Virus record (IMG/VR): IMGVR_UViG_3300030116_003395
Span: 1-33,498 of that record
Direction: 5' to 3' (one strand)
From: a virus
Length of the DNA stretch: 33,498 nucleotides
Positions 1 through 33,498 of this stretch are shown piece after piece. How positions within the stretch are numbered: position 1 is the first letter of the stretch; each line of letters opens with the position of its first letter. The position numbers and the translations under genes were made by a program. Below the pieces are notes generated by a model. That model saw nothing but the letters and a program-made list of their open reading frames with translations. It searched no databases and was not told where the DNA came from.

Positions 1-100
1 AGAAAGGGTTGTCTTAGGTTTATGAAATCTGGTACACAAAAAAATCTTGAAAAATTAAATAAGCTTTTAAGTCAAACTGATATTCATTTTGTTGTTAGAA
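1..100. repeat. Left copy of the 100-bp contig-end overlap
   Basis: Bases 1-100 match 33399-33498 at 99 of 100 positions; the only difference is base 99 (A) versus 33497 (G). This is what an assembler leaves when it runs around a circular or circularly permuted genome. Bases 1-25 are the 3' end of the zinc-ribbon gene that starts at 33265. Confidence 0.93.
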
Positions 101-255
101 ATCAAGATGGATCGCTTAGTAAAATAGAATTACAAAGAGTTGGATTTAAACTTAAAAGAAAACACTACATATTTAATAATCAAACACCATTGGATGCTGA
201 TTACGAACTTGTATTTAACTTAGAAAGAAAATTAAAAGGAGGAAGCAGTGAGTGA
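22..255 (+). CDS. Hypothetical protein, 77 aa
   Basis: Not recognised. The ATG overlaps the TGA stop of the zinc-ribbon gene that crosses the contig ends (ATGA), so the two are probably translationally coupled. The product is basic and lysine-rich, has no membrane segment and ends in a short Gly-Gly-Ser-Ser tail. The first 79 bases are repeated at the end of the window with one synonymous difference (AGA versus AGG, both Arg). Confidence 0.7.
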   Translation: MKSGTQKNLEKLNKLLSQTDIHFVVRNQDGSLSKIELQRVGFKLKRKHYIFNNQTPLDADYELVFNLERKLKGGSSE

Positions 256-517
256 ATTTACTGGTGTTTATAAATTTAAACACGACGGCGAGGAAATTGT
301 TTCACCAACAATTAACTTTATGCCGTTAGGCGATGAAAAGATAACAAAAGAAAATGTTGTTGAACACGCTACTGAATATATTTATTCAAAAGACTTAGAT
401 GAAATTGTTGGATTAACATTTCAAATTTTTCATTTAGGGCTTCAGTGTAATCAAATAAAGGTTGTTTCTGATAAACACCCTTTAAATGATTCTATCACTT
501 TTGTAGATAGTGACTGA
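248..517 (+). CDS. Hypothetical protein, 89 aa
   Basis: Not recognised. The GTG start at 248 is chosen because AAAGGAGGAAGC lies directly upstream; it overlaps the previous gene by 8 bp. The product is acidic, with no signal peptide or membrane segment, and overlaps the methyltransferase gene by 8 bp, so it is probably part of the same early transcript. Confidence 0.72.
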   Translation: MSEFTGVYKFKHDGEEIVSPTINFMPLGDEKITKENVVEHATEYIYSKDLDEIVGLTFQIFHLGLQCNQIKVVSDKHPLNDSITFVDSD

Positions 518-1022
518 TAAACAATTTAAAGCGTTTTTCGACGCACAAAAAGGTCAAGACCATATTAAGTCGGTTGATTGGTGGACACCGCCTTATATAT
601 TTGAAGCACTAGATCTCGAATTTGATATTGATGTTGCTTCGCCAGTTGGTGGAGTAAGTTGGATTCCAGCAAAAAGATATTTCACTAAATGGCAAGACGG
701 CTTACAACAAGAGTGGAAAGGTAGAGTGTGGTGTAATCCGCCTTATGGAAGAAATACTGCACAATGGCTACAAAAATTTGTAGATCACGACAATGGAGTT
801 GCTTTAGTATTCGCAAGAACTGATACAAAGTGGTTTCACGATATTGTTGTTAAAGCAGACGCACTTGTATTTATGAAAGGTCGTGTATCTTTCTTAAATC
901 GTGGCGAAAAGAATAGCACAGCTGGAGCTGGAAGTATGTTAATTGCTTGTGGCTATGAATCAGTTGAAGCAATTAGGAAAAGTAATCTCGGCTTCTTTGT
1001 AGATTTATTGTGGTCGAGATAA
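510..1022 (+). CDS. Phage DNA N6-adenine methyltransferase (Dam family)
   Basis: Predicted to transfer methyl from S-adenosylmethionine to N6 of adenine in phage DNA, usually to evade host restriction. The sequence shows the compact layout of the phage Dam family (Pfam DNA_N-6-adenine MTase, typically 150-180 aa): WWTPP at residues 24-28, an acidic SAM-pocket strand (FDIDVAS, 38-44) and the catalytic motif NPPYG at 76-80. Length 170 aa is normal and no recognition domain is appended. The start is GTG at 510, overlapping the previous gene by 8 bp. Target sequence cannot be read from the protein; GATC is common in this genome, so GATC methylation would be compatible but is unproven. No partner endonuclease is nearby, so it acts as an orphan methylase. 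Confidence 0.9.
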   Translation: MTDKQFKAFFDAQKGQDHIKSVDWWTPPYIFEALDLEFDIDVASPVGGVSWIPAKRYFTKWQDGLQQEWKGRVWCNPPYGRNTAQWLQKFVDHDNGVALVFARTDTKWFHDIVVKADALVFMKGRVSFLNRGEKNSTAGAGSMLIACGYESVEAIRKSNLGFFVDLLWSR

Positions 1023-1034
1023 GAAAGGAAAAAA

Positions 1035-1466
1035 ATGGACGAAGCTAAAGTAAAGGAAGTTGCAACAGAATTTGGTATCAAAGGAGTACCAATTACTGCT
1101 GAATTATATAAAAACCAAAAACATATTACATTGGGATCTATTCTTTGTTGTTCTTGGGGCTATGAGCAAACTAATATTGATTTTTATTTCGTTATTGGAT
1201 TAACACCGAGTAAGAAATCAGCAAAAGTATTAAAAATGCCTACAAAGGTCACAACAAAAGAGGGTTATTCGGCTATGTCGCACTTCACTATGCCAGATCT
1301 AGCGGTGGTAAAACATTGGTTATTTTTTACTAAAATGGACACTAAAGTTGGAAAAGTCAAAAGGATTCTGGGGAAAGATACAGATAGACCATATATAAAA
1401 CTATCATCTTTTGAGTATGCTTATTTATGGGATGGCGAAGAACAATATGAAAGTTGGTATGGATAA
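1035..1466 (+). CDS. Conserved phage hypothetical protein, 143 aa
   Basis: Function unknown. Residues 39-56 contain SWGYEQTNIDFYFV, a signature I recall from small hypothetical proteins of phages and plasmids (SWGYDQTN.DFYQV), so this is probably a widespread accessory family. It looks like a soluble small beta-rich protein with no membrane segment. The ATG follows AAGAAAGGAAAA, a good ribosome binding site. The stop overlaps the next start (TAATG). Confidence 0.72.
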   Translation: MDEAKVKEVATEFGIKGVPITAELYKNQKHITLGSILCCSWGYEQTNIDFYFVIGLTPSKKSAKVLKMPTKVTTKEGYSAMSHFTMPDLAVVKHWLFFTKMDTKVGKVKRILGKDTDRPYIKLSSFEYAYLWDGEEQYESWYG

Positions 1467-1675
1467 TGCAAGAAAGTAAAGCCGAGAAGTTTAAACGGCT
1501 TAAAGTATCAAGATTAGGCAAACTAGATAAACAATTAGACTTAATTGCAAATTTAGGTAATAAACAAAACTACGATTTCAAAGAAAGTGATTTAGATGAT
1601 ATTGAATTGCAGATCGTAAAAATGTTTAGGAAGCATAGAAAAAAGCTTCGTAATAAACCGAGTTTCAAATTATGA
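1466..1675 (+). CDS. Hypothetical basic protein, 69 aa
   Basis: Not recognised. The ATG at 1466 overlaps the previous stop (TAATG); a TTG four codons upstream at 1454 is an alternative start. The product is highly charged, with a Lys/Arg-rich C-terminus (FRKHRKKLRNK), and is probably a small helical nucleic-acid-associated protein. The stop overlaps the next start (ATGA). Confidence 0.62.
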   Translation: MQESKAEKFKRLKVSRLGKLDKQLDLIANLGNKQNYDFKESDLDDIELQIVKMFRKHRKKLRNKPSFKL

Positions 1676-1911
1676 GTATCTTAAATCAACTATCTGATGA
1701 AACTAGAACTGCGGTGGAAAAGGATCCAAGAGTTAAATATTTTTGGTTTTTAAAGCTATATTTACAAACACCCTTACAATTCCAAAGTCAAAGTTATCAT
1801 AAAATACTCAATGAAATTTCAAGCAAACTAACAAAAAGAGAAAAAACTGCGATTCAGTCAATTGTTGAAATACATTTAGCAACAATTAATGACTTAAATA
1901 GAAAGTTCTAA
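1672..1911 (+). CDS. Hypothetical protein, 79 aa
   Basis: Not recognised. It starts in an ATGA overlap with the upstream gene and its stop overlaps the ATG of a tiny downstream gene (TAATG). The product looks all-helical and soluble with an aromatic stretch near residues 23-32. Confidence 0.62.
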   Translation: MSILNQLSDETRTAVEKDPRVKYFWFLKLYLQTPLQFQSQSYHKILNEISSKLTKREKTAIQSIVEIHLATINDLNRKF

Positions 1912-1985
1912 TGTGTAGTGATTGTGGAGTGGAAGCAGATTTACACCACTGCGATAGTTGTTATTTAGAAATAGGTAGTTCGTGA
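1911..1985 (+). CDS. 24-aa cysteine microprotein (possible zinc knuckle)
   Basis: The ATG overlaps the preceding stop and its TGA overlaps the GTG start of the terminase small subunit gene. The product has four cysteines and two histidines: CSDC near the start and CDSC after a HH pair. The spacing resembles a minimal zinc-binding knuckle. The coupling at both ends supports translation; function unknown. Confidence 0.45.
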   Translation: MCSDCGVEADLHHCDSCYLEIGSS

Positions 1986-2410
1986 GTATTAAAAATTATA
2001 AATTAAATGATCCAAATGTGAAGAAAAGACTTCTAGAGGCTTTTAGTGCAGGTGCAATTATTAAAGATGCTTGTATTTATGCTGGTATAAGCCCTAGATC
2101 TTATCGCCGTTGGAAAGATAAGGCTGAAAAGGGACAACAACCATATAAAGATGATTTCGCAGAGATAGAACAAGCACAAGTGACACCAGTATTAAGAGCG
2201 TTAGGTCAAATAAATATGGCTTCACAGGGTGGATCTCTACAAGCTTCGACGTGGTTGGTAGAGAAATTACGCCCCAAAGAATTTGGTAGAGAAGCAAATT
2301 TAGATACACAAACAGATGAAGCAATTATATTAAAATTTAGTACAGGAAAGGTTTTAGAATTACCAGATAATAGCGTGACCGGTGTGTCCGCTAAAACAGA
2401 GGAGGAATAA
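1982..2410 (+). CDS. terS: Probable terminase small subunit (HTH DNA-binding)
   Basis: Likely the DNA-recognition half of the packaging motor. Residues about 16-48 form a helix-turn-helix of the type found in terminase small subunits and transposase-like HTH proteins (LLEAFSAGAIIKDACIYAGI, then SYRRWK). Residues 85-105 (A..WLVEKLRPKEFGRE) are also typical of phage small terminases, followed by an acidic, variable tail. Length 142 aa fits. It sits about 700 bp upstream of the large terminase, separated by tiny genes. The GTG start at 1982 overlaps the upstream microprotein stop. Another phage HTH protein is possible, but position and the KLRP..FG motif favour TerS. Confidence 0.75.
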   Translation: MSIKNYKLNDPNVKKRLLEAFSAGAIIKDACIYAGISPRSYRRWKDKAEKGQQPYKDDFAEIEQAQVTPVLRALGQINMASQGGSLQASTWLVEKLRPKEFGREANLDTQTDEAIILKFSTGKVLELPDNSVTGVSAKTEEE

Positions 2411-2529
2411 TGGGCGGTTGGATTATATGTAATAGGTGTCAAAACTATTCACATACGCATAACGGCGGTGGATTAATAAATGATAAACATTATTGCGAGC
2501 CGTGTTATCCGGAAGTATTGGAGGAATAA
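2410..2529 (+). CDS. Small zinc-ribbon protein, 39 aa
   Basis: The ATG overlaps the terS stop, with GGAGG four bases upstream. Two CxxC pairs (CNRC and CEPC) about 20 residues apart form a classical zinc ribbon. Function unknown; such mini-ribbons are common in phages as possible transcription or protein-protein modulators. The stop overlaps the next ATG. Confidence 0.6.
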   Translation: MGGWIICNRCQNYSHTHNGGGLINDKHYCEPCYPEVLEE

Positions 2530-2609
2530 TGGACACGATTTTTGTAATAGGATTTATAATAGCAATTAATTATTTAGCTTGGTGGCTCATTGGTAAAGGT
2601 AAAATATGA
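2529..2609 (+). CDS. 26-aa single-span membrane peptide
   Basis: GGAGGAATAATG gives a strong ribosome binding site and coupled start. The peptide is nearly one hydrophobic helix (residues about 4-22) ending in a short basic tail (GKGKI). Role unknown. The stop overlaps the next start. Confidence 0.45.
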   Translation: MDTIFVIGFIIAINYLAWWLIGKGKI

Positions 2610-2674
2610 CATATTGGAAAGATGAAATAATATTAGATGACTTGGACGAAGAATTAGAAGATAAGGATAAATGA
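2606..2674 (+). CDS. 22-aa acidic peptide
   Basis: Tiny gene in the overlap chain (ATGA at both ends), preceded by AAAGG. Over half the residues are Asp, Glu or Lys. No function recognised; evidence is only the start/stop coupling and ribosome binding site. Confidence 0.35.
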   Translation: MTYWKDEIILDDLDEELEDKDK

Positions 2675-2754
2675 GTTGGATTATTTTACAAGACGGATCA
2701 AGAGTGCATATAAGCTGGTTAGAGAAGCAAGAGATCGCAGAAGAAGAAGAATAA
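2671..2754 (+). CDS. 27-aa peptide, alternative to the zinc-ribbon reading frame
   Basis: The ATG sits in an ATGA overlap with AAGGA three bases upstream. The peptide starts MSWIILQDGSR and ends in four glutamates. It competes with the other-frame TTG start at 2676, which has better spacing from the same AAGGA, so one of the two is probably the intended product or both are made. Confidence 0.38.
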   Translation: MSWIILQDGSRVHISWLEKQEIAEEEE

Positions 2755-2906
2755 AATATCAAAGCTTATTGTTTAAAAGACCAACATATAAATTTATGTG
2801 TCCATATTGTGATAGATTAATGGAAGTCACGCACTTATATTGGGAAAGTGTTGAGTGTTTGTATTGTGGATTCGAGATAGCAAACAGTAAAGCTGAATTA
2901 ATCTAA
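2676..2906 (+). CDS. Zinc-ribbon protein, up to 76 aa, start uncertain
   Basis: The secure part is the last 37 codons from ATG 2796: CPYC and CLYC pairs 23 residues apart, a treble-clef or zinc-ribbon finger (MCPYCDRLMEV...). Extending to TTG 2676 adds an arginine-rich helix (RDRRRRR) that could bind nucleic acid, and AAGGA is eight bases upstream of that TTG, but the extension overlaps a peptide frame at 2671-2754. TTG 2769 is a further option. Function unknown. Confidence 0.5.
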   Translation: MDYFTRRIKSAYKLVREARDRRRRRIKYQSLLFKRPTYKFMCPYCDRLMEVTHLYWESVECLYCGFEIANSKAELI

Positions 2907-2915
2907 TCTTTCGCT

Positions 2916-2921
2916 TATAAT
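2916..2921 (+). promoter_or_regulatory. -10 box (TATAAT) of a possible leaderless promoter
   Basis: TATAAT ends six bases before the ATG at 2928, so transcription would begin at or next to the start codon. The -35 match (CTGAAT near 2893) is poor. No Shine-Dalgarno precedes 2928, which fits leaderless translation. Confidence 0.4.
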
Positions 2922-2927
2922 AATTAA

Positions 2928-3125
2928 ATGGGCGATGAAGAAATTAACGAACAATTTTTAGAAATAATGATGTCCAACAGAATTGGACTAGATGAAGATT
3001 TTAATAATATTGAGTTTGATGAACTTATTATACAAGTACCAACTTTTGTTGTTGTAGCAATACCGCAAGACATTTATGATGTTTGGGTGCTATTCTTAGA
3101 GTTGTATGGCAACCGCAACAAATAA
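2928..3125 (+). CDS. Hypothetical acidic protein, 65 aa
   Basis: Not recognised. Acidic N-terminus and a hydrophobic beta-rich middle (IIQVPTFVVVAIP). There is no ribosome binding site before the ATG but a TATAAT six bases upstream. It overlaps the terL start by 20 bp, which suggests coupling to packaging genes. Confidence 0.62.
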   Translation: MGDEEINEQFLEIMMSNRIGLDEDFNNIEFDELIIQVPTFVVVAIPQDIYDVWVLFLELYGNRNK

Positions 3126-4356
3126 ACGAGAAATATATTTACCGGAGCTACACGCAAAACAATTAGAGATCGTAAGTGATAAATCTAGGTTTAAGGTTTT
3201 ATCTGCCGGAAGGCGTTGGGGTAAAACTTTGTTGGGATGTTGGCTTTGTATGGCTTACGCTTTACAAGGAAAACGTGCTTGGTGGGTAGCACCAACTTAT
3301 ACTATGGCTCTTGAGGGTTGGCGTGAACTACGACAAATGGCTTCTGAGTATGGTGTTGTAGTAAAAGAAGCGGAAAGAACTTTAATAACTCCAAACGGCG
3401 GTATGGTAAGTGTAAGGTCGGCAGATAATCCAGACAGATTACGAGGAGCTGGTTTAGATTTCATTGTGCTTGATGAGTGTGCTTTTATTAAAGAACAAAC
3501 TTGGACTGAAGTTTTAAGACCAACTTTATCGGATCGTATGGGATCTGCTTTATTCATCAGTACGCCTAAAGGTTATAATTGGTTTCAAAGATTATTTGAA
3601 GACGCACAAAGCAGAGAGGGTTGGGCGACTTGGACACTTCCAACAAGTTCAAATCCACTTGTGCCTAAATCTGAACTAGATATTGCTAAGGAAGAAGTTG
3701 GATCTTTCTTATATTCACAAGAATACGAAGCACAATTTATTGAAGCAACAGGGGGATTAATTAAGCCCCAATATTTTAAGTATTACAAAGACGCTGTTGT
3801 GACAGAGTTTGATAAGATTGGTAATTATATAGATAGGCGAGTATTACGTTTTGATGATAAACAAATATACGAAGATGATACATACAAAATAACAACAGTA
3901 GATTTAGCAGTTAGTACGAAAGAAACCGCCGACTATACAGTAATATGCACTGCAACTATTTCAAAAGATAATGATATTTTTGTAGAAGACGTCATAAGGG
4001 ATCGTATCGAAGCACCGGATCTTATTCCAGTGTTGCAAAATATTTATGATAATTACAAACCAAGTTTTATTGGTATAGAAAAAACAGGTTATCAATTAGC
4101 TATGGTACAACTCGCAAGAAGATCTGGATTACCTATAAAAGAACTTCGAGCAGATCGTGATAAAGTTGCACGAGCTTATCCTCTTTCTGCTAAAATGGAA
4201 GCCGGTAAAATCTACTTTCCTAGACAAAAAGTGTGGTATGCTAACTTAGAACGAGAGTTATTACAATTTCCGGCTGGAGAACACGATGACCAAGTTGATG
4301 CATTAGCTTATATAGTGACACAAGTTGCAAGCAGAAAAGAGTACAGGGCGTATTAA
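3106..4356 (+). CDS. terL: Terminase large subunit
   Basis: ATP-driven motor and headful or cos nuclease that packages DNA into proheads. The N-terminal ATPase carries Walker A AGRRWGKT (residues 34-41), Walker B with catalytic Glu IVLDE (120-124) and coupling motif ISTPKG (151-156). The C-terminal RNase H-like nuclease shows an Asp in TVDLAV (D266), an acidic strand FIGIEK (E325) and the final Asp cluster EHDDQVDAL (392-400). Length 416 aa is on the short side but complete. ATG 3106 overlaps the previous gene by 20 bp; the stop overlaps the portal start (TAATG). Packaging strategy cannot be inferred from sequence alone. Confidence 0.96.
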   Translation: MATATNKREIYLPELHAKQLEIVSDKSRFKVLSAGRRWGKTLLGCWLCMAYALQGKRAWWVAPTYTMALEGWRELRQMASEYGVVVKEAERTLITPNGGMVSVRSADNPDRLRGAGLDFIVLDECAFIKEQTWTEVLRPTLSDRMGSALFISTPKGYNWFQRLFEDAQSREGWATWTLPTSSNPLVPKSELDIAKEEVGSFLYSQEYEAQFIEATGGLIKPQYFKYYKDAVVTEFDKIGNYIDRRVLRFDDKQIYEDDTYKITTVDLAVSTKETADYTVICTATISKDNDIFVEDVIRDRIEAPDLIPVLQNIYDNYKPSFIGIEKTGYQLAMVQLARRSGLPIKELRADRDKVARAYPLSAKMEAGKIYFPRQKVWYANLERELLQFPAGEHDDQVDALAYIVTQVASRKEYRAY

Positions 4357-6041
4357 TGGCTGAAAGAAGAAGTTTTAGAGAAATAGTATTCGGTAATACT
4401 AGGTTTAGCGATCAGCGTTCTAAAAGAATTAATTTTTTTAGAGAAGATCCAGTTCAACCTAGTTCTTTTGTATATGGGTATAATTCATCAGCTGGTAATT
4501 TCGACTTAAAAGATCTAGGTAATGGACAATCTAATTCTGCTGTGACGGCGTGTTTACAAGTTTTAGGCGTATCATTTTCCGAAGCTAATTTAATAGTTAA
4601 ATCTGTAAATGATGACGGCGAAGAAATACAGATACCAAACCACCCACTTGAAATCTTAATGGCTAGACCGAATCCTTATATGTCTGGCGATGTAGTACAA
4701 CAATACCTTATGAACTCAATGCACGTTTACGGCGACGGATATTTATTGAAAGAAAGAAACAATGTAGGGCAAGTGACAGCTTTATATCCATTAATACCGG
4801 ATCGTGTGACACCAAAAGGCACAGACGATAAATTAATTACTAAATATACATACACCTTAGAAAATACAGAGATGGATATAGATCCAAGTGAAATGATACA
4901 TATGAGATTAGGGCTAGATCCTACCAACCATAAGAAAGGTTATGCACCACTTATGACTGTTTTAAGAGAAATCTTTGGCGATGAATCAGCTGGACAACTT
5001 GCAACTGCTTTACTATCCAATATGGGTGTTCCAAGTGTAATGATTAGCCCAAGAGATGATTTTGGATTGACGGCTGAAGAAGGAGAACAGATCGCAAAAA
5101 CCTATCAACAGAAAGTTGGCGGTGCTAAAAGAGGACAACCGCTTGTTATGTCTGGAACAATGAGTGTAGAAAAAATGTCTTTTAGCCCTACTGAATTAGA
5201 TATTGGAACATTAAGAAGAATACCAGAGGAAAGGGTTTCCGCTGTACTTGGTGTGCCAGCAATTTTAGCAGGATTAGGTGCTGGTTTAGAAAGAGCAACT
5301 TACGCAAATGCAAAAGTATTAAGGGAATACTTTACAGAAAATAAATTAATACCTATGTGGCGTATGGTTGGAGCAGAATTAACACAACAACTACTTGTAC
5401 CAGATTATCAAAGCAATTCAATCACAAAAGCAGAATACGATTTCTCACAAGTAAGAGCTTTACAAGACGATGAAGAACTTATGTATAAAAGATTAAACAT
5501 TGGTGTTCGTAATGGTTGGATCTCAGTTGCTGAAGCAAGAAAGCAAGTTGGATTACCAACAAATGAAGAACAAGATGTTTATTATATTCCAAATAACGTA
5601 ATACCAACTCCGGCTAACTTAATTGCTGATACAGAAGTAAGCGAAGAAGTTGAGGCTGAAGAACAGGTTGAAAATGATGATGATGTCTTAGAACAATCAT
5701 CTTACAACAAAAAGGTAATTAAGAAAGAGGGTAATGAGTTCTGCGTATATAACGAAGATGAAACTAGAAGATTCGGTTGCTATCCAACTAGGGAATTAGC
5801 AGAAGCAAGATTACAACAGATTCATTACTTTGGCGAAAGTCAATACGAAGAAGATCTATTTCTAAAGGAAGAAGTTTCTAAAGATACATTTACAACCATT
5901 GAAGAAGCTGAAGAAAGAGCGGAAGAACTAGGTTGTAGTGGTACACATACACACGATGAAAACGGCGAGCTTGTTTATATGCCGTGTTCGACACATCAAG
6001 AGTACGAAAGGCGATTAGCCGAAAATGGCGAAACTGAGTGA
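4356..6041 (+). CDS. HK97-type portal protein with C-terminal extension
   Basis: Forms the dodecameric ring at the capsid vertex through which DNA enters and on which the neck is built. Residues about 35-420 show the HK97 portal fold: NHPLEILMARPNP, the GDGYLLK strand, DPSEMIHMRL and the ring-forming stretch RIPEERVSAVLGVPA. From residue about 448 it carries an extra tail with two cysteine-containing motifs (FCVYNEDETRRFGCYPT, and EEAEERAEELGCSGTH), modules I recall from other phage head proteins, where they follow portal or protease domains. At 561 aa it is longer than a minimal portal because of this tail. Its 3' end overlaps the next gene by 17 bp. Confidence 0.93.
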   Translation: MAERRSFREIVFGNTRFSDQRSKRINFFREDPVQPSSFVYGYNSSAGNFDLKDLGNGQSNSAVTACLQVLGVSFSEANLIVKSVNDDGEEIQIPNHPLEILMARPNPYMSGDVVQQYLMNSMHVYGDGYLLKERNNVGQVTALYPLIPDRVTPKGTDDKLITKYTYTLENTEMDIDPSEMIHMRLGLDPTNHKKGYAPLMTVLREIFGDESAGQLATALLSNMGVPSVMISPRDDFGLTAEEGEQIAKTYQQKVGGAKRGQPLVMSGTMSVEKMSFSPTELDIGTLRRIPEERVSAVLGVPAILAGLGAGLERATYANAKVLREYFTENKLIPMWRMVGAELTQQLLVPDYQSNSITKAEYDFSQVRALQDDEELMYKRLNIGVRNGWISVAEARKQVGLPTNEEQDVYYIPNNVIPTPANLIADTEVSEEVEAEEQVENDDDVLEQSSYNKKVIKKEGNEFCVYNEDETRRFGCYPTRELAEARLQQIHYFGESQYEEDLFLKEEVSKDTFTTIEEAEERAEELGCSGTHTHDENGELVYMPCSTHQEYERRLAENGETE

Positions 6042-7887
6042 CATCTCAGTTGGAGATACTGTTAGCTGGTCTATTCCAAAAGATCCAGATCCACCGAGTA
6101 CTGTTCACGGAGTAATAACTTCTATAAACAGAGAAGAAGAAACTGCGAATATGCGAGTATGGGCAATACTTGATGACGGCTCACACGAACAAACGGACAG
6201 AACTGTCACTCAACCTGTATCTAAATTAAGACTTATTGCTGATTTTAGGGAAGAAAAACAAACTGTATCTGCAAGAGTGGAAAGAGTTTTAAGAGATAAA
6301 GTCGAAGAACATAATTCGAAAGATCCAAGATATAGAGCAACACTACGTATGCTTGAAGCAGTTTTTAGAAGAGGCGTTGGAGCTTACAGAACAAATCCAT
6401 CAAGCGTAAGAGGTAATGTAAGAAGTGCGGATCAATGGGCTTACGCTAGAGTCAATGCTTTCTTAACTGCTTTACGCACAGGGAAGTTTCCAAGATCTGC
6501 CTTTGATACAGATTTACTTCCAAGAAACCACCCATTAAGTAGTAAGAAAAATATAAAAGCACCATACGATGATCTAAATTTTTCTATCCCAAGTGGAGTA
6601 AAAGAAGAAGCAAGACGTGGCTTAGAGTGGGTTGGCGAGTTTGATAGAGGCGGGACAAGTGTTGGTCGTGGTACTGCAAGATATTTAATAAACAATAATC
6701 AAGCAACACCAAACAAAGTAAGGCAAATAGCTAGATATTTTCCAAGACACGAAGTAGATAAAAGGGCTGAGGGATATAGGCAGGGTGAAGACGGCTACCC
6801 TTCAAATGGAAGAATTGCGTGGGCTTTATGGGGCGGAAACGCTGGACAATCTTGGGCTAATAAATTAGTTCGAGCTATGAATACTAGAGATGAAAAAGCA
6901 AATAGTGCATTAGAGCTTATTGTAAGGAAATCAAGACTTAAACAAATAGAAGATGAAGAAGCTAATAAAAGATTTGAAAGTGAAGAAGTAAAACAAATAC
7001 TATGGAAAAATTACGATACCTTATTAAACAATTGGGATCTTACATTAGGAATAGAGTATTTTAAATTACTTAAAGACCAAGATAGAGCAATTAAGTCTTT
7101 CATAGAAAATAATCCTTTAACAATATTAGGAAATGAAGTTATTTTGAATAATTTAATTGATAATACAACTAAGAAATGGTCTGCGGATCTTTATGAATTA
7201 TATATATCTATGACAACAGATTTCGCTTTTAACCAAGTAGAAATATTGCTTCCAGATGAGTTTAAGTTTACAGATAAAGAAGAAGAACAAATAAGACGTG
7301 CAAGAAGAAGAAAACCTAGAAACGAAGTTATAACAGAGGGTTTTTATCCAATGAGATCCCAGATAGGTACGCAGATACCAATACAAGAATATAGATATAA
7401 CAGAAATGCTATAGATTTTGTAAATAAACGTCTTGAAGAAACTTTACCGGATTTAGCAAAGACTACTAGAGATAGATTAAGTCGAGATCTAAGAAGATCG
7501 CTTGGGGAAGCACAAAAACTAGGATTAAGAGGACAACAACTTAATGATTATATTACAAGCCAAATAAGTAATACATTAGGCAAGAAAAGATTAGCAAGAG
7601 CATCAACTATTGCAAGAACTGAGGGATTAGCTCTTTCACAATGGGCTCAAGATGAAGTCGCCTCTAACTTAAATTTGAATTTAGAAAAGGAGTGGCTAGC
7701 TAGACGTGACGGAGTGACTAGAGATACACATTTACTTGCTGACGGACAAAGAGTAAATAGAAGTGCAAATTTCAAAGTAGGTGGCTATAATATGCAGTAT
7801 CCGGCTGATAGCTCACAGGGAGCACCAGCGGGAGAAATAGTTAATTGTCGGTGCACAGTTATTTATCACGAGAAAAGGAAAGTATGA
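6025..7887 (+). CDS. Multidomain head morphogenesis protein with C-terminal MuF domain
   Basis: Probably a minor head protein loaded with the portal during prohead assembly. Domains in order: a small Tudor/SH3-like barrel (residues 1-74, SVGDTVSW start); a helical module (about 95-180; VFRRGVGAY, WAYARVNAFL) and a second (about 195-285; RGLEWVGEF, GRIAWALWGG, GQSWANK) that both recur in phage structural proteins; a long charged helical linker (about 300-500); and the Mu gpF-like domain (about 520-615) with RTEGLALSQWAQ and terminal NCRC. At 620 aa it is large for this family because of the N-terminal modules. It overlaps the protease start (ATGA). Confidence 0.85.
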   Translation: MAKLSDISVGDTVSWSIPKDPDPPSTVHGVITSINREEETANMRVWAILDDGSHEQTDRTVTQPVSKLRLIADFREEKQTVSARVERVLRDKVEEHNSKDPRYRATLRMLEAVFRRGVGAYRTNPSSVRGNVRSADQWAYARVNAFLTALRTGKFPRSAFDTDLLPRNHPLSSKKNIKAPYDDLNFSIPSGVKEEARRGLEWVGEFDRGGTSVGRGTARYLINNNQATPNKVRQIARYFPRHEVDKRAEGYRQGEDGYPSNGRIAWALWGGNAGQSWANKLVRAMNTRDEKANSALELIVRKSRLKQIEDEEANKRFESEEVKQILWKNYDTLLNNWDLTLGIEYFKLLKDQDRAIKSFIENNPLTILGNEVILNNLIDNTTKKWSADLYELYISMTTDFAFNQVEILLPDEFKFTDKEEEQIRRARRRKPRNEVITEGFYPMRSQIGTQIPIQEYRYNRNAIDFVNKRLEETLPDLAKTTRDRLSRDLRRSLGEAQKLGLRGQQLNDYITSQISNTLGKKRLARASTIARTEGLALSQWAQDEVASNLNLNLEKEWLARRDGVTRDTHLLADGQRVNRSANFKVGGYNMQYPADSSQGAPAGEIVNCRCTVIYHEKRKV

Positions 7888-8702
7888 AGAATAAAGAGTG
7901 GAAGTCAATAACAGATCCAATCTTCACAGATGAAGTTGAGGGCAAAGTAGAGGCAGTATTTTCTGTATTTAATACAGTTGATTCAGACGGCGATGTTGTA
8001 TTACCTAAATCAATTAAAAGTGGATATGGCGACAAAGGTGTTGCTATGGTTTGGGGACACGACTGGAAAGACGTTATCGGTAGAGGCGAAATAGTTCAAG
8101 ATAACGATAAAGCCGTATTCAAAGGTCAATTTATAATGGACACAGAAAGAGGTCGTGAAGCTTATAACACAGTCAAAGCTATGGGCGATCTACAACAATG
8201 GTCTTTTGGCTACGAAGTATTAGACAGCGAAAATGGTGTTTTCAAGAAAGACGGCGAAGCAGAAGTTGATGTAAGATATTTGAAAAATCTTAAAGTATGG
8301 GAAGTATCGCCGGTATTGGTTGGGGCTAATCAAGAAACTTATACCCTAGCTGTTAAAGAGGATAAAGAAGAAGAAAAAGAAATTAAACTTCAACAAACCG
8401 ACAAAAAGGGAAAAAGATTTACTGATGAAATAGCTGAAGTGCTTAACGCTTTAGTATCAGTGACAAACAGGGCTAAGGAGCTTACTGCCTTACGCTTACA
8501 GAAAAACAAAATGTTGAGTAAAGAATCAACAGAAGCTTTATCAACACTTGCTGATGAGATCCAAGAAGTCTATAACGATATAGATGAAATGCTTACTCAA
8601 GCGAGTGTAGAAGTTGAAGTGGAAGAAAACGTTGAAGCTTACGATACATTGAAAAGAACACAAGAGATCTTAACAGAATCTGTTGAGGTCACAGAAAGGT
8701 AA
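7884..8702 (+). CDS. HK97-type prohead maturation protease
   Basis: Serine protease of the herpesvirus-assemblin fold that cleaves the capsid scaffold domain after prohead assembly. Catalytic candidates are His59 in WGHDW and Ser107 in QWSFGYEV, with the family motif EVSPV at 140-144. After residue about 155 the protein continues into a long charged helical tail that may act in scaffolding and be self-cleaved. ATG 7884 is preferred (AAAGGAAAGT upstream, ATGA overlap with the MuF gene) over a TTG 13 codons earlier. It directly precedes the major capsid gene. Confidence 0.93.
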   Translation: MKNKEWKSITDPIFTDEVEGKVEAVFSVFNTVDSDGDVVLPKSIKSGYGDKGVAMVWGHDWKDVIGRGEIVQDNDKAVFKGQFIMDTERGREAYNTVKAMGDLQQWSFGYEVLDSENGVFKKDGEAEVDVRYLKNLKVWEVSPVLVGANQETYTLAVKEDKEEEKEIKLQQTDKKGKRFTDEIAEVLNALVSVTNRAKELTALRLQKNKMLSKESTEALSTLADEIQEVYNDIDEMLTQASVEVEVEENVEAYDTLKRTQEILTESVEVTER

Positions 8703-8704
8703 TA

Positions 8705-9967
8705 ATGGCTGATATAAAGACTATGGAGGCTGAATTACACGAGCTTAGAGAAAATACTCTTTCTGAATTTAAAGAAGTAAATCCAGCACAAATGGATGCT
8801 CAAAAATTAGAAGAGTGGAATTCTAGAAATGAAAAGATGTCTGAACTTGTTAAATCTATTAAAGAGGCAAAGAAGTTCGAGTCTGAAAAGGCTGACATTG
8901 AATCTGAATTGGAAAAAGGTAATGCAGTAGAGCCTAAAGCTATTCACGGCGAAAGCAAAGAAGCTCCACGCACACTTGGACAAGAATTAATCGAATCCAA
9001 AGCTTACAAATCTTTTATGCAAGACGGCATTAAAAATGTTTCATCTGAGCTTAAATTCAATCCTTCAATGGAATTTAAAACAACTTTGACAGAAACCGGT
9101 TATCCACCTGCAGTCACAAGAAGCGATCTTGTTGTGCCTACAGCAGTTAGAGATCCGCAAACAGTCTTAGATTTAATTGATACCATTACAACAGATACTT
9201 ACCAATATAAGTATCTTGAAGAAACAACTTTCACTAATAACTCATCAGCAACTGCTGAGGGATCTGCACTAGGCGAAAACGCTTTGGCTTTCACAGAAAA
9301 GACAGAGAATATTCGTAAAATTGGTGCTTTCCTACCAGTGACTGAAGAATTGTTAGCAGACGTTTCTGCTGTGCAAGGGTATCTTGACTCAAGATTAAGA
9401 ACTATGGTTAATCTTGCAGTGACAGATCAAATTATAGCTGGTGGCGGAGTCGCACCTAATTTGACTGGTATTCTTAATGCTACTGGAATAAATACTTTCG
9501 CTTATGGCGGATATTCCGGCGGTCTAAAAAGAATAGGTCAAATTTATGAAGCAATCACAGAAATACAAAAAGATAGCTTCTTAAATCCGGATGCAATAAT
9601 AATGCACCCAAGCGACTGGTATCAAGTTGTCACAGAAGTAGCCGACACTTCAGGAACATCTGGAGCTGGATTCACACAAACACAACCTCTCTTTATTGGA
9701 GCAGGTCAATTTGGTGGAGCAGTTGGACAAACCCTTTGGGGACTTCCAGTAGTATTAGATACTACAAGACCAGCAGGAACTGCAATTGTTGGTGTATTCG
9801 GTGGCGGTCAAGCAATTCATATTGTCGCAAGACAGGGTATGGAAATTGCTATGTCTGATTCACACGATGCAAACTTCACAAAAGATATTATGGTTATGAA
9901 AGCAACAGTAAGACTAGGTCTTCCGATCTATCGAGCAAGTGCTTTCTGTTCAATTACAGGTTTATAA
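8705..9967 (+). CDS. Major capsid protein, HK97 fold
   Basis: Shell protein of the icosahedral head. Residues 1 to about 90 form a charged coiled-coil delta domain expected to act as internal scaffold and be cut off by the upstream protease. The mature part has the usual HK97 signatures: the P-rich loop (TAVRDPQTVLDLI), ENIRKIGAFLPVTEELLADV spine region, and the C-terminal DIMVMKATVRLG strand. Length 420 aa is typical. AAAGGTAATAATG supplies the ribosome binding site. This should be the most abundant virion protein. Confidence 0.95.
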   Translation: MADIKTMEAELHELRENTLSEFKEVNPAQMDAQKLEEWNSRNEKMSELVKSIKEAKKFESEKADIESELEKGNAVEPKAIHGESKEAPRTLGQELIESKAYKSFMQDGIKNVSSELKFNPSMEFKTTLTETGYPPAVTRSDLVVPTAVRDPQTVLDLIDTITTDTYQYKYLEETTFTNNSSATAEGSALGENALAFTEKTENIRKIGAFLPVTEELLADVSAVQGYLDSRLRTMVNLAVTDQIIAGGGVAPNLTGILNATGINTFAYGGYSGGLKRIGQIYEAITEIQKDSFLNPDAIIMHPSDWYQVVTEVADTSGTSGAGFTQTQPLFIGAGQFGGAVGQTLWGLPVVLDTTRPAGTAIVGVFGGGQAIHIVARQGMEIAMSDSHDANFTKDIMVMKATVRLGLPIYRASAFCSITGL

Positions 9968-9984
9968 ATCTGTTATGGTTATGT

Positions 9985-10016
9985 CGCACTCGAGCTACGC
10001 AAGTAATTCGAGTGTG
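9985..10016 (+). promoter_or_regulatory. Hairpin in the major capsid 3' untranslated region
   Basis: CACTCGA at 9987-9993 pairs with TCGAGTG at 10008-10014, extendable by a G.U and a C-G pair to nine pairs, with a 14-base loop. No T-run follows, so it is more likely an mRNA stabiliser, processing site or partial attenuator that keeps capsid mRNA high than an intrinsic terminator. Confidence 0.45.
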
Positions 10017-10037
10017 CATAATCTAGGAAAGGAAAAT

Positions 10038-10232
10038 ATGTTTATAGTTAAGAAAGATGCTTGGATGAACGAAGCAGGCGAAGTTAAAGAGTCTGCCGAT
10101 GAACTTCCAAAGGGTTGGAAAAAGGGTAAATTAGTGGCTAGAAAAGGTCAAGAAATTACTGACGCCCAAGCTAAAGAGTGGGGTTTAAACAAAGCATCTA
10201 CAAAAGCAAAAGCACCTAAAGAAAATAAGTAA
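10038..10232 (+). CDS. Small head-region protein, 64 aa
   Basis: Not assigned to a family. Lysine-rich with GWKKGKLVARKGQEITDAQA, reminiscent of short proteins between capsid and connector genes in many siphophages. ATG 10038 follows GGAAAGGAAAAT, a strong ribosome binding site; an upstream extension to 9939 would run through the hairpin and is rejected. Confidence 0.7.
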   Translation: MFIVKKDAWMNEAGEVKESADELPKGWKKGKLVARKGQEITDAQAKEWGLNKASTKAKAPKENK

Positions 10233-10236
10233 GTAA

Positions 10237-10875
10237 ATGTCACACGCCGGTTATGTATCTACTGCCGATCTTAAAAACTACATAGGGCTTACCGGATCTG
10301 GACAAGATACAAATATTTCTAATGCAATTCAATCAGCTTCACGACAAATAGATCGTATTTGTGGTCGCCGTTTTTTTCAAGACGCTACCGCTAACGCAAA
10401 AACTTTTACACCAAAGAGTAATCTATTTCTTGAAACACCGGACATAAGTACGACTACCGGCTTAATTGTCAAACTAGATACTACTGATAATGGCTCTTAT
10501 GATAAGACACTGACAATTGACACTGATTTTATCGTAATGCCTACAAATCCAAGAGTGCTTGGAAGCGGAGCAGGTGAACACGAGCCTTACACAGAGATAA
10601 GGATATTAAATACAAGAAGCTCAGAAAGGTTTGATCCGGATATTATTAACAATGTTCAAATCACTGCTAAATTTGGATTCGCTATTATTCCGGAAGATAT
10701 TAAACAAGCAACCTTAATACAGGGACTTAGATTATTTAAAAGAAAAGATACACCATTTAACGTATTTGGAAACGAAACAACAGGAACGATAGAGTTGTTT
10801 AATAAATTTGATCCAGACGCTATGTCTTTATTAAAGAACTTTAGACGCTTAAATCTTGTTGGCGAACTTACTTAA
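10237..10875 (+). CDS. Head-tail connector (HK97 gp6-like)
   Basis: Expected to form the adaptor ring below the portal. Starts MSHAGYVSTADLKNYIG and shows the connector-type first helices (NAIQSASRQIDRICGRRF), then a beta-rich insert and C-terminal helices (IKQATLIQGLRLFKRKD). 212 aa is normal for this family. Position right after the capsid gene and before the gp10-like gene supports the call. The stop overlaps the next ATG. Confidence 0.8.
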   Translation: MSHAGYVSTADLKNYIGLTGSGQDTNISNAIQSASRQIDRICGRRFFQDATANAKTFTPKSNLFLETPDISTTTGLIVKLDTTDNGSYDKTLTIDTDFIVMPTNPRVLGSGAGEHEPYTEIRILNTRSSERFDPDIINNVQITAKFGFAIIPEDIKQATLIQGLRLFKRKDTPFNVFGNETTGTIELFNKFDPDAMSLLKNFRRLNLVGELT

Positions 10876-11405
10876 TGGCTAATACACAAGTAGAGATAAA
10901 GGGTGTTGATAAACTCAAAAGAAGATTAGATCTTGCTGGATTAACTGCTTTACCAATAAGGCAATTTATGAGAGCAACAGGGGCAGTTTTAAGAGATAGT
11001 GCTAAAGATAACGCACCAGAGTTTAGCGGATCTCTCAAAAGCAGTATTCACGTTCAACGTATTAAAGCAAAAGGAAGATTACCGCATAGCGTTAAAATCT
11101 ATTCAAGTAGATCTTATGCAAAATATGTTCACGGCGATCCTAAAAAGTCTGGAAGATTAAAACTAACAGAGCCATACACAAGATCTGTTCCACATTACCC
11201 ACCAATTAAAGCACTAAAACCTTGGAGTGAAGCAAAAGGTCTTAATCCTTATGCTGTTCAAAGATCTATTGGAAAGAAAGGAACACCGCTTGTACCATTT
11301 TTCTTAATAGCTATGAAAGAAACAAAAGCAGAAAGGGCATTATTATTACAATCAACAACGAAAATGATCGAAGCAAAATGGAAAGCAGGTAAAATACGTG
11401 GCTAG
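10875..11405 (+). CDS. HK97 gp10-like neck/tail completion protein
   Basis: Probable stopper or tail-completion protein. Family hallmarks are an N-terminal KGVDKLKRRLD stretch, RDSAKDNAPEFSGSLKSSI (residues about 37-55) and a YAKYVHGDP motif (72-80), typical of the HK97-gp10 family. The HYPPIKALKPWSEAKGL segment is also frequent in this family. 176 aa is normal. TAATG overlap upstream and 8-bp overlap with the next gene. Confidence 0.85.
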   Translation: MANTQVEIKGVDKLKRRLDLAGLTALPIRQFMRATGAVLRDSAKDNAPEFSGSLKSSIHVQRIKAKGRLPHSVKIYSSRSYAKYVHGDPKKSGRLKLTEPYTRSVPHYPPIKALKPWSEAKGLNPYAVQRSIGKKGTPLVPFFLIAMKETKAERALLLQSTTKMIEAKWKAGKIRG

Positions 11406-11805
11406 TTTAACTTCTATTAGAAATGGTATTGGATCTAATCTTACTGCTATTACAACAATTACTGTTTCTAACTTTGTTCCGGATTCAATTGAGCCACCAA
11501 CCGCAGTTGTAGGCGTAGTGGATCTTATTGAGTTTGATACAACAATACAAAGAGGGGCAGATCGTTATGAGATACCGGTATTCATTTATGTATCAAGAGT
11601 TGATGCTCAAGATAGCCAAGAAACCTTAGACTCTTTCCTAGCTTCAACCGGATCTTCAAGTATAAAGGCAAAGATAGAAAGTGATACTACATTAGGCGGT
11701 GCTTGTCAATCTTTGAGAGTAGTTGAGGCGAAAGACGTTGGCGTGTATAATGTAAATAACATCGACTACTTAGGAGTTGAATTTATGATAGAGGTAATAG
11801 CGTAA
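11398..11805 (+). CDS. Tail terminator-like protein
   Basis: Position (after gp10-like, before the tail tube), size (135 aa) and the beta-alpha composition with a conserved middle (DRYEIPVFIYVSRVDAQDSQ) fit the tail terminator that caps the tube and docks it to the head. GTG start at 11398 overlaps the previous gene; the stop overlaps the following ATG. Assignment rests on synteny more than on motifs. Confidence 0.7.
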   Translation: MASLTSIRNGIGSNLTAITTITVSNFVPDSIEPPTAVVGVVDLIEFDTTIQRGADRYEIPVFIYVSRVDAQDSQETLDSFLASTGSSSIKAKIESDTTLGGACQSLRVVEAKDVGVYNVNNIDYLGVEFMIEVIA

Positions 11806-12008
11806 TGAATTTTATAGTGAAAATAGGATTTGACACAGAGAAAGAAAGATTTGAAGTGGGCGATCCTATTAGTAAAGAACAGTTGAAAGAAAAGGACTGG
11901 AAAGAGCTTCTTGAAATGGGCGTTATTGGTAAGAAAGATCCAGTGAAAGAATTAAAAAAAGAAGTTAAAAAGGTCAAAACCAAGCAAGAGAAATCAAAGG
12001 AGTTATAA
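11805..12008 (+). CDS. Small lysine-rich protein, 67 aa
   Basis: Not recognised. A short beta N-terminus (MNFIVKIGF) and VGDPISKEQLK are followed by a Lys/Glu-rich helical tail. It sits between tail terminator and tube genes, where many phages have short accessory structural proteins. Coupled starts on both sides (TAATG). Confidence 0.65.
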   Translation: MNFIVKIGFDTEKERFEVGDPISKEQLKEKDWKELLEMGVIGKKDPVKELKKEVKKVKTKQEKSKEL

Positions 12009-12085
12009 TGGGCTATGGTATGGGGCGTTCAGGTGGCAACACAAGGCGTAGAAGAAGAAGAAGGACAGGTAGAGGTAAAAAGTAA
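12008..12085 (+). CDS. 25-aa arginine-rich peptide
   Basis: ATG overlaps the preceding stop, with AAAGGAG just upstream, and the next gene starts directly after its stop. After a Gly-rich start it contains seven consecutive arginines and a basic end (GRGKK). Possibly a nucleic-acid-binding or charge-neutralising virion peptide; function unknown. Confidence 0.5.
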   Translation: MGYGMGRSGGNTRRRRRRRTGRGKK

Positions 12086-12799
12086 ATGGCTTTTGTTCAC
12101 GGAAAAGACACTAAAGTATTTTTCAATAATAATGATTTTGGACAGTATTTTAATCAAATAGACTTTAATAGAACTTCTGATGTAGCGGAAACAACTGCAT
12201 TTGGTAATTCTAATAAAACTTATATTTCTGGCGATAAGGACGGAACATTATCAATGGCGGGACTATTTGACGCTACCGCCGATGCAGTGCTTCAGCCGTT
12301 TCTTGGAAGCTCTACAAATACTAATGTTGTTGTTGGGCTAGACGGCATAACAGACGGCAAAAGCGTGATGTTCGGAGCTGGAGTTGTGACAAGTTATGGA
12401 CAATCCTCGCCAGTGGGCGACGTTGTTGGAACTTCTATTGATATGCAAAGTGATAATGGTTTTTTTAATGGATTAGTTTTAGATAATGCAACAATTACCG
12501 CAACAGGTAATTCTACTTCAACTGATAATTCAGCGTCTTCATCTAATGGTGGAGGAGCTTTCGCAATTGCAACAACTGTATCTGGATCTACTCCGGTTGC
12601 AACAGTAAAGATACAGCACTCTACAAATGACGCTACTTTTGTAGATTTAGTCACATTTACAAATTTCACTTCTGCTGGAGCACAAATAAGCGAAGTAGCA
12701 AGTGGAACAACAATAAATAGGTATCTCAGAGTAAATTATACGATTAGCGGATCTACACCTAGTTTCGCATTAATAGTTGGCTTTGGGCGTAATGGTTAA
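12086..12799 (+). CDS. Major tail tube protein, paralogue 1, with extra C-terminal domain
   Basis: Residues 1 to about 130 form the tube module, shared with the next gene: MAFVHGK start, ADVAETT, SNKTYISG, GLFDATADA and SSPVGDVVG. Residues about 135-237 add a beta-sandwich-like surface domain after a Ser/Asn-rich linker (KIQHSTNDATFVDLVTF, NRYLRVNYT), which would decorate the tail exterior. Such additions occur on tail tube proteins of many phages. It begins immediately after the Arg-rich peptide gene. Which of the two paralogues builds most of the tube is unknown. Confidence 0.82.
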   Translation: MAFVHGKDTKVFFNNNDFGQYFNQIDFNRTSDVAETTAFGNSNKTYISGDKDGTLSMAGLFDATADAVLQPFLGSSTNTNVVVGLDGITDGKSVMFGAGVVTSYGQSSPVGDVVGTSIDMQSDNGFFNGLVLDNATITATGNSTSTDNSASSSNGGGAFAIATTVSGSTPVATVKIQHSTNDATFVDLVTFTNFTSAGAQISEVASGTTINRYLRVNYTISGSTPSFALIVGFGRNG

Positions 12800-12813
12800 G
12801 AAAGGATAATATT

Positions 12814-13224
12814 ATGGCATTTGTTCACGGAAAAAGCTCTGTCTTTAAACTTGATAATTCAGGTGGATCTTTGACAGACATTTCAAGCTTTGTTAATAAT
12901 GTTGACTTTCCAGAAACTGCAGACGTTGCTGAAACAAGCACTCTTGGTTCAAGTAATAAATCTTATATAGCAGGATTAAAGGACGCGACAATTTCGTTGA
13001 GTGGACTTTTTGACGCTACTGTAGATGCAATACTTGGAGCAGTCATTGGGCAAAGTGCTACTTTGTCTTTTGAATATTCACCAGAAGGAACTGCGAGTGG
13101 AAAGGTTAAATACACAGGCGAGTGTATATTAACTTCTTACTCATTAAGCTCCCCAGTTGGCGATGTCGTTGGTTATTCAGCAGATCTACAAGTTTCCGGA
13201 GCAGTCACAAGAGGAACACACTAA
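12814..13224 (+). CDS. Tail tube protein, paralogue 2
   Basis: 136-aa protein made of the tube module alone, clearly homologous to the gene before it (MAFVHGK, ADVAETSTLGSSNKSYI, GLFDATVDAILG, SSPVGDVVG). It lacks the C-terminal surface domain. AAGAAAGGATAATATT gives a strong ribosome binding site. It may be a second tube subunit or a specialised ring at one tail end. Confidence 0.8.
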   Translation: MAFVHGKSSVFKLDNSGGSLTDISSFVNNVDFPETADVAETSTLGSSNKSYIAGLKDATISLSGLFDATVDAILGAVIGQSATLSFEYSPEGTASGKVKYTGECILTSYSLSSPVGDVVGYSADLQVSGAVTRGTH

Positions 13225-13240
13225 ATCTAAAGGAGTAAAA

Positions 13241-13588
13241 ATGAGTGAAAAAAACAGGTTGTCTTTAGATGATCTAATTGCATTACCAAACGTGCAAGAG
13301 GAAGAAGTCTTTATTCCACAATGGAATAAAAGTATTTTGGTGCGTGGTATCTCAAAAGCTACTCAAGTTAAATTAGGAAGATTATTGCAAGACGATAATA
13401 AAGACGCTTTTGATTATCAAAAAGCTTTATTAAAAGAAAGTGTTGTAGATCCTAAATTAGATGATGACGCTATTGATATTCTTTATCAAAAAGAAAGCAC
13501 TATTGTTGATTTAATATTTGTAAAGCTTAATGAGATAAACGGACTCGGAGGTATCGGCACAGACGCCGAAGAATTTCCGGAAGAATAG
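13241..13588 (+). CDS. Tail assembly chaperone, short form (gpG-like)
   Basis: Chaperone that coats the tape measure protein during tail assembly. 115 aa, acidic, located directly before the tape measure gene as in lambda-like tails. Start ATG 13241 follows AAAGGAG with ideal spacing; an in-frame extension to 13157 overlaps the tube gene and is rejected. The gene ends TTT CCG GAA GAA TAG, and a second open frame (+1) runs on to the tape measure start, so a longer fusion product is expected. Confidence 0.8.
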   Translation: MSEKNRLSLDDLIALPNVQEEEVFIPQWNKSILVRGISKATQVKLGRLLQDDNKDAFDYQKALLKESVVDPKLDDDAIDILYQKESTIVDLIFVKLNEINGLGGIGTDAEEFPEE

Positions 13589-13772
13589 CGATCTTGCATT
13601 CCAATTCAAATTAGCTAGAGAGTTAGGTTTAACTGTTGGCGAATTACAACAGAAGATGTCCGTGCTAGAATATCAACAATGGATAGGATTTTATCTTTGG
13701 GAAAAAGAAGAAAGAGATAAAGTCCAAGCAATAGCAGAAGCAGAGGCAAAGAAGAAAAAGAATAGAATATAA
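13539..13772 (+). CDS. Tail assembly chaperone, frameshift extension (gpT-like)
   Basis: Open in the +1 frame relative to the short chaperone, from just after a stop at 13536-13538 to TAA 13770-13772, with no good start codon of its own. After the shift it reads LAFQFKLARELGLTVGELQQ and MSVLEYQQWIGFYLWE, the classic gpT pattern (A..LG.tv.EL...MS..E...W), then a charged Lys/Glu tail. The fusion would be about 176 aa. Its stop overlaps the tape measure ATG (TAATG), as expected for a coupled chaperone. Confidence 0.75.
   Translation, partial: TDSEVSAQTPKNFRKNSDLAFQFKLARELGLTVGELQQKMSVLEYQQWIGFYLWEKEERDKVQAIAEAEAKKKKNRI
13574..13577 (+). promoter_or_regulatory. Candidate +1 programmed frameshift site (TTT C)
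   Basis: In the 49-nt window where both chaperone frames are open, TTT (Phe, 13574-13576) is followed by C, so one-base forward slippage re-pairs the same tRNA-Phe on TTC. The next codon is CCG in frame 0 and CGG in the new frame. No equally good -1 site would reach the extension frame; a -2 shift nearby is the alternative. Confidence 0.55.
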
Positions 13773-16207
13773 TGGCAGTCGCAGATATATTTATAAGGAT
13801 AGTCACTAAAGGTGCTGAATTAGCAAGTAGCCAGATGAAAGGTCTTGGCGATTCTGCTGGAGGCACAACCGGTAAACTAGGAAAAATGTCCGGTCTTATG
13901 AAAGGGGCAGTTGCTGGTGGTTTAATTGCAATTGGTAAAGGTTTACAAGAAGCGGTTGGACAATTTATAAGCTTTGACGATGCTATGACACAATCGTTGG
14001 CGATTATGGACACAACAGTCGCACAACAACAAAAAATGGAAGAAACTGCATTAGCAGTATCAAGAACAACAAGAATATCAGCTGAAGATTCGGCTGAAGC
14101 TTTTTTCTTTCTAGCTTCGGCTGGTTTAGACGCTGAGCAATCTATTGAAGCTCTACCACAAGTTGCAAAATTCGCACAAGCCGGTATGTTCGATATGGCA
14201 ACAGCAACAGATCTTGCAACAGACGCCCAGAGTGCATTAGGTCTAGCAAGTGATGATGCACAAACCAACTTAGATAATTTAACTAGAGTGACAGACGTTT
14301 TAGTAAAAGCTAATACTTTGGCTAACGCTTCTGTTGAACAATTTTCTGAAGCTTTAACTAATAAGGCAGGATCGGCATTAAAAGTCACAAACAAATCAAT
14401 TGAAGAAGGAGTTGCAGTATTATCTGCATTAGCAGATCGTGGTGTCAAAGGAGCTGAAGCTGGAGAAAAATTAAATCAGATTTTAAGAGATATACCTAGA
14501 GCCACCGCAAAAAATAGCGAAGAATTCGCAAAACTAGGTTTGAATATGTTTGATACTGAGGGCAATATGAAAAACGTTGCGGATATTGTTGAAGAACTAG
14601 ATCGTGTTCTTGGACCAATGTCTGATGAATTAAAAGCTTCTACTTTAGACCAACTTGGATTAAACAGAGGTGTTGCAGACGCCGTAAAGATTTTAAGTGG
14701 TGCTGGTGATGAAATAAGAGCTTATGAAAAAGATCTTCTTGATGCTGGAGGAACAACAGACCAAGTCGCAAATAAACAAATGGATTCTCTAGGAGCACAA
14801 TTAGATCTTATGAAAAATAGTTTTATGGAATTAGGTATAAGAATAGGATCTTTAGTCGCAGAGCCATTAACTAAATTAATAAAAGGTACGACAAATATTA
14901 TTAATAGAATAGCTGACGCTGTTGAAGGATTTAAAAAGTTCAAAGAAGAAAACCAAAAGCTTTTCAACGTTATGTCGGATCTTCTCAAGCCATTTGGTTT
15001 GGTAGGTGGGCTATTCAAAATTTTCAAAAAAGATACTGAAGATGTTGCTGACGCTTTAGGCGATCTTGCTATGCAGTCGGAAAAAACTGCTGAAGAAATG
15101 GCTTTCGCAGAAGCAGTTGCAAGAGATATGGCTAATAATATACACGAACTAGATAGAGAAACTAGCACTTATCAAAAGACAGTAGAAGAAACCACAGATG
15201 AAGTTAAGGAATTAACAGAAGAAGAAATTAAGAAAGCAAAAGCGATGCAAGACAAAGCCCTACCGGCATTGAATAAAGTTATGAGTGCTTATAACAAATT
15301 AATGGATATTCAAAAAGAACAACAAGATTTATTAGCAGACGTTGGCGATGCAGAGGCAGACGTGACAGAAGCTCAAAACGAACTAGAAAAAGCTCAACAA
15401 GATGCTGAAAAGGCAGAGCAAAAAATGATAGACGCTAGAGAAGAAGCTTCTAAAGTCACATTAAAAGAAAAACTTGCAATTGCACAATTAAATGCCGAGA
15501 TCCAAAGATTAGAAGATACTGAAGAAAAGACAACAGTCACAGAGTTAAGACTTGCAATAGCTAAAGAAAAACTTATTGAATTAGAAAACGCTAAGACCGG
15601 AGCTACTGCTGAAAGCACTAGAGCAGAACAAGAATACGAAAGAGCTTTACAACAAGTTGAAAAAGCTGAGGAAAATTTAACTAAGACACAAGATCTATTA
15701 ACAGAAGCACAAAAAGAATATAACGATGCTATCGCTGAAACACCAGAGAATTTATTAGAGATAGCTCTTGCTAAGAAAGAACTAGATGACGCTATTGCAA
15801 ATGTCGAAAGTCTTGGAGTATTTGAAGAAGCCCTTAAACAATTAGTAGGTAATGCTGGTGGCGAATTAGCAAATCTACAAAGCTTCTTTGAAAATTTATT
15901 TAGCGGTGGTAATATTCCAAGCTTTACAGGAGGAGGTTTTACACCTACCGGAAACGGCAACAAGACTAATGATTCATCAACTAATGGTAGTGATGATACA
16001 GCAAAAGTTGTCACTTTGACTGCTGAAGAAATTGCAAGACAAAAAATATTAGATGACAGTAGGTTTACCGGTGGTTCAAGAAGCGGATCTGGTGTGACAA
16101 CAATTCTAAACTTACAAAATGAATTTAATATACAAAATAATGATCCAGAAGCAACTGCACAAGCAATAATACGAGCACAAAAGAACGGCGTAAAGGTTAT
16201 TTTGTAA
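13772..16207 (+). CDS. Tape measure protein
   Basis: Determines tail length and is ejected with the DNA. Features: a glycine-rich hydrophobic segment near residues 45-57, a conserved helical region of the phage tail tape-measure family (about 60-330; SAEDSAEAFFFLASAGL, TNKAGSALKVTNKSIEEGV), hydrophobic patches around 350-370, and a long coiled coil about 490-676 rich in Ala/Glu/Lys. 811 aa would correspond to a tail of roughly 120 nm by the usual 1.5 angstrom per residue rule. The C-terminal end is Gly/Ser/Asn-rich. No muramidase or peptidase motif was seen. Confidence 0.93.
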   Translation: MAVADIFIRIVTKGAELASSQMKGLGDSAGGTTGKLGKMSGLMKGAVAGGLIAIGKGLQEAVGQFISFDDAMTQSLAIMDTTVAQQQKMEETALAVSRTTRISAEDSAEAFFFLASAGLDAEQSIEALPQVAKFAQAGMFDMATATDLATDAQSALGLASDDAQTNLDNLTRVTDVLVKANTLANASVEQFSEALTNKAGSALKVTNKSIEEGVAVLSALADRGVKGAEAGEKLNQILRDIPRATAKNSEEFAKLGLNMFDTEGNMKNVADIVEELDRVLGPMSDELKASTLDQLGLNRGVADAVKILSGAGDEIRAYEKDLLDAGGTTDQVANKQMDSLGAQLDLMKNSFMELGIRIGSLVAEPLTKLIKGTTNIINRIADAVEGFKKFKEENQKLFNVMSDLLKPFGLVGGLFKIFKKDTEDVADALGDLAMQSEKTAEEMAFAEAVARDMANNIHELDRETSTYQKTVEETTDEVKELTEEEIKKAKAMQDKALPALNKVMSAYNKLMDIQKEQQDLLADVGDAEADVTEAQNELEKAQQDAEKAEQKMIDAREEASKVTLKEKLAIAQLNAEIQRLEDTEEKTTVTELRLAIAKEKLIELENAKTGATAESTRAEQEYERALQQVEKAEENLTKTQDLLTEAQKEYNDAIAETPENLLEIALAKKELDDAIANVESLGVFEEALKQLVGNAGGELANLQSFFENLFSGGNIPSFTGGGFTPTGNGNKTNDSSTNGSDDTAKVVTLTAEEIARQKILDDSRFTGGSRSGSGVTTILNLQNEFNIQNNDPEATAQAIIRAQKNGVKVIL

Positions 16208-17472
16208 TGAGTGTAGCGTTTGATACAAATGTCACACTTACAGTAGAAATTGCTTTCGATAGCAACCCTTTAGACACAAGTCCAAGTTTTACAGACATTT
16301 CTGCTTTTGTAAGAAGTTTTGATATTAAAAGAGGTAGAAATAACGAGCTTGGGCAATTTCCGGCTGGACAATGCACAATTTTATTATCAAATGCTGATAA
16401 TAGGTTTAATCCAACTAACACTTCAAGCCCTTATTATGATAGCTCTGCTGGTAAAACTAAGATCCAACCACTTAAAAGATTAAGAGTCAAAGCTGTTTAC
16501 GATTCAACTAATTATACTTTATTTGAAGGTTATTTAGATACTATTCCAGTGCAATATCCGGACAATGGAAGCGATTCGACAGTACAAATTTCTGCAACAG
16601 ACGCATTTAGATTATTTCAACAAAGCACAATACAGGGTAGGGGATTTCGTGTAGGGTTAAGTGGATTTTCAGAAGTGGGACTCAGCACAAGGTTAGGTAT
16701 GACTTTTACTAATGAATTATCCTCTGCAAGAGTGACAAAGATACTTGACGCTTTTGGCTTTCCTAGTGACCGCCGTGATGTGCAAACCGGTACATTACAA
16801 GTCGGAACGCAGTCTATTACTGATAATGTATTAACGGCTTTACAAGAGTGTGAAACTGCAGAAAATGCACAATTCTTTATATCTTCTGACGGCAAAGCTA
16901 CTTTTAGAAATAGAGATTACAGACTATCAAATACTAAAGCTATCAATGTTCAAGCCACTTTCAGTAATGACGGATCTAATTTACCTTATGTAGATGTAGG
17001 ATTATCTTTTGATGACCAAGAAATAGTAAATATTTACGAGTGGACAAGAGAGGGCGGAACAACACAATACATAGCTGACACAGATAGCGTTTTAAATTAT
17101 GGAGCTTTTGATAATACCACTACAACAATAAATATTTCAGATACAGATGTCGCTTCTTTGATTTCACAGAAAGTTGCTGAAACATCACAACCAATTGTAA
17201 GGTTTAATAATTTAGTAGTTAATCCTAGAGAAAATACGCTATTATGGACACAAGCACTAGGTCGTGATTTTGGCGACAGAATTAAAGTAAAAGTTGTTAA
17301 TCCAGACGGATCTAGTCTTGAAGATGAATTATTAATAGAAAGCATACAGCACAGTGTCACTGCTTCCTCGCAAAGTTGGAGATGGTCTGCTACACTAAGC
17401 CCAGCGGGATCTTCCGCTTGGATCTTGGGACAAGCCAAGTTAGGCGAGGGAACGAGATTCGCTTATGCTTAA
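16207..17472 (+). CDS. Minor tail protein (distal tail/baseplate-type)
   Basis: 421 aa, directly after the tape measure gene (TAATG). The opening FTDISAFVRSFDIKRGRNNELGQF and LSNADNRFNPTNTSSPYY are characteristic of a minor tail family seen in actinophages and environmental phages: an N-terminal distal-tail-like barrel (about 1-120) and further beta domains (about 120-400). Ends with SITASSQSWRW-like strand and WILGQAKLGEG. Likely part of the tail tip hub. Confidence 0.78.
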   Translation: MSVAFDTNVTLTVEIAFDSNPLDTSPSFTDISAFVRSFDIKRGRNNELGQFPAGQCTILLSNADNRFNPTNTSSPYYDSSAGKTKIQPLKRLRVKAVYDSTNYTLFEGYLDTIPVQYPDNGSDSTVQISATDAFRLFQQSTIQGRGFRVGLSGFSEVGLSTRLGMTFTNELSSARVTKILDAFGFPSDRRDVQTGTLQVGTQSITDNVLTALQECETAENAQFFISSDGKATFRNRDYRLSNTKAINVQATFSNDGSNLPYVDVGLSFDDQEIVNIYEWTREGGTTQYIADTDSVLNYGAFDNTTTTINISDTDVASLISQKVAETSQPIVRFNNLVVNPRENTLLWTQALGRDFGDRIKVKVVNPDGSSLEDELLIESIQHSVTASSQSWRWSATLSPAGSSAWILGQAKLGEGTRFAYA

Positions 17473-17486
17473 AGGAGTTATATAAA

Positions 17487-17960
17487 ATGGCTGGAGCCGG
17501 TTTTAAAGTTTATGCAACAGGAGATCTGATAACTGCTTCAGATTTCAATACATTTATACAAGAGCAAGTTATTACTGTATTCGCTAATAGCACAGCTCGT
17601 GATTCTGCAATTAGCTCTCCAAGTGAGGGTATGTTTTCATTCCTTAAGGATTCAAATACATTAGTATTTTATGACGGATCTAGTTGGGTATCATTTATTG
17701 GCGAGGGCGACATTACCGGAGTGACAATAACAACTTCATCTACATCTGGATTATCTGGTGGTGCGACAGCAACTTCCGGAGCTTTTTCTTCAACTTTGGT
17801 AATAGCACCAGCACAAGCAACTGCTGGAACAGTGACAACAAGCGACATTATTTTATTTGGTGACGCTGATGATAGTAATAATTTAAAGAGAACGACAGTC
17901 GCTGATATTAATAATTTAGTTGGAGGCGTTTCTCTTGGATTGGTGTTAGCGTTAAGCTAA
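17487..17960 (+). CDS. Tail tip/fibre protein, 157 aa
   Basis: Start ATG 17487 follows AAAGGAGTTATATAAA. Residues 9-60 (ATGDLITASDFNTFIQEQVITVFANSTARDSAI, then PSEGMFSFLKDSN and WVSF) match a short module I recall from minor tail proteins of many phages, where it precedes a fibre-like Thr/Ser/Gly-rich tail. Here residues 75-157 form that tail. Likely displayed at the tail tip. Confidence 0.7.
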   Translation: MAGAGFKVYATGDLITASDFNTFIQEQVITVFANSTARDSAISSPSEGMFSFLKDSNTLVFYDGSSWVSFIGEGDITGVTITTSSTSGLSGGATATSGAFSSTLVIAPAQATAGTVTTSDIILFGDADDSNNLKRTTVADINNLVGGVSLGLVLALS

Positions 17961-17973
17961 GAAAGGATAAATT

Positions 17974-18300
17974 ATGGCTGATACTTTACATAGCGTTTCG
18001 GGACTATTAACAACTAGCTCTGCTGATATTATTGATGCAGTACCAAGTTCAACAACCGAAACTGTAATTGGAATCTTGCTTTCAAACGTTAGTTCTAGTT
18101 CTGCCGATGTGACTGTTGATTTAAGTGTCACTAAGTCTGGCGGAACTTTACGACATATTCTTAATAATGTGTCATTACCATTTGGAACGACAATTGAGAT
18201 CCAAACTAAAATTACATTGGAAACAGGCGATAAGTTGCAGGGTTTATGCTCTGCTTCTTCAAGTGCAGAGTTTAACGTATCTTTCTTGCGACAAACCTAA
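17974..18300 (+). CDS. Small virion protein, 108 aa (beta-sandwich)
   Basis: Not assigned precisely. Ser/Thr-rich alternating strands (VDLSVTKSGGTLRHIL, TLETGDKLQG) suggest a small beta-sandwich of the kind found as tail decoration or adhesin head domains. Good ribosome binding site (AGAAAGGATAAATT). Lies between tail tip and the duplicated fibre block. Confidence 0.65.
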   Translation: MADTLHSVSGLLTTSSADIIDAVPSSTTETVIGILLSNVSSSSADVTVDLSVTKSGGTLRHILNNVSLPFGTTIEIQTKITLETGDKLQGLCSASSSAEFNVSFLRQT

Positions 18301-18311
18301 AGGAGTAATTT

Positions 18312-18917
18312 ATGGCTTACTTTGGGACGCAACCAAATAATGTAAAAAACAATATAGGCTTATATACGCCTAATGAAATATTACGACTTACAAAAGAAGG
18401 AAGTTGGAGTGGATCTCTTGAGTTTATTGCTGAATCAACAGCTAGTTCTAGCACAATAGATTTTGTTGATAAATTTTCTGATTATAAAACACATTTTATT
18501 CAATTAATTGATTGTGTACCAACCACTCAAACTGAGTTTGGAATTAAATTTTCAAATGATAGTGGAAGCTCTTATGAAACTTCGAGCTATGCGTTTACTA
18601 ATTTTAGAGTTTATGCAAACAACAGTTCAGGCGAAAGAAAAAGTAATTCACAAAGCTCAATTAGGTTAGGTGGTGACGTTTTATCCAGCTCTGAATTTAA
18701 TTGTAATTTTTATGTTTACAATGCAAATGTTTCATCAATGTACACTTTAATTTCATCACAATGCACTTTCTTACAGGGAACTATTTATGCACAAGAGTTT
18801 GGCGGTGGATCTTACGGACAAGCAGAAATTGTTAACGGAATAAGAATTGGAGAGGGTACTGGAGCTACTGCTTTTACAAGTGGAACTGCAAGATTATTTG
18901 GAGTAAAAGAATTATGA
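18312..18917 (+). CDS. Tail tip/receptor-binding-type protein A, 201 aa
   Basis: First member of the first A-B-C triad. N-terminal NNVKNNIGLYTPNEILRLTK attachment-like segment is matched by A' (NNKGIFTLKDIYDLT). The rest is Ser/Asn/Gly-rich beta structure ending NGIRIGEGTG and RLFGVK, an ending shared by all six genes of the block. AAAGGAG ribosome binding site; overlaps gene B by 4 bp. Confidence 0.7.
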   Translation: MAYFGTQPNNVKNNIGLYTPNEILRLTKEGSWSGSLEFIAESTASSSTIDFVDKFSDYKTHFIQLIDCVPTTQTEFGIKFSNDSGSSYETSSYAFTNFRVYANNSSGERKSNSQSSIRLGGDVLSSSEFNCNFYVYNANVSSMYTLISSQCTFLQGTIYAQEFGGGSYGQAEIVNGIRIGEGTGATAFTSGTARLFGVKEL

Positions 18918-19429
18918 GTAGCAGTTTGAGATTAATTAACGAAACCACAGTAAGCAGTACAGTATCTAGTGTAAGTGTTGAGAACGTTTTTAGTGCTGAC
19001 TTTGATATTTATATGGTGCATTGGGGAAATGCAACTTCTGACGTTAATTCTATTGATATGCAATTAAGGTATATAAATTCAAGTGGAAGTGTAATAAGCT
19101 CATCAATCTACGACCAAGCTTGGTTAAGAATGAGGCAAAGTGGATTCGATCAAAATAGAATTGTAGGTCAAAACCATATTTTTACTGGACAAATTGCAGG
19201 TGCGTTTGGTGGTAGCTCAACTGCTTATATTTTTAGCCCATTTAAAGATAATTGTTATACTTGGCATCAATTTGAAGGAGCTGGTTTTTCTGGAAGCGAA
19301 GATAGAGCCTTTAAAGGCGTAGCAGTTTTAAAAGAAATAAGTTCTCTTACCGGTTTTCAACTAAATGCTGGTACTGACAATATAACTTCGGCAACAATTA
19401 GAACTTTTGGAATGAGAGTTGATTCTTAA
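18914..19429 (+). CDS. Tail tip/receptor-binding-type protein B, 171 aa
   Basis: Second gene of the first triad. Homologous to B' at 20585: compare IDMQLRYINSSGSVISSSIYD here with IQIRLIDSGGNVISDSEYD there, and the common C-terminal G-x-Q-h...I-x-G-M/V ending. No catalytic motif. Overlaps A by 4 bp and the next ATG by one base. Confidence 0.7.
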   Translation: MSSSLRLINETTVSSTVSSVSVENVFSADFDIYMVHWGNATSDVNSIDMQLRYINSSGSVISSSIYDQAWLRMRQSGFDQNRIVGQNHIFTGQIAGAFGGSSTAYIFSPFKDNCYTWHQFEGAGFSGSEDRAFKGVAVLKEISSLTGFQLNAGTDNITSATIRTFGMRVDS

Positions 19430-19953
19430 TGGCAGGTAAAATTGTGCAGATCGCAACTCAAAATATAACAAGCCCAACTGCTACTGTCACACTTACCGGT
19501 ATTGATGATACTTCTACACACATTGTGACTTTCCATACTCTAACAACTTCTAATGATACGAAGAATCCAAGATTTAGAGTCACTAAAGCAAGTGATAGTT
19601 CTGCTGATTCTACTTCTAATTATGACTTCGCCACTAGAAGTTTTAGGACAGATACCGGTTATAACAATGGTGCTAACGAAAATAATTCTTCCTTTAGTAT
19701 TGGAAATATTGGTACAGGTACACAAGAAGTTGCTAACGGAATAATATACCTTTATCAATTCGCTGATTCAAGCCACCCTAGTTATATGAGGATCGAAGCT
19801 AATTACAGACATAGCACAAGCAGTGTATTATTCGGACAATTTGGAGGTGGAGTGCATACTGTTAATCAAGCAAACAATGGAGTACAATTTTTTGAAAATT
19901 CAGGCGACACAATTACTGGAGTTTTTACATTATATAAGGTGGTGGCTTCGTGA
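19429..19953 (+). CDS. Tail tip/receptor-binding-type protein C, 174 aa
   Basis: Third gene of the first triad. Begins MAGKIVQI and contains TVTLTGIDDTST and SNYDFATRSFRTDT; C' at 21118 has MAGSLVKI, SVTLSGIDTTFD and TNYDFAGKLLRADT at the same positions. Ends NGVQFFENSGDTITG and LYKV. Beta-rich, likely a trimeric or ring-forming tip protein. Overlaps the next gene by 4 bp. Confidence 0.72.
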   Translation: MAGKIVQIATQNITSPTATVTLTGIDDTSTHIVTFHTLTTSNDTKNPRFRVTKASDSSADSTSNYDFATRSFRTDTGYNNGANENNSSFSIGNIGTGTQEVANGIIYLYQFADSSHPSYMRIEANYRHSTSSVLFGQFGGGVHTVNQANNGVQFFENSGDTITGVFTLYKVVAS

Positions 19954-20585
19954 GTGAATTTGGCTATATACCAGAAAGCCCAGAACAGAGCTTTAGAAAT
20001 AATAAAGGTATTTTTACCCTTAAAGATATTTACGATCTTACAATTGATGATAAATATACTAATCTTGGACAACTTGAATTAATTGAAACAGTTTCTTTTA
20101 GTTCTGTTTCTACAGTAAGTTTTTCAGATCTACCAATTGAGAAATACGAAGTATTTTTTCTAACTTATCATTTTCATAGTGGTAGTCACGATGTTGGTAT
20201 TTTTGGAAGATTTGGACAGGGGACTTCTTATAAAGATTCTAATAATAAATACGCAAATTATCGTGGGGAAGCAGACGGAACTTTCGCAAGCTATTCATCA
20301 ACTTCAATGTGGGCACACCAACACGCAAATTTAGGAACAATGGCTACCAGTCCAGACGGCTTAGGGTTTACTGGTTATGCTTATTTATATGATATGGGCG
20401 ATAGTACAAAATATAGCAAAATCACAATACATAGTTCTTACACATCTCGAACTAATAATACTTCTGCTTTTAATTTTGGCGGTGGTATTTATCCGGTTGC
20501 TGAAATGCATAATAGTTATTTAATTTTTCCAAACACCGGAACTTGCTCTGGTGTAGCTTCTATGTATGGAGTAAGGTATTCATAA
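19950..20585 (+). CDS. Tail tip/receptor-binding-type protein A', 211 aa
   Basis: First gene of the second triad, diverged from A. GTG start at 19950 within GTGA overlap. Shares the NNKGIFTLKDIYDLT attachment-like N-terminus; the outer part is His/Tyr/Ser-rich (YHFHSGSHDVG, MWAHQHANLG), unlike A, which fits diversification of a receptor-binding surface. Ends GTCSGVASMYGVRY. Confidence 0.7.
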   Translation: MSEFGYIPESPEQSFRNNKGIFTLKDIYDLTIDDKYTNLGQLELIETVSFSSVSTVSFSDLPIEKYEVFFLTYHFHSGSHDVGIFGRFGQGTSYKDSNNKYANYRGEADGTFASYSSTSMWAHQHANLGTMATSPDGLGFTGYAYLYDMGDSTKYSKITIHSSYTSRTNNTSAFNFGGGIYPVAEMHNSYLIFPNTGTCSGVASMYGVRYS

Positions 20586-21118
20586 TGACTAATTTACAGC
20601 TAGTAGAATCCTACACAATAGATAATACGCAAACTTCTGCTTGGAATTTAGGTACAACAAGTGACAAATTATTTACGACTGCTTATAGTAGGTTTTTAAT
20701 TTTACTTAAAATGGATGGATCTACAACAAACTCTGAAACAATACAAATAAGATTAATTGATAGTGGGGGAAATGTAATTTCTGATAGTGAGTATGATAAT
20801 GCAAGTTTCCAAATGTTCGCACACGCAACAGATGCACAAGACAGAGGACAAAACGAAAGTTCAATTCAAGATATTTTTGGAACTTACGATCAAAAGCCGG
20901 AAGGATTAGGAGCAGGTATTTATATTTATAATCCAGCTGACAGTAGTGCTTATACATTTTTACAGGGTGCGAGTGTTAGTGCTTTTAATGGTAATATTAA
21001 AACAACTAAATCAGTATCAGTACATAAAGTTGCTGAAGAAATAATTGGAATACAGTTCTTTATCACTAATACTGATTATTTCTTAAATGCAAAAGCGAGT
21101 ATATACGGAGTTTTATAA
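20585..21118 (+). CDS. Tail tip/receptor-binding-type protein B', 177 aa
   Basis: Second gene of the second triad; paralogue of B (see GGNVISDSEYDNASFQM against SGSVISSSIYDQAWLRM). ATG 20585 overlaps the previous stop (TAATG); a longer in-frame start at 20543 is rejected because it runs inside A'. Ends ASIYGVL. Confidence 0.72.
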   Translation: MTNLQLVESYTIDNTQTSAWNLGTTSDKLFTTAYSRFLILLKMDGSTTNSETIQIRLIDSGGNVISDSEYDNASFQMFAHATDAQDRGQNESSIQDIFGTYDQKPEGLGAGIYIYNPADSSAYTFLQGASVSAFNGNIKTTKSVSVHKVAEEIIGIQFFITNTDYFLNAKASIYGVL

Positions 21119-21636
21119 TGGCGGGATCTTTAGTAAAAATTAATGAAGTATCTGCAAGTGGAAGCTCTAGCGTGACATTATCTGGTATTGACACAACCTT
21201 TGATGTATATAAAGTTGTTATTTCGGATTGCATACCGGATAGTGATAGTGTGTTTATGGCGTTAAGAGTGACTGAAAGCGGAACTCCAATAACTTCTACA
21301 AATTATGATTTCGCTGGTAAATTATTACGAGCCGATACTGATACAACTAATTCTTCATCTGAAGACGAAACAAGTTTATTCTTGCAGGGTAATCTAACTG
21401 GAACAAACACAGGCGAACAAGTAAATTTAGTAAATTATATTTTTCGTGCTAGTGATTCAAATGAATTTACTTTCTTTACTATTGAAAGTGTATTCTTAGA
21501 TAATTCAGGAAACCTTAACGGACTTCAAGGATCTGGACTTTACACAGTCGCAAGTACTATTGACGGCGTGCAATATTTTTTTTCAAGTGGCGACATAGCT
21601 AGCGGAACGTTCAGTTTGTATGGTTTGAAGAAGTGA
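21118..21636 (+). CDS. Tail tip/receptor-binding-type protein C', 172 aa
   Basis: Third gene of the second triad; paralogue of C by MAG..V.I, VTLSGID.T and NYDFA..LRADT. Ends DGVQYFFSSGDIASGTFSLYGLKK. It closes the fibre block and is followed by a 44-bp gap with a promoter candidate. Confidence 0.72.
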   Translation: MAGSLVKINEVSASGSSSVTLSGIDTTFDVYKVVISDCIPDSDSVFMALRVTESGTPITSTNYDFAGKLLRADTDTTNSSSEDETSLFLQGNLTGTNTGEQVNLVNYIFRASDSNEFTFFTIESVFLDNSGNLNGLQGSGLYTVASTIDGVQYFFSSGDIASGTFSLYGLKK

Positions 21637-21654
21637 GTGTAAGAAAATATTTTA

Positions 21655-21663
21655 TGTTATAGT
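21655..21663 (+). promoter_or_regulatory. Extended -10 promoter candidate (TGTTATAGT)
   Basis: TG-n-TATAGT lies 17 bases before the ATG at 21681, in one of the few gaps of the late region. No clear -35, as expected for extended -10 promoters. The same TG-n-TATAAT pattern recurs at 25542 and 29548. Confidence 0.35.
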
Positions 21664-21680
21664 AAAGAAAGGAAATAAAT

Positions 21681-22001
21681 ATGGCATTGAAAACAATAGA
21701 GGAATTTAGAATTGAAGCAACTTCTGAGATAGAAGCTCGTAAGCCAATGAAAGCACAAGTAAATGATGAAACAAGAGAATTTACTGACGCTGAATACGAT
21801 CAAGCTATTGAAGATCTAGCACAGACTAAATTAGATGAGCAAAATAATGGTTATGCTAGAGCTAGACAAGAAAGCTATCCGGCTCTACCAGAGCAACTTG
21901 ATATGTTGTTTCACGATATGACAGCAGGTAAAGGCGATAAGACTGGCGAATGGTATAAAGCTCTTAAAAAAGTTAAAGACGATAATCCTAAACCAAGCTA
22001 A
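21681..22001 (+). CDS. Tail fibre assembly-type protein, 106 aa
   Basis: Contains YPALPEQLDMLFHDMTAGK and WYKALKKVKDDNPKP. This resembles the common phage pattern YPsi.dQLDmL.hD.....W...ik.vK..yP, seen in small proteins beside fibre genes (XkdW- or tail-assembly-type). Soluble and acidic. AAAGAAAGGAAATAAAT ribosome binding site; stop overlaps the next ATG. Confidence 0.68.
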   Translation: MALKTIEEFRIEATSEIEARKPMKAQVNDETREFTDAEYDQAIEDLAQTKLDEQNNGYARARQESYPALPEQLDMLFHDMTAGKGDKTGEWYKALKKVKDDNPKPS

Positions 22002-22585
22002 TGAAAATAAGAGTTGTTAGAACACAAATGGGTGTTGATGCAACAAATGGTCTTGTATTTATTGATGATGTGTTCGAGTGTTATTCGCTTGAAGATGAAA
22101 TAAGAGAAGTCAAAGTATATGGCGAAACTGCAATTCCGGAAGGAACTTACCCAATAGAATATCGTAAAGAGGGTGGATTCCACCAAAGGTATAAAGTTAG
22201 ATACGGAAAAGACCATTTTGGAATGCTTGAAATAAAAGAAATACCAAACTTTAAGTGGGTGCTTTTTCATAGTGGGAATACCGACGAAAATTCGGCAGGC
22301 TGTATTCTTCTTGGCGATACTCAGCAAGATCTAGATATGTCTAAGGACGGATTTATTGGATCTAGTCGTAATGCCTATAAAAAATTCTACGATAAAGTTG
22401 CTAAAGCTATGAACGACGGCGAGAAAGTCGAAGTCGAAATATCAACAATCAAATTTGGTAAAGAAATATCAAACAAAGCGACTGATGATGTTGTTTTGGT
22501 TTCTTCTGTAATGGCGAAACTTGGACAAATATCCGGCGACATAAAAACAATTAAAGCGAGTTTAAAGAATAGAAATATTATTTAG
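22001..22585 (+). CDS. DUF5675-like protein, lysis-region (194 aa)
   Basis: Residues 1 to about 115 resemble the DUF5675 family: YSLEDE, AIPEGTYPIEYRK and the motif FHSGNTDENSAGCILLG (near residues 89-105). The H..N...S.GC arrangement is reminiscent of peptidoglycan-acting cysteine transpeptidase-like sites, so a role at the cell wall is possible but not established. The C-terminal 70 residues are helical and charged. Located at the start of the lysis region. Confidence 0.7.
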   Translation: MKIRVVRTQMGVDATNGLVFIDDVFECYSLEDEIREVKVYGETAIPEGTYPIEYRKEGGFHQRYKVRYGKDHFGMLEIKEIPNFKWVLFHSGNTDENSAGCILLGDTQQDLDMSKDGFIGSSRNAYKKFYDKVAKAMNDGEKVEVEISTIKFGKEISNKATDDVVLVSSVMAKLGQISGDIKTIKASLKNRNII

Positions 22586-22593
22586 GAGCTTAC

Positions 22594-22737
22594 ATAAAAA
22601 TACATTGTCCGAAATGCAAAAGGGATCTGCTTTACGTTTCAACAAATCAATCTTTTATTTGTGGAAATAAATTGTGCAAAGATTATAACCGGAAGCAATT
22701 AGGTGGTATTATCAATGACAACACACAAAAGGAGTGA
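22594..22737 (+). CDS. Zinc-ribbon peptide with no canonical start (about 47 aa)
   Basis: A frame opening at ATA 22594 reads CPKC and, about 18 residues later, CGNKLC, a clear zinc ribbon, and ends at TGA 22735. AGGAG (22584-22588) lies five bases before ATA, but there is no ATG, GTG or TTG in frame before the first cysteine pair. It may use a rare AUA start, carry a start-codon mutation, or be a remnant. Confidence 0.4.
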   Translation: MKIHCPKCKRDLLYVSTNQSFICGNKLCKDYNRKQLGGIINDNTQKE

Positions 22738-22942
22738 AGTGTTTAACAAAGAGTGGGCTACAAAAGTAGCCATTAGAACATTAAGAACTTTTATCCAAGC
22801 GTTTTTAGGAGTATTAATTGCAAGCGGTACAGGTCTAATGGAAGTTGATGTATTACAAAATGCTTTAGTATCTGGTATGGTTGCTGGTATTACTGCTTTA
22901 CAAAACGGCTTAGAAGAGTGGCAACCGGTTAATAAAGGATAA
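22715..22942 (+). CDS. r1t-like holin, 75 aa
   Basis: Membrane protein that should permeabilise the cytoplasmic membrane at lysis. The pattern WATKVAIRTLRTFIQAFLGVLI, then GMVAGITALQNGLEEW fits the r1t holin family (two transmembrane segments, 70-80 aa). ATG 22715 is preferred over GTG 22703. It overlaps the zinc-ribbon frame and is followed at once by coiled-coil membrane proteins. Confidence 0.75.
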   Translation: MTTHKRSEVFNKEWATKVAIRTLRTFIQAFLGVLIASGTGLMEVDVLQNALVSGMVAGITALQNGLEEWQPVNKG

Positions 22943-22943
22943 A

Positions 22944-23156
22944 GTGAAAGCAACAGTTAATCTAAATCAAATATTGCAGGGCGGTCTAGCTGGTCTAGTT
23001 GCTTGGTTATTTAAAACTGTAAACGATATGCAACAAGAAGTTGCAACTCTTAAAGCACAAGTATTAGCATATCAAGATTCTATTGCTGGATTTAATCAAA
23101 ATTTAATGGTAATAGAAGAAGTTATAAGAGAAATATTATTTAAGGTTGGTGGCTAA
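22944..23156 (+). CDS. Small membrane/coiled-coil protein, 70 aa
   Basis: GTG start after AAAGGATAAA, one base after the holin stop. An amphipathic or membrane segment (ILQGGLAGLVAWLF) is followed by a heptad-like coil (MQQEVATLKAQVLAYQDSI). Likely a holin partner or lysis accessory protein; no family assigned. Confidence 0.6.
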   Translation: MKATVNLNQILQGGLAGLVAWLFKTVNDMQQEVATLKAQVLAYQDSIAGFNQNLMVIEEVIREILFKVGG

Positions 23157-23194
23157 TGGATTGTTGCGGATCTGGTTGTTGCAACGGAGGATAA
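23156..23194 (+). CDS. 12-aa cysteine-rich microprotein
   Basis: ATG overlaps the previous stop. The peptide holds two CC pairs (DCCGSGCCNGG). Its last codons supply the GGAGG that serves the next gene, so it could act as a leader that couples translation. Evidence is limited to position. Confidence 0.3.
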   Translation: MDCCGSGCCNGG

Positions 23195-23195
23195 G

Positions 23196-23717
23196 TTGCT
23201 TGATAAACTTAGGAAGAATATTCCTCTCATTATTGGTGGGGCTACTATCGTTGGTGGTCTTATTGGCGGTATCAACACTGCTGGTCGAATGGTTGATACG
23301 CTTACTACTATCGACGCTAGAGTTTCTAACCTAGAAGAATTAGTTGCTGATAATGAAATAAATAATCAAATAGCTATTTTGTATGAAAAAATTTATCAAT
23401 TAGAGCAAGTTGCTTATAACGCAGAATATTTAGAAGAAAGAGTCGCGTATTTAGACGCTAATTATCAAAATTTAGAACAAGAAGTAAGAGATCTAGAGTG
23501 GAAAGTTGATGACTTCCAAAATAGATATATCTCTGACTTGAATAATCCTAGTCAAGATTCACAGGAATATTCTTTAATGAAATGGGAATGGCAAGATTTA
23601 TTAAAACAAGTAGAACGAGTTAAAACTCAACAAGATTTAATTAACCAAGATTGGTGGAAAGTTGAGGATAATACACTACAAATTCAAAACTTATGGCAAC
23701 AAAGTCATAATCACTAG
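23196..23717 (+). CDS. Membrane-anchored coiled-coil protein, 173 aa
   Basis: TTG start at 23196 is supported by GGAGGATAAG immediately upstream. One N-terminal transmembrane helix (about residues 9-30, rich in Gly/Ile), then a long coiled coil (about 40-110; VSNLEELVADNEINNQIAI) and a Trp/Gln-rich C-terminus. The topology (anchor plus coil) is that of inner-membrane spanin-like or lysis accessory proteins, but no outer-membrane partner lipoprotein was found, so the call stays open. Confidence 0.65.
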   Translation: MLDKLRKNIPLIIGGATIVGGLIGGINTAGRMVDTLTTIDARVSNLEELVADNEINNQIAILYEKIYQLEQVAYNAEYLEERVAYLDANYQNLEQEVRDLEWKVDDFQNRYISDLNNPSQDSQEYSLMKWEWQDLLKQVERVKTQQDLINQDWWKVEDNTLQIQNLWQQSHNH

Positions 23718-23726
23718 GAGGTTTTT

Positions 23727-23855
23727 ATGGAAACAGTATTTATGGGGATCGTATCTTTGTATTTTTTAGTACGTTTGATATGGTTTATAGTTAACAAAAT
23801 GGATAAATTTGAAAGAGATATTTTAAATTTAAAAGAATGGGATTGGTTAGACTAA
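23727..23855 (+). CDS. 42-aa single-span membrane protein
   Basis: AGGAGG-TTTTT-ATG is one of the best ribosome binding sites in the region. Residues about 5-24 form one membrane helix (LYFLVRLIWFIV) and the rest is charged with a WDWLD end. Probably part of the holin/lysis set. Stop overlaps the next ATG. Confidence 0.6.
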   Translation: METVFMGIVSLYFLVRLIWFIVNKMDKFERDILNLKEWDWLD

Positions 23856-23908
23856 TGGGCGTTTGTGAAAGCAATTGTGCATACAATTGTATTTGTGATG
23901 ATGTGTAA
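23855..23908 (+). CDS. 17-aa cysteine-rich microprotein
   Basis: ATG in TAATG overlap with the membrane protein gene. Four cysteines in 17 residues (VCESNCAYNCICDD). Overlaps the next cysteine peptide by 8 bp. Unknown role. Confidence 0.3.
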   Translation: MGVCESNCAYNCICDDV

Positions 23909-23987
23909 AATATATCATAAAGAAGACGGATCTTTTGTGCAAATATGCAATTGCAAATATGGGAGTAGTCATTGTGTCCAACAATAA
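23901..23987 (+). CDS. 28-aa cysteine-rich peptide
   Basis: Four cysteines and two histidines (MCKIYHKEDG, CNCKYGSSHC). Starts inside the previous microprotein and overlaps the following coiled-coil gene. The conserved theme of small Cys-rich peptides in this block is the main support. Confidence 0.3.
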   Translation: MCKIYHKEDGSFVQICNCKYGSSHCVQQ

Positions 23988-24159
23988 CGGATATACGCAA
24001 AAGGATATGCTTGAAATGGTAATGAAAGACATTGAAAAACTTTTTGAAAAGTTAGACCAAATACAAAAAGATTTAGCAACAAGACCAACAAGACAAGAAA
24101 TATACGGCTGGATTATTGCAGGTATATCTATTGCAACTTTAATTACTGTATTAATGTAA
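23974..24159 (+). CDS. XhlA-like membrane protein, 61 aa
   Basis: Coiled coil (DMLEMVMKDIEKLFEKLDQI) followed by a C-terminal transmembrane helix (YGWIIAGISIATLITVLM), the layout of XhlA/haemolysin-type lysis accessory proteins. GTG 23974 is chosen because GGGAG lies eight bases upstream; ATG 23959 is an alternative. Last gene before the control region. Confidence 0.65.
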   Translation: MSNNNGYTQKDMLEMVMKDIEKLFEKLDQIQKDLATRPTRQEIYGWIIAGISIATLITVLM

Positions 24160-24161
24160 AA

Positions 24162-24194
24162 AGCTAGATGTGGACGGGAAGTTCACACCTAGCT
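24162..24194 (+). terminator. Strong hairpin after the lysis genes
   Basis: AGCTAG/CTAGCT outer stem, 2x2 internal loop, GTGGAC/GTTCAC inner stem (one G.U), GGGAA loop. On the plus strand no T-run follows; on the minus strand the hairpin is followed by TTTTTA and pairs even better (G.U instead of a mismatch). It may be a bidirectional terminator at the end of the late operon or a structured RNA. Confidence 0.5.
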
Positions 24195-24222
24195 AATTAC
24201 TATAGTTATTTAATAAAGAAAT

Positions 24223-24240
24223 CAAATTATGGATAATTTG
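24223..24240. promoter_or_regulatory. Palindrome in the control region (operator-like)
   Basis: CAAATTAT-GG-ATAATTTG is a perfect 8-bp inverted repeat with a 2-base spacer. A second repeat (GGATAAT 24231, ATTATCC 24260) overlaps it. The gap 24160-24332 otherwise holds only AT-rich DNA, the hairpin and a promoter box. Possible operator for right-arm transcription. Confidence 0.4.
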
Positions 24241-24306
24241 AAGTATTTATTATTTCTATATTATCCAAACTTAATTTTTAAAAGTGAGATTTATTTAATT
24301 TATCGC

Positions 24307-24312
24307 TATACT
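24307..24312 (+). promoter_or_regulatory. -10 box candidate (TATACT) for the right-arm operon
   Basis: TATACT 20 bases before the TTG start of the phosphoesterase gene, downstream of the palindrome. No good -35. It would drive the phosphoesterase gene and possibly the DNA-modification operon. Confidence 0.35.
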
Positions 24313-24332
24313 TGGCATAACAGGTCTGCGTA

Positions 24333-25529
24333 TTGACAGATGAATTAAGAAAATTAGTTGCTAATAAGCAAGAGATCCCACACAATGAGGATTTAGGTAA
24401 TAATTACTATCCAAGTGGGTGGAAGCCCCAAGTTTCTTATGATAACAAGAGCAAAAATGCTAATGTCACTGCCGTTGTAAGAGATAAAGATACTACTTTT
24501 GATACAATATTAAGACATAACGGCTTCGATCCTAATGAATACGAAGTAGTAAATGACACAGTTAAATACTCTACTTGGCAAACACAATTAAAAGGTGGTG
24601 AAGTAGCAGATCTATACGCTTATAAGTTTGAAGTAAGGAAGATTAATCCACATCACGATATTTACTACAAAACATTATTAAAAGAAATCAAAGCTAAAAA
24701 ACCCTTAAAGAAAAAAACAATTAAGGGTAATAATGCATTTTTATATTTAATGGCGGACTGGCAAATAGGAAAAAAGGATTATGGAACTTTAAATACTATA
24801 CAACTAATTAAAGATTCTATTGAACAATCTAAGAAAAGAATAAAAACCCTAAATAATACCGGTGTCGAAATAGATGAGATTTATATTATTGGTCTTGGGG
24901 ATCTTATAGAAAATTGTTTTGGCTTCTTTCCGCAACAAGCTTTCAATGTTGAATTGAATAGATCTGAACAAGCTCACTTGACTAGAAAAATGATTTTAGA
25001 AATAGTTGATAGTTTTTTACCATTAGCAAATCGTATATATTTAGGGGGCGTTGCAGGAAATCACGGCGAAAATAGAACAGGAAAAGGGGAAGTTGTCACT
25101 TCGAGATTAGATAATGAAGACACAAATTGTATTCAAATTGTAGGCGAAATAATGAGTAATAATCCTAGATACAAAAAGGTTAAAACAGTTGTTCCAGATA
25201 GCTTTCACTTAACGTTAGACATTAAAGGTATTCGTTGTGGCTTTACTCACGGACATTTAGGCTCTGGATCTGGCGATACTTGGACAAAAATTGAGAAGCT
25301 TTGGAAAGGGCAAATGTTTGGTTGGAAACCTTTAGGCTCTTGTGAGATATTATATAGCGGTCATTATCATCATTTTAGAAGCGTACAACAGGCAGGAAGA
25401 ACTTGGTTTCAAGCACCTAGTTTAGATGCTTCATTTGAATTTGAAGAAAAGACTGGATATTCTACGGATCGTGGGGTATTAACAATGACAATTAGTAAAA
25501 GTGGTTGGGATAATTTAAAAATACTCTAA
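24333..25529 (+). CDS. Calcineurin-like metallophosphoesterase, 398 aa
   Basis: Dimetal phosphoesterase, probably a DNA nuclease or phosphatase of the Mre11/SbcD-related superfamily found in many phages. Metal-binding motifs in order: D142-x-Q144 (MADWQIG), GD at 189-190 with LGDLIEN, GNH at 242-244 (AGNHGEN), a THGH at about 305-308, and GHYHH at 343-347. Residues 1-110 form an extra N-terminal region (DTILRHNGFDPNEYEV, WQTQLKGG) typical of phage members. There is no SbcC-type ATPase partner. It starts at TTG 24333 with a weak AGG site and opens the right arm; it may act on DNA during replication or on host DNA. Confidence 0.88.
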   Translation: MTDELRKLVANKQEIPHNEDLGNNYYPSGWKPQVSYDNKSKNANVTAVVRDKDTTFDTILRHNGFDPNEYEVVNDTVKYSTWQTQLKGGEVADLYAYKFEVRKINPHHDIYYKTLLKEIKAKKPLKKKTIKGNNAFLYLMADWQIGKKDYGTLNTIQLIKDSIEQSKKRIKTLNNTGVEIDEIYIIGLGDLIENCFGFFPQQAFNVELNRSEQAHLTRKMILEIVDSFLPLANRIYLGGVAGNHGENRTGKGEVVTSRLDNEDTNCIQIVGEIMSNNPRYKKVKTVVPDSFHLTLDIKGIRCGFTHGHLGSGSGDTWTKIEKLWKGQMFGWKPLGSCEILYSGHYHHFRSVQQAGRTWFQAPSLDASFEFEEKTGYSTDRGVLTMTISKSGWDNLKIL

Positions 25530-25541
25530 ATAAAATATATA

Positions 25542-25550
25542 TGTTATAAT
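25542..25550 (+). promoter_or_regulatory. Extended -10 promoter (TGTTATAAT)
   Basis: Perfect TG-n-TATAAT in the 34-bp gap after the phosphoesterase gene, 13 bases before ATG 25564. The transcript would have a leader of about 7 nt, hence nearly leaderless. Likely the main promoter for lysozyme and DNA-modification genes. Confidence 0.55.
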
Positions 25551-25563
25551 TATATAGATCTTT

Positions 25564-25743
25564 ATGAAGATAGTTGGAATTGAATATACAGATTCGCAAC
25601 CAATGTTGCTATGTATGGGCGAGGATAATAAAATAGGTTTTTACGAATTACCGAAAGGAATAACTCGGATAAAACCGAGTGAAACAGAAGTTGATTTCAA
25701 ACCTATTAATAGTGTGCGTTATACCACTAACTCTAACGCCTAA
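25564..25743 (+). CDS. Hypothetical protein, 59 aa
   Basis: Not recognised. Begins MKIVGIEYTDSQPML and ends in a basic/Asn-rich stretch. No Shine-Dalgarno but a near-consensus extended -10 box just upstream, so leaderless translation is likely. Its 3' third overlaps the start of the lysozyme-like gene in another frame by 65 bp. Confidence 0.5.
   Translation: MKIVGIEYTDSQPMLLCMGEDNKIGFYELPKGITRIKPSETEVDFKPINSVRYTTNSNA
25663..25680 (+). promoter_or_regulatory. Hairpin overlapping the lysozyme-like start codon
   Basis: ACTCGG (25663-25668) pairs with CCGAGT (25675-25680), loop ATAAAA. The last two paired bases are the G and T of the GTG start at 25679. AAAGGA at 25654-25659 is too far (about 19 nt) for normal use, so folding may control when the start is read. 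Confidence 0.45.
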
Positions 25744-26152
25744 TTCGTTAATCGAATATAGAGAATGCAGACTTGCTGAACAGCAAGTAAGTTTCGTATC
25801 ACAACATATACCCTTAATACAAGAGCATTTTCTAACTAAAGAAGACCAAATTAAAGCTTTAAGAATAATATATTGCGAAAGCAGAGGCAAAATTAATGCA
25901 GTTGGAAAAAACAAAGACGGCACTTATGACAAAGGTTTATGGCAATTTAATGATAATACTTGGGCGTGGCTAAAAGGTAAGTTAAAATTTACCGGCGACA
26001 GATTCGATCCTTTATTATCAACTAAAGTAGCACGTTGGTTAATTTATAATGACGGCTGGAAACATTGGAACAGTAGTAAAAAATGCTGGTATAATGAAAA
26101 TAAAAATAGGAGTTTTTATGGATATAAGTCTAGAACAAGTTTCAGTCAATGA
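25679..26152 (+). CDS. Lysozyme-like (transglycosylase fold) exported protein, 157 aa
   Basis: Probable peptidoglycan hydrolase. The core (about residues 55-130) has the lysozyme/SLT pattern: catalytic Glu in YCESRGKINAVG followed by KGLWQFNDNTWAW and FDPLLSTKVARWLI. An N-terminal hydrophobic segment after Lys residues (residues 4-22, ISNLLIVCVIPLTL) acts as signal peptide or anchor. GTG start at 25679. It sits with the DNA-modification genes, not with the holin, so it may be the endolysin or an entry enzyme. 3' end overlaps the ParB-like gene. Confidence 0.75.
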   Translation: MKQKLISNLLIVCVIPLTLTPNSLIEYRECRLAEQQVSFVSQHIPLIQEHFLTKEDQIKALRIIYCESRGKINAVGKNKDGTYDKGLWQFNDNTWAWLKGKLKFTGDRFDPLLSTKVARWLIYNDGWKHWNSSKKCWYNENKNRSFYGYKSRTSFSQ

Positions 26153-26873
26153 TTTAGTTGAATTTCCAGATAATCCAAGAGTTGGAAATGTAGCTGAAAT
26201 TAAAAAATCATTGGTAGAAAACTTACAATACAAACCTTTAATTGTTAATAGAAAAACAATGCACGTTTTAGTTGGTAATCATACGTTAAAAGCTATGAAA
26301 GAGCTAGGTTATGAAACTTGCAACGTAAATTTTATTGAAGTAGATCCTTTAGCTGAAAAGAAAATAGTTCTTGCAGACAATAAGTTATCAGATAATAGCG
26401 AATACAATGTTGAACAATTGACCAATTTACTTGATGAATTAATGACAGACGGCGAATTAATCGGTACAGGGTTTAACGCTGATGAAGTTGATGATCTATT
26501 ATCCACACTAGGCGATGCTCCAATAATTACTGACTTCGAACAATTTGAAGGTGGTTATGCCTTAGAAGATGATGAGATTGAAAAACTTAAAAACAATTAC
26601 ATAGCAACTGAAACTTCTAATAAAGAAGCAAGAGGTGGCGAAAGATTACGTGATGTAATGCTACATTACAAAGAATCTAAATACGAAACTTTTGTAGAAA
26701 TGGTATCTGAAATTTCAGAAAAACTAGGGCAAAAGAAAGCAGATTCAATATACGTTGCAGTTGAGTTTTTTCATAAACAACATTTTGAAGATGAAGATTT
26801 TGATGACATTGATACAGAGTTCGAAGAAATAAAAGATAATGCTTTCAAGCGTATATTCAAAAGAGATACTTAA
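26118..26873 (+). CDS. ParB-like nuclease-domain protein of the DNA modification cassette
   Basis: 251 aa. Residues about 8-90 have the ParB N-terminal fold signature: DLVEFPDNPRVGNVAEIKKS, KPLIVNRKTMHVLVGNHTLKA (GNHT in place of the classical GERR box) and IVLADNKLSDNSEY. The C-terminal half is acidic and helical. AGGAG plus ATG 26118 is preferred over ATG 26049. ParB-domain genes are repeatedly linked to phage base-modification operons (Iyer and colleagues' comparative work), where a DNA-binding, nickase or targeting role has been proposed. It overlaps the next gene by 35 bp. No ParA partner or parS cluster is seen, so plasmid-like partition is unlikely. Confidence 0.8.
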   Translation: MDISLEQVSVNDLVEFPDNPRVGNVAEIKKSLVENLQYKPLIVNRKTMHVLVGNHTLKAMKELGYETCNVNFIEVDPLAEKKIVLADNKLSDNSEYNVEQLTNLLDELMTDGELIGTGFNADEVDDLLSTLGDAPIITDFEQFEGGYALEDDEIEKLKNNYIATETSNKEARGGERLRDVMLHYKESKYETFVEMVSEISEKLGQKKADSIYVAVEFFHKQHFEDEDFDDIDTEFEEIKDNAFKRIFKRDT

Positions 26874-27744
26874 TAATTATTTAAAGTTTCACGAAGTCCA
26901 AGAGTATAGTAAGGACATAGATCCAATATACCCAGTGCTTAAATATATTATTGAAAAAGAAAATATTAAACTTGAAGAAAGTATTTGGTTAACTTTCTTA
27001 TATGTTGCTTATTACAATATTGGATCTGCTTTATTAGTATTTGAAAAATACCCAACACCAGAGATTCCACACGATTTACTTAAACTTCCGTGTGCAACTG
27101 AAAGAAGAAATCATAGACAACCAAGAAATTTAGAAAGGCATTTAACTAATTTAGTTGATATTTATTGGTGGTATGACGGCTATGAAAATTTTTTAACAAA
27201 TGATTTTTGTGAACACCCGAAAATGAATTGGGGTATTTTACAAGATAAATTAAATACAATATGGGGTAATGGGCGTTGGGCTTCGTATAAGACAGGCGAA
27301 GTTTTATGGAAAGTAAATGGTCTTAATTTACAAGCTACGGATATGGGACACGCTCACTCAAGCGGATCTCGTAAAGGTTTAGAGCTTTTAATTCGTAATT
27401 TACCAAAAGGCAATTCGGAAAAAGATATACAAGTATTGGATAAAATTAGCGATAATTTAGTCAGATATATGGAAAATCAGGGATTAAAAGTAAGTATTGA
27501 AACAGCGGAAACTAGCTTATGTGACTTTAATAGTATGACTAAAGGTAAATATTACTCTGGTATTGACATAGACCATATGCAAGAAGATCTATTAAACACA
27601 AAAAGTATTTACACAGATTTAGCTTTTGAAGGTAGAAAAAAAACTATACCAAATGAATATCTTGGAGAGCTAAACGGCTGGACTGGAGTAAGAAAAGAAA
27701 AGAAAAAAGAGTATGTTATTAAACAAGAAAGTATCACGAAGTGA
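26839..27744 (+). CDS. Amino-acid:DNA transferase (thymidine hypermodification)
   Basis: 301 aa. Proposed to displace the activated phosphate of 5-hydroxymethyluracil in DNA with an amino acid, the core step of thymidine hypermodification. Regions resembling the family (alpha-glutamyl/putrescinyl-thymine pyrophosphorylase / AADT, distantly related to helical DNA glycosylases): a helical N-terminus with AYYNIGSALLVFEKYPTPEI (58-77), RRNHRQPRNLERHL, GRWASYKTGEVLWK (145-158) and AETSLCDFNSMTKGKYYSGID (223-243). Next to the kinase and dioxygenase genes this call is well supported, but I rely on recalled family patterns rather than a search. Amino-acid specificity is inferred (glycine) from the FAD and GNAT partners. 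Confidence 0.78.
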   Translation: MLSSVYSKEILNNYLKFHEVQEYSKDIDPIYPVLKYIIEKENIKLEESIWLTFLYVAYYNIGSALLVFEKYPTPEIPHDLLKLPCATERRNHRQPRNLERHLTNLVDIYWWYDGYENFLTNDFCEHPKMNWGILQDKLNTIWGNGRWASYKTGEVLWKVNGLNLQATDMGHAHSSGSRKGLELLIRNLPKGNSEKDIQVLDKISDNLVRYMENQGLKVSIETAETSLCDFNSMTKGKYYSGIDIDHMQEDLLNTKSIYTDLAFEGRKKTIPNEYLGELNGWTGVRKEKKKEYVIKQESITK

Positions 27745-28201
27745 AATCCAAGCTTTAAAAATACATATTAAAGACTGGGAATACAAAGGTAGTAAAAGCA
27801 CAATGCATCATTTGAAAAGTGCTTTGTATGATTGGGATAGAGAAAAACAATGGAATAAGGATTCCGCCAAAGTATTTGGTCTTAATAAAAAATGTTATGC
27901 CTTTATTAGCTATACAAAAAGAGATCCTAGACACTGCACTTTAAGACACTTCTTTACACTAGAAACTGCTCGTGGCGAGGGTTTAGGAAGTTTAATGATA
28001 AGTATTATTTTTAAAGATATGCAAGAAAATAATGTAAAGTATTTTAGATTTTTCGCCAATAAACCAGCAATTAAATTTTATGAAAAACTAGGTTTTACTT
28101 GGCACGGATTAAGTAAGACTGGATTACCATTTTGTTATTGGGATATTGATAAACAACAGTCTGCTGAATTACCAAAAGCACAACAAAGGTATATTGTATG
28201 A
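27713..28201 (+). CDS. GNAT-family N-acetyltransferase of the cassette
   Basis: 162 aa. Acetyl-CoA binding motif RGEGLG (residues 87-92, within FTLETARGEGLGSLMIS) and the motif-B helix NKPAIKFYEKLGF (116-128) are clear. In known thymidine hypermodification pathways a GNAT enzyme acetylates the free amine left on the base. ATG 27713 overlaps the transferase gene by 32 bp, and its 3' end overlaps the FAD gene, so it is a dedicated operon member. The first 70 residues are non-canonical and probably form the DNA-facing part. Confidence 0.88.
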   Translation: MLLNKKVSRSEIQALKIHIKDWEYKGSKSTMHHLKSALYDWDREKQWNKDSAKVFGLNKKCYAFISYTKRDPRHCTLRHFFTLETARGEGLGSLMISIIFKDMQENNVKYFRFFANKPAIKFYEKLGFTWHGLSKTGLPFCYWDIDKQQSAELPKAQQRYIV

Positions 28202-28980
28202 AAATAGCAATACTTGGTAATGGTATTTGTGGATCTAGTGCAAAAAAAATTGCTTTAGAATATGGACACGAGCCAACAATTATTTCATCTAATTCTAATT
28301 CTGCTTCGAAATCTGCTTTAGCTTCTATACGCCCAAGCTGGTTTAACAAAGCAGAAAGAGTTAGCATAGATAGATCTTGGGCTTGGTATAAACAATGGAA
28401 CGCCACAATAACTAAAATAGCGACTGTTAGTAATTGGAAAGATCCTACAAAGACAAAAGAACAAGAAGATTGGTGGCTTGTAAAACCAATTAGCGTTCTT
28501 GAAGATCCAGATATAGTTGGGATTGTACCTTACTTGGATATGTTAAAAAATGATTACGATGCAATACTTAACGCCACCGGTGTTAGTTTAAGAAAAGATC
28601 TAAAACATTTTTACGGAGCAACCTTAGTATCTAAGAAAGCAAAAGCTAATTTTATGCCCTTTAGGATTCATCACATTAGACCATATCATAGTGTGCATAT
28701 TGTAGAAAGTGACGGATTAATTAGGATTGGCTCTAGTATTAGTAAAAACAAAGAAAAGTGCGTTGAAGAAATATACAAAATGAAAGAGTTGTGTGAGGAT
28801 CTTAAATTAGTTTCAAAGGTTTATGACTGGGAATTAAATATGGGTATAAGAACACAAACAGAAGATAAGAAACCTATTACCCCACAACTTGGAAATCCTT
28901 ATACAAGCATAGGCGGTTTACACAGAACAGGATATGCTCTTGCACCAGATCTTATTGCACAATGGATTAATAGCTTATGA
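28198..28980 (+). CDS. FAD-dependent enzyme (glycine/D-amino-acid oxidase fold) of the cassette
   Basis: 260 aa. The N-terminal Rossmann motif GNGICG (7-12) in MKIAILGNGICG binds FAD; the C-terminus has MGIRTQTEDKKPITPQLG and GGLHRTGYALAP, the usual FAD-pocket end of DAO-family enzymes. It is shorter than free-standing oxidases (about 370 aa), as expected for the phage flavin lyases that cut the attached amino acid on DNA to an aminomethyl group. The cap region (RPSWFNKAERVSIDRSWAW) replaces the normal substrate lid. Overlaps both neighbours by 4 bp. Confidence 0.82.
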   Translation: MKIAILGNGICGSSAKKIALEYGHEPTIISSNSNSASKSALASIRPSWFNKAERVSIDRSWAWYKQWNATITKIATVSNWKDPTKTKEQEDWWLVKPISVLEDPDIVGIVPYLDMLKNDYDAILNATGVSLRKDLKHFYGATLVSKKAKANFMPFRIHHIRPYHSVHIVESDGLIRIGSSISKNKEKCVEEIYKMKELCEDLKLVSKVYDWELNMGIRTQTEDKKPITPQLGNPYTSIGGLHRTGYALAPDLIAQWINSL

Positions 28981-29555
28981 TAAATACAATTTACTTTATT
29001 GGAGCACCGGCGACTGGAAAAACAACATTAATGAAAAATATACATCAAGAGTGGTTATTTATGGAAAATGTATCAAAGCCAATAGCATACAGAGTTTTCA
29101 AAGATCTTACGAATAAAGAGAACGAATACAATATTGTCTTAGGAAAGGACGCACCAGTTTATGGAGGAACAGATACTTTAAGCTTTACTGCAATTAATCA
29201 TTGTGAGGATTTATATAAAAAGTTTTCAAGAAAAAGAGTCAAGTATGTTTTAGCAGAGGGCGACAGATTAGCAAATTCAACTTTCTTTGATATGTGTTTA
29301 AATTATGGCGAATTGCACGTTATATATTTAGATCTTGATGAAGATTTAAGACTTAAAAGGAATGAAACAAGAGCCAGTATGAATAAGGTTTCAAAGCAAA
29401 ATATAACTTGGCAAAAAGGTAGATTATCAAAGCATAAAAATTTAGCCGAAAAATATAATGCTTATATCTTAAATTGTGGGTATATTGAAGATACTTTATA
29501 CATAGAGAAAAGTGTAGAGGATTTAACAATTGAAGTTAAAGAATTTTTGGTATAA
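28977..29555 (+). CDS. 5-hydroxymethyluracil-DNA kinase (HMUDK-type P-loop kinase)
   Basis: 192 aa. Walker A GAPATGKT (residues 9-16). Family-specific motifs are VLGKDAPVYGGTDTLSF (54-70; the G/F-GTD-x-LS box) and LAEGDRLANSTFF (92-104; EGDRL). C-terminal residues 135-155 (KQNITWQKGRLSKHKNL) match the Q.....R.sK..N basic strip of the family. It is expected to phosphorylate the hydroxyl of 5-hydroxymethyluracil in DNA with ATP, making a leaving group for the amino-acid transferase. ATGA coupling with the FAD gene. Confidence 0.88.
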   Translation: MINTIYFIGAPATGKTTLMKNIHQEWLFMENVSKPIAYRVFKDLTNKENEYNIVLGKDAPVYGGTDTLSFTAINHCEDLYKKFSRKRVKYVLAEGDRLANSTFFDMCLNYGELHVIYLDLDEDLRLKRNETRASMNKVSKQNITWQKGRLSKHKNLAEKYNAYILNCGYIEDTLYIEKSVEDLTIEVKEFLV

Positions 29556-29556
29556 T
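29548..29556 (+). promoter_or_regulatory. Extended -10 promoter (TGGTATAAT), leaderless
   Basis: TG-G-TATAAT ends five bases before ATG 29562, so a transcript would start at or within the start codon. It overlaps the stop region of the kinase gene. This would give the dioxygenase its own leaderless mRNA in addition to read-through. Confidence 0.5.
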
Positions 29557-29561
29557 ACAAT

Positions 29562-30479
29562 ATGATAGAAATAAGACTGAGATCGAAGATAAGTGAGGAA
29601 GAACTTAAACAGAAAGTCGGAAAGATATTAACCGATGAAGATTATAATTTATTAATTCATAAAGACACAACAGTTCGAGCAATTAATGGTGAGATACTGG
29701 CGGTGTATCAAAGGAACGTTATTCCGGAAGACATAGTTGAAAATACTTACCCTGTTTTATCGAGTCTAAAGAAATATCAAACCAATAATAGAACACTCGC
29801 CAGTGGCTTACCACAATACAAAAGGCAGACCGGCGGGACTAGATCTAGCACTGTAAAACCAATAGCTTCTACAACAATTGGTGGATTCGATCCTAAAAAC
29901 AATACACCTTATTGCAGACTTACTGCTTGGAGTGGTAATGAAGTAGATCAATACCAAGAGCTTTTTCCTTTGTTTCAATTTATTGGTAAAGAAATGCAAA
30001 GAGTTGCACCTAAAAGATACAATGCACAAATGGAATTTGTTAATAAAACACATCCAGATTGGGTAATACCAAATACTCCGTTCACAACAATTACTGTTAA
30101 TAATTCTTATCCAACCGGCGTTCACACTGATAAGGGCGATCTTGATGAGGGTATTTCTACACTAGCAGTGATTAAGAAAGGCGATTATGAAGGAGGGTAT
30201 TTGACTTTACCAGAATACAGAATTGCTTTTAATGTAGGACATAGAGATTTATTAATTTTTAATGCTCACGAGTGGCACGGAAATACCAAACTCGAAATGA
30301 AAAGTCCAGATGCTGAAAGAATATCTGTTGTATGTTATTACAGAGAGAATATGGCTATGTGTGATTCTATGGAAGAAGAAGAACTAAAGAAAGCAGAAAT
30401 AGCAGAACGTAAACTTGTAAAAGATAATACTGGGGTTGTTAAAAAATTTATGGAAGAAAAATTTGAAACAACAAGTTGA
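29562..30479 (+). CDS. TET/JBP-like 2-oxoglutarate/Fe(II) dioxygenase (thymine hydroxylase)
   Basis: 305 aa. Catalytic residues are visible: Fe ligands His188 and Asp190 in GVHTDKGD and His239 in HEWHGNT; the 2-oxoglutarate Arg253 in ERISVVCYYREN. GGYLTLPEY (211-219) and GHRDLLIFNAHEW (226-238) complete the double-stranded beta helix in the arrangement of the TET/JBP family. The N-terminus NRTLASGLPQYKR (77-89) also recurs in phage members. With no cytosine-5 methyltransferase in the genome and a hydroxymethyluracil kinase beside it, the expected substrate is thymine in DNA (JBP-like), giving 5-hydroxymethyluracil. A short tail is Lys/Glu-rich. Confidence 0.85.
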   Translation: MIEIRLRSKISEEELKQKVGKILTDEDYNLLIHKDTTVRAINGEILAVYQRNVIPEDIVENTYPVLSSLKKYQTNNRTLASGLPQYKRQTGGTRSSTVKPIASTTIGGFDPKNNTPYCRLTAWSGNEVDQYQELFPLFQFIGKEMQRVAPKRYNAQMEFVNKTHPDWVIPNTPFTTITVNNSYPTGVHTDKGDLDEGISTLAVIKKGDYEGGYLTLPEYRIAFNVGHRDLLIFNAHEWHGNTKLEMKSPDAERISVVCYYRENMAMCDSMEEEELKKAEIAERKLVKDNTGVVKKFMEEKFETTS

Positions 30480-30981
30480 GTGGGAAGCCAACGAAACATA
30501 CGCAGAATATAAACAAAAAAAATATGCTGGTATGCAGGGTATGGGGCAACCTAATTCTAAAAAACGTATGGCTGGAAACTGTCCAAATTCGAATATAGTT
30601 AAAACAAAATGTAAATGTAGAACTTGTATTAATCGCCGTAATAGATCCAAAGGTAGAAGAAAACAAAATTTAGTAAAGAAAAAATTAAAAATACAAGACA
30701 ATAGATTCCACGGAGCAGATGCTCACGAAGAAAATTGGTTAAGCGGTTTAAGGTTTGAAGTCAAAGCAGGAAAACAAGTTGAGCCATTAAACAAATTATT
30801 TAATAAAGCAAAATTACAAAGCGATACAAACCACAAAGCAATAGGATCTTTAAGCAAACCATTTGTATATGTCGCTATGCCAGACGGCACTGAAAATGGA
30901 ATAATGGCTTTCCAATTAGATGATGCTGAAAACGTTTGTTATGAAATACTTAAAAATTTCGGATACATAGAGGAAGATTAA
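30463..30981 (+). CDS. PD-(D/E)XK-like nuclease with cysteine cluster (putative resolvase)
   Basis: About 172 aa from TTG 30463 (TTG 30436 would add nine residues; there is no ATG near). A Cys cluster C40...CKCRTC (50-55) may bind zinc. RSKGRRKQNLVKKKL, AHEENW and FEVKAGKQVEPLN (98-110, with the E-x-K pair E99/K101) resemble small phage nucleases of the PD-(D/E)XK/Holliday-junction-resolvase type. It overlaps the dioxygenase gene and ends exactly where the convergent minus-strand gene ends. Might resolve replication intermediates or digest unmodified DNA. Confidence 0.6.
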   Translation: MKQQVEWEANETYAEYKQKKYAGMQGMGQPNSKKRMAGNCPNSNIVKTKCKCRTCINRRNRSKGRRKQNLVKKKLKIQDNRFHGADAHEENWLSGLRFEVKAGKQVEPLNKLFNKAKLQSDTNHKAIGSLSKPFVYVAMPDGTENGIMAFQLDDAENVCYEILKNFGYIEED

Positions 30982-31749
30982 TTACTTAGATTTTTCTGCG
31001 GTACAGTGTGGACAATAAAAAATAACGCCTAGATCTCGCCATTTATGACCGGATTTTTCGCAGTTGTAAGGCTCTTTTGGTTTAGTTTCTTCATAAATTT
31101 GTAGCATTAAAGACCAATGTTTAGCAATAGCATAAGGCGATAAAGTCATACCTTTATAATATTCTTTGTATGTATCAACGACTTTTGGTATGTCATCTGG
31201 ATTTATTTCAGCTTCTTTTAATTCTTTAACAACTTTATTCCAACCGGCTCTGTCGGATTTAGTGACAGGTGTTCTACCAATTGCTTCTGTCAATTTTACA
31301 AAAATTACTTTTCCAATATCTTTTCTTTGGTTAATTGACTTTGGTTTGTAGGTCGTAGGCGAACTAGGGGGCAGTTCACTCGTGACCGGCGGTGCTTGAA
31401 TAACAGTATATAAGTTGCTTGTTTGTTCGCCTGTTTCAATATCGTATCTAGCTTCTTTCTTTAAAGCCCCAATTGTTATTAAATGTGTCATAGATCTCTT
31501 AACTGTGCTTTCACTTACTCGCATACGCTTTGATATTGTTGCAATACTCGGATAACACTCGCCAGTATTTTTATCTGCATACCTTTGTAAGATTGCATAA
31601 AGTACTTTACTTTGTGCTGGTATGTCGCAATCTATTATCCACTCCGGTATAATAGAAAAATATATTTGATTTTCAATGGTCGAGGTCGCCTCTGGTTTTT
31701 TTTCAACTCGTTTTTTTCCAGAGGCTTCCTCGTTAGTGACTGAATCCAT
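30982..31749 (-). CDS. Replication initiation-type winged-helix protein, 255 aa
   Basis: Winged helix (residues about 38-118) of the type in phage O-like/DnaD-related initiators: FSIIPEWIIDCDIPAQSKVLY, GECYPSIATISKRMRVSEST and VKRSMTHLITIGALKK. The C-terminal half has helices (KSDRAGWNKVVKELKEAEI, YKGMTLSPYAIAKHW) and ends in a zinc-finger-like C...H...CPHC. It is the last gene of the minus-strand operon and the best candidate for recruiting the host replisome, since no other replication enzyme is encoded. Confidence 0.75.
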   Translation of the reverse strand: MDSVTNEEASGKKRVEKKPEATSTIENQIYFSIIPEWIIDCDIPAQSKVLYAILQRYADKNTGECYPSIATISKRMRVSESTVKRSMTHLITIGALKKEARYDIETGEQTSNLYTVIQAPPVTSELPPSSPTTYKPKSINQRKDIGKVIFVKLTEAIGRTPVTKSDRAGWNKVVKELKEAEINPDDIPKVVDTYKEYYKGMTLSPYAIAKHWSLMLQIYEETKPKEPYNCEKSGHKWRDLGVIFYCPHCTAEKSK

Positions 31750-32124
31750 TTAAAATGGTGTTCCAGTTTCCTCCATTTGTTTTTCACTAGCTTGTTTTGG
31801 ATTTTTCTTATTATCTAATAGTCTTTTTATATTGGCTGAAGCTTCATCAAAAGTTAATTTATCGAGATCTAAATTCTCGCCTACTTCTGATGCAAGTTTT
31901 TTCAATAATCCTAGTTGGTTTTCAGTAGGTTTACCTTTGGTAAATCCACCGGAGTATTGTTTTTTACTTCCAGTATCTAAATCGCTCTTAGATTCCACCA
32001 AGCCAATTAAAATGTCCAAATGTTTTTTTGTGCATTGATCTATTTCATTAGCTTTAATTATCCCATTACTTGCTAAATCAACTGCTCCTTTATAAGCAAC
32101 TGATACCATTATCTCTATATTCAT
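31750..32124 (-). CDS. Small replication-associated protein, 124 aa
   Basis: Function not established. Residues 68-106 (GKPTENQLGLLKKLASEVG...TFDEASANIKRLLD) resemble a short helical module found in phage DNA-metabolism proteins (DUF3072-like pattern, hedged). The last residues METGTPF recall the acidic Pro-Phe tip of single-strand-binding proteins. Ends directly at the start of the initiator gene, and overlaps the winged-helix gene upstream by 4 bp. Confidence 0.6.
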   Translation of the reverse strand: MNIEIMVSVAYKGAVDLASNGIIKANEIDQCTKKHLDILIGLVESKSDLDTGSKKQYSGGFTKGKPTENQLGLLKKLASEVGENLDLDKLTFDEASANIKRLLDNKKNPKQASEKQMEETGTPF

Positions 32125-32387
32125 AATAACTCCATTTGTTTTATTACTATTTTTATTCTATACATAGCCACGTTTCCTTTGTGATTATGTTTATTACAAT
32201 TAGCTTTTTCAATATCATACCCACGCTTCTTTAGATCGCTAACCCTTTGGGCGTAAGTAGGAATAAAAGCTTGAAACCGATTATTACCCTGCTGAAAATG
32301 TGTACCGCAAACCCACTCATTATCTTTAAGTATTGCAAGAACTTTACCCTCATCAGTCGTAATCTTCGGCTCTTTTATAAAAGTCAT
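32121..32387 (-). CDS. Winged-helix protein, 88 aa
   Basis: Contains GKVLAILKDNEWVCGTHF and YAQRVSDLKKRGYDIE, the pattern of small phage winged-helix proteins that read as H-T-H domains (first helix, then recognition helix plus wing). Likely DNA-binding regulator or replication accessory protein. AGAGGTAAG precedes the ATG, and the structured element 32409-32510 lies in its leader. Confidence 0.65.
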   Translation of the reverse strand: MTFIKEPKITTDEGKVLAILKDNEWVCGTHFQQGNNRFQAFIPTYAQRVSDLKKRGYDIEKANCNKHNHKGNVAMYRIKIVIKQMELL

Positions 32388-32408
32388 AACTTACCTCTGT
32401 CTTTTATT

Positions 32409-32510
32409 AGTGGTTATCCCACTGTGAGTGAAGCTCGGCGTGGAATAGGTTAGTATCTTACAATGCGGAGTTGTAAGACCAAACTTCACTCACACTAGGA
32501 TTACCTAGTG
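32409..32510 (-). ncRNA. Structured non-coding element with three hairpins
   Basis: On the minus-strand transcript: hairpin 1 (CACTAGG 32493-32499 with CCTAGTG 32504-32510), an 11-bp perfect closing stem (32423-32433 with 32484-32494) holding an 8-bp hairpin TCTTACAA/TTGTAAGA (32456-32478), and hairpin 3 (AGTGG 32409-32413 with CCACT 32419-32423). Hairpin 1 and the closing stem share two bases, so they compete. Could be an RNA switch in the leader of the winged-helix gene, a small RNA, or a replication origin. Confidence 0.5.
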
Positions 32511-32737
32511 TCTTGCTTTATTTTACTGAAATCTATTTCGCCGTAAACAGCTAATTGATTATCAGCATATTCTAATAATTGCAAAATGCTCTTACCTTTG
32601 TAAAGGATAATTTCCTTATTATGCTTTTCATATACGTACTCGAATACAGCAAGGGGGATAAGGATAAGGGCAAACCATTTACAAAGGTTAAGAGCCAACC
32701 AAATAAAATCCGCTTGTGACATATAGTTATAAGTCAT
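32501..32737 (-). CDS. Small membrane protein, 78 aa
   Basis: One clear transmembrane segment (residues about 11-35, FIWLALNLCKWFALILIPLAV) followed by a soluble charged tail (IILYKGKSILQLLEYADN). No family recognised. ATG overlaps the upstream stop, and its own stop lies in the loop of hairpin 1 of the structured element. Possibly an exclusion or host-takeover protein. Confidence 0.65.
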   Translation of the reverse strand: MTYNYMSQADFIWLALNLCKWFALILIPLAVFEYVYEKHNKEIILYKGKSILQLLEYADNQLAVYGEIDFSKIKQDTR

Positions 32738-33120
32738 TAAAACGGCTTTTCACTTGTTCCACTGATCGCCATATCGTGTTCGATTTCTAGGCGGTCAAGT
32801 TTTTTTAACGTTTCTTTAATAAAGTTATCTAAAACTTTACCAAATATCATAACACCACGTTGTTTACCGACTTCAACGAATCCTTCCGCAAGAATTTGTC
32901 TATTGTCCGGCTCTTTCGCCAATCTTTCAGCGAATTGTATAGTGTTTTTTTCTGCGATCTCGACATAAGCTTTAACTATCGCACCATTTAGTGCTTCAAA
33001 TAGTTCTAGTATCTCGTGATGTCCGCTTGGATAAGATCTAATCGCTTTAAGGATCTCGTTCTTATCGTTATGTTTTTCGACTTCAACATCTAGGTTAAAA
33101 TCTAGGTTTAAATTTGTCAT
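32737..33120 (-). CDS. Hypothetical helical protein, 127 aa
   Basis: First gene of the minus-strand operon, with AAAGGAGTTGT ahead of the ATG. Predominantly helical and charged (EILELFEALNGAIVKAYVEIA, VGKQRGVMIFGKVLDNFIKE). No motif recognised. It ends GTSEKPF, again a Pro-Phe tip. Likely early-expressed. Confidence 0.65.
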   Translation of the reverse strand: MTNLNLDFNLDVEVEKHNDKNEILKAIRSYPSGHHEILELFEALNGAIVKAYVEIAEKNTIQFAERLAKEPDNRQILAEGFVEVGKQRGVMIFGKVLDNFIKETLKKLDRLEIEHDMAISGTSEKPF

Positions 33121-33264
33121 ACAACTCCTTTATCTCTAACCAATAACCAATTCTTCATCATATTAGTATAAAAAGCAATTCATTGTTAAATATATTTTTT
33201 ATATATATTTGATAAATATATATTATTAGGATAAACTCTTGTTATGGTTAGTAAAGGAGAAAAA
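33121..33264. promoter_or_regulatory. Divergent AT-rich control region
   Basis: 144 bp between the outward-reading minus operon and the plus-strand arm, very AT-rich (33185-33230). Holds ATATATATTT-GAT-AAATATATAT (33201-33223), a perfect 10-bp inverted repeat with a 3-base spacer, which fits an operator or an easily melted origin element. AAAGGAG boxes at both ends serve the flanking starts. Confidence 0.6.
33209..33237 (+). promoter_or_regulatory. Candidate sigma70-type promoter for the left arm
   Basis: TTGATA (33209-33214) and TAAACT (33232-33237) separated by 17 bp, 27 bases before the ATG at 33265. The -35 box lies inside the palindrome, so a repressor bound there could shut this promoter. 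Confidence 0.4.
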
Positions 33265-33423
33265 ATGAAGTTTGGTAAAAATGCAAACAAGAAACCAGCT
33301 TTTATGAAATGTGATAATTGCGGGGAAGAAACCACTGGCGAAGATCAAAATCCAGTTAGAGAATTATGGGTTTGTAATGATTGTGTCGAAGAGTGTCAAG
33401 AAAGGGTTGTCTTAGGTTTATGA
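33265..33423 (+). CDS. Zinc-ribbon protein, 52 aa, spanning the contig junction
   Basis: ATG after AAAGGAGAAAAA. Cysteines are arranged CDNC, then CNDC followed by VEEC, a zinc ribbon with one extra Cys, on a Lys-rich N-terminus. Its TGA overlaps the start of the 77-aa gene (position 22 of the window). First gene of the rightward transcript, so possibly an early regulator. Intact when the contig is circularised. Confidence 0.65.
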   Translation: MKFGKNANKKPAFMKCDNCGEETTGEDQNPVRELWVCNDCVEECQERVVLGL

Positions 33424-33498
33424 AATCTGGTACACAAAAAAATCTTGAAAAATTAAATAAGCTTTTAAGTCAAACTGATATTCATTTTGTTGTTAGGA
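33399..33498. repeat. Right copy of the 100-bp contig-end overlap
   Basis: Duplicate of bases 1-100 apart from one base (33497 G for 99 A). Includes the first 79 bases of the 77-aa gene, which therefore appears truncated here only because the window ends. Confidence 0.93.

Follow-up and report, generated by a model that had tools for sequence, protein, structure and literature searches.

We propose that six packed genes on the plus strand (26118-30479) of an uncultivated virus record form a cassette for post-replicative thymidine hypermodification, a reading to which we assign a probability of about 80%. The stretch of DNA analysed, called here the window, comprises all 33,498 nt of that record. 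The proposal rests on the gene families, the fold of the flavoprotein, the conserved gene order, the mutual exclusivity of TET and thymidylate synthase (TS)-like genes and the absence of C5-cytosine methyltransferases (C5-MTases); from these we infer the substrates, the order of the steps, the amino acid, the end product and the function. In the predicted pathway, the TET enzyme would hydroxylate thymine once it is incorporated in the phage DNA, giving 5hmU, and the kinase would phosphorylate its 5-hydroxymethyl group. The amino acid:DNA transferase (AADT) would then exchange the phosphate for an amino acid, most likely glycine, as the gp47-like lyase suggests, yielding N-alpha-glycinyl-thymidine. 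The flavin lyase would trim this product to 5-aminomethyl-dU, whose amine is predicted to be acetylated by the GNAT enzyme, giving 5-acetylaminomethyl-deoxyuridine as the predicted end product, or a close acyl analogue. The ParB-like protein may target or regulate the enzymes, and the outcome would be phage DNA that resists host nucleases.

The record is complete (33.5 kb), is classed as linear and carries terminase, portal, capsid and tape-measure genes. No tRNA and no Rfam match were found in the window, and no phage near-identical to it was found in GenBank. The phage, a small one, is probably marine, based on the contexts of its relatives and on the nearest isolate TETs, which come from Pelagibacter and Nonlabens phages. 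From ParB to the kinase, each cassette gene runs into the next, by 35, 32, 4 and 4 bp in turn, and the TET gene alone stands apart, separated from the kinase gene by 6 bp. This arrangement suggests one co-transcribed unit, probably with translational coupling. The same gene order is conserved in about 10 other contigs. The genes, strand, coordinates and motifs given by an earlier sequence-only reading are all present, and our profile and fold searches placed every catalytic gene in the family named there, in support of its interpretation as thymine hypermodification. Of the seven genes that it had listed, six are borne out, and the nuclease label of the seventh is not supported. The Pfam matches of the cassette genes all score far beyond the family threshold, where there is one.

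The cassette begins with a ParB-like gene of the ParB/sulfiredoxin fold (26118-26873, +; phrog_723, 1.1e-35), for which the ATG at 26118, preceded by AGGAG, is a better start than that of the longest open reading frame (26049). It adjoins TET in most relatives, and its product may, at a guess, act as a DNA clamp or as a targeting or regulatory factor. The AADT gene (26839-27744, +) matches PF18724 at 7.9e-22 and 78.5 bits (cut-off 26 bits), and its profile matches the AADT structure 25qc (E 0.0019). Its product is 36-40% identical to cassette proteins of phages CaiB, Phelemich and Kozie; compared directly with PaMx11 gp46, the match is weak (hhalign, 4.7%). The GNAT acetyltransferase (27713-28201, +; PF00583, 7.8e-11) contains the RGEGLG motif and matches PaMx11 gp48 (BLASTP, 1e-5). 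The P-loop kinase (28977-29555, +; PF18751, Ploopntkinase3, 8.9e-18) resembles 5-hydroxymethyluracil DNA kinases (5-HMUDK), carries the motifs GAPATGKTT (the Walker A of the sequence-only reading) and EGDRL, and aligns with PaMx11 gp49 and M6 gp54 (hhalign, 96% and 87%, respectively). Its PHROG label, terminase small subunit, was ruled out by the Pfam kinase profile and these motifs. The characterised 5-HMUDK phosphorylates hmU in DNA and does not phosphorylate hmC (PMC6457204).

The flavoprotein (28198-28980, +) is assigned as an FAD-dependent N-alpha-GlyT lyase-like protein with a DAO fold, based on its Foldseek match to PaMx11 gp47. It contains the GNGICG motif, has no Pfam match, DAO included, and its best phmmer match in the PDB was a glycine oxidase (E 0.32). 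An AlphaFold2 model built from nine relatives (pLDDT 83, pTM 0.83) matched the PaMx11 gp47/NGTO structures 8z79 and 8z2o with Foldseek E-values of about 1e-10 and TM-scores of 0.60-0.67. The best TM-score in the Foldseek list was that of 8z2o, above D-amino-acid oxidases and monooxygenases, which also score well. Sequence identity to gp47 is 14-15%, and the hhalign comparison (41%) aligned the N-terminal part alone. The protein is homologous over its full length to Phelemich gp4 (E 3e-12) and aligns with the DAO protein of Kozie (hhalign, 82%), which itself does reach Pfam DAO. What the predicted structure confirms is the fold; by sequence, the protein is a candidate member of the gp47 family.

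The last cassette gene (29562-30479, +) encodes a TET/JBP 2OG-Fe(II) dioxygenase, matching PF12851 at 8.5e-28 and 97 bits (cut-off 34.9). Its HTD...H...R residues align with the HxD, distal H and R of TET2 in the profile alignment (A5), where HxD...H...R is invariant; the Pfam profile and these motifs ruled out the label queuine tRNA-ribosyltransferase (phrog_6059). We predict that this enzyme is a thymine hydroxylase, converting T to 5hmU in DNA. Among AADT-bearing phage records, 24 have TET only (19 metagenomic records, the window and four isolates), five have TS only (three metagenomic records, PaMx11 and M6) and none has both, in a sample drawn with window-like AADTs (Fisher 8e-6, uncorrected for relatedness). 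Three further records have neither gene, all of them fragments of at most 8.1 kb. PF00303, the thymidylate-synthase homologue, is absent from the window. Because TET and the TS-like gene never co-occur in these records, TET is most simply read as the source of 5hmU that takes over from a dUMP hydroxymethylase, with thymine that has been incorporated into DNA as its substrate. At 65 more distant TET loci, a kinase (56), an AADT (40) or a ParB-like gene (55) lies within 6 kb, and the kinase count indicates that TET and kinase genes are commonly associated in environmental phages. A 92.7-kb Streptomyces africanus contig, which occurs as L073 in the viral set and as L167 in the genome collection, also combines TET with kinase, AADT and flavoprotein genes. 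Scanning the genome-collection contigs yielded no match to the AADT and, for TET, distant relatives alone.

Relatives of the window share a backbone with the order MRE11-like nuclease, lysozyme-like gene, ParB, TET, ORF7 and replication-initiator gene, and their payload genes sit between ParB and TET. We found four payloads in this slot: AADT-GNAT-flavoprotein-kinase (the window, L008-L015 and L130); AADT-amidoligase (PF12224)-low-molecular-weight phosphatase (PF01451)-flavoprotein-kinase (L043, L060 and partly L025); the kinase alone (L023 and L039); and a TET-associated glycosyltransferase (TAGT, PF20691; L021, L028, L042, L046, L047 and others). L021 and L043 match at 74-82% nucleotide identity on either flank of the slot and at 89.2% between their TETs, yet carry unrelated payloads, a glycosyltransferase and a kinase set, respectively. 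The trees of TET (AU p 0.004), MRE (p 0.002) and the replication initiator (p 4e-5) each reject a single clade of kinase-bearing phages, indicating more than one change of payload while the backbone was conserved. With different decorating genes in one slot among relatives, the slot behaves as an exchangeable cassette. A payload-specific signature in TET was considered and rejected, as the V/N/E versus C/D/Q positions track lineage and not payload; the kinase-bearing L025 and L043 have TAGT-type TET residues.

The gene following TET, ORF7 (30463-30981, +), belongs to the TET-side flank and not to the amino-acid payload, as it is also present in the glycosyltransferase relatives. Sequence and relatives make its TTG start at 30463 likelier than 30436. 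In the alignment of its relatives (A2), a conserved Cys cluster precedes H..EENW..G.R.EVKAGKQ. The reading frame at 30436-30981 had been called a nuclease, a name that finds no match in Pfam, PHROG or PDB searches; its structure model is poor (pLDDT 50). Its one nuclease-like trait is the EVKAGKQ-type motif, by which ORF7 is possibly a PD-(D/E)XK-like protein.

The payloads suggest that the amine left by the flavin lyase can be capped by either an acetyltransferase or an amidoligase. More broadly, we tentatively suggest, at somewhat less than even odds, that TET-made 5hmU is a universal handle in this lineage, onto which alternative decorations are plugged by exchange of the genes in the ParB-TET slot, so that the kinase phages would carry aminoacyl-derived thymines and their near-identical TAGT sisters glycosylated 5hmU. 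If this is true, the TAGT sisters would be bacteriophages with base-J-like DNA; in 2019, glucosylated 5hmdU was stated to be unreported in phage genomes (PMC6449724).

These TAGT sisters also bear on a cytosine pathway, whereby TET would oxidise host- or phage-made 5mC to 5hmC and the downstream genes would decorate it, as in phage systems that combine TET, C5-MTase and glycosyltransferase. Such a pathway would agree with the phage TETs tested so far, which are reported to be active on 5mC (Burke et al. 2021, cited in PMC12730594), and with Melnitz-1, where a C5-MTase lies beside TET. Nevertheless, we regard it as very unlikely. The C5-MTase family PF00145 was found in none of 48 cassette or glycosyltransferase records, among them the window, phages closely related to it and actinophages, while the same search did detect the one in Melnitz-1, whose neighbouring TET is distant and of another kind. 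In a wider set, PF00145 matched in 7 of 61 TET or AADT records, twice weakly and never directly beside TET, which argues that C5-methylation is no regular partner of these cassettes. The sole methyltransferase found in the window is a Dam-type N6A enzyme (510-1022, PF05869). A C5-MTase or TS gene could lie beyond the window, since the record is uncultivated and has no end repeats. The replacement of the TS-like gene by TET among AADT phages and the activity of the kinase family on hmU and not on hmC (PMC6457204) likewise oppose cytosine as the substrate. The exclusivity of TET and TS, the lack of a C5-MTase in the window and the kinase specificity strengthen what the sequence-only reading had inferred, that the input is plain thymine.

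Thymidine hypermodification with another end product is a more serious contender, falling only modestly short of an even chance: the amino acid could differ from glycine, the flavoprotein could be an oxidase or the GNAT could act elsewhere. The AADT is distant from gp46, the flavoprotein is 14-15% identical to gp47 and shows resemblance to iminodiacetate oxidase and D-amino-acid oxidase as well, the gene order is unlike that of PaMx11, and relatives use an amidoligase and a phosphatase instead of a GNAT. Favouring the acetylaminomethyl product, exactly the four PaMx11 enzyme classes co-occur here, and gp47 is the best TM-score match. It is improbable that a ParB-guided cassette instead marks a few specific sequences for packaging, replication or regulation, rather than providing bulk protection. 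In favour of such marks, the cassettes regularly include the ParB-like gene, and the actinophage cassette directly precedes the terminase gene; in the window lineage, however, the cassette adjoins the replication-initiator-like gene (phrog_270) and not the terminase, and 30-40% of T is modified in M6 and ViI (PMC9599517).

The cassette would provide a small, self-contained gene set that starts from plain thymine in DNA and ends at a hypermodified base, and that includes no precursor enzyme and no special polymerase or nucleotide pool. Such a set should consequently lend itself to reconstitution and to the enzymatic labelling of DNA. It allows a direct test of JBP-like thymine hydroxylation by phage TETs, and the swap of glycosyltransferase and kinase beside near-identical TETs amounts to an experiment by nature on which substrate TET selects. 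The payload swap also informs how phages change their DNA chemistry.

TET/JBP-linked base-modification operons were reportedly predicted by Iyer and colleagues in 2013, and Lee and colleagues are said to have described in 2021 the installation of an amino acid followed by the action of lyases and acetyltransferases. The authors of the Tonitrus genome assigned ParB, TET-like, aGPT-Pplase2 (AADT) and 5hmU kinase genes, and one more gene, to a thymidine hypermodification system (PMC11955845). The idea is thus already known, and TET-AADT-kinase cassettes are already annotated in actinophages; in the literature searched, we found no PaMx11-type set that includes GNAT and uses TET, no TET-TS exclusivity and no payload swap. 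In Tonitrus, CaiB, Phelemich, Kozie and LittleMunchkin, the five genes of this thymine hypermodification system (ParB, TET, AADT, kinase and flavoprotein) are clustered as in the window. These actinophages have actinobacterial hosts, show no GNAT and place TET upstream of AADT, whereas TET comes last in the window.

In Pseudomonas phage PaMx11 (Lee et al. 2021), the AADT (gp46), FAD lyase (gp47), GNAT (gp48) and kinase (gp49) are adjacent and a TS-like gene (gp51) is close by. The window clusters the same four enzyme classes, and because its flavoprotein model matches the N-alpha-glycinyl-thymidine lyase gp47, it appears to hold the four-enzyme PaMx11 set. The two differ in that PaMx11 hydroxymethylates a precursor with its TS-like gene and has no TET, whereas the window has TET and no TS, and in that gene order and sequence diverge strongly. 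Compared with the pathway type of Lee et al., the window likewise has the kinase and AADT but not the TS homologue. Cytosine systems built from TET, C5-MTase and glycosyltransferase share the TET family, and the window's close relatives carry a TAGT in the slot, yet the window itself has no C5-MTase and has a kinase and AADT instead of TAGT. As proposed for JBP1/2 in the base J pathway of kinetoplastids, a TET/JBP enzyme would here hydroxylate T in DNA; base J is then glucosylated, whereas the decoration predicted for the window is derived from an amino acid.

We found that the gene directly after the TET/JBP-like dioxygenase is the same regardless of which payload lies between the ParB-like and TET genes. 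In this gene, ORF7 (30463-30981), the cysteine cluster C-x9-C-x-C-x2-C is conserved, and the motifs H-G-A-D-A-H-E-E-N-W and E-V-K-A-G-K-Q come after it.

The payload itself varies. In place of the window's GNAT, record L043 has two genes at L043:5298-6525, one for an amidoligase (PF12224) and the other for a low-molecular-weight phosphatase (PF01451); this variant cassette is also present in L060 and partially in L025, with weaker matches in L093. The substitution suggests that the same aminomethyl base receives another acyl decoration. In L023, L039-L041 and Arthrobacter phage Kharcho (L053), the gene order is ParB-kinase-TET or ParB-TET-kinase, with no amino acid:DNA transferase (AADT) between or beside these genes. 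Phosphorylated 5hmU could be the end product of such cassettes, or subsequent steps could be encoded elsewhere.

Two glycosyltransferase-type phages have, by eye, a putative sugar transferase gene between a lysozyme-like gene and ParB (L042:4731-5396 and L047:4953-5612), which may add a second sugar. Two tandem ParB-like genes lie 5′ of the payload in L020, L021, L028, L032, L038, L042, L043, L046 and L047, while the window's group has one.

The 5hmU-DNA-kinase-like proteins of Phelemich (gp5, L003:3330-3869) and M6 (gp54, L056:31686-32249) are labelled 'terminase small subunit', a label that PHROG 800 also places on such proteins, and the Phelemich TET is annotated 'queuine tRNA-ribosyltransferase'. 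Both labels are misleading and probably derive from PHROG families.

Record L016 is identical to the window over 28056-30460 (2,405 bp, 100% identity), until the identity breaks off abruptly within the TET C-terminus. The sequences beyond are unrelated, and L016 continues as an unrelated genome encoding a 1,457-aa virion-type protein. The breakpoint reflects either a recent transfer or a chimeric assembly; the window's gene arrangement there is backed by other relatives.

A 92,743-bp Streptomyces africanus contig (L073/L167) encodes a TET, kinase, AADT and flavoprotein, linking one distant cassette to a host. The marine isolate phages HTVC112P (L004:8497-9195) and P12024L (L005:7550-8185) have TETs that are 32-39% identical, neighboured by an FkbM-type methyltransferase, or by a TET-associated glycosyltransferase and an N6/N4 methyltransferase.

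Follow-up and report, generated by a model that had tools for sequence, protein, structure and literature searches.

Pseudomonas phage M6 makes 5-aminoethyl-deoxyuridine (dU) through a radical SAM isomerase and a PLP decarboxylase. Flavin lyases and acetyltransferases reportedly act in thymidine hypermodification too, as set out by Lee and colleagues in 2022. In Pseudomonas phage PaMx11 the product of gp46-gp51 is said, after the same group and Wen and colleagues in 2024, to be 5-(N-acetylaminomethyl)-dU (5-AcNmdU), with roles for the individual enzymes. Hypermodification initiated by TET/JBP enzymes was reportedly predicted by Iyer and colleagues in 2013. TET-bearing actinophage cassettes of the Tonitrus type have been termed thymidine hypermodification systems (PMC11955845), and marine pelagiphages carry a thymidylate synthase with a pyrophosphorylase relative (PMC9599517). 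The FAD domain of MnmC carries out flavin-dependent cleavage of carboxymethylaminomethyl uridine to aminomethyl uridine (PMC9626948).

The window analysed here is the whole 33,498-nt record IMGVR_UViG_3300030116_003395, a linear IMG/VR contig that is possibly incomplete. Six tightly packed genes on the plus strand form a cassette, whose product in the phage's own DNA is probably an N-acylated 5-aminomethyl-dU, most likely 5-(N-acetylaminomethyl)-dU. Observations on the cassette covered gene content and order, folds, intact cofactor motifs and selection. E-values of our own HMMs against the ORFs come from iterated profiles and were used for naming genes, not as proof of distant kinship. The first gene (26049..26873; phrog_723, E 1.1e-35) encodes a ParB-like protein that is present in nearly all related cassettes; its start is probably at 26115 or 26124, and the protein perhaps has a DNA targeting role. 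It is followed by an amino acid:DNA transferase (ADDT; 26839..27744; PF18724, E 7.9e-22), a GNAT of 162 aa (27713..28201; Acetyltransf_1, E 7.8e-11), an FAD-dependent DAO-fold enzyme of 260 aa (28198..28980), which matched no Pfam family at cut-off and was assigned from its modelled fold, a P-loop kinase (28977..29555; PF18751, E 8.9e-18), likewise found in nearly all related cassettes, and a TET/JBP 2OG-Fe(II) dioxygenase (29562..30479; PF12851, E 8.5e-28). Overlapping frames join ADDT to GNAT (27713 vs 27744), GNAT to FAD enzyme (28198 vs 28201) and FAD enzyme to kinase (28977 vs 28980). Compared with three relatives, purifying selection acts on each of the six genes (dN/dS 0.08-0.30; GNAT 0.15-0.19, FAD enzyme 0.09-0.14), and the synteny of GNAT and FAD enzyme is maintained in relatives as low as about 65-70% identity.

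The original prediction had named a DAO-fold flavin enzyme and a GNAT as the tailoring enzymes, and positions 27713-28980 contain exactly these two ORFs. It had also held that radical SAM and PLP decarboxylase enzymes are missing; a search of the whole record, possibly incomplete, agreed, with zero matches to PF04055 (radical SAM) and to PF00282 and PF02784 (PLP decarboxylases). Elsewhere in the window, a Dam-like adenine methyltransferase (510-1022; PF05869, E 8.9e-18) is a second DNA modification gene of the record. After the TET gene, positions 30436-30981 encode a conserved 181-aa protein with a Cys-rich stretch and an E-x-K stretch reminiscent of nucleases; it had no Pfam or significant PHROG match. 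At L010:143-6876, an FAD enzyme identical to that of the window and the same TET are followed by a 1457-aa ORF that is absent from the window, a difference that possibly marks a recombination junction immediately after the cassette. The best matches of the terminase and capsid of the record were below 35% identity. The nearest named phage relatives of the TET (Pelagibacter and Nonlabens phages) suggest that the phage is marine. Among the genome contigs searched, only three actinobacterial loci had a distant ADDT.

In the proposed pathway, the TET/JBP oxygenase would convert the thymine methyl group in DNA to give 5-hydroxymethyl-dU (5hmdU), the hydroxymethyl group of which would be phosphorylated by the P-loop kinase. 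The ADDT would then replace the phosphate with an amino acid, most probably glycine, joined through its amino group. The FAD enzyme would oxidise the C-N bond of the amino acid, and hydrolysis would leave 5-aminomethyl-dU, much as MnmC acts on cmnm5U in tRNA. The GNAT would cap the free amine, with acetyl-CoA as donor. We infer all of this chemistry, and the acetyl group and the glycine are its least certain parts. By analogy with known hypermodified phages, the modification would likely shield the DNA against host nucleases.

No source of 5hmdU had been named in the original prediction. The cassette contains a Tet_JBP enzyme, which retains the HxD and distal His iron ligands in a motif alignment, and the record is without a thymidylate synthase homologue (PF00303). 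Of the 50 related records, 48 had no thymidylate synthase; among these are the complete genomes of five isolates (Tonitrus, Phelemich, CaiB, Kozie and LilMcDreamy), in which the search gave no match. The remaining two, PaMx11 and L104, had no TET in the sequence stretch examined, and a TET was present in every other cassette whose neighbourhood was fully in view. The operon context and the missing thymidylate synthase point to the TET/JBP enzyme, acting on DNA, as the most likely source of 5hmdU. Two TET lineages were found among the cassettes, in a tree without the HTVC112P and P12024L TETs, which are the closest two to that of the window and were both placed by profile scores. In the ADDT tree, a quick tree with long branches that is indicative only, the TET lineage or thymidylate synthase source switches at least 4 times, as would be expected if the three sources all yielded one and the same intermediate.

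TETs related to that of the window also occur in phages with no ADDT seen nearby, and one of these adjoins a TET-associated glycosyltransferase; the base specificity of the TET is thus not proven. Melnitz shows that phage TETs can adjoin cytosine C5-methyltransferases (here of the HhaI type), and a midpoint-rooted tree groups the window TET lineage with Cr30- and DLP6-type TETs, as might be expected were the target 5-methylcytosine and the whole cassette a means of decorating cytosine. Such a role is less likely for the window TET because, in contrast to Melnitz, the record (possibly incomplete) contains no C5-cytosine methyltransferase (PF00145). Also against it, the ADDT and lyase match enzymes with deoxyuridine and thymidine substrates in their PDB titles, and at L104:4347-6891 a thymidylate synthase homologue replaces the TET beside an ADDT, a divergent DAO-like protein and a kinase. 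Decoration of cytosine was accordingly judged very improbable. With thymine as the preferred target, the enzyme partners with solved homologues would tie phage TET/JBP enzymes to thymine, not cytosine. A separate TET-ADDT cassette, at L103:2656-7777, is adjoined by a TET-associated glycosyltransferase (PF20691), an upstream kinase and two ParB-like genes.

The model of the ADDT had a pLDDT of 94.3. A fold search of the PDB with this model gave three significant matches only, all of them PaMx11 gp46 (E 2.5e-5, the next match being at 0.11); the gp46 structures 8z2m and 8z2n (PUGT) carry the PDB title 5-phosphomethyl-dU glycinyltransferase. In a profile search gp46 was matched at 6e-6 and 25qc, another solved ADDT, at 1e-15, and hhalign aligned the ADDT with gp46 at a probability of 96.2. 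Glycine is the best guess for the amino acid because the only significant fold matches are to the gp46 glycinyltransferase, and the modelled ADDT likely attaches it to phosphomethyl-dU. The P-loop kinase is proposed to be a 5hmdU DNA kinase making 5-phosphomethyl-dU; it belongs to PF18751, a Pfam family different from those of PaMx11 gp49 and gp50. HMUDK_hel had no match in the record, in a search run with no positive control that is therefore no evidence of absence.

The FAD enzyme was modelled from an alignment of 33 viral homologues (pLDDT 93.2). Comparison of this 260-aa protein with characterised lyases, a check suggested together with the original prediction, put PaMx11 gp47 first: 8z79 and 8z2o were the top PDB matches of the model (Foldseek E 2.3e-12), VIA alignment with gp47 gave Z 24.6 and an rmsd of 2.6 Å over 246 residues, and gp47 ranked first in a profile search (E 8.4e-9). 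The PDB describes both entries as the FAD-dependent N-alpha-glycinylthymidine lyase (gp47/NGTO) from Pseudomonas phage PaMx11. The hhalign probability against gp47 was 97.6 over 249 columns, nearly the whole length, at a sequence identity of just 14-17%. The sequence alone gave nothing significant against the PDB, significance being reached only via the model and the profile. Because glycine oxidases and D-amino acid oxidases come close behind at Z 21-23 (glycine oxidases 22.8 vs 24.6 for gp47), the modelled fold by itself does not single out gp47 among the DAO-fold matches.

The GxGxxG motif is intact, with G7, G9 and G12 invariant in 33/33 homologues. R218, equally invariant (33/33), was aligned with the Arg in 'GIR' of gp47 and, in a sub-threshold alignment, with the Arg in the 'GLR' motif of a glycine oxidase. 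In glycine oxidase the 'GLR' Arg holds the substrate carboxylate, and R218 may by analogy do the same in the window enzyme. The earlier concern that structural modelling might reveal an inactive or absent flavin site was not borne out; the site is intact, and it looks active because these three glycines and R218 are invariant. On the model, the FAD enzyme is proposed to be a lyase that would convert N-glycinylthymidine to 5-aminomethyl-dU and glyoxylate. Other N-linked alpha-amino acids would also yield aminomethyl-dU through such a lyase. Aminomethyl-dU is a well supported candidate intermediate because gp47 is the best match of the modelled FAD enzyme and gp46 provides the only significant matches of the transferase.

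The identity of the acyl group depends on the GNAT. Against PaMx11 gp48, hhalign gave a probability of 91.6 over 71 columns, covering the general GNAT core alone. True gp48 relatives were found as the GNATs of L038, L042-L044, L054, L102 and, in part, L041 (hhalign probability 100, E 1e-50). By sequence comparison the window GNAT is placed outside the gp48 subfamily. This type was seen only in the phage clade of the window, always between ADDT and FAD enzyme, and tblastn with it against 50,697 phage records gave no match. The window GNAT is proposed to be an N-acetyl (acyl) transferase acting on 5-aminomethyl-dU. Since two GNAT types occupy the same slot, the slot would serve amine capping, and N-acylation of aminomethyl-dU is likely. 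Acetyl as the group, based on GNAT chemistry and the operon slot and not on orthology, is less sure because the GNAT lies outside the gp48 subfamily. Acetyl-CoA is the common donor of GNATs, and this general knowledge argues against transfer of a propionyl, succinyl, aminoacyl or other non-acetyl group onto 5-aminomethyl-dU, as does the presence of true gp48 relatives in the slot in other TET cassettes. Such a group would fit a GNAT subfamily distinct from gp48 and confined to one clade, and a cap chemistry that varies, the same slot holding an amidoligase and a small phosphatase in relatives; it was considered unlikely. With acetyl as the preferred group, a single mass is predicted for the DNA of this uncultured marine phage group, that of 5-AcNmdU (M+H 300.119); the values calculated for the proposed intermediates are 258.108 for 5-aminomethyl-dU, 316.114 for N-glycyl-T and 259.093 for 5hmdU.

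In those relatives, an Amidoligase_2 protein and a low-molecular-weight phosphatase lie between ADDT and FAD enzyme, at the position of the window GNAT (e.g. L024:4753-5980). They were assigned in L022-L025, L031, L034, L035, L037 and L101; the assignment is a direct Pfam match for both proteins of L024 and for the amidoligase of L101, and is by homology in all remaining cases. Where ADDT and kinase were both in view (87 cassettes), a GNAT was present in 16, an amidoligase in 8 and neither of the two in the remainder. L083 was reckoned FAD-less in this count, its 'FAD' match being a spurious 65-aa frame; short FADx matches that fell within the ADDT genes of high-GC contigs were discounted as artefacts. 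All 24 cassettes with a cap (GNAT or amidoligase) have the FAD enzyme, compared with a cap in 0/7 FAD-less cassettes, numbers too few for significance. The ADDT tree, a quick tree with long branches, shows at least 12 changes of cap state. The GNAT slot is exchangeable: it is empty in some cassettes and elsewhere holds a gp48-type GNAT, a GNAT of the window type, or an amidoligase together with a small phosphatase.

About 55 of the 87 cassettes have an FAD enzyme and no recognised cap, so that aminomethyl-dU would be a normal end point. Uncapped 5-aminomethyl-dU would then also be the end product in the window phage if its GNAT targeted something else, e.g. a host or phage protein. The position of the GNAT between ADDT and FAD enzyme, with overlapping frames throughout the clade, and the gp48-type GNATs in the same slot elsewhere make this improbable, and a capped amine is preferred. 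Mycobacteriophage Phelemich is predicted to have uncapped aminomethyl-dU, and the exchangeable slot suggests further DNA base chemistries. A broader scheme is put forward tentatively, as somewhat short of an even chance: two TET/JBP lineages may hydroxylate thymine in DNA, replacing the nucleotide-level hydroxymethylase, and feed a common aminomethyl-dU pathway with an exchangeable cap, which would be added by a gp48-type GNAT, by a second GNAT type, or by an amidoligase and small phosphatase attaching a carboxylic or amino acid through an amide bond. At L007:2656-3759 (LilMcDreamy), an aspartyl/asparaginyl hydroxylase-like protein (PF05118) occupies the usual position of the FAD enzyme. In the actinophage cassettes L002:3644-4642, L004:3045-3926 and L005:3054-3926, a divergent protein with a GxGxxG N-terminus follows the kinase; that of L005 had no significant Pfam match, and the protein is perhaps a distant FAD lyase.

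Compared with known systems, the cassette resembles the M6 pathway in that an amino acid would be joined to hydroxymethyl-dU, and differs in that the radical SAM isomerase and PLP decarboxylase of M6 were not found in the window record. MnmC would share its type of cleavage with the proposed FAD lyase, a likeness of reaction, whereas its substrate is tRNA and a second, methyltransferase function is part of the same enzyme. Actinophage TET/JBP cassettes (Mycobacterium phage Phelemich, Gordonia phage CaiB and Rhodococcus phage Tonitrus) share the ParB-like protein, TET/JBP enzyme, ADDT and kinase, and Phelemich also has an FAD enzyme with 24% identity to that of the window over its full length; these cassettes differ in having no GNAT and in a TET of the other lineage, located between ParB and ADDT. 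PaMx11 is closest: a single operon there, too, encodes ADDT, FAD lyase, GNAT and P-loop kinase. Its order, ADDT-FAD-GNAT-kinase-(gp50)-TS, is close to that of the window with GNAT and FAD enzyme swapped. It differs in using a thymidylate-synthase-like hydroxymethylase where the window has TET/JBP, in its gp48-subfamily GNAT and in the Pfam family of its kinase. The analogy with PaMx11 drawn in the original prediction has held up, with gp46 and gp47 as best solved matches, close gene content and order, and an intact flavin site. The predicted route from glycine through aminomethyl to acetyl agrees with the gp46- and gp47-like enzymes and is not matched at its last step by a gp48-subfamily GNAT. 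As far as the literature searched shows, it is new that a marine phage clade combines a TET source, enzymes resembling gp46 and gp47, and a second type of GNAT, as is the amidoligase in the same slot.
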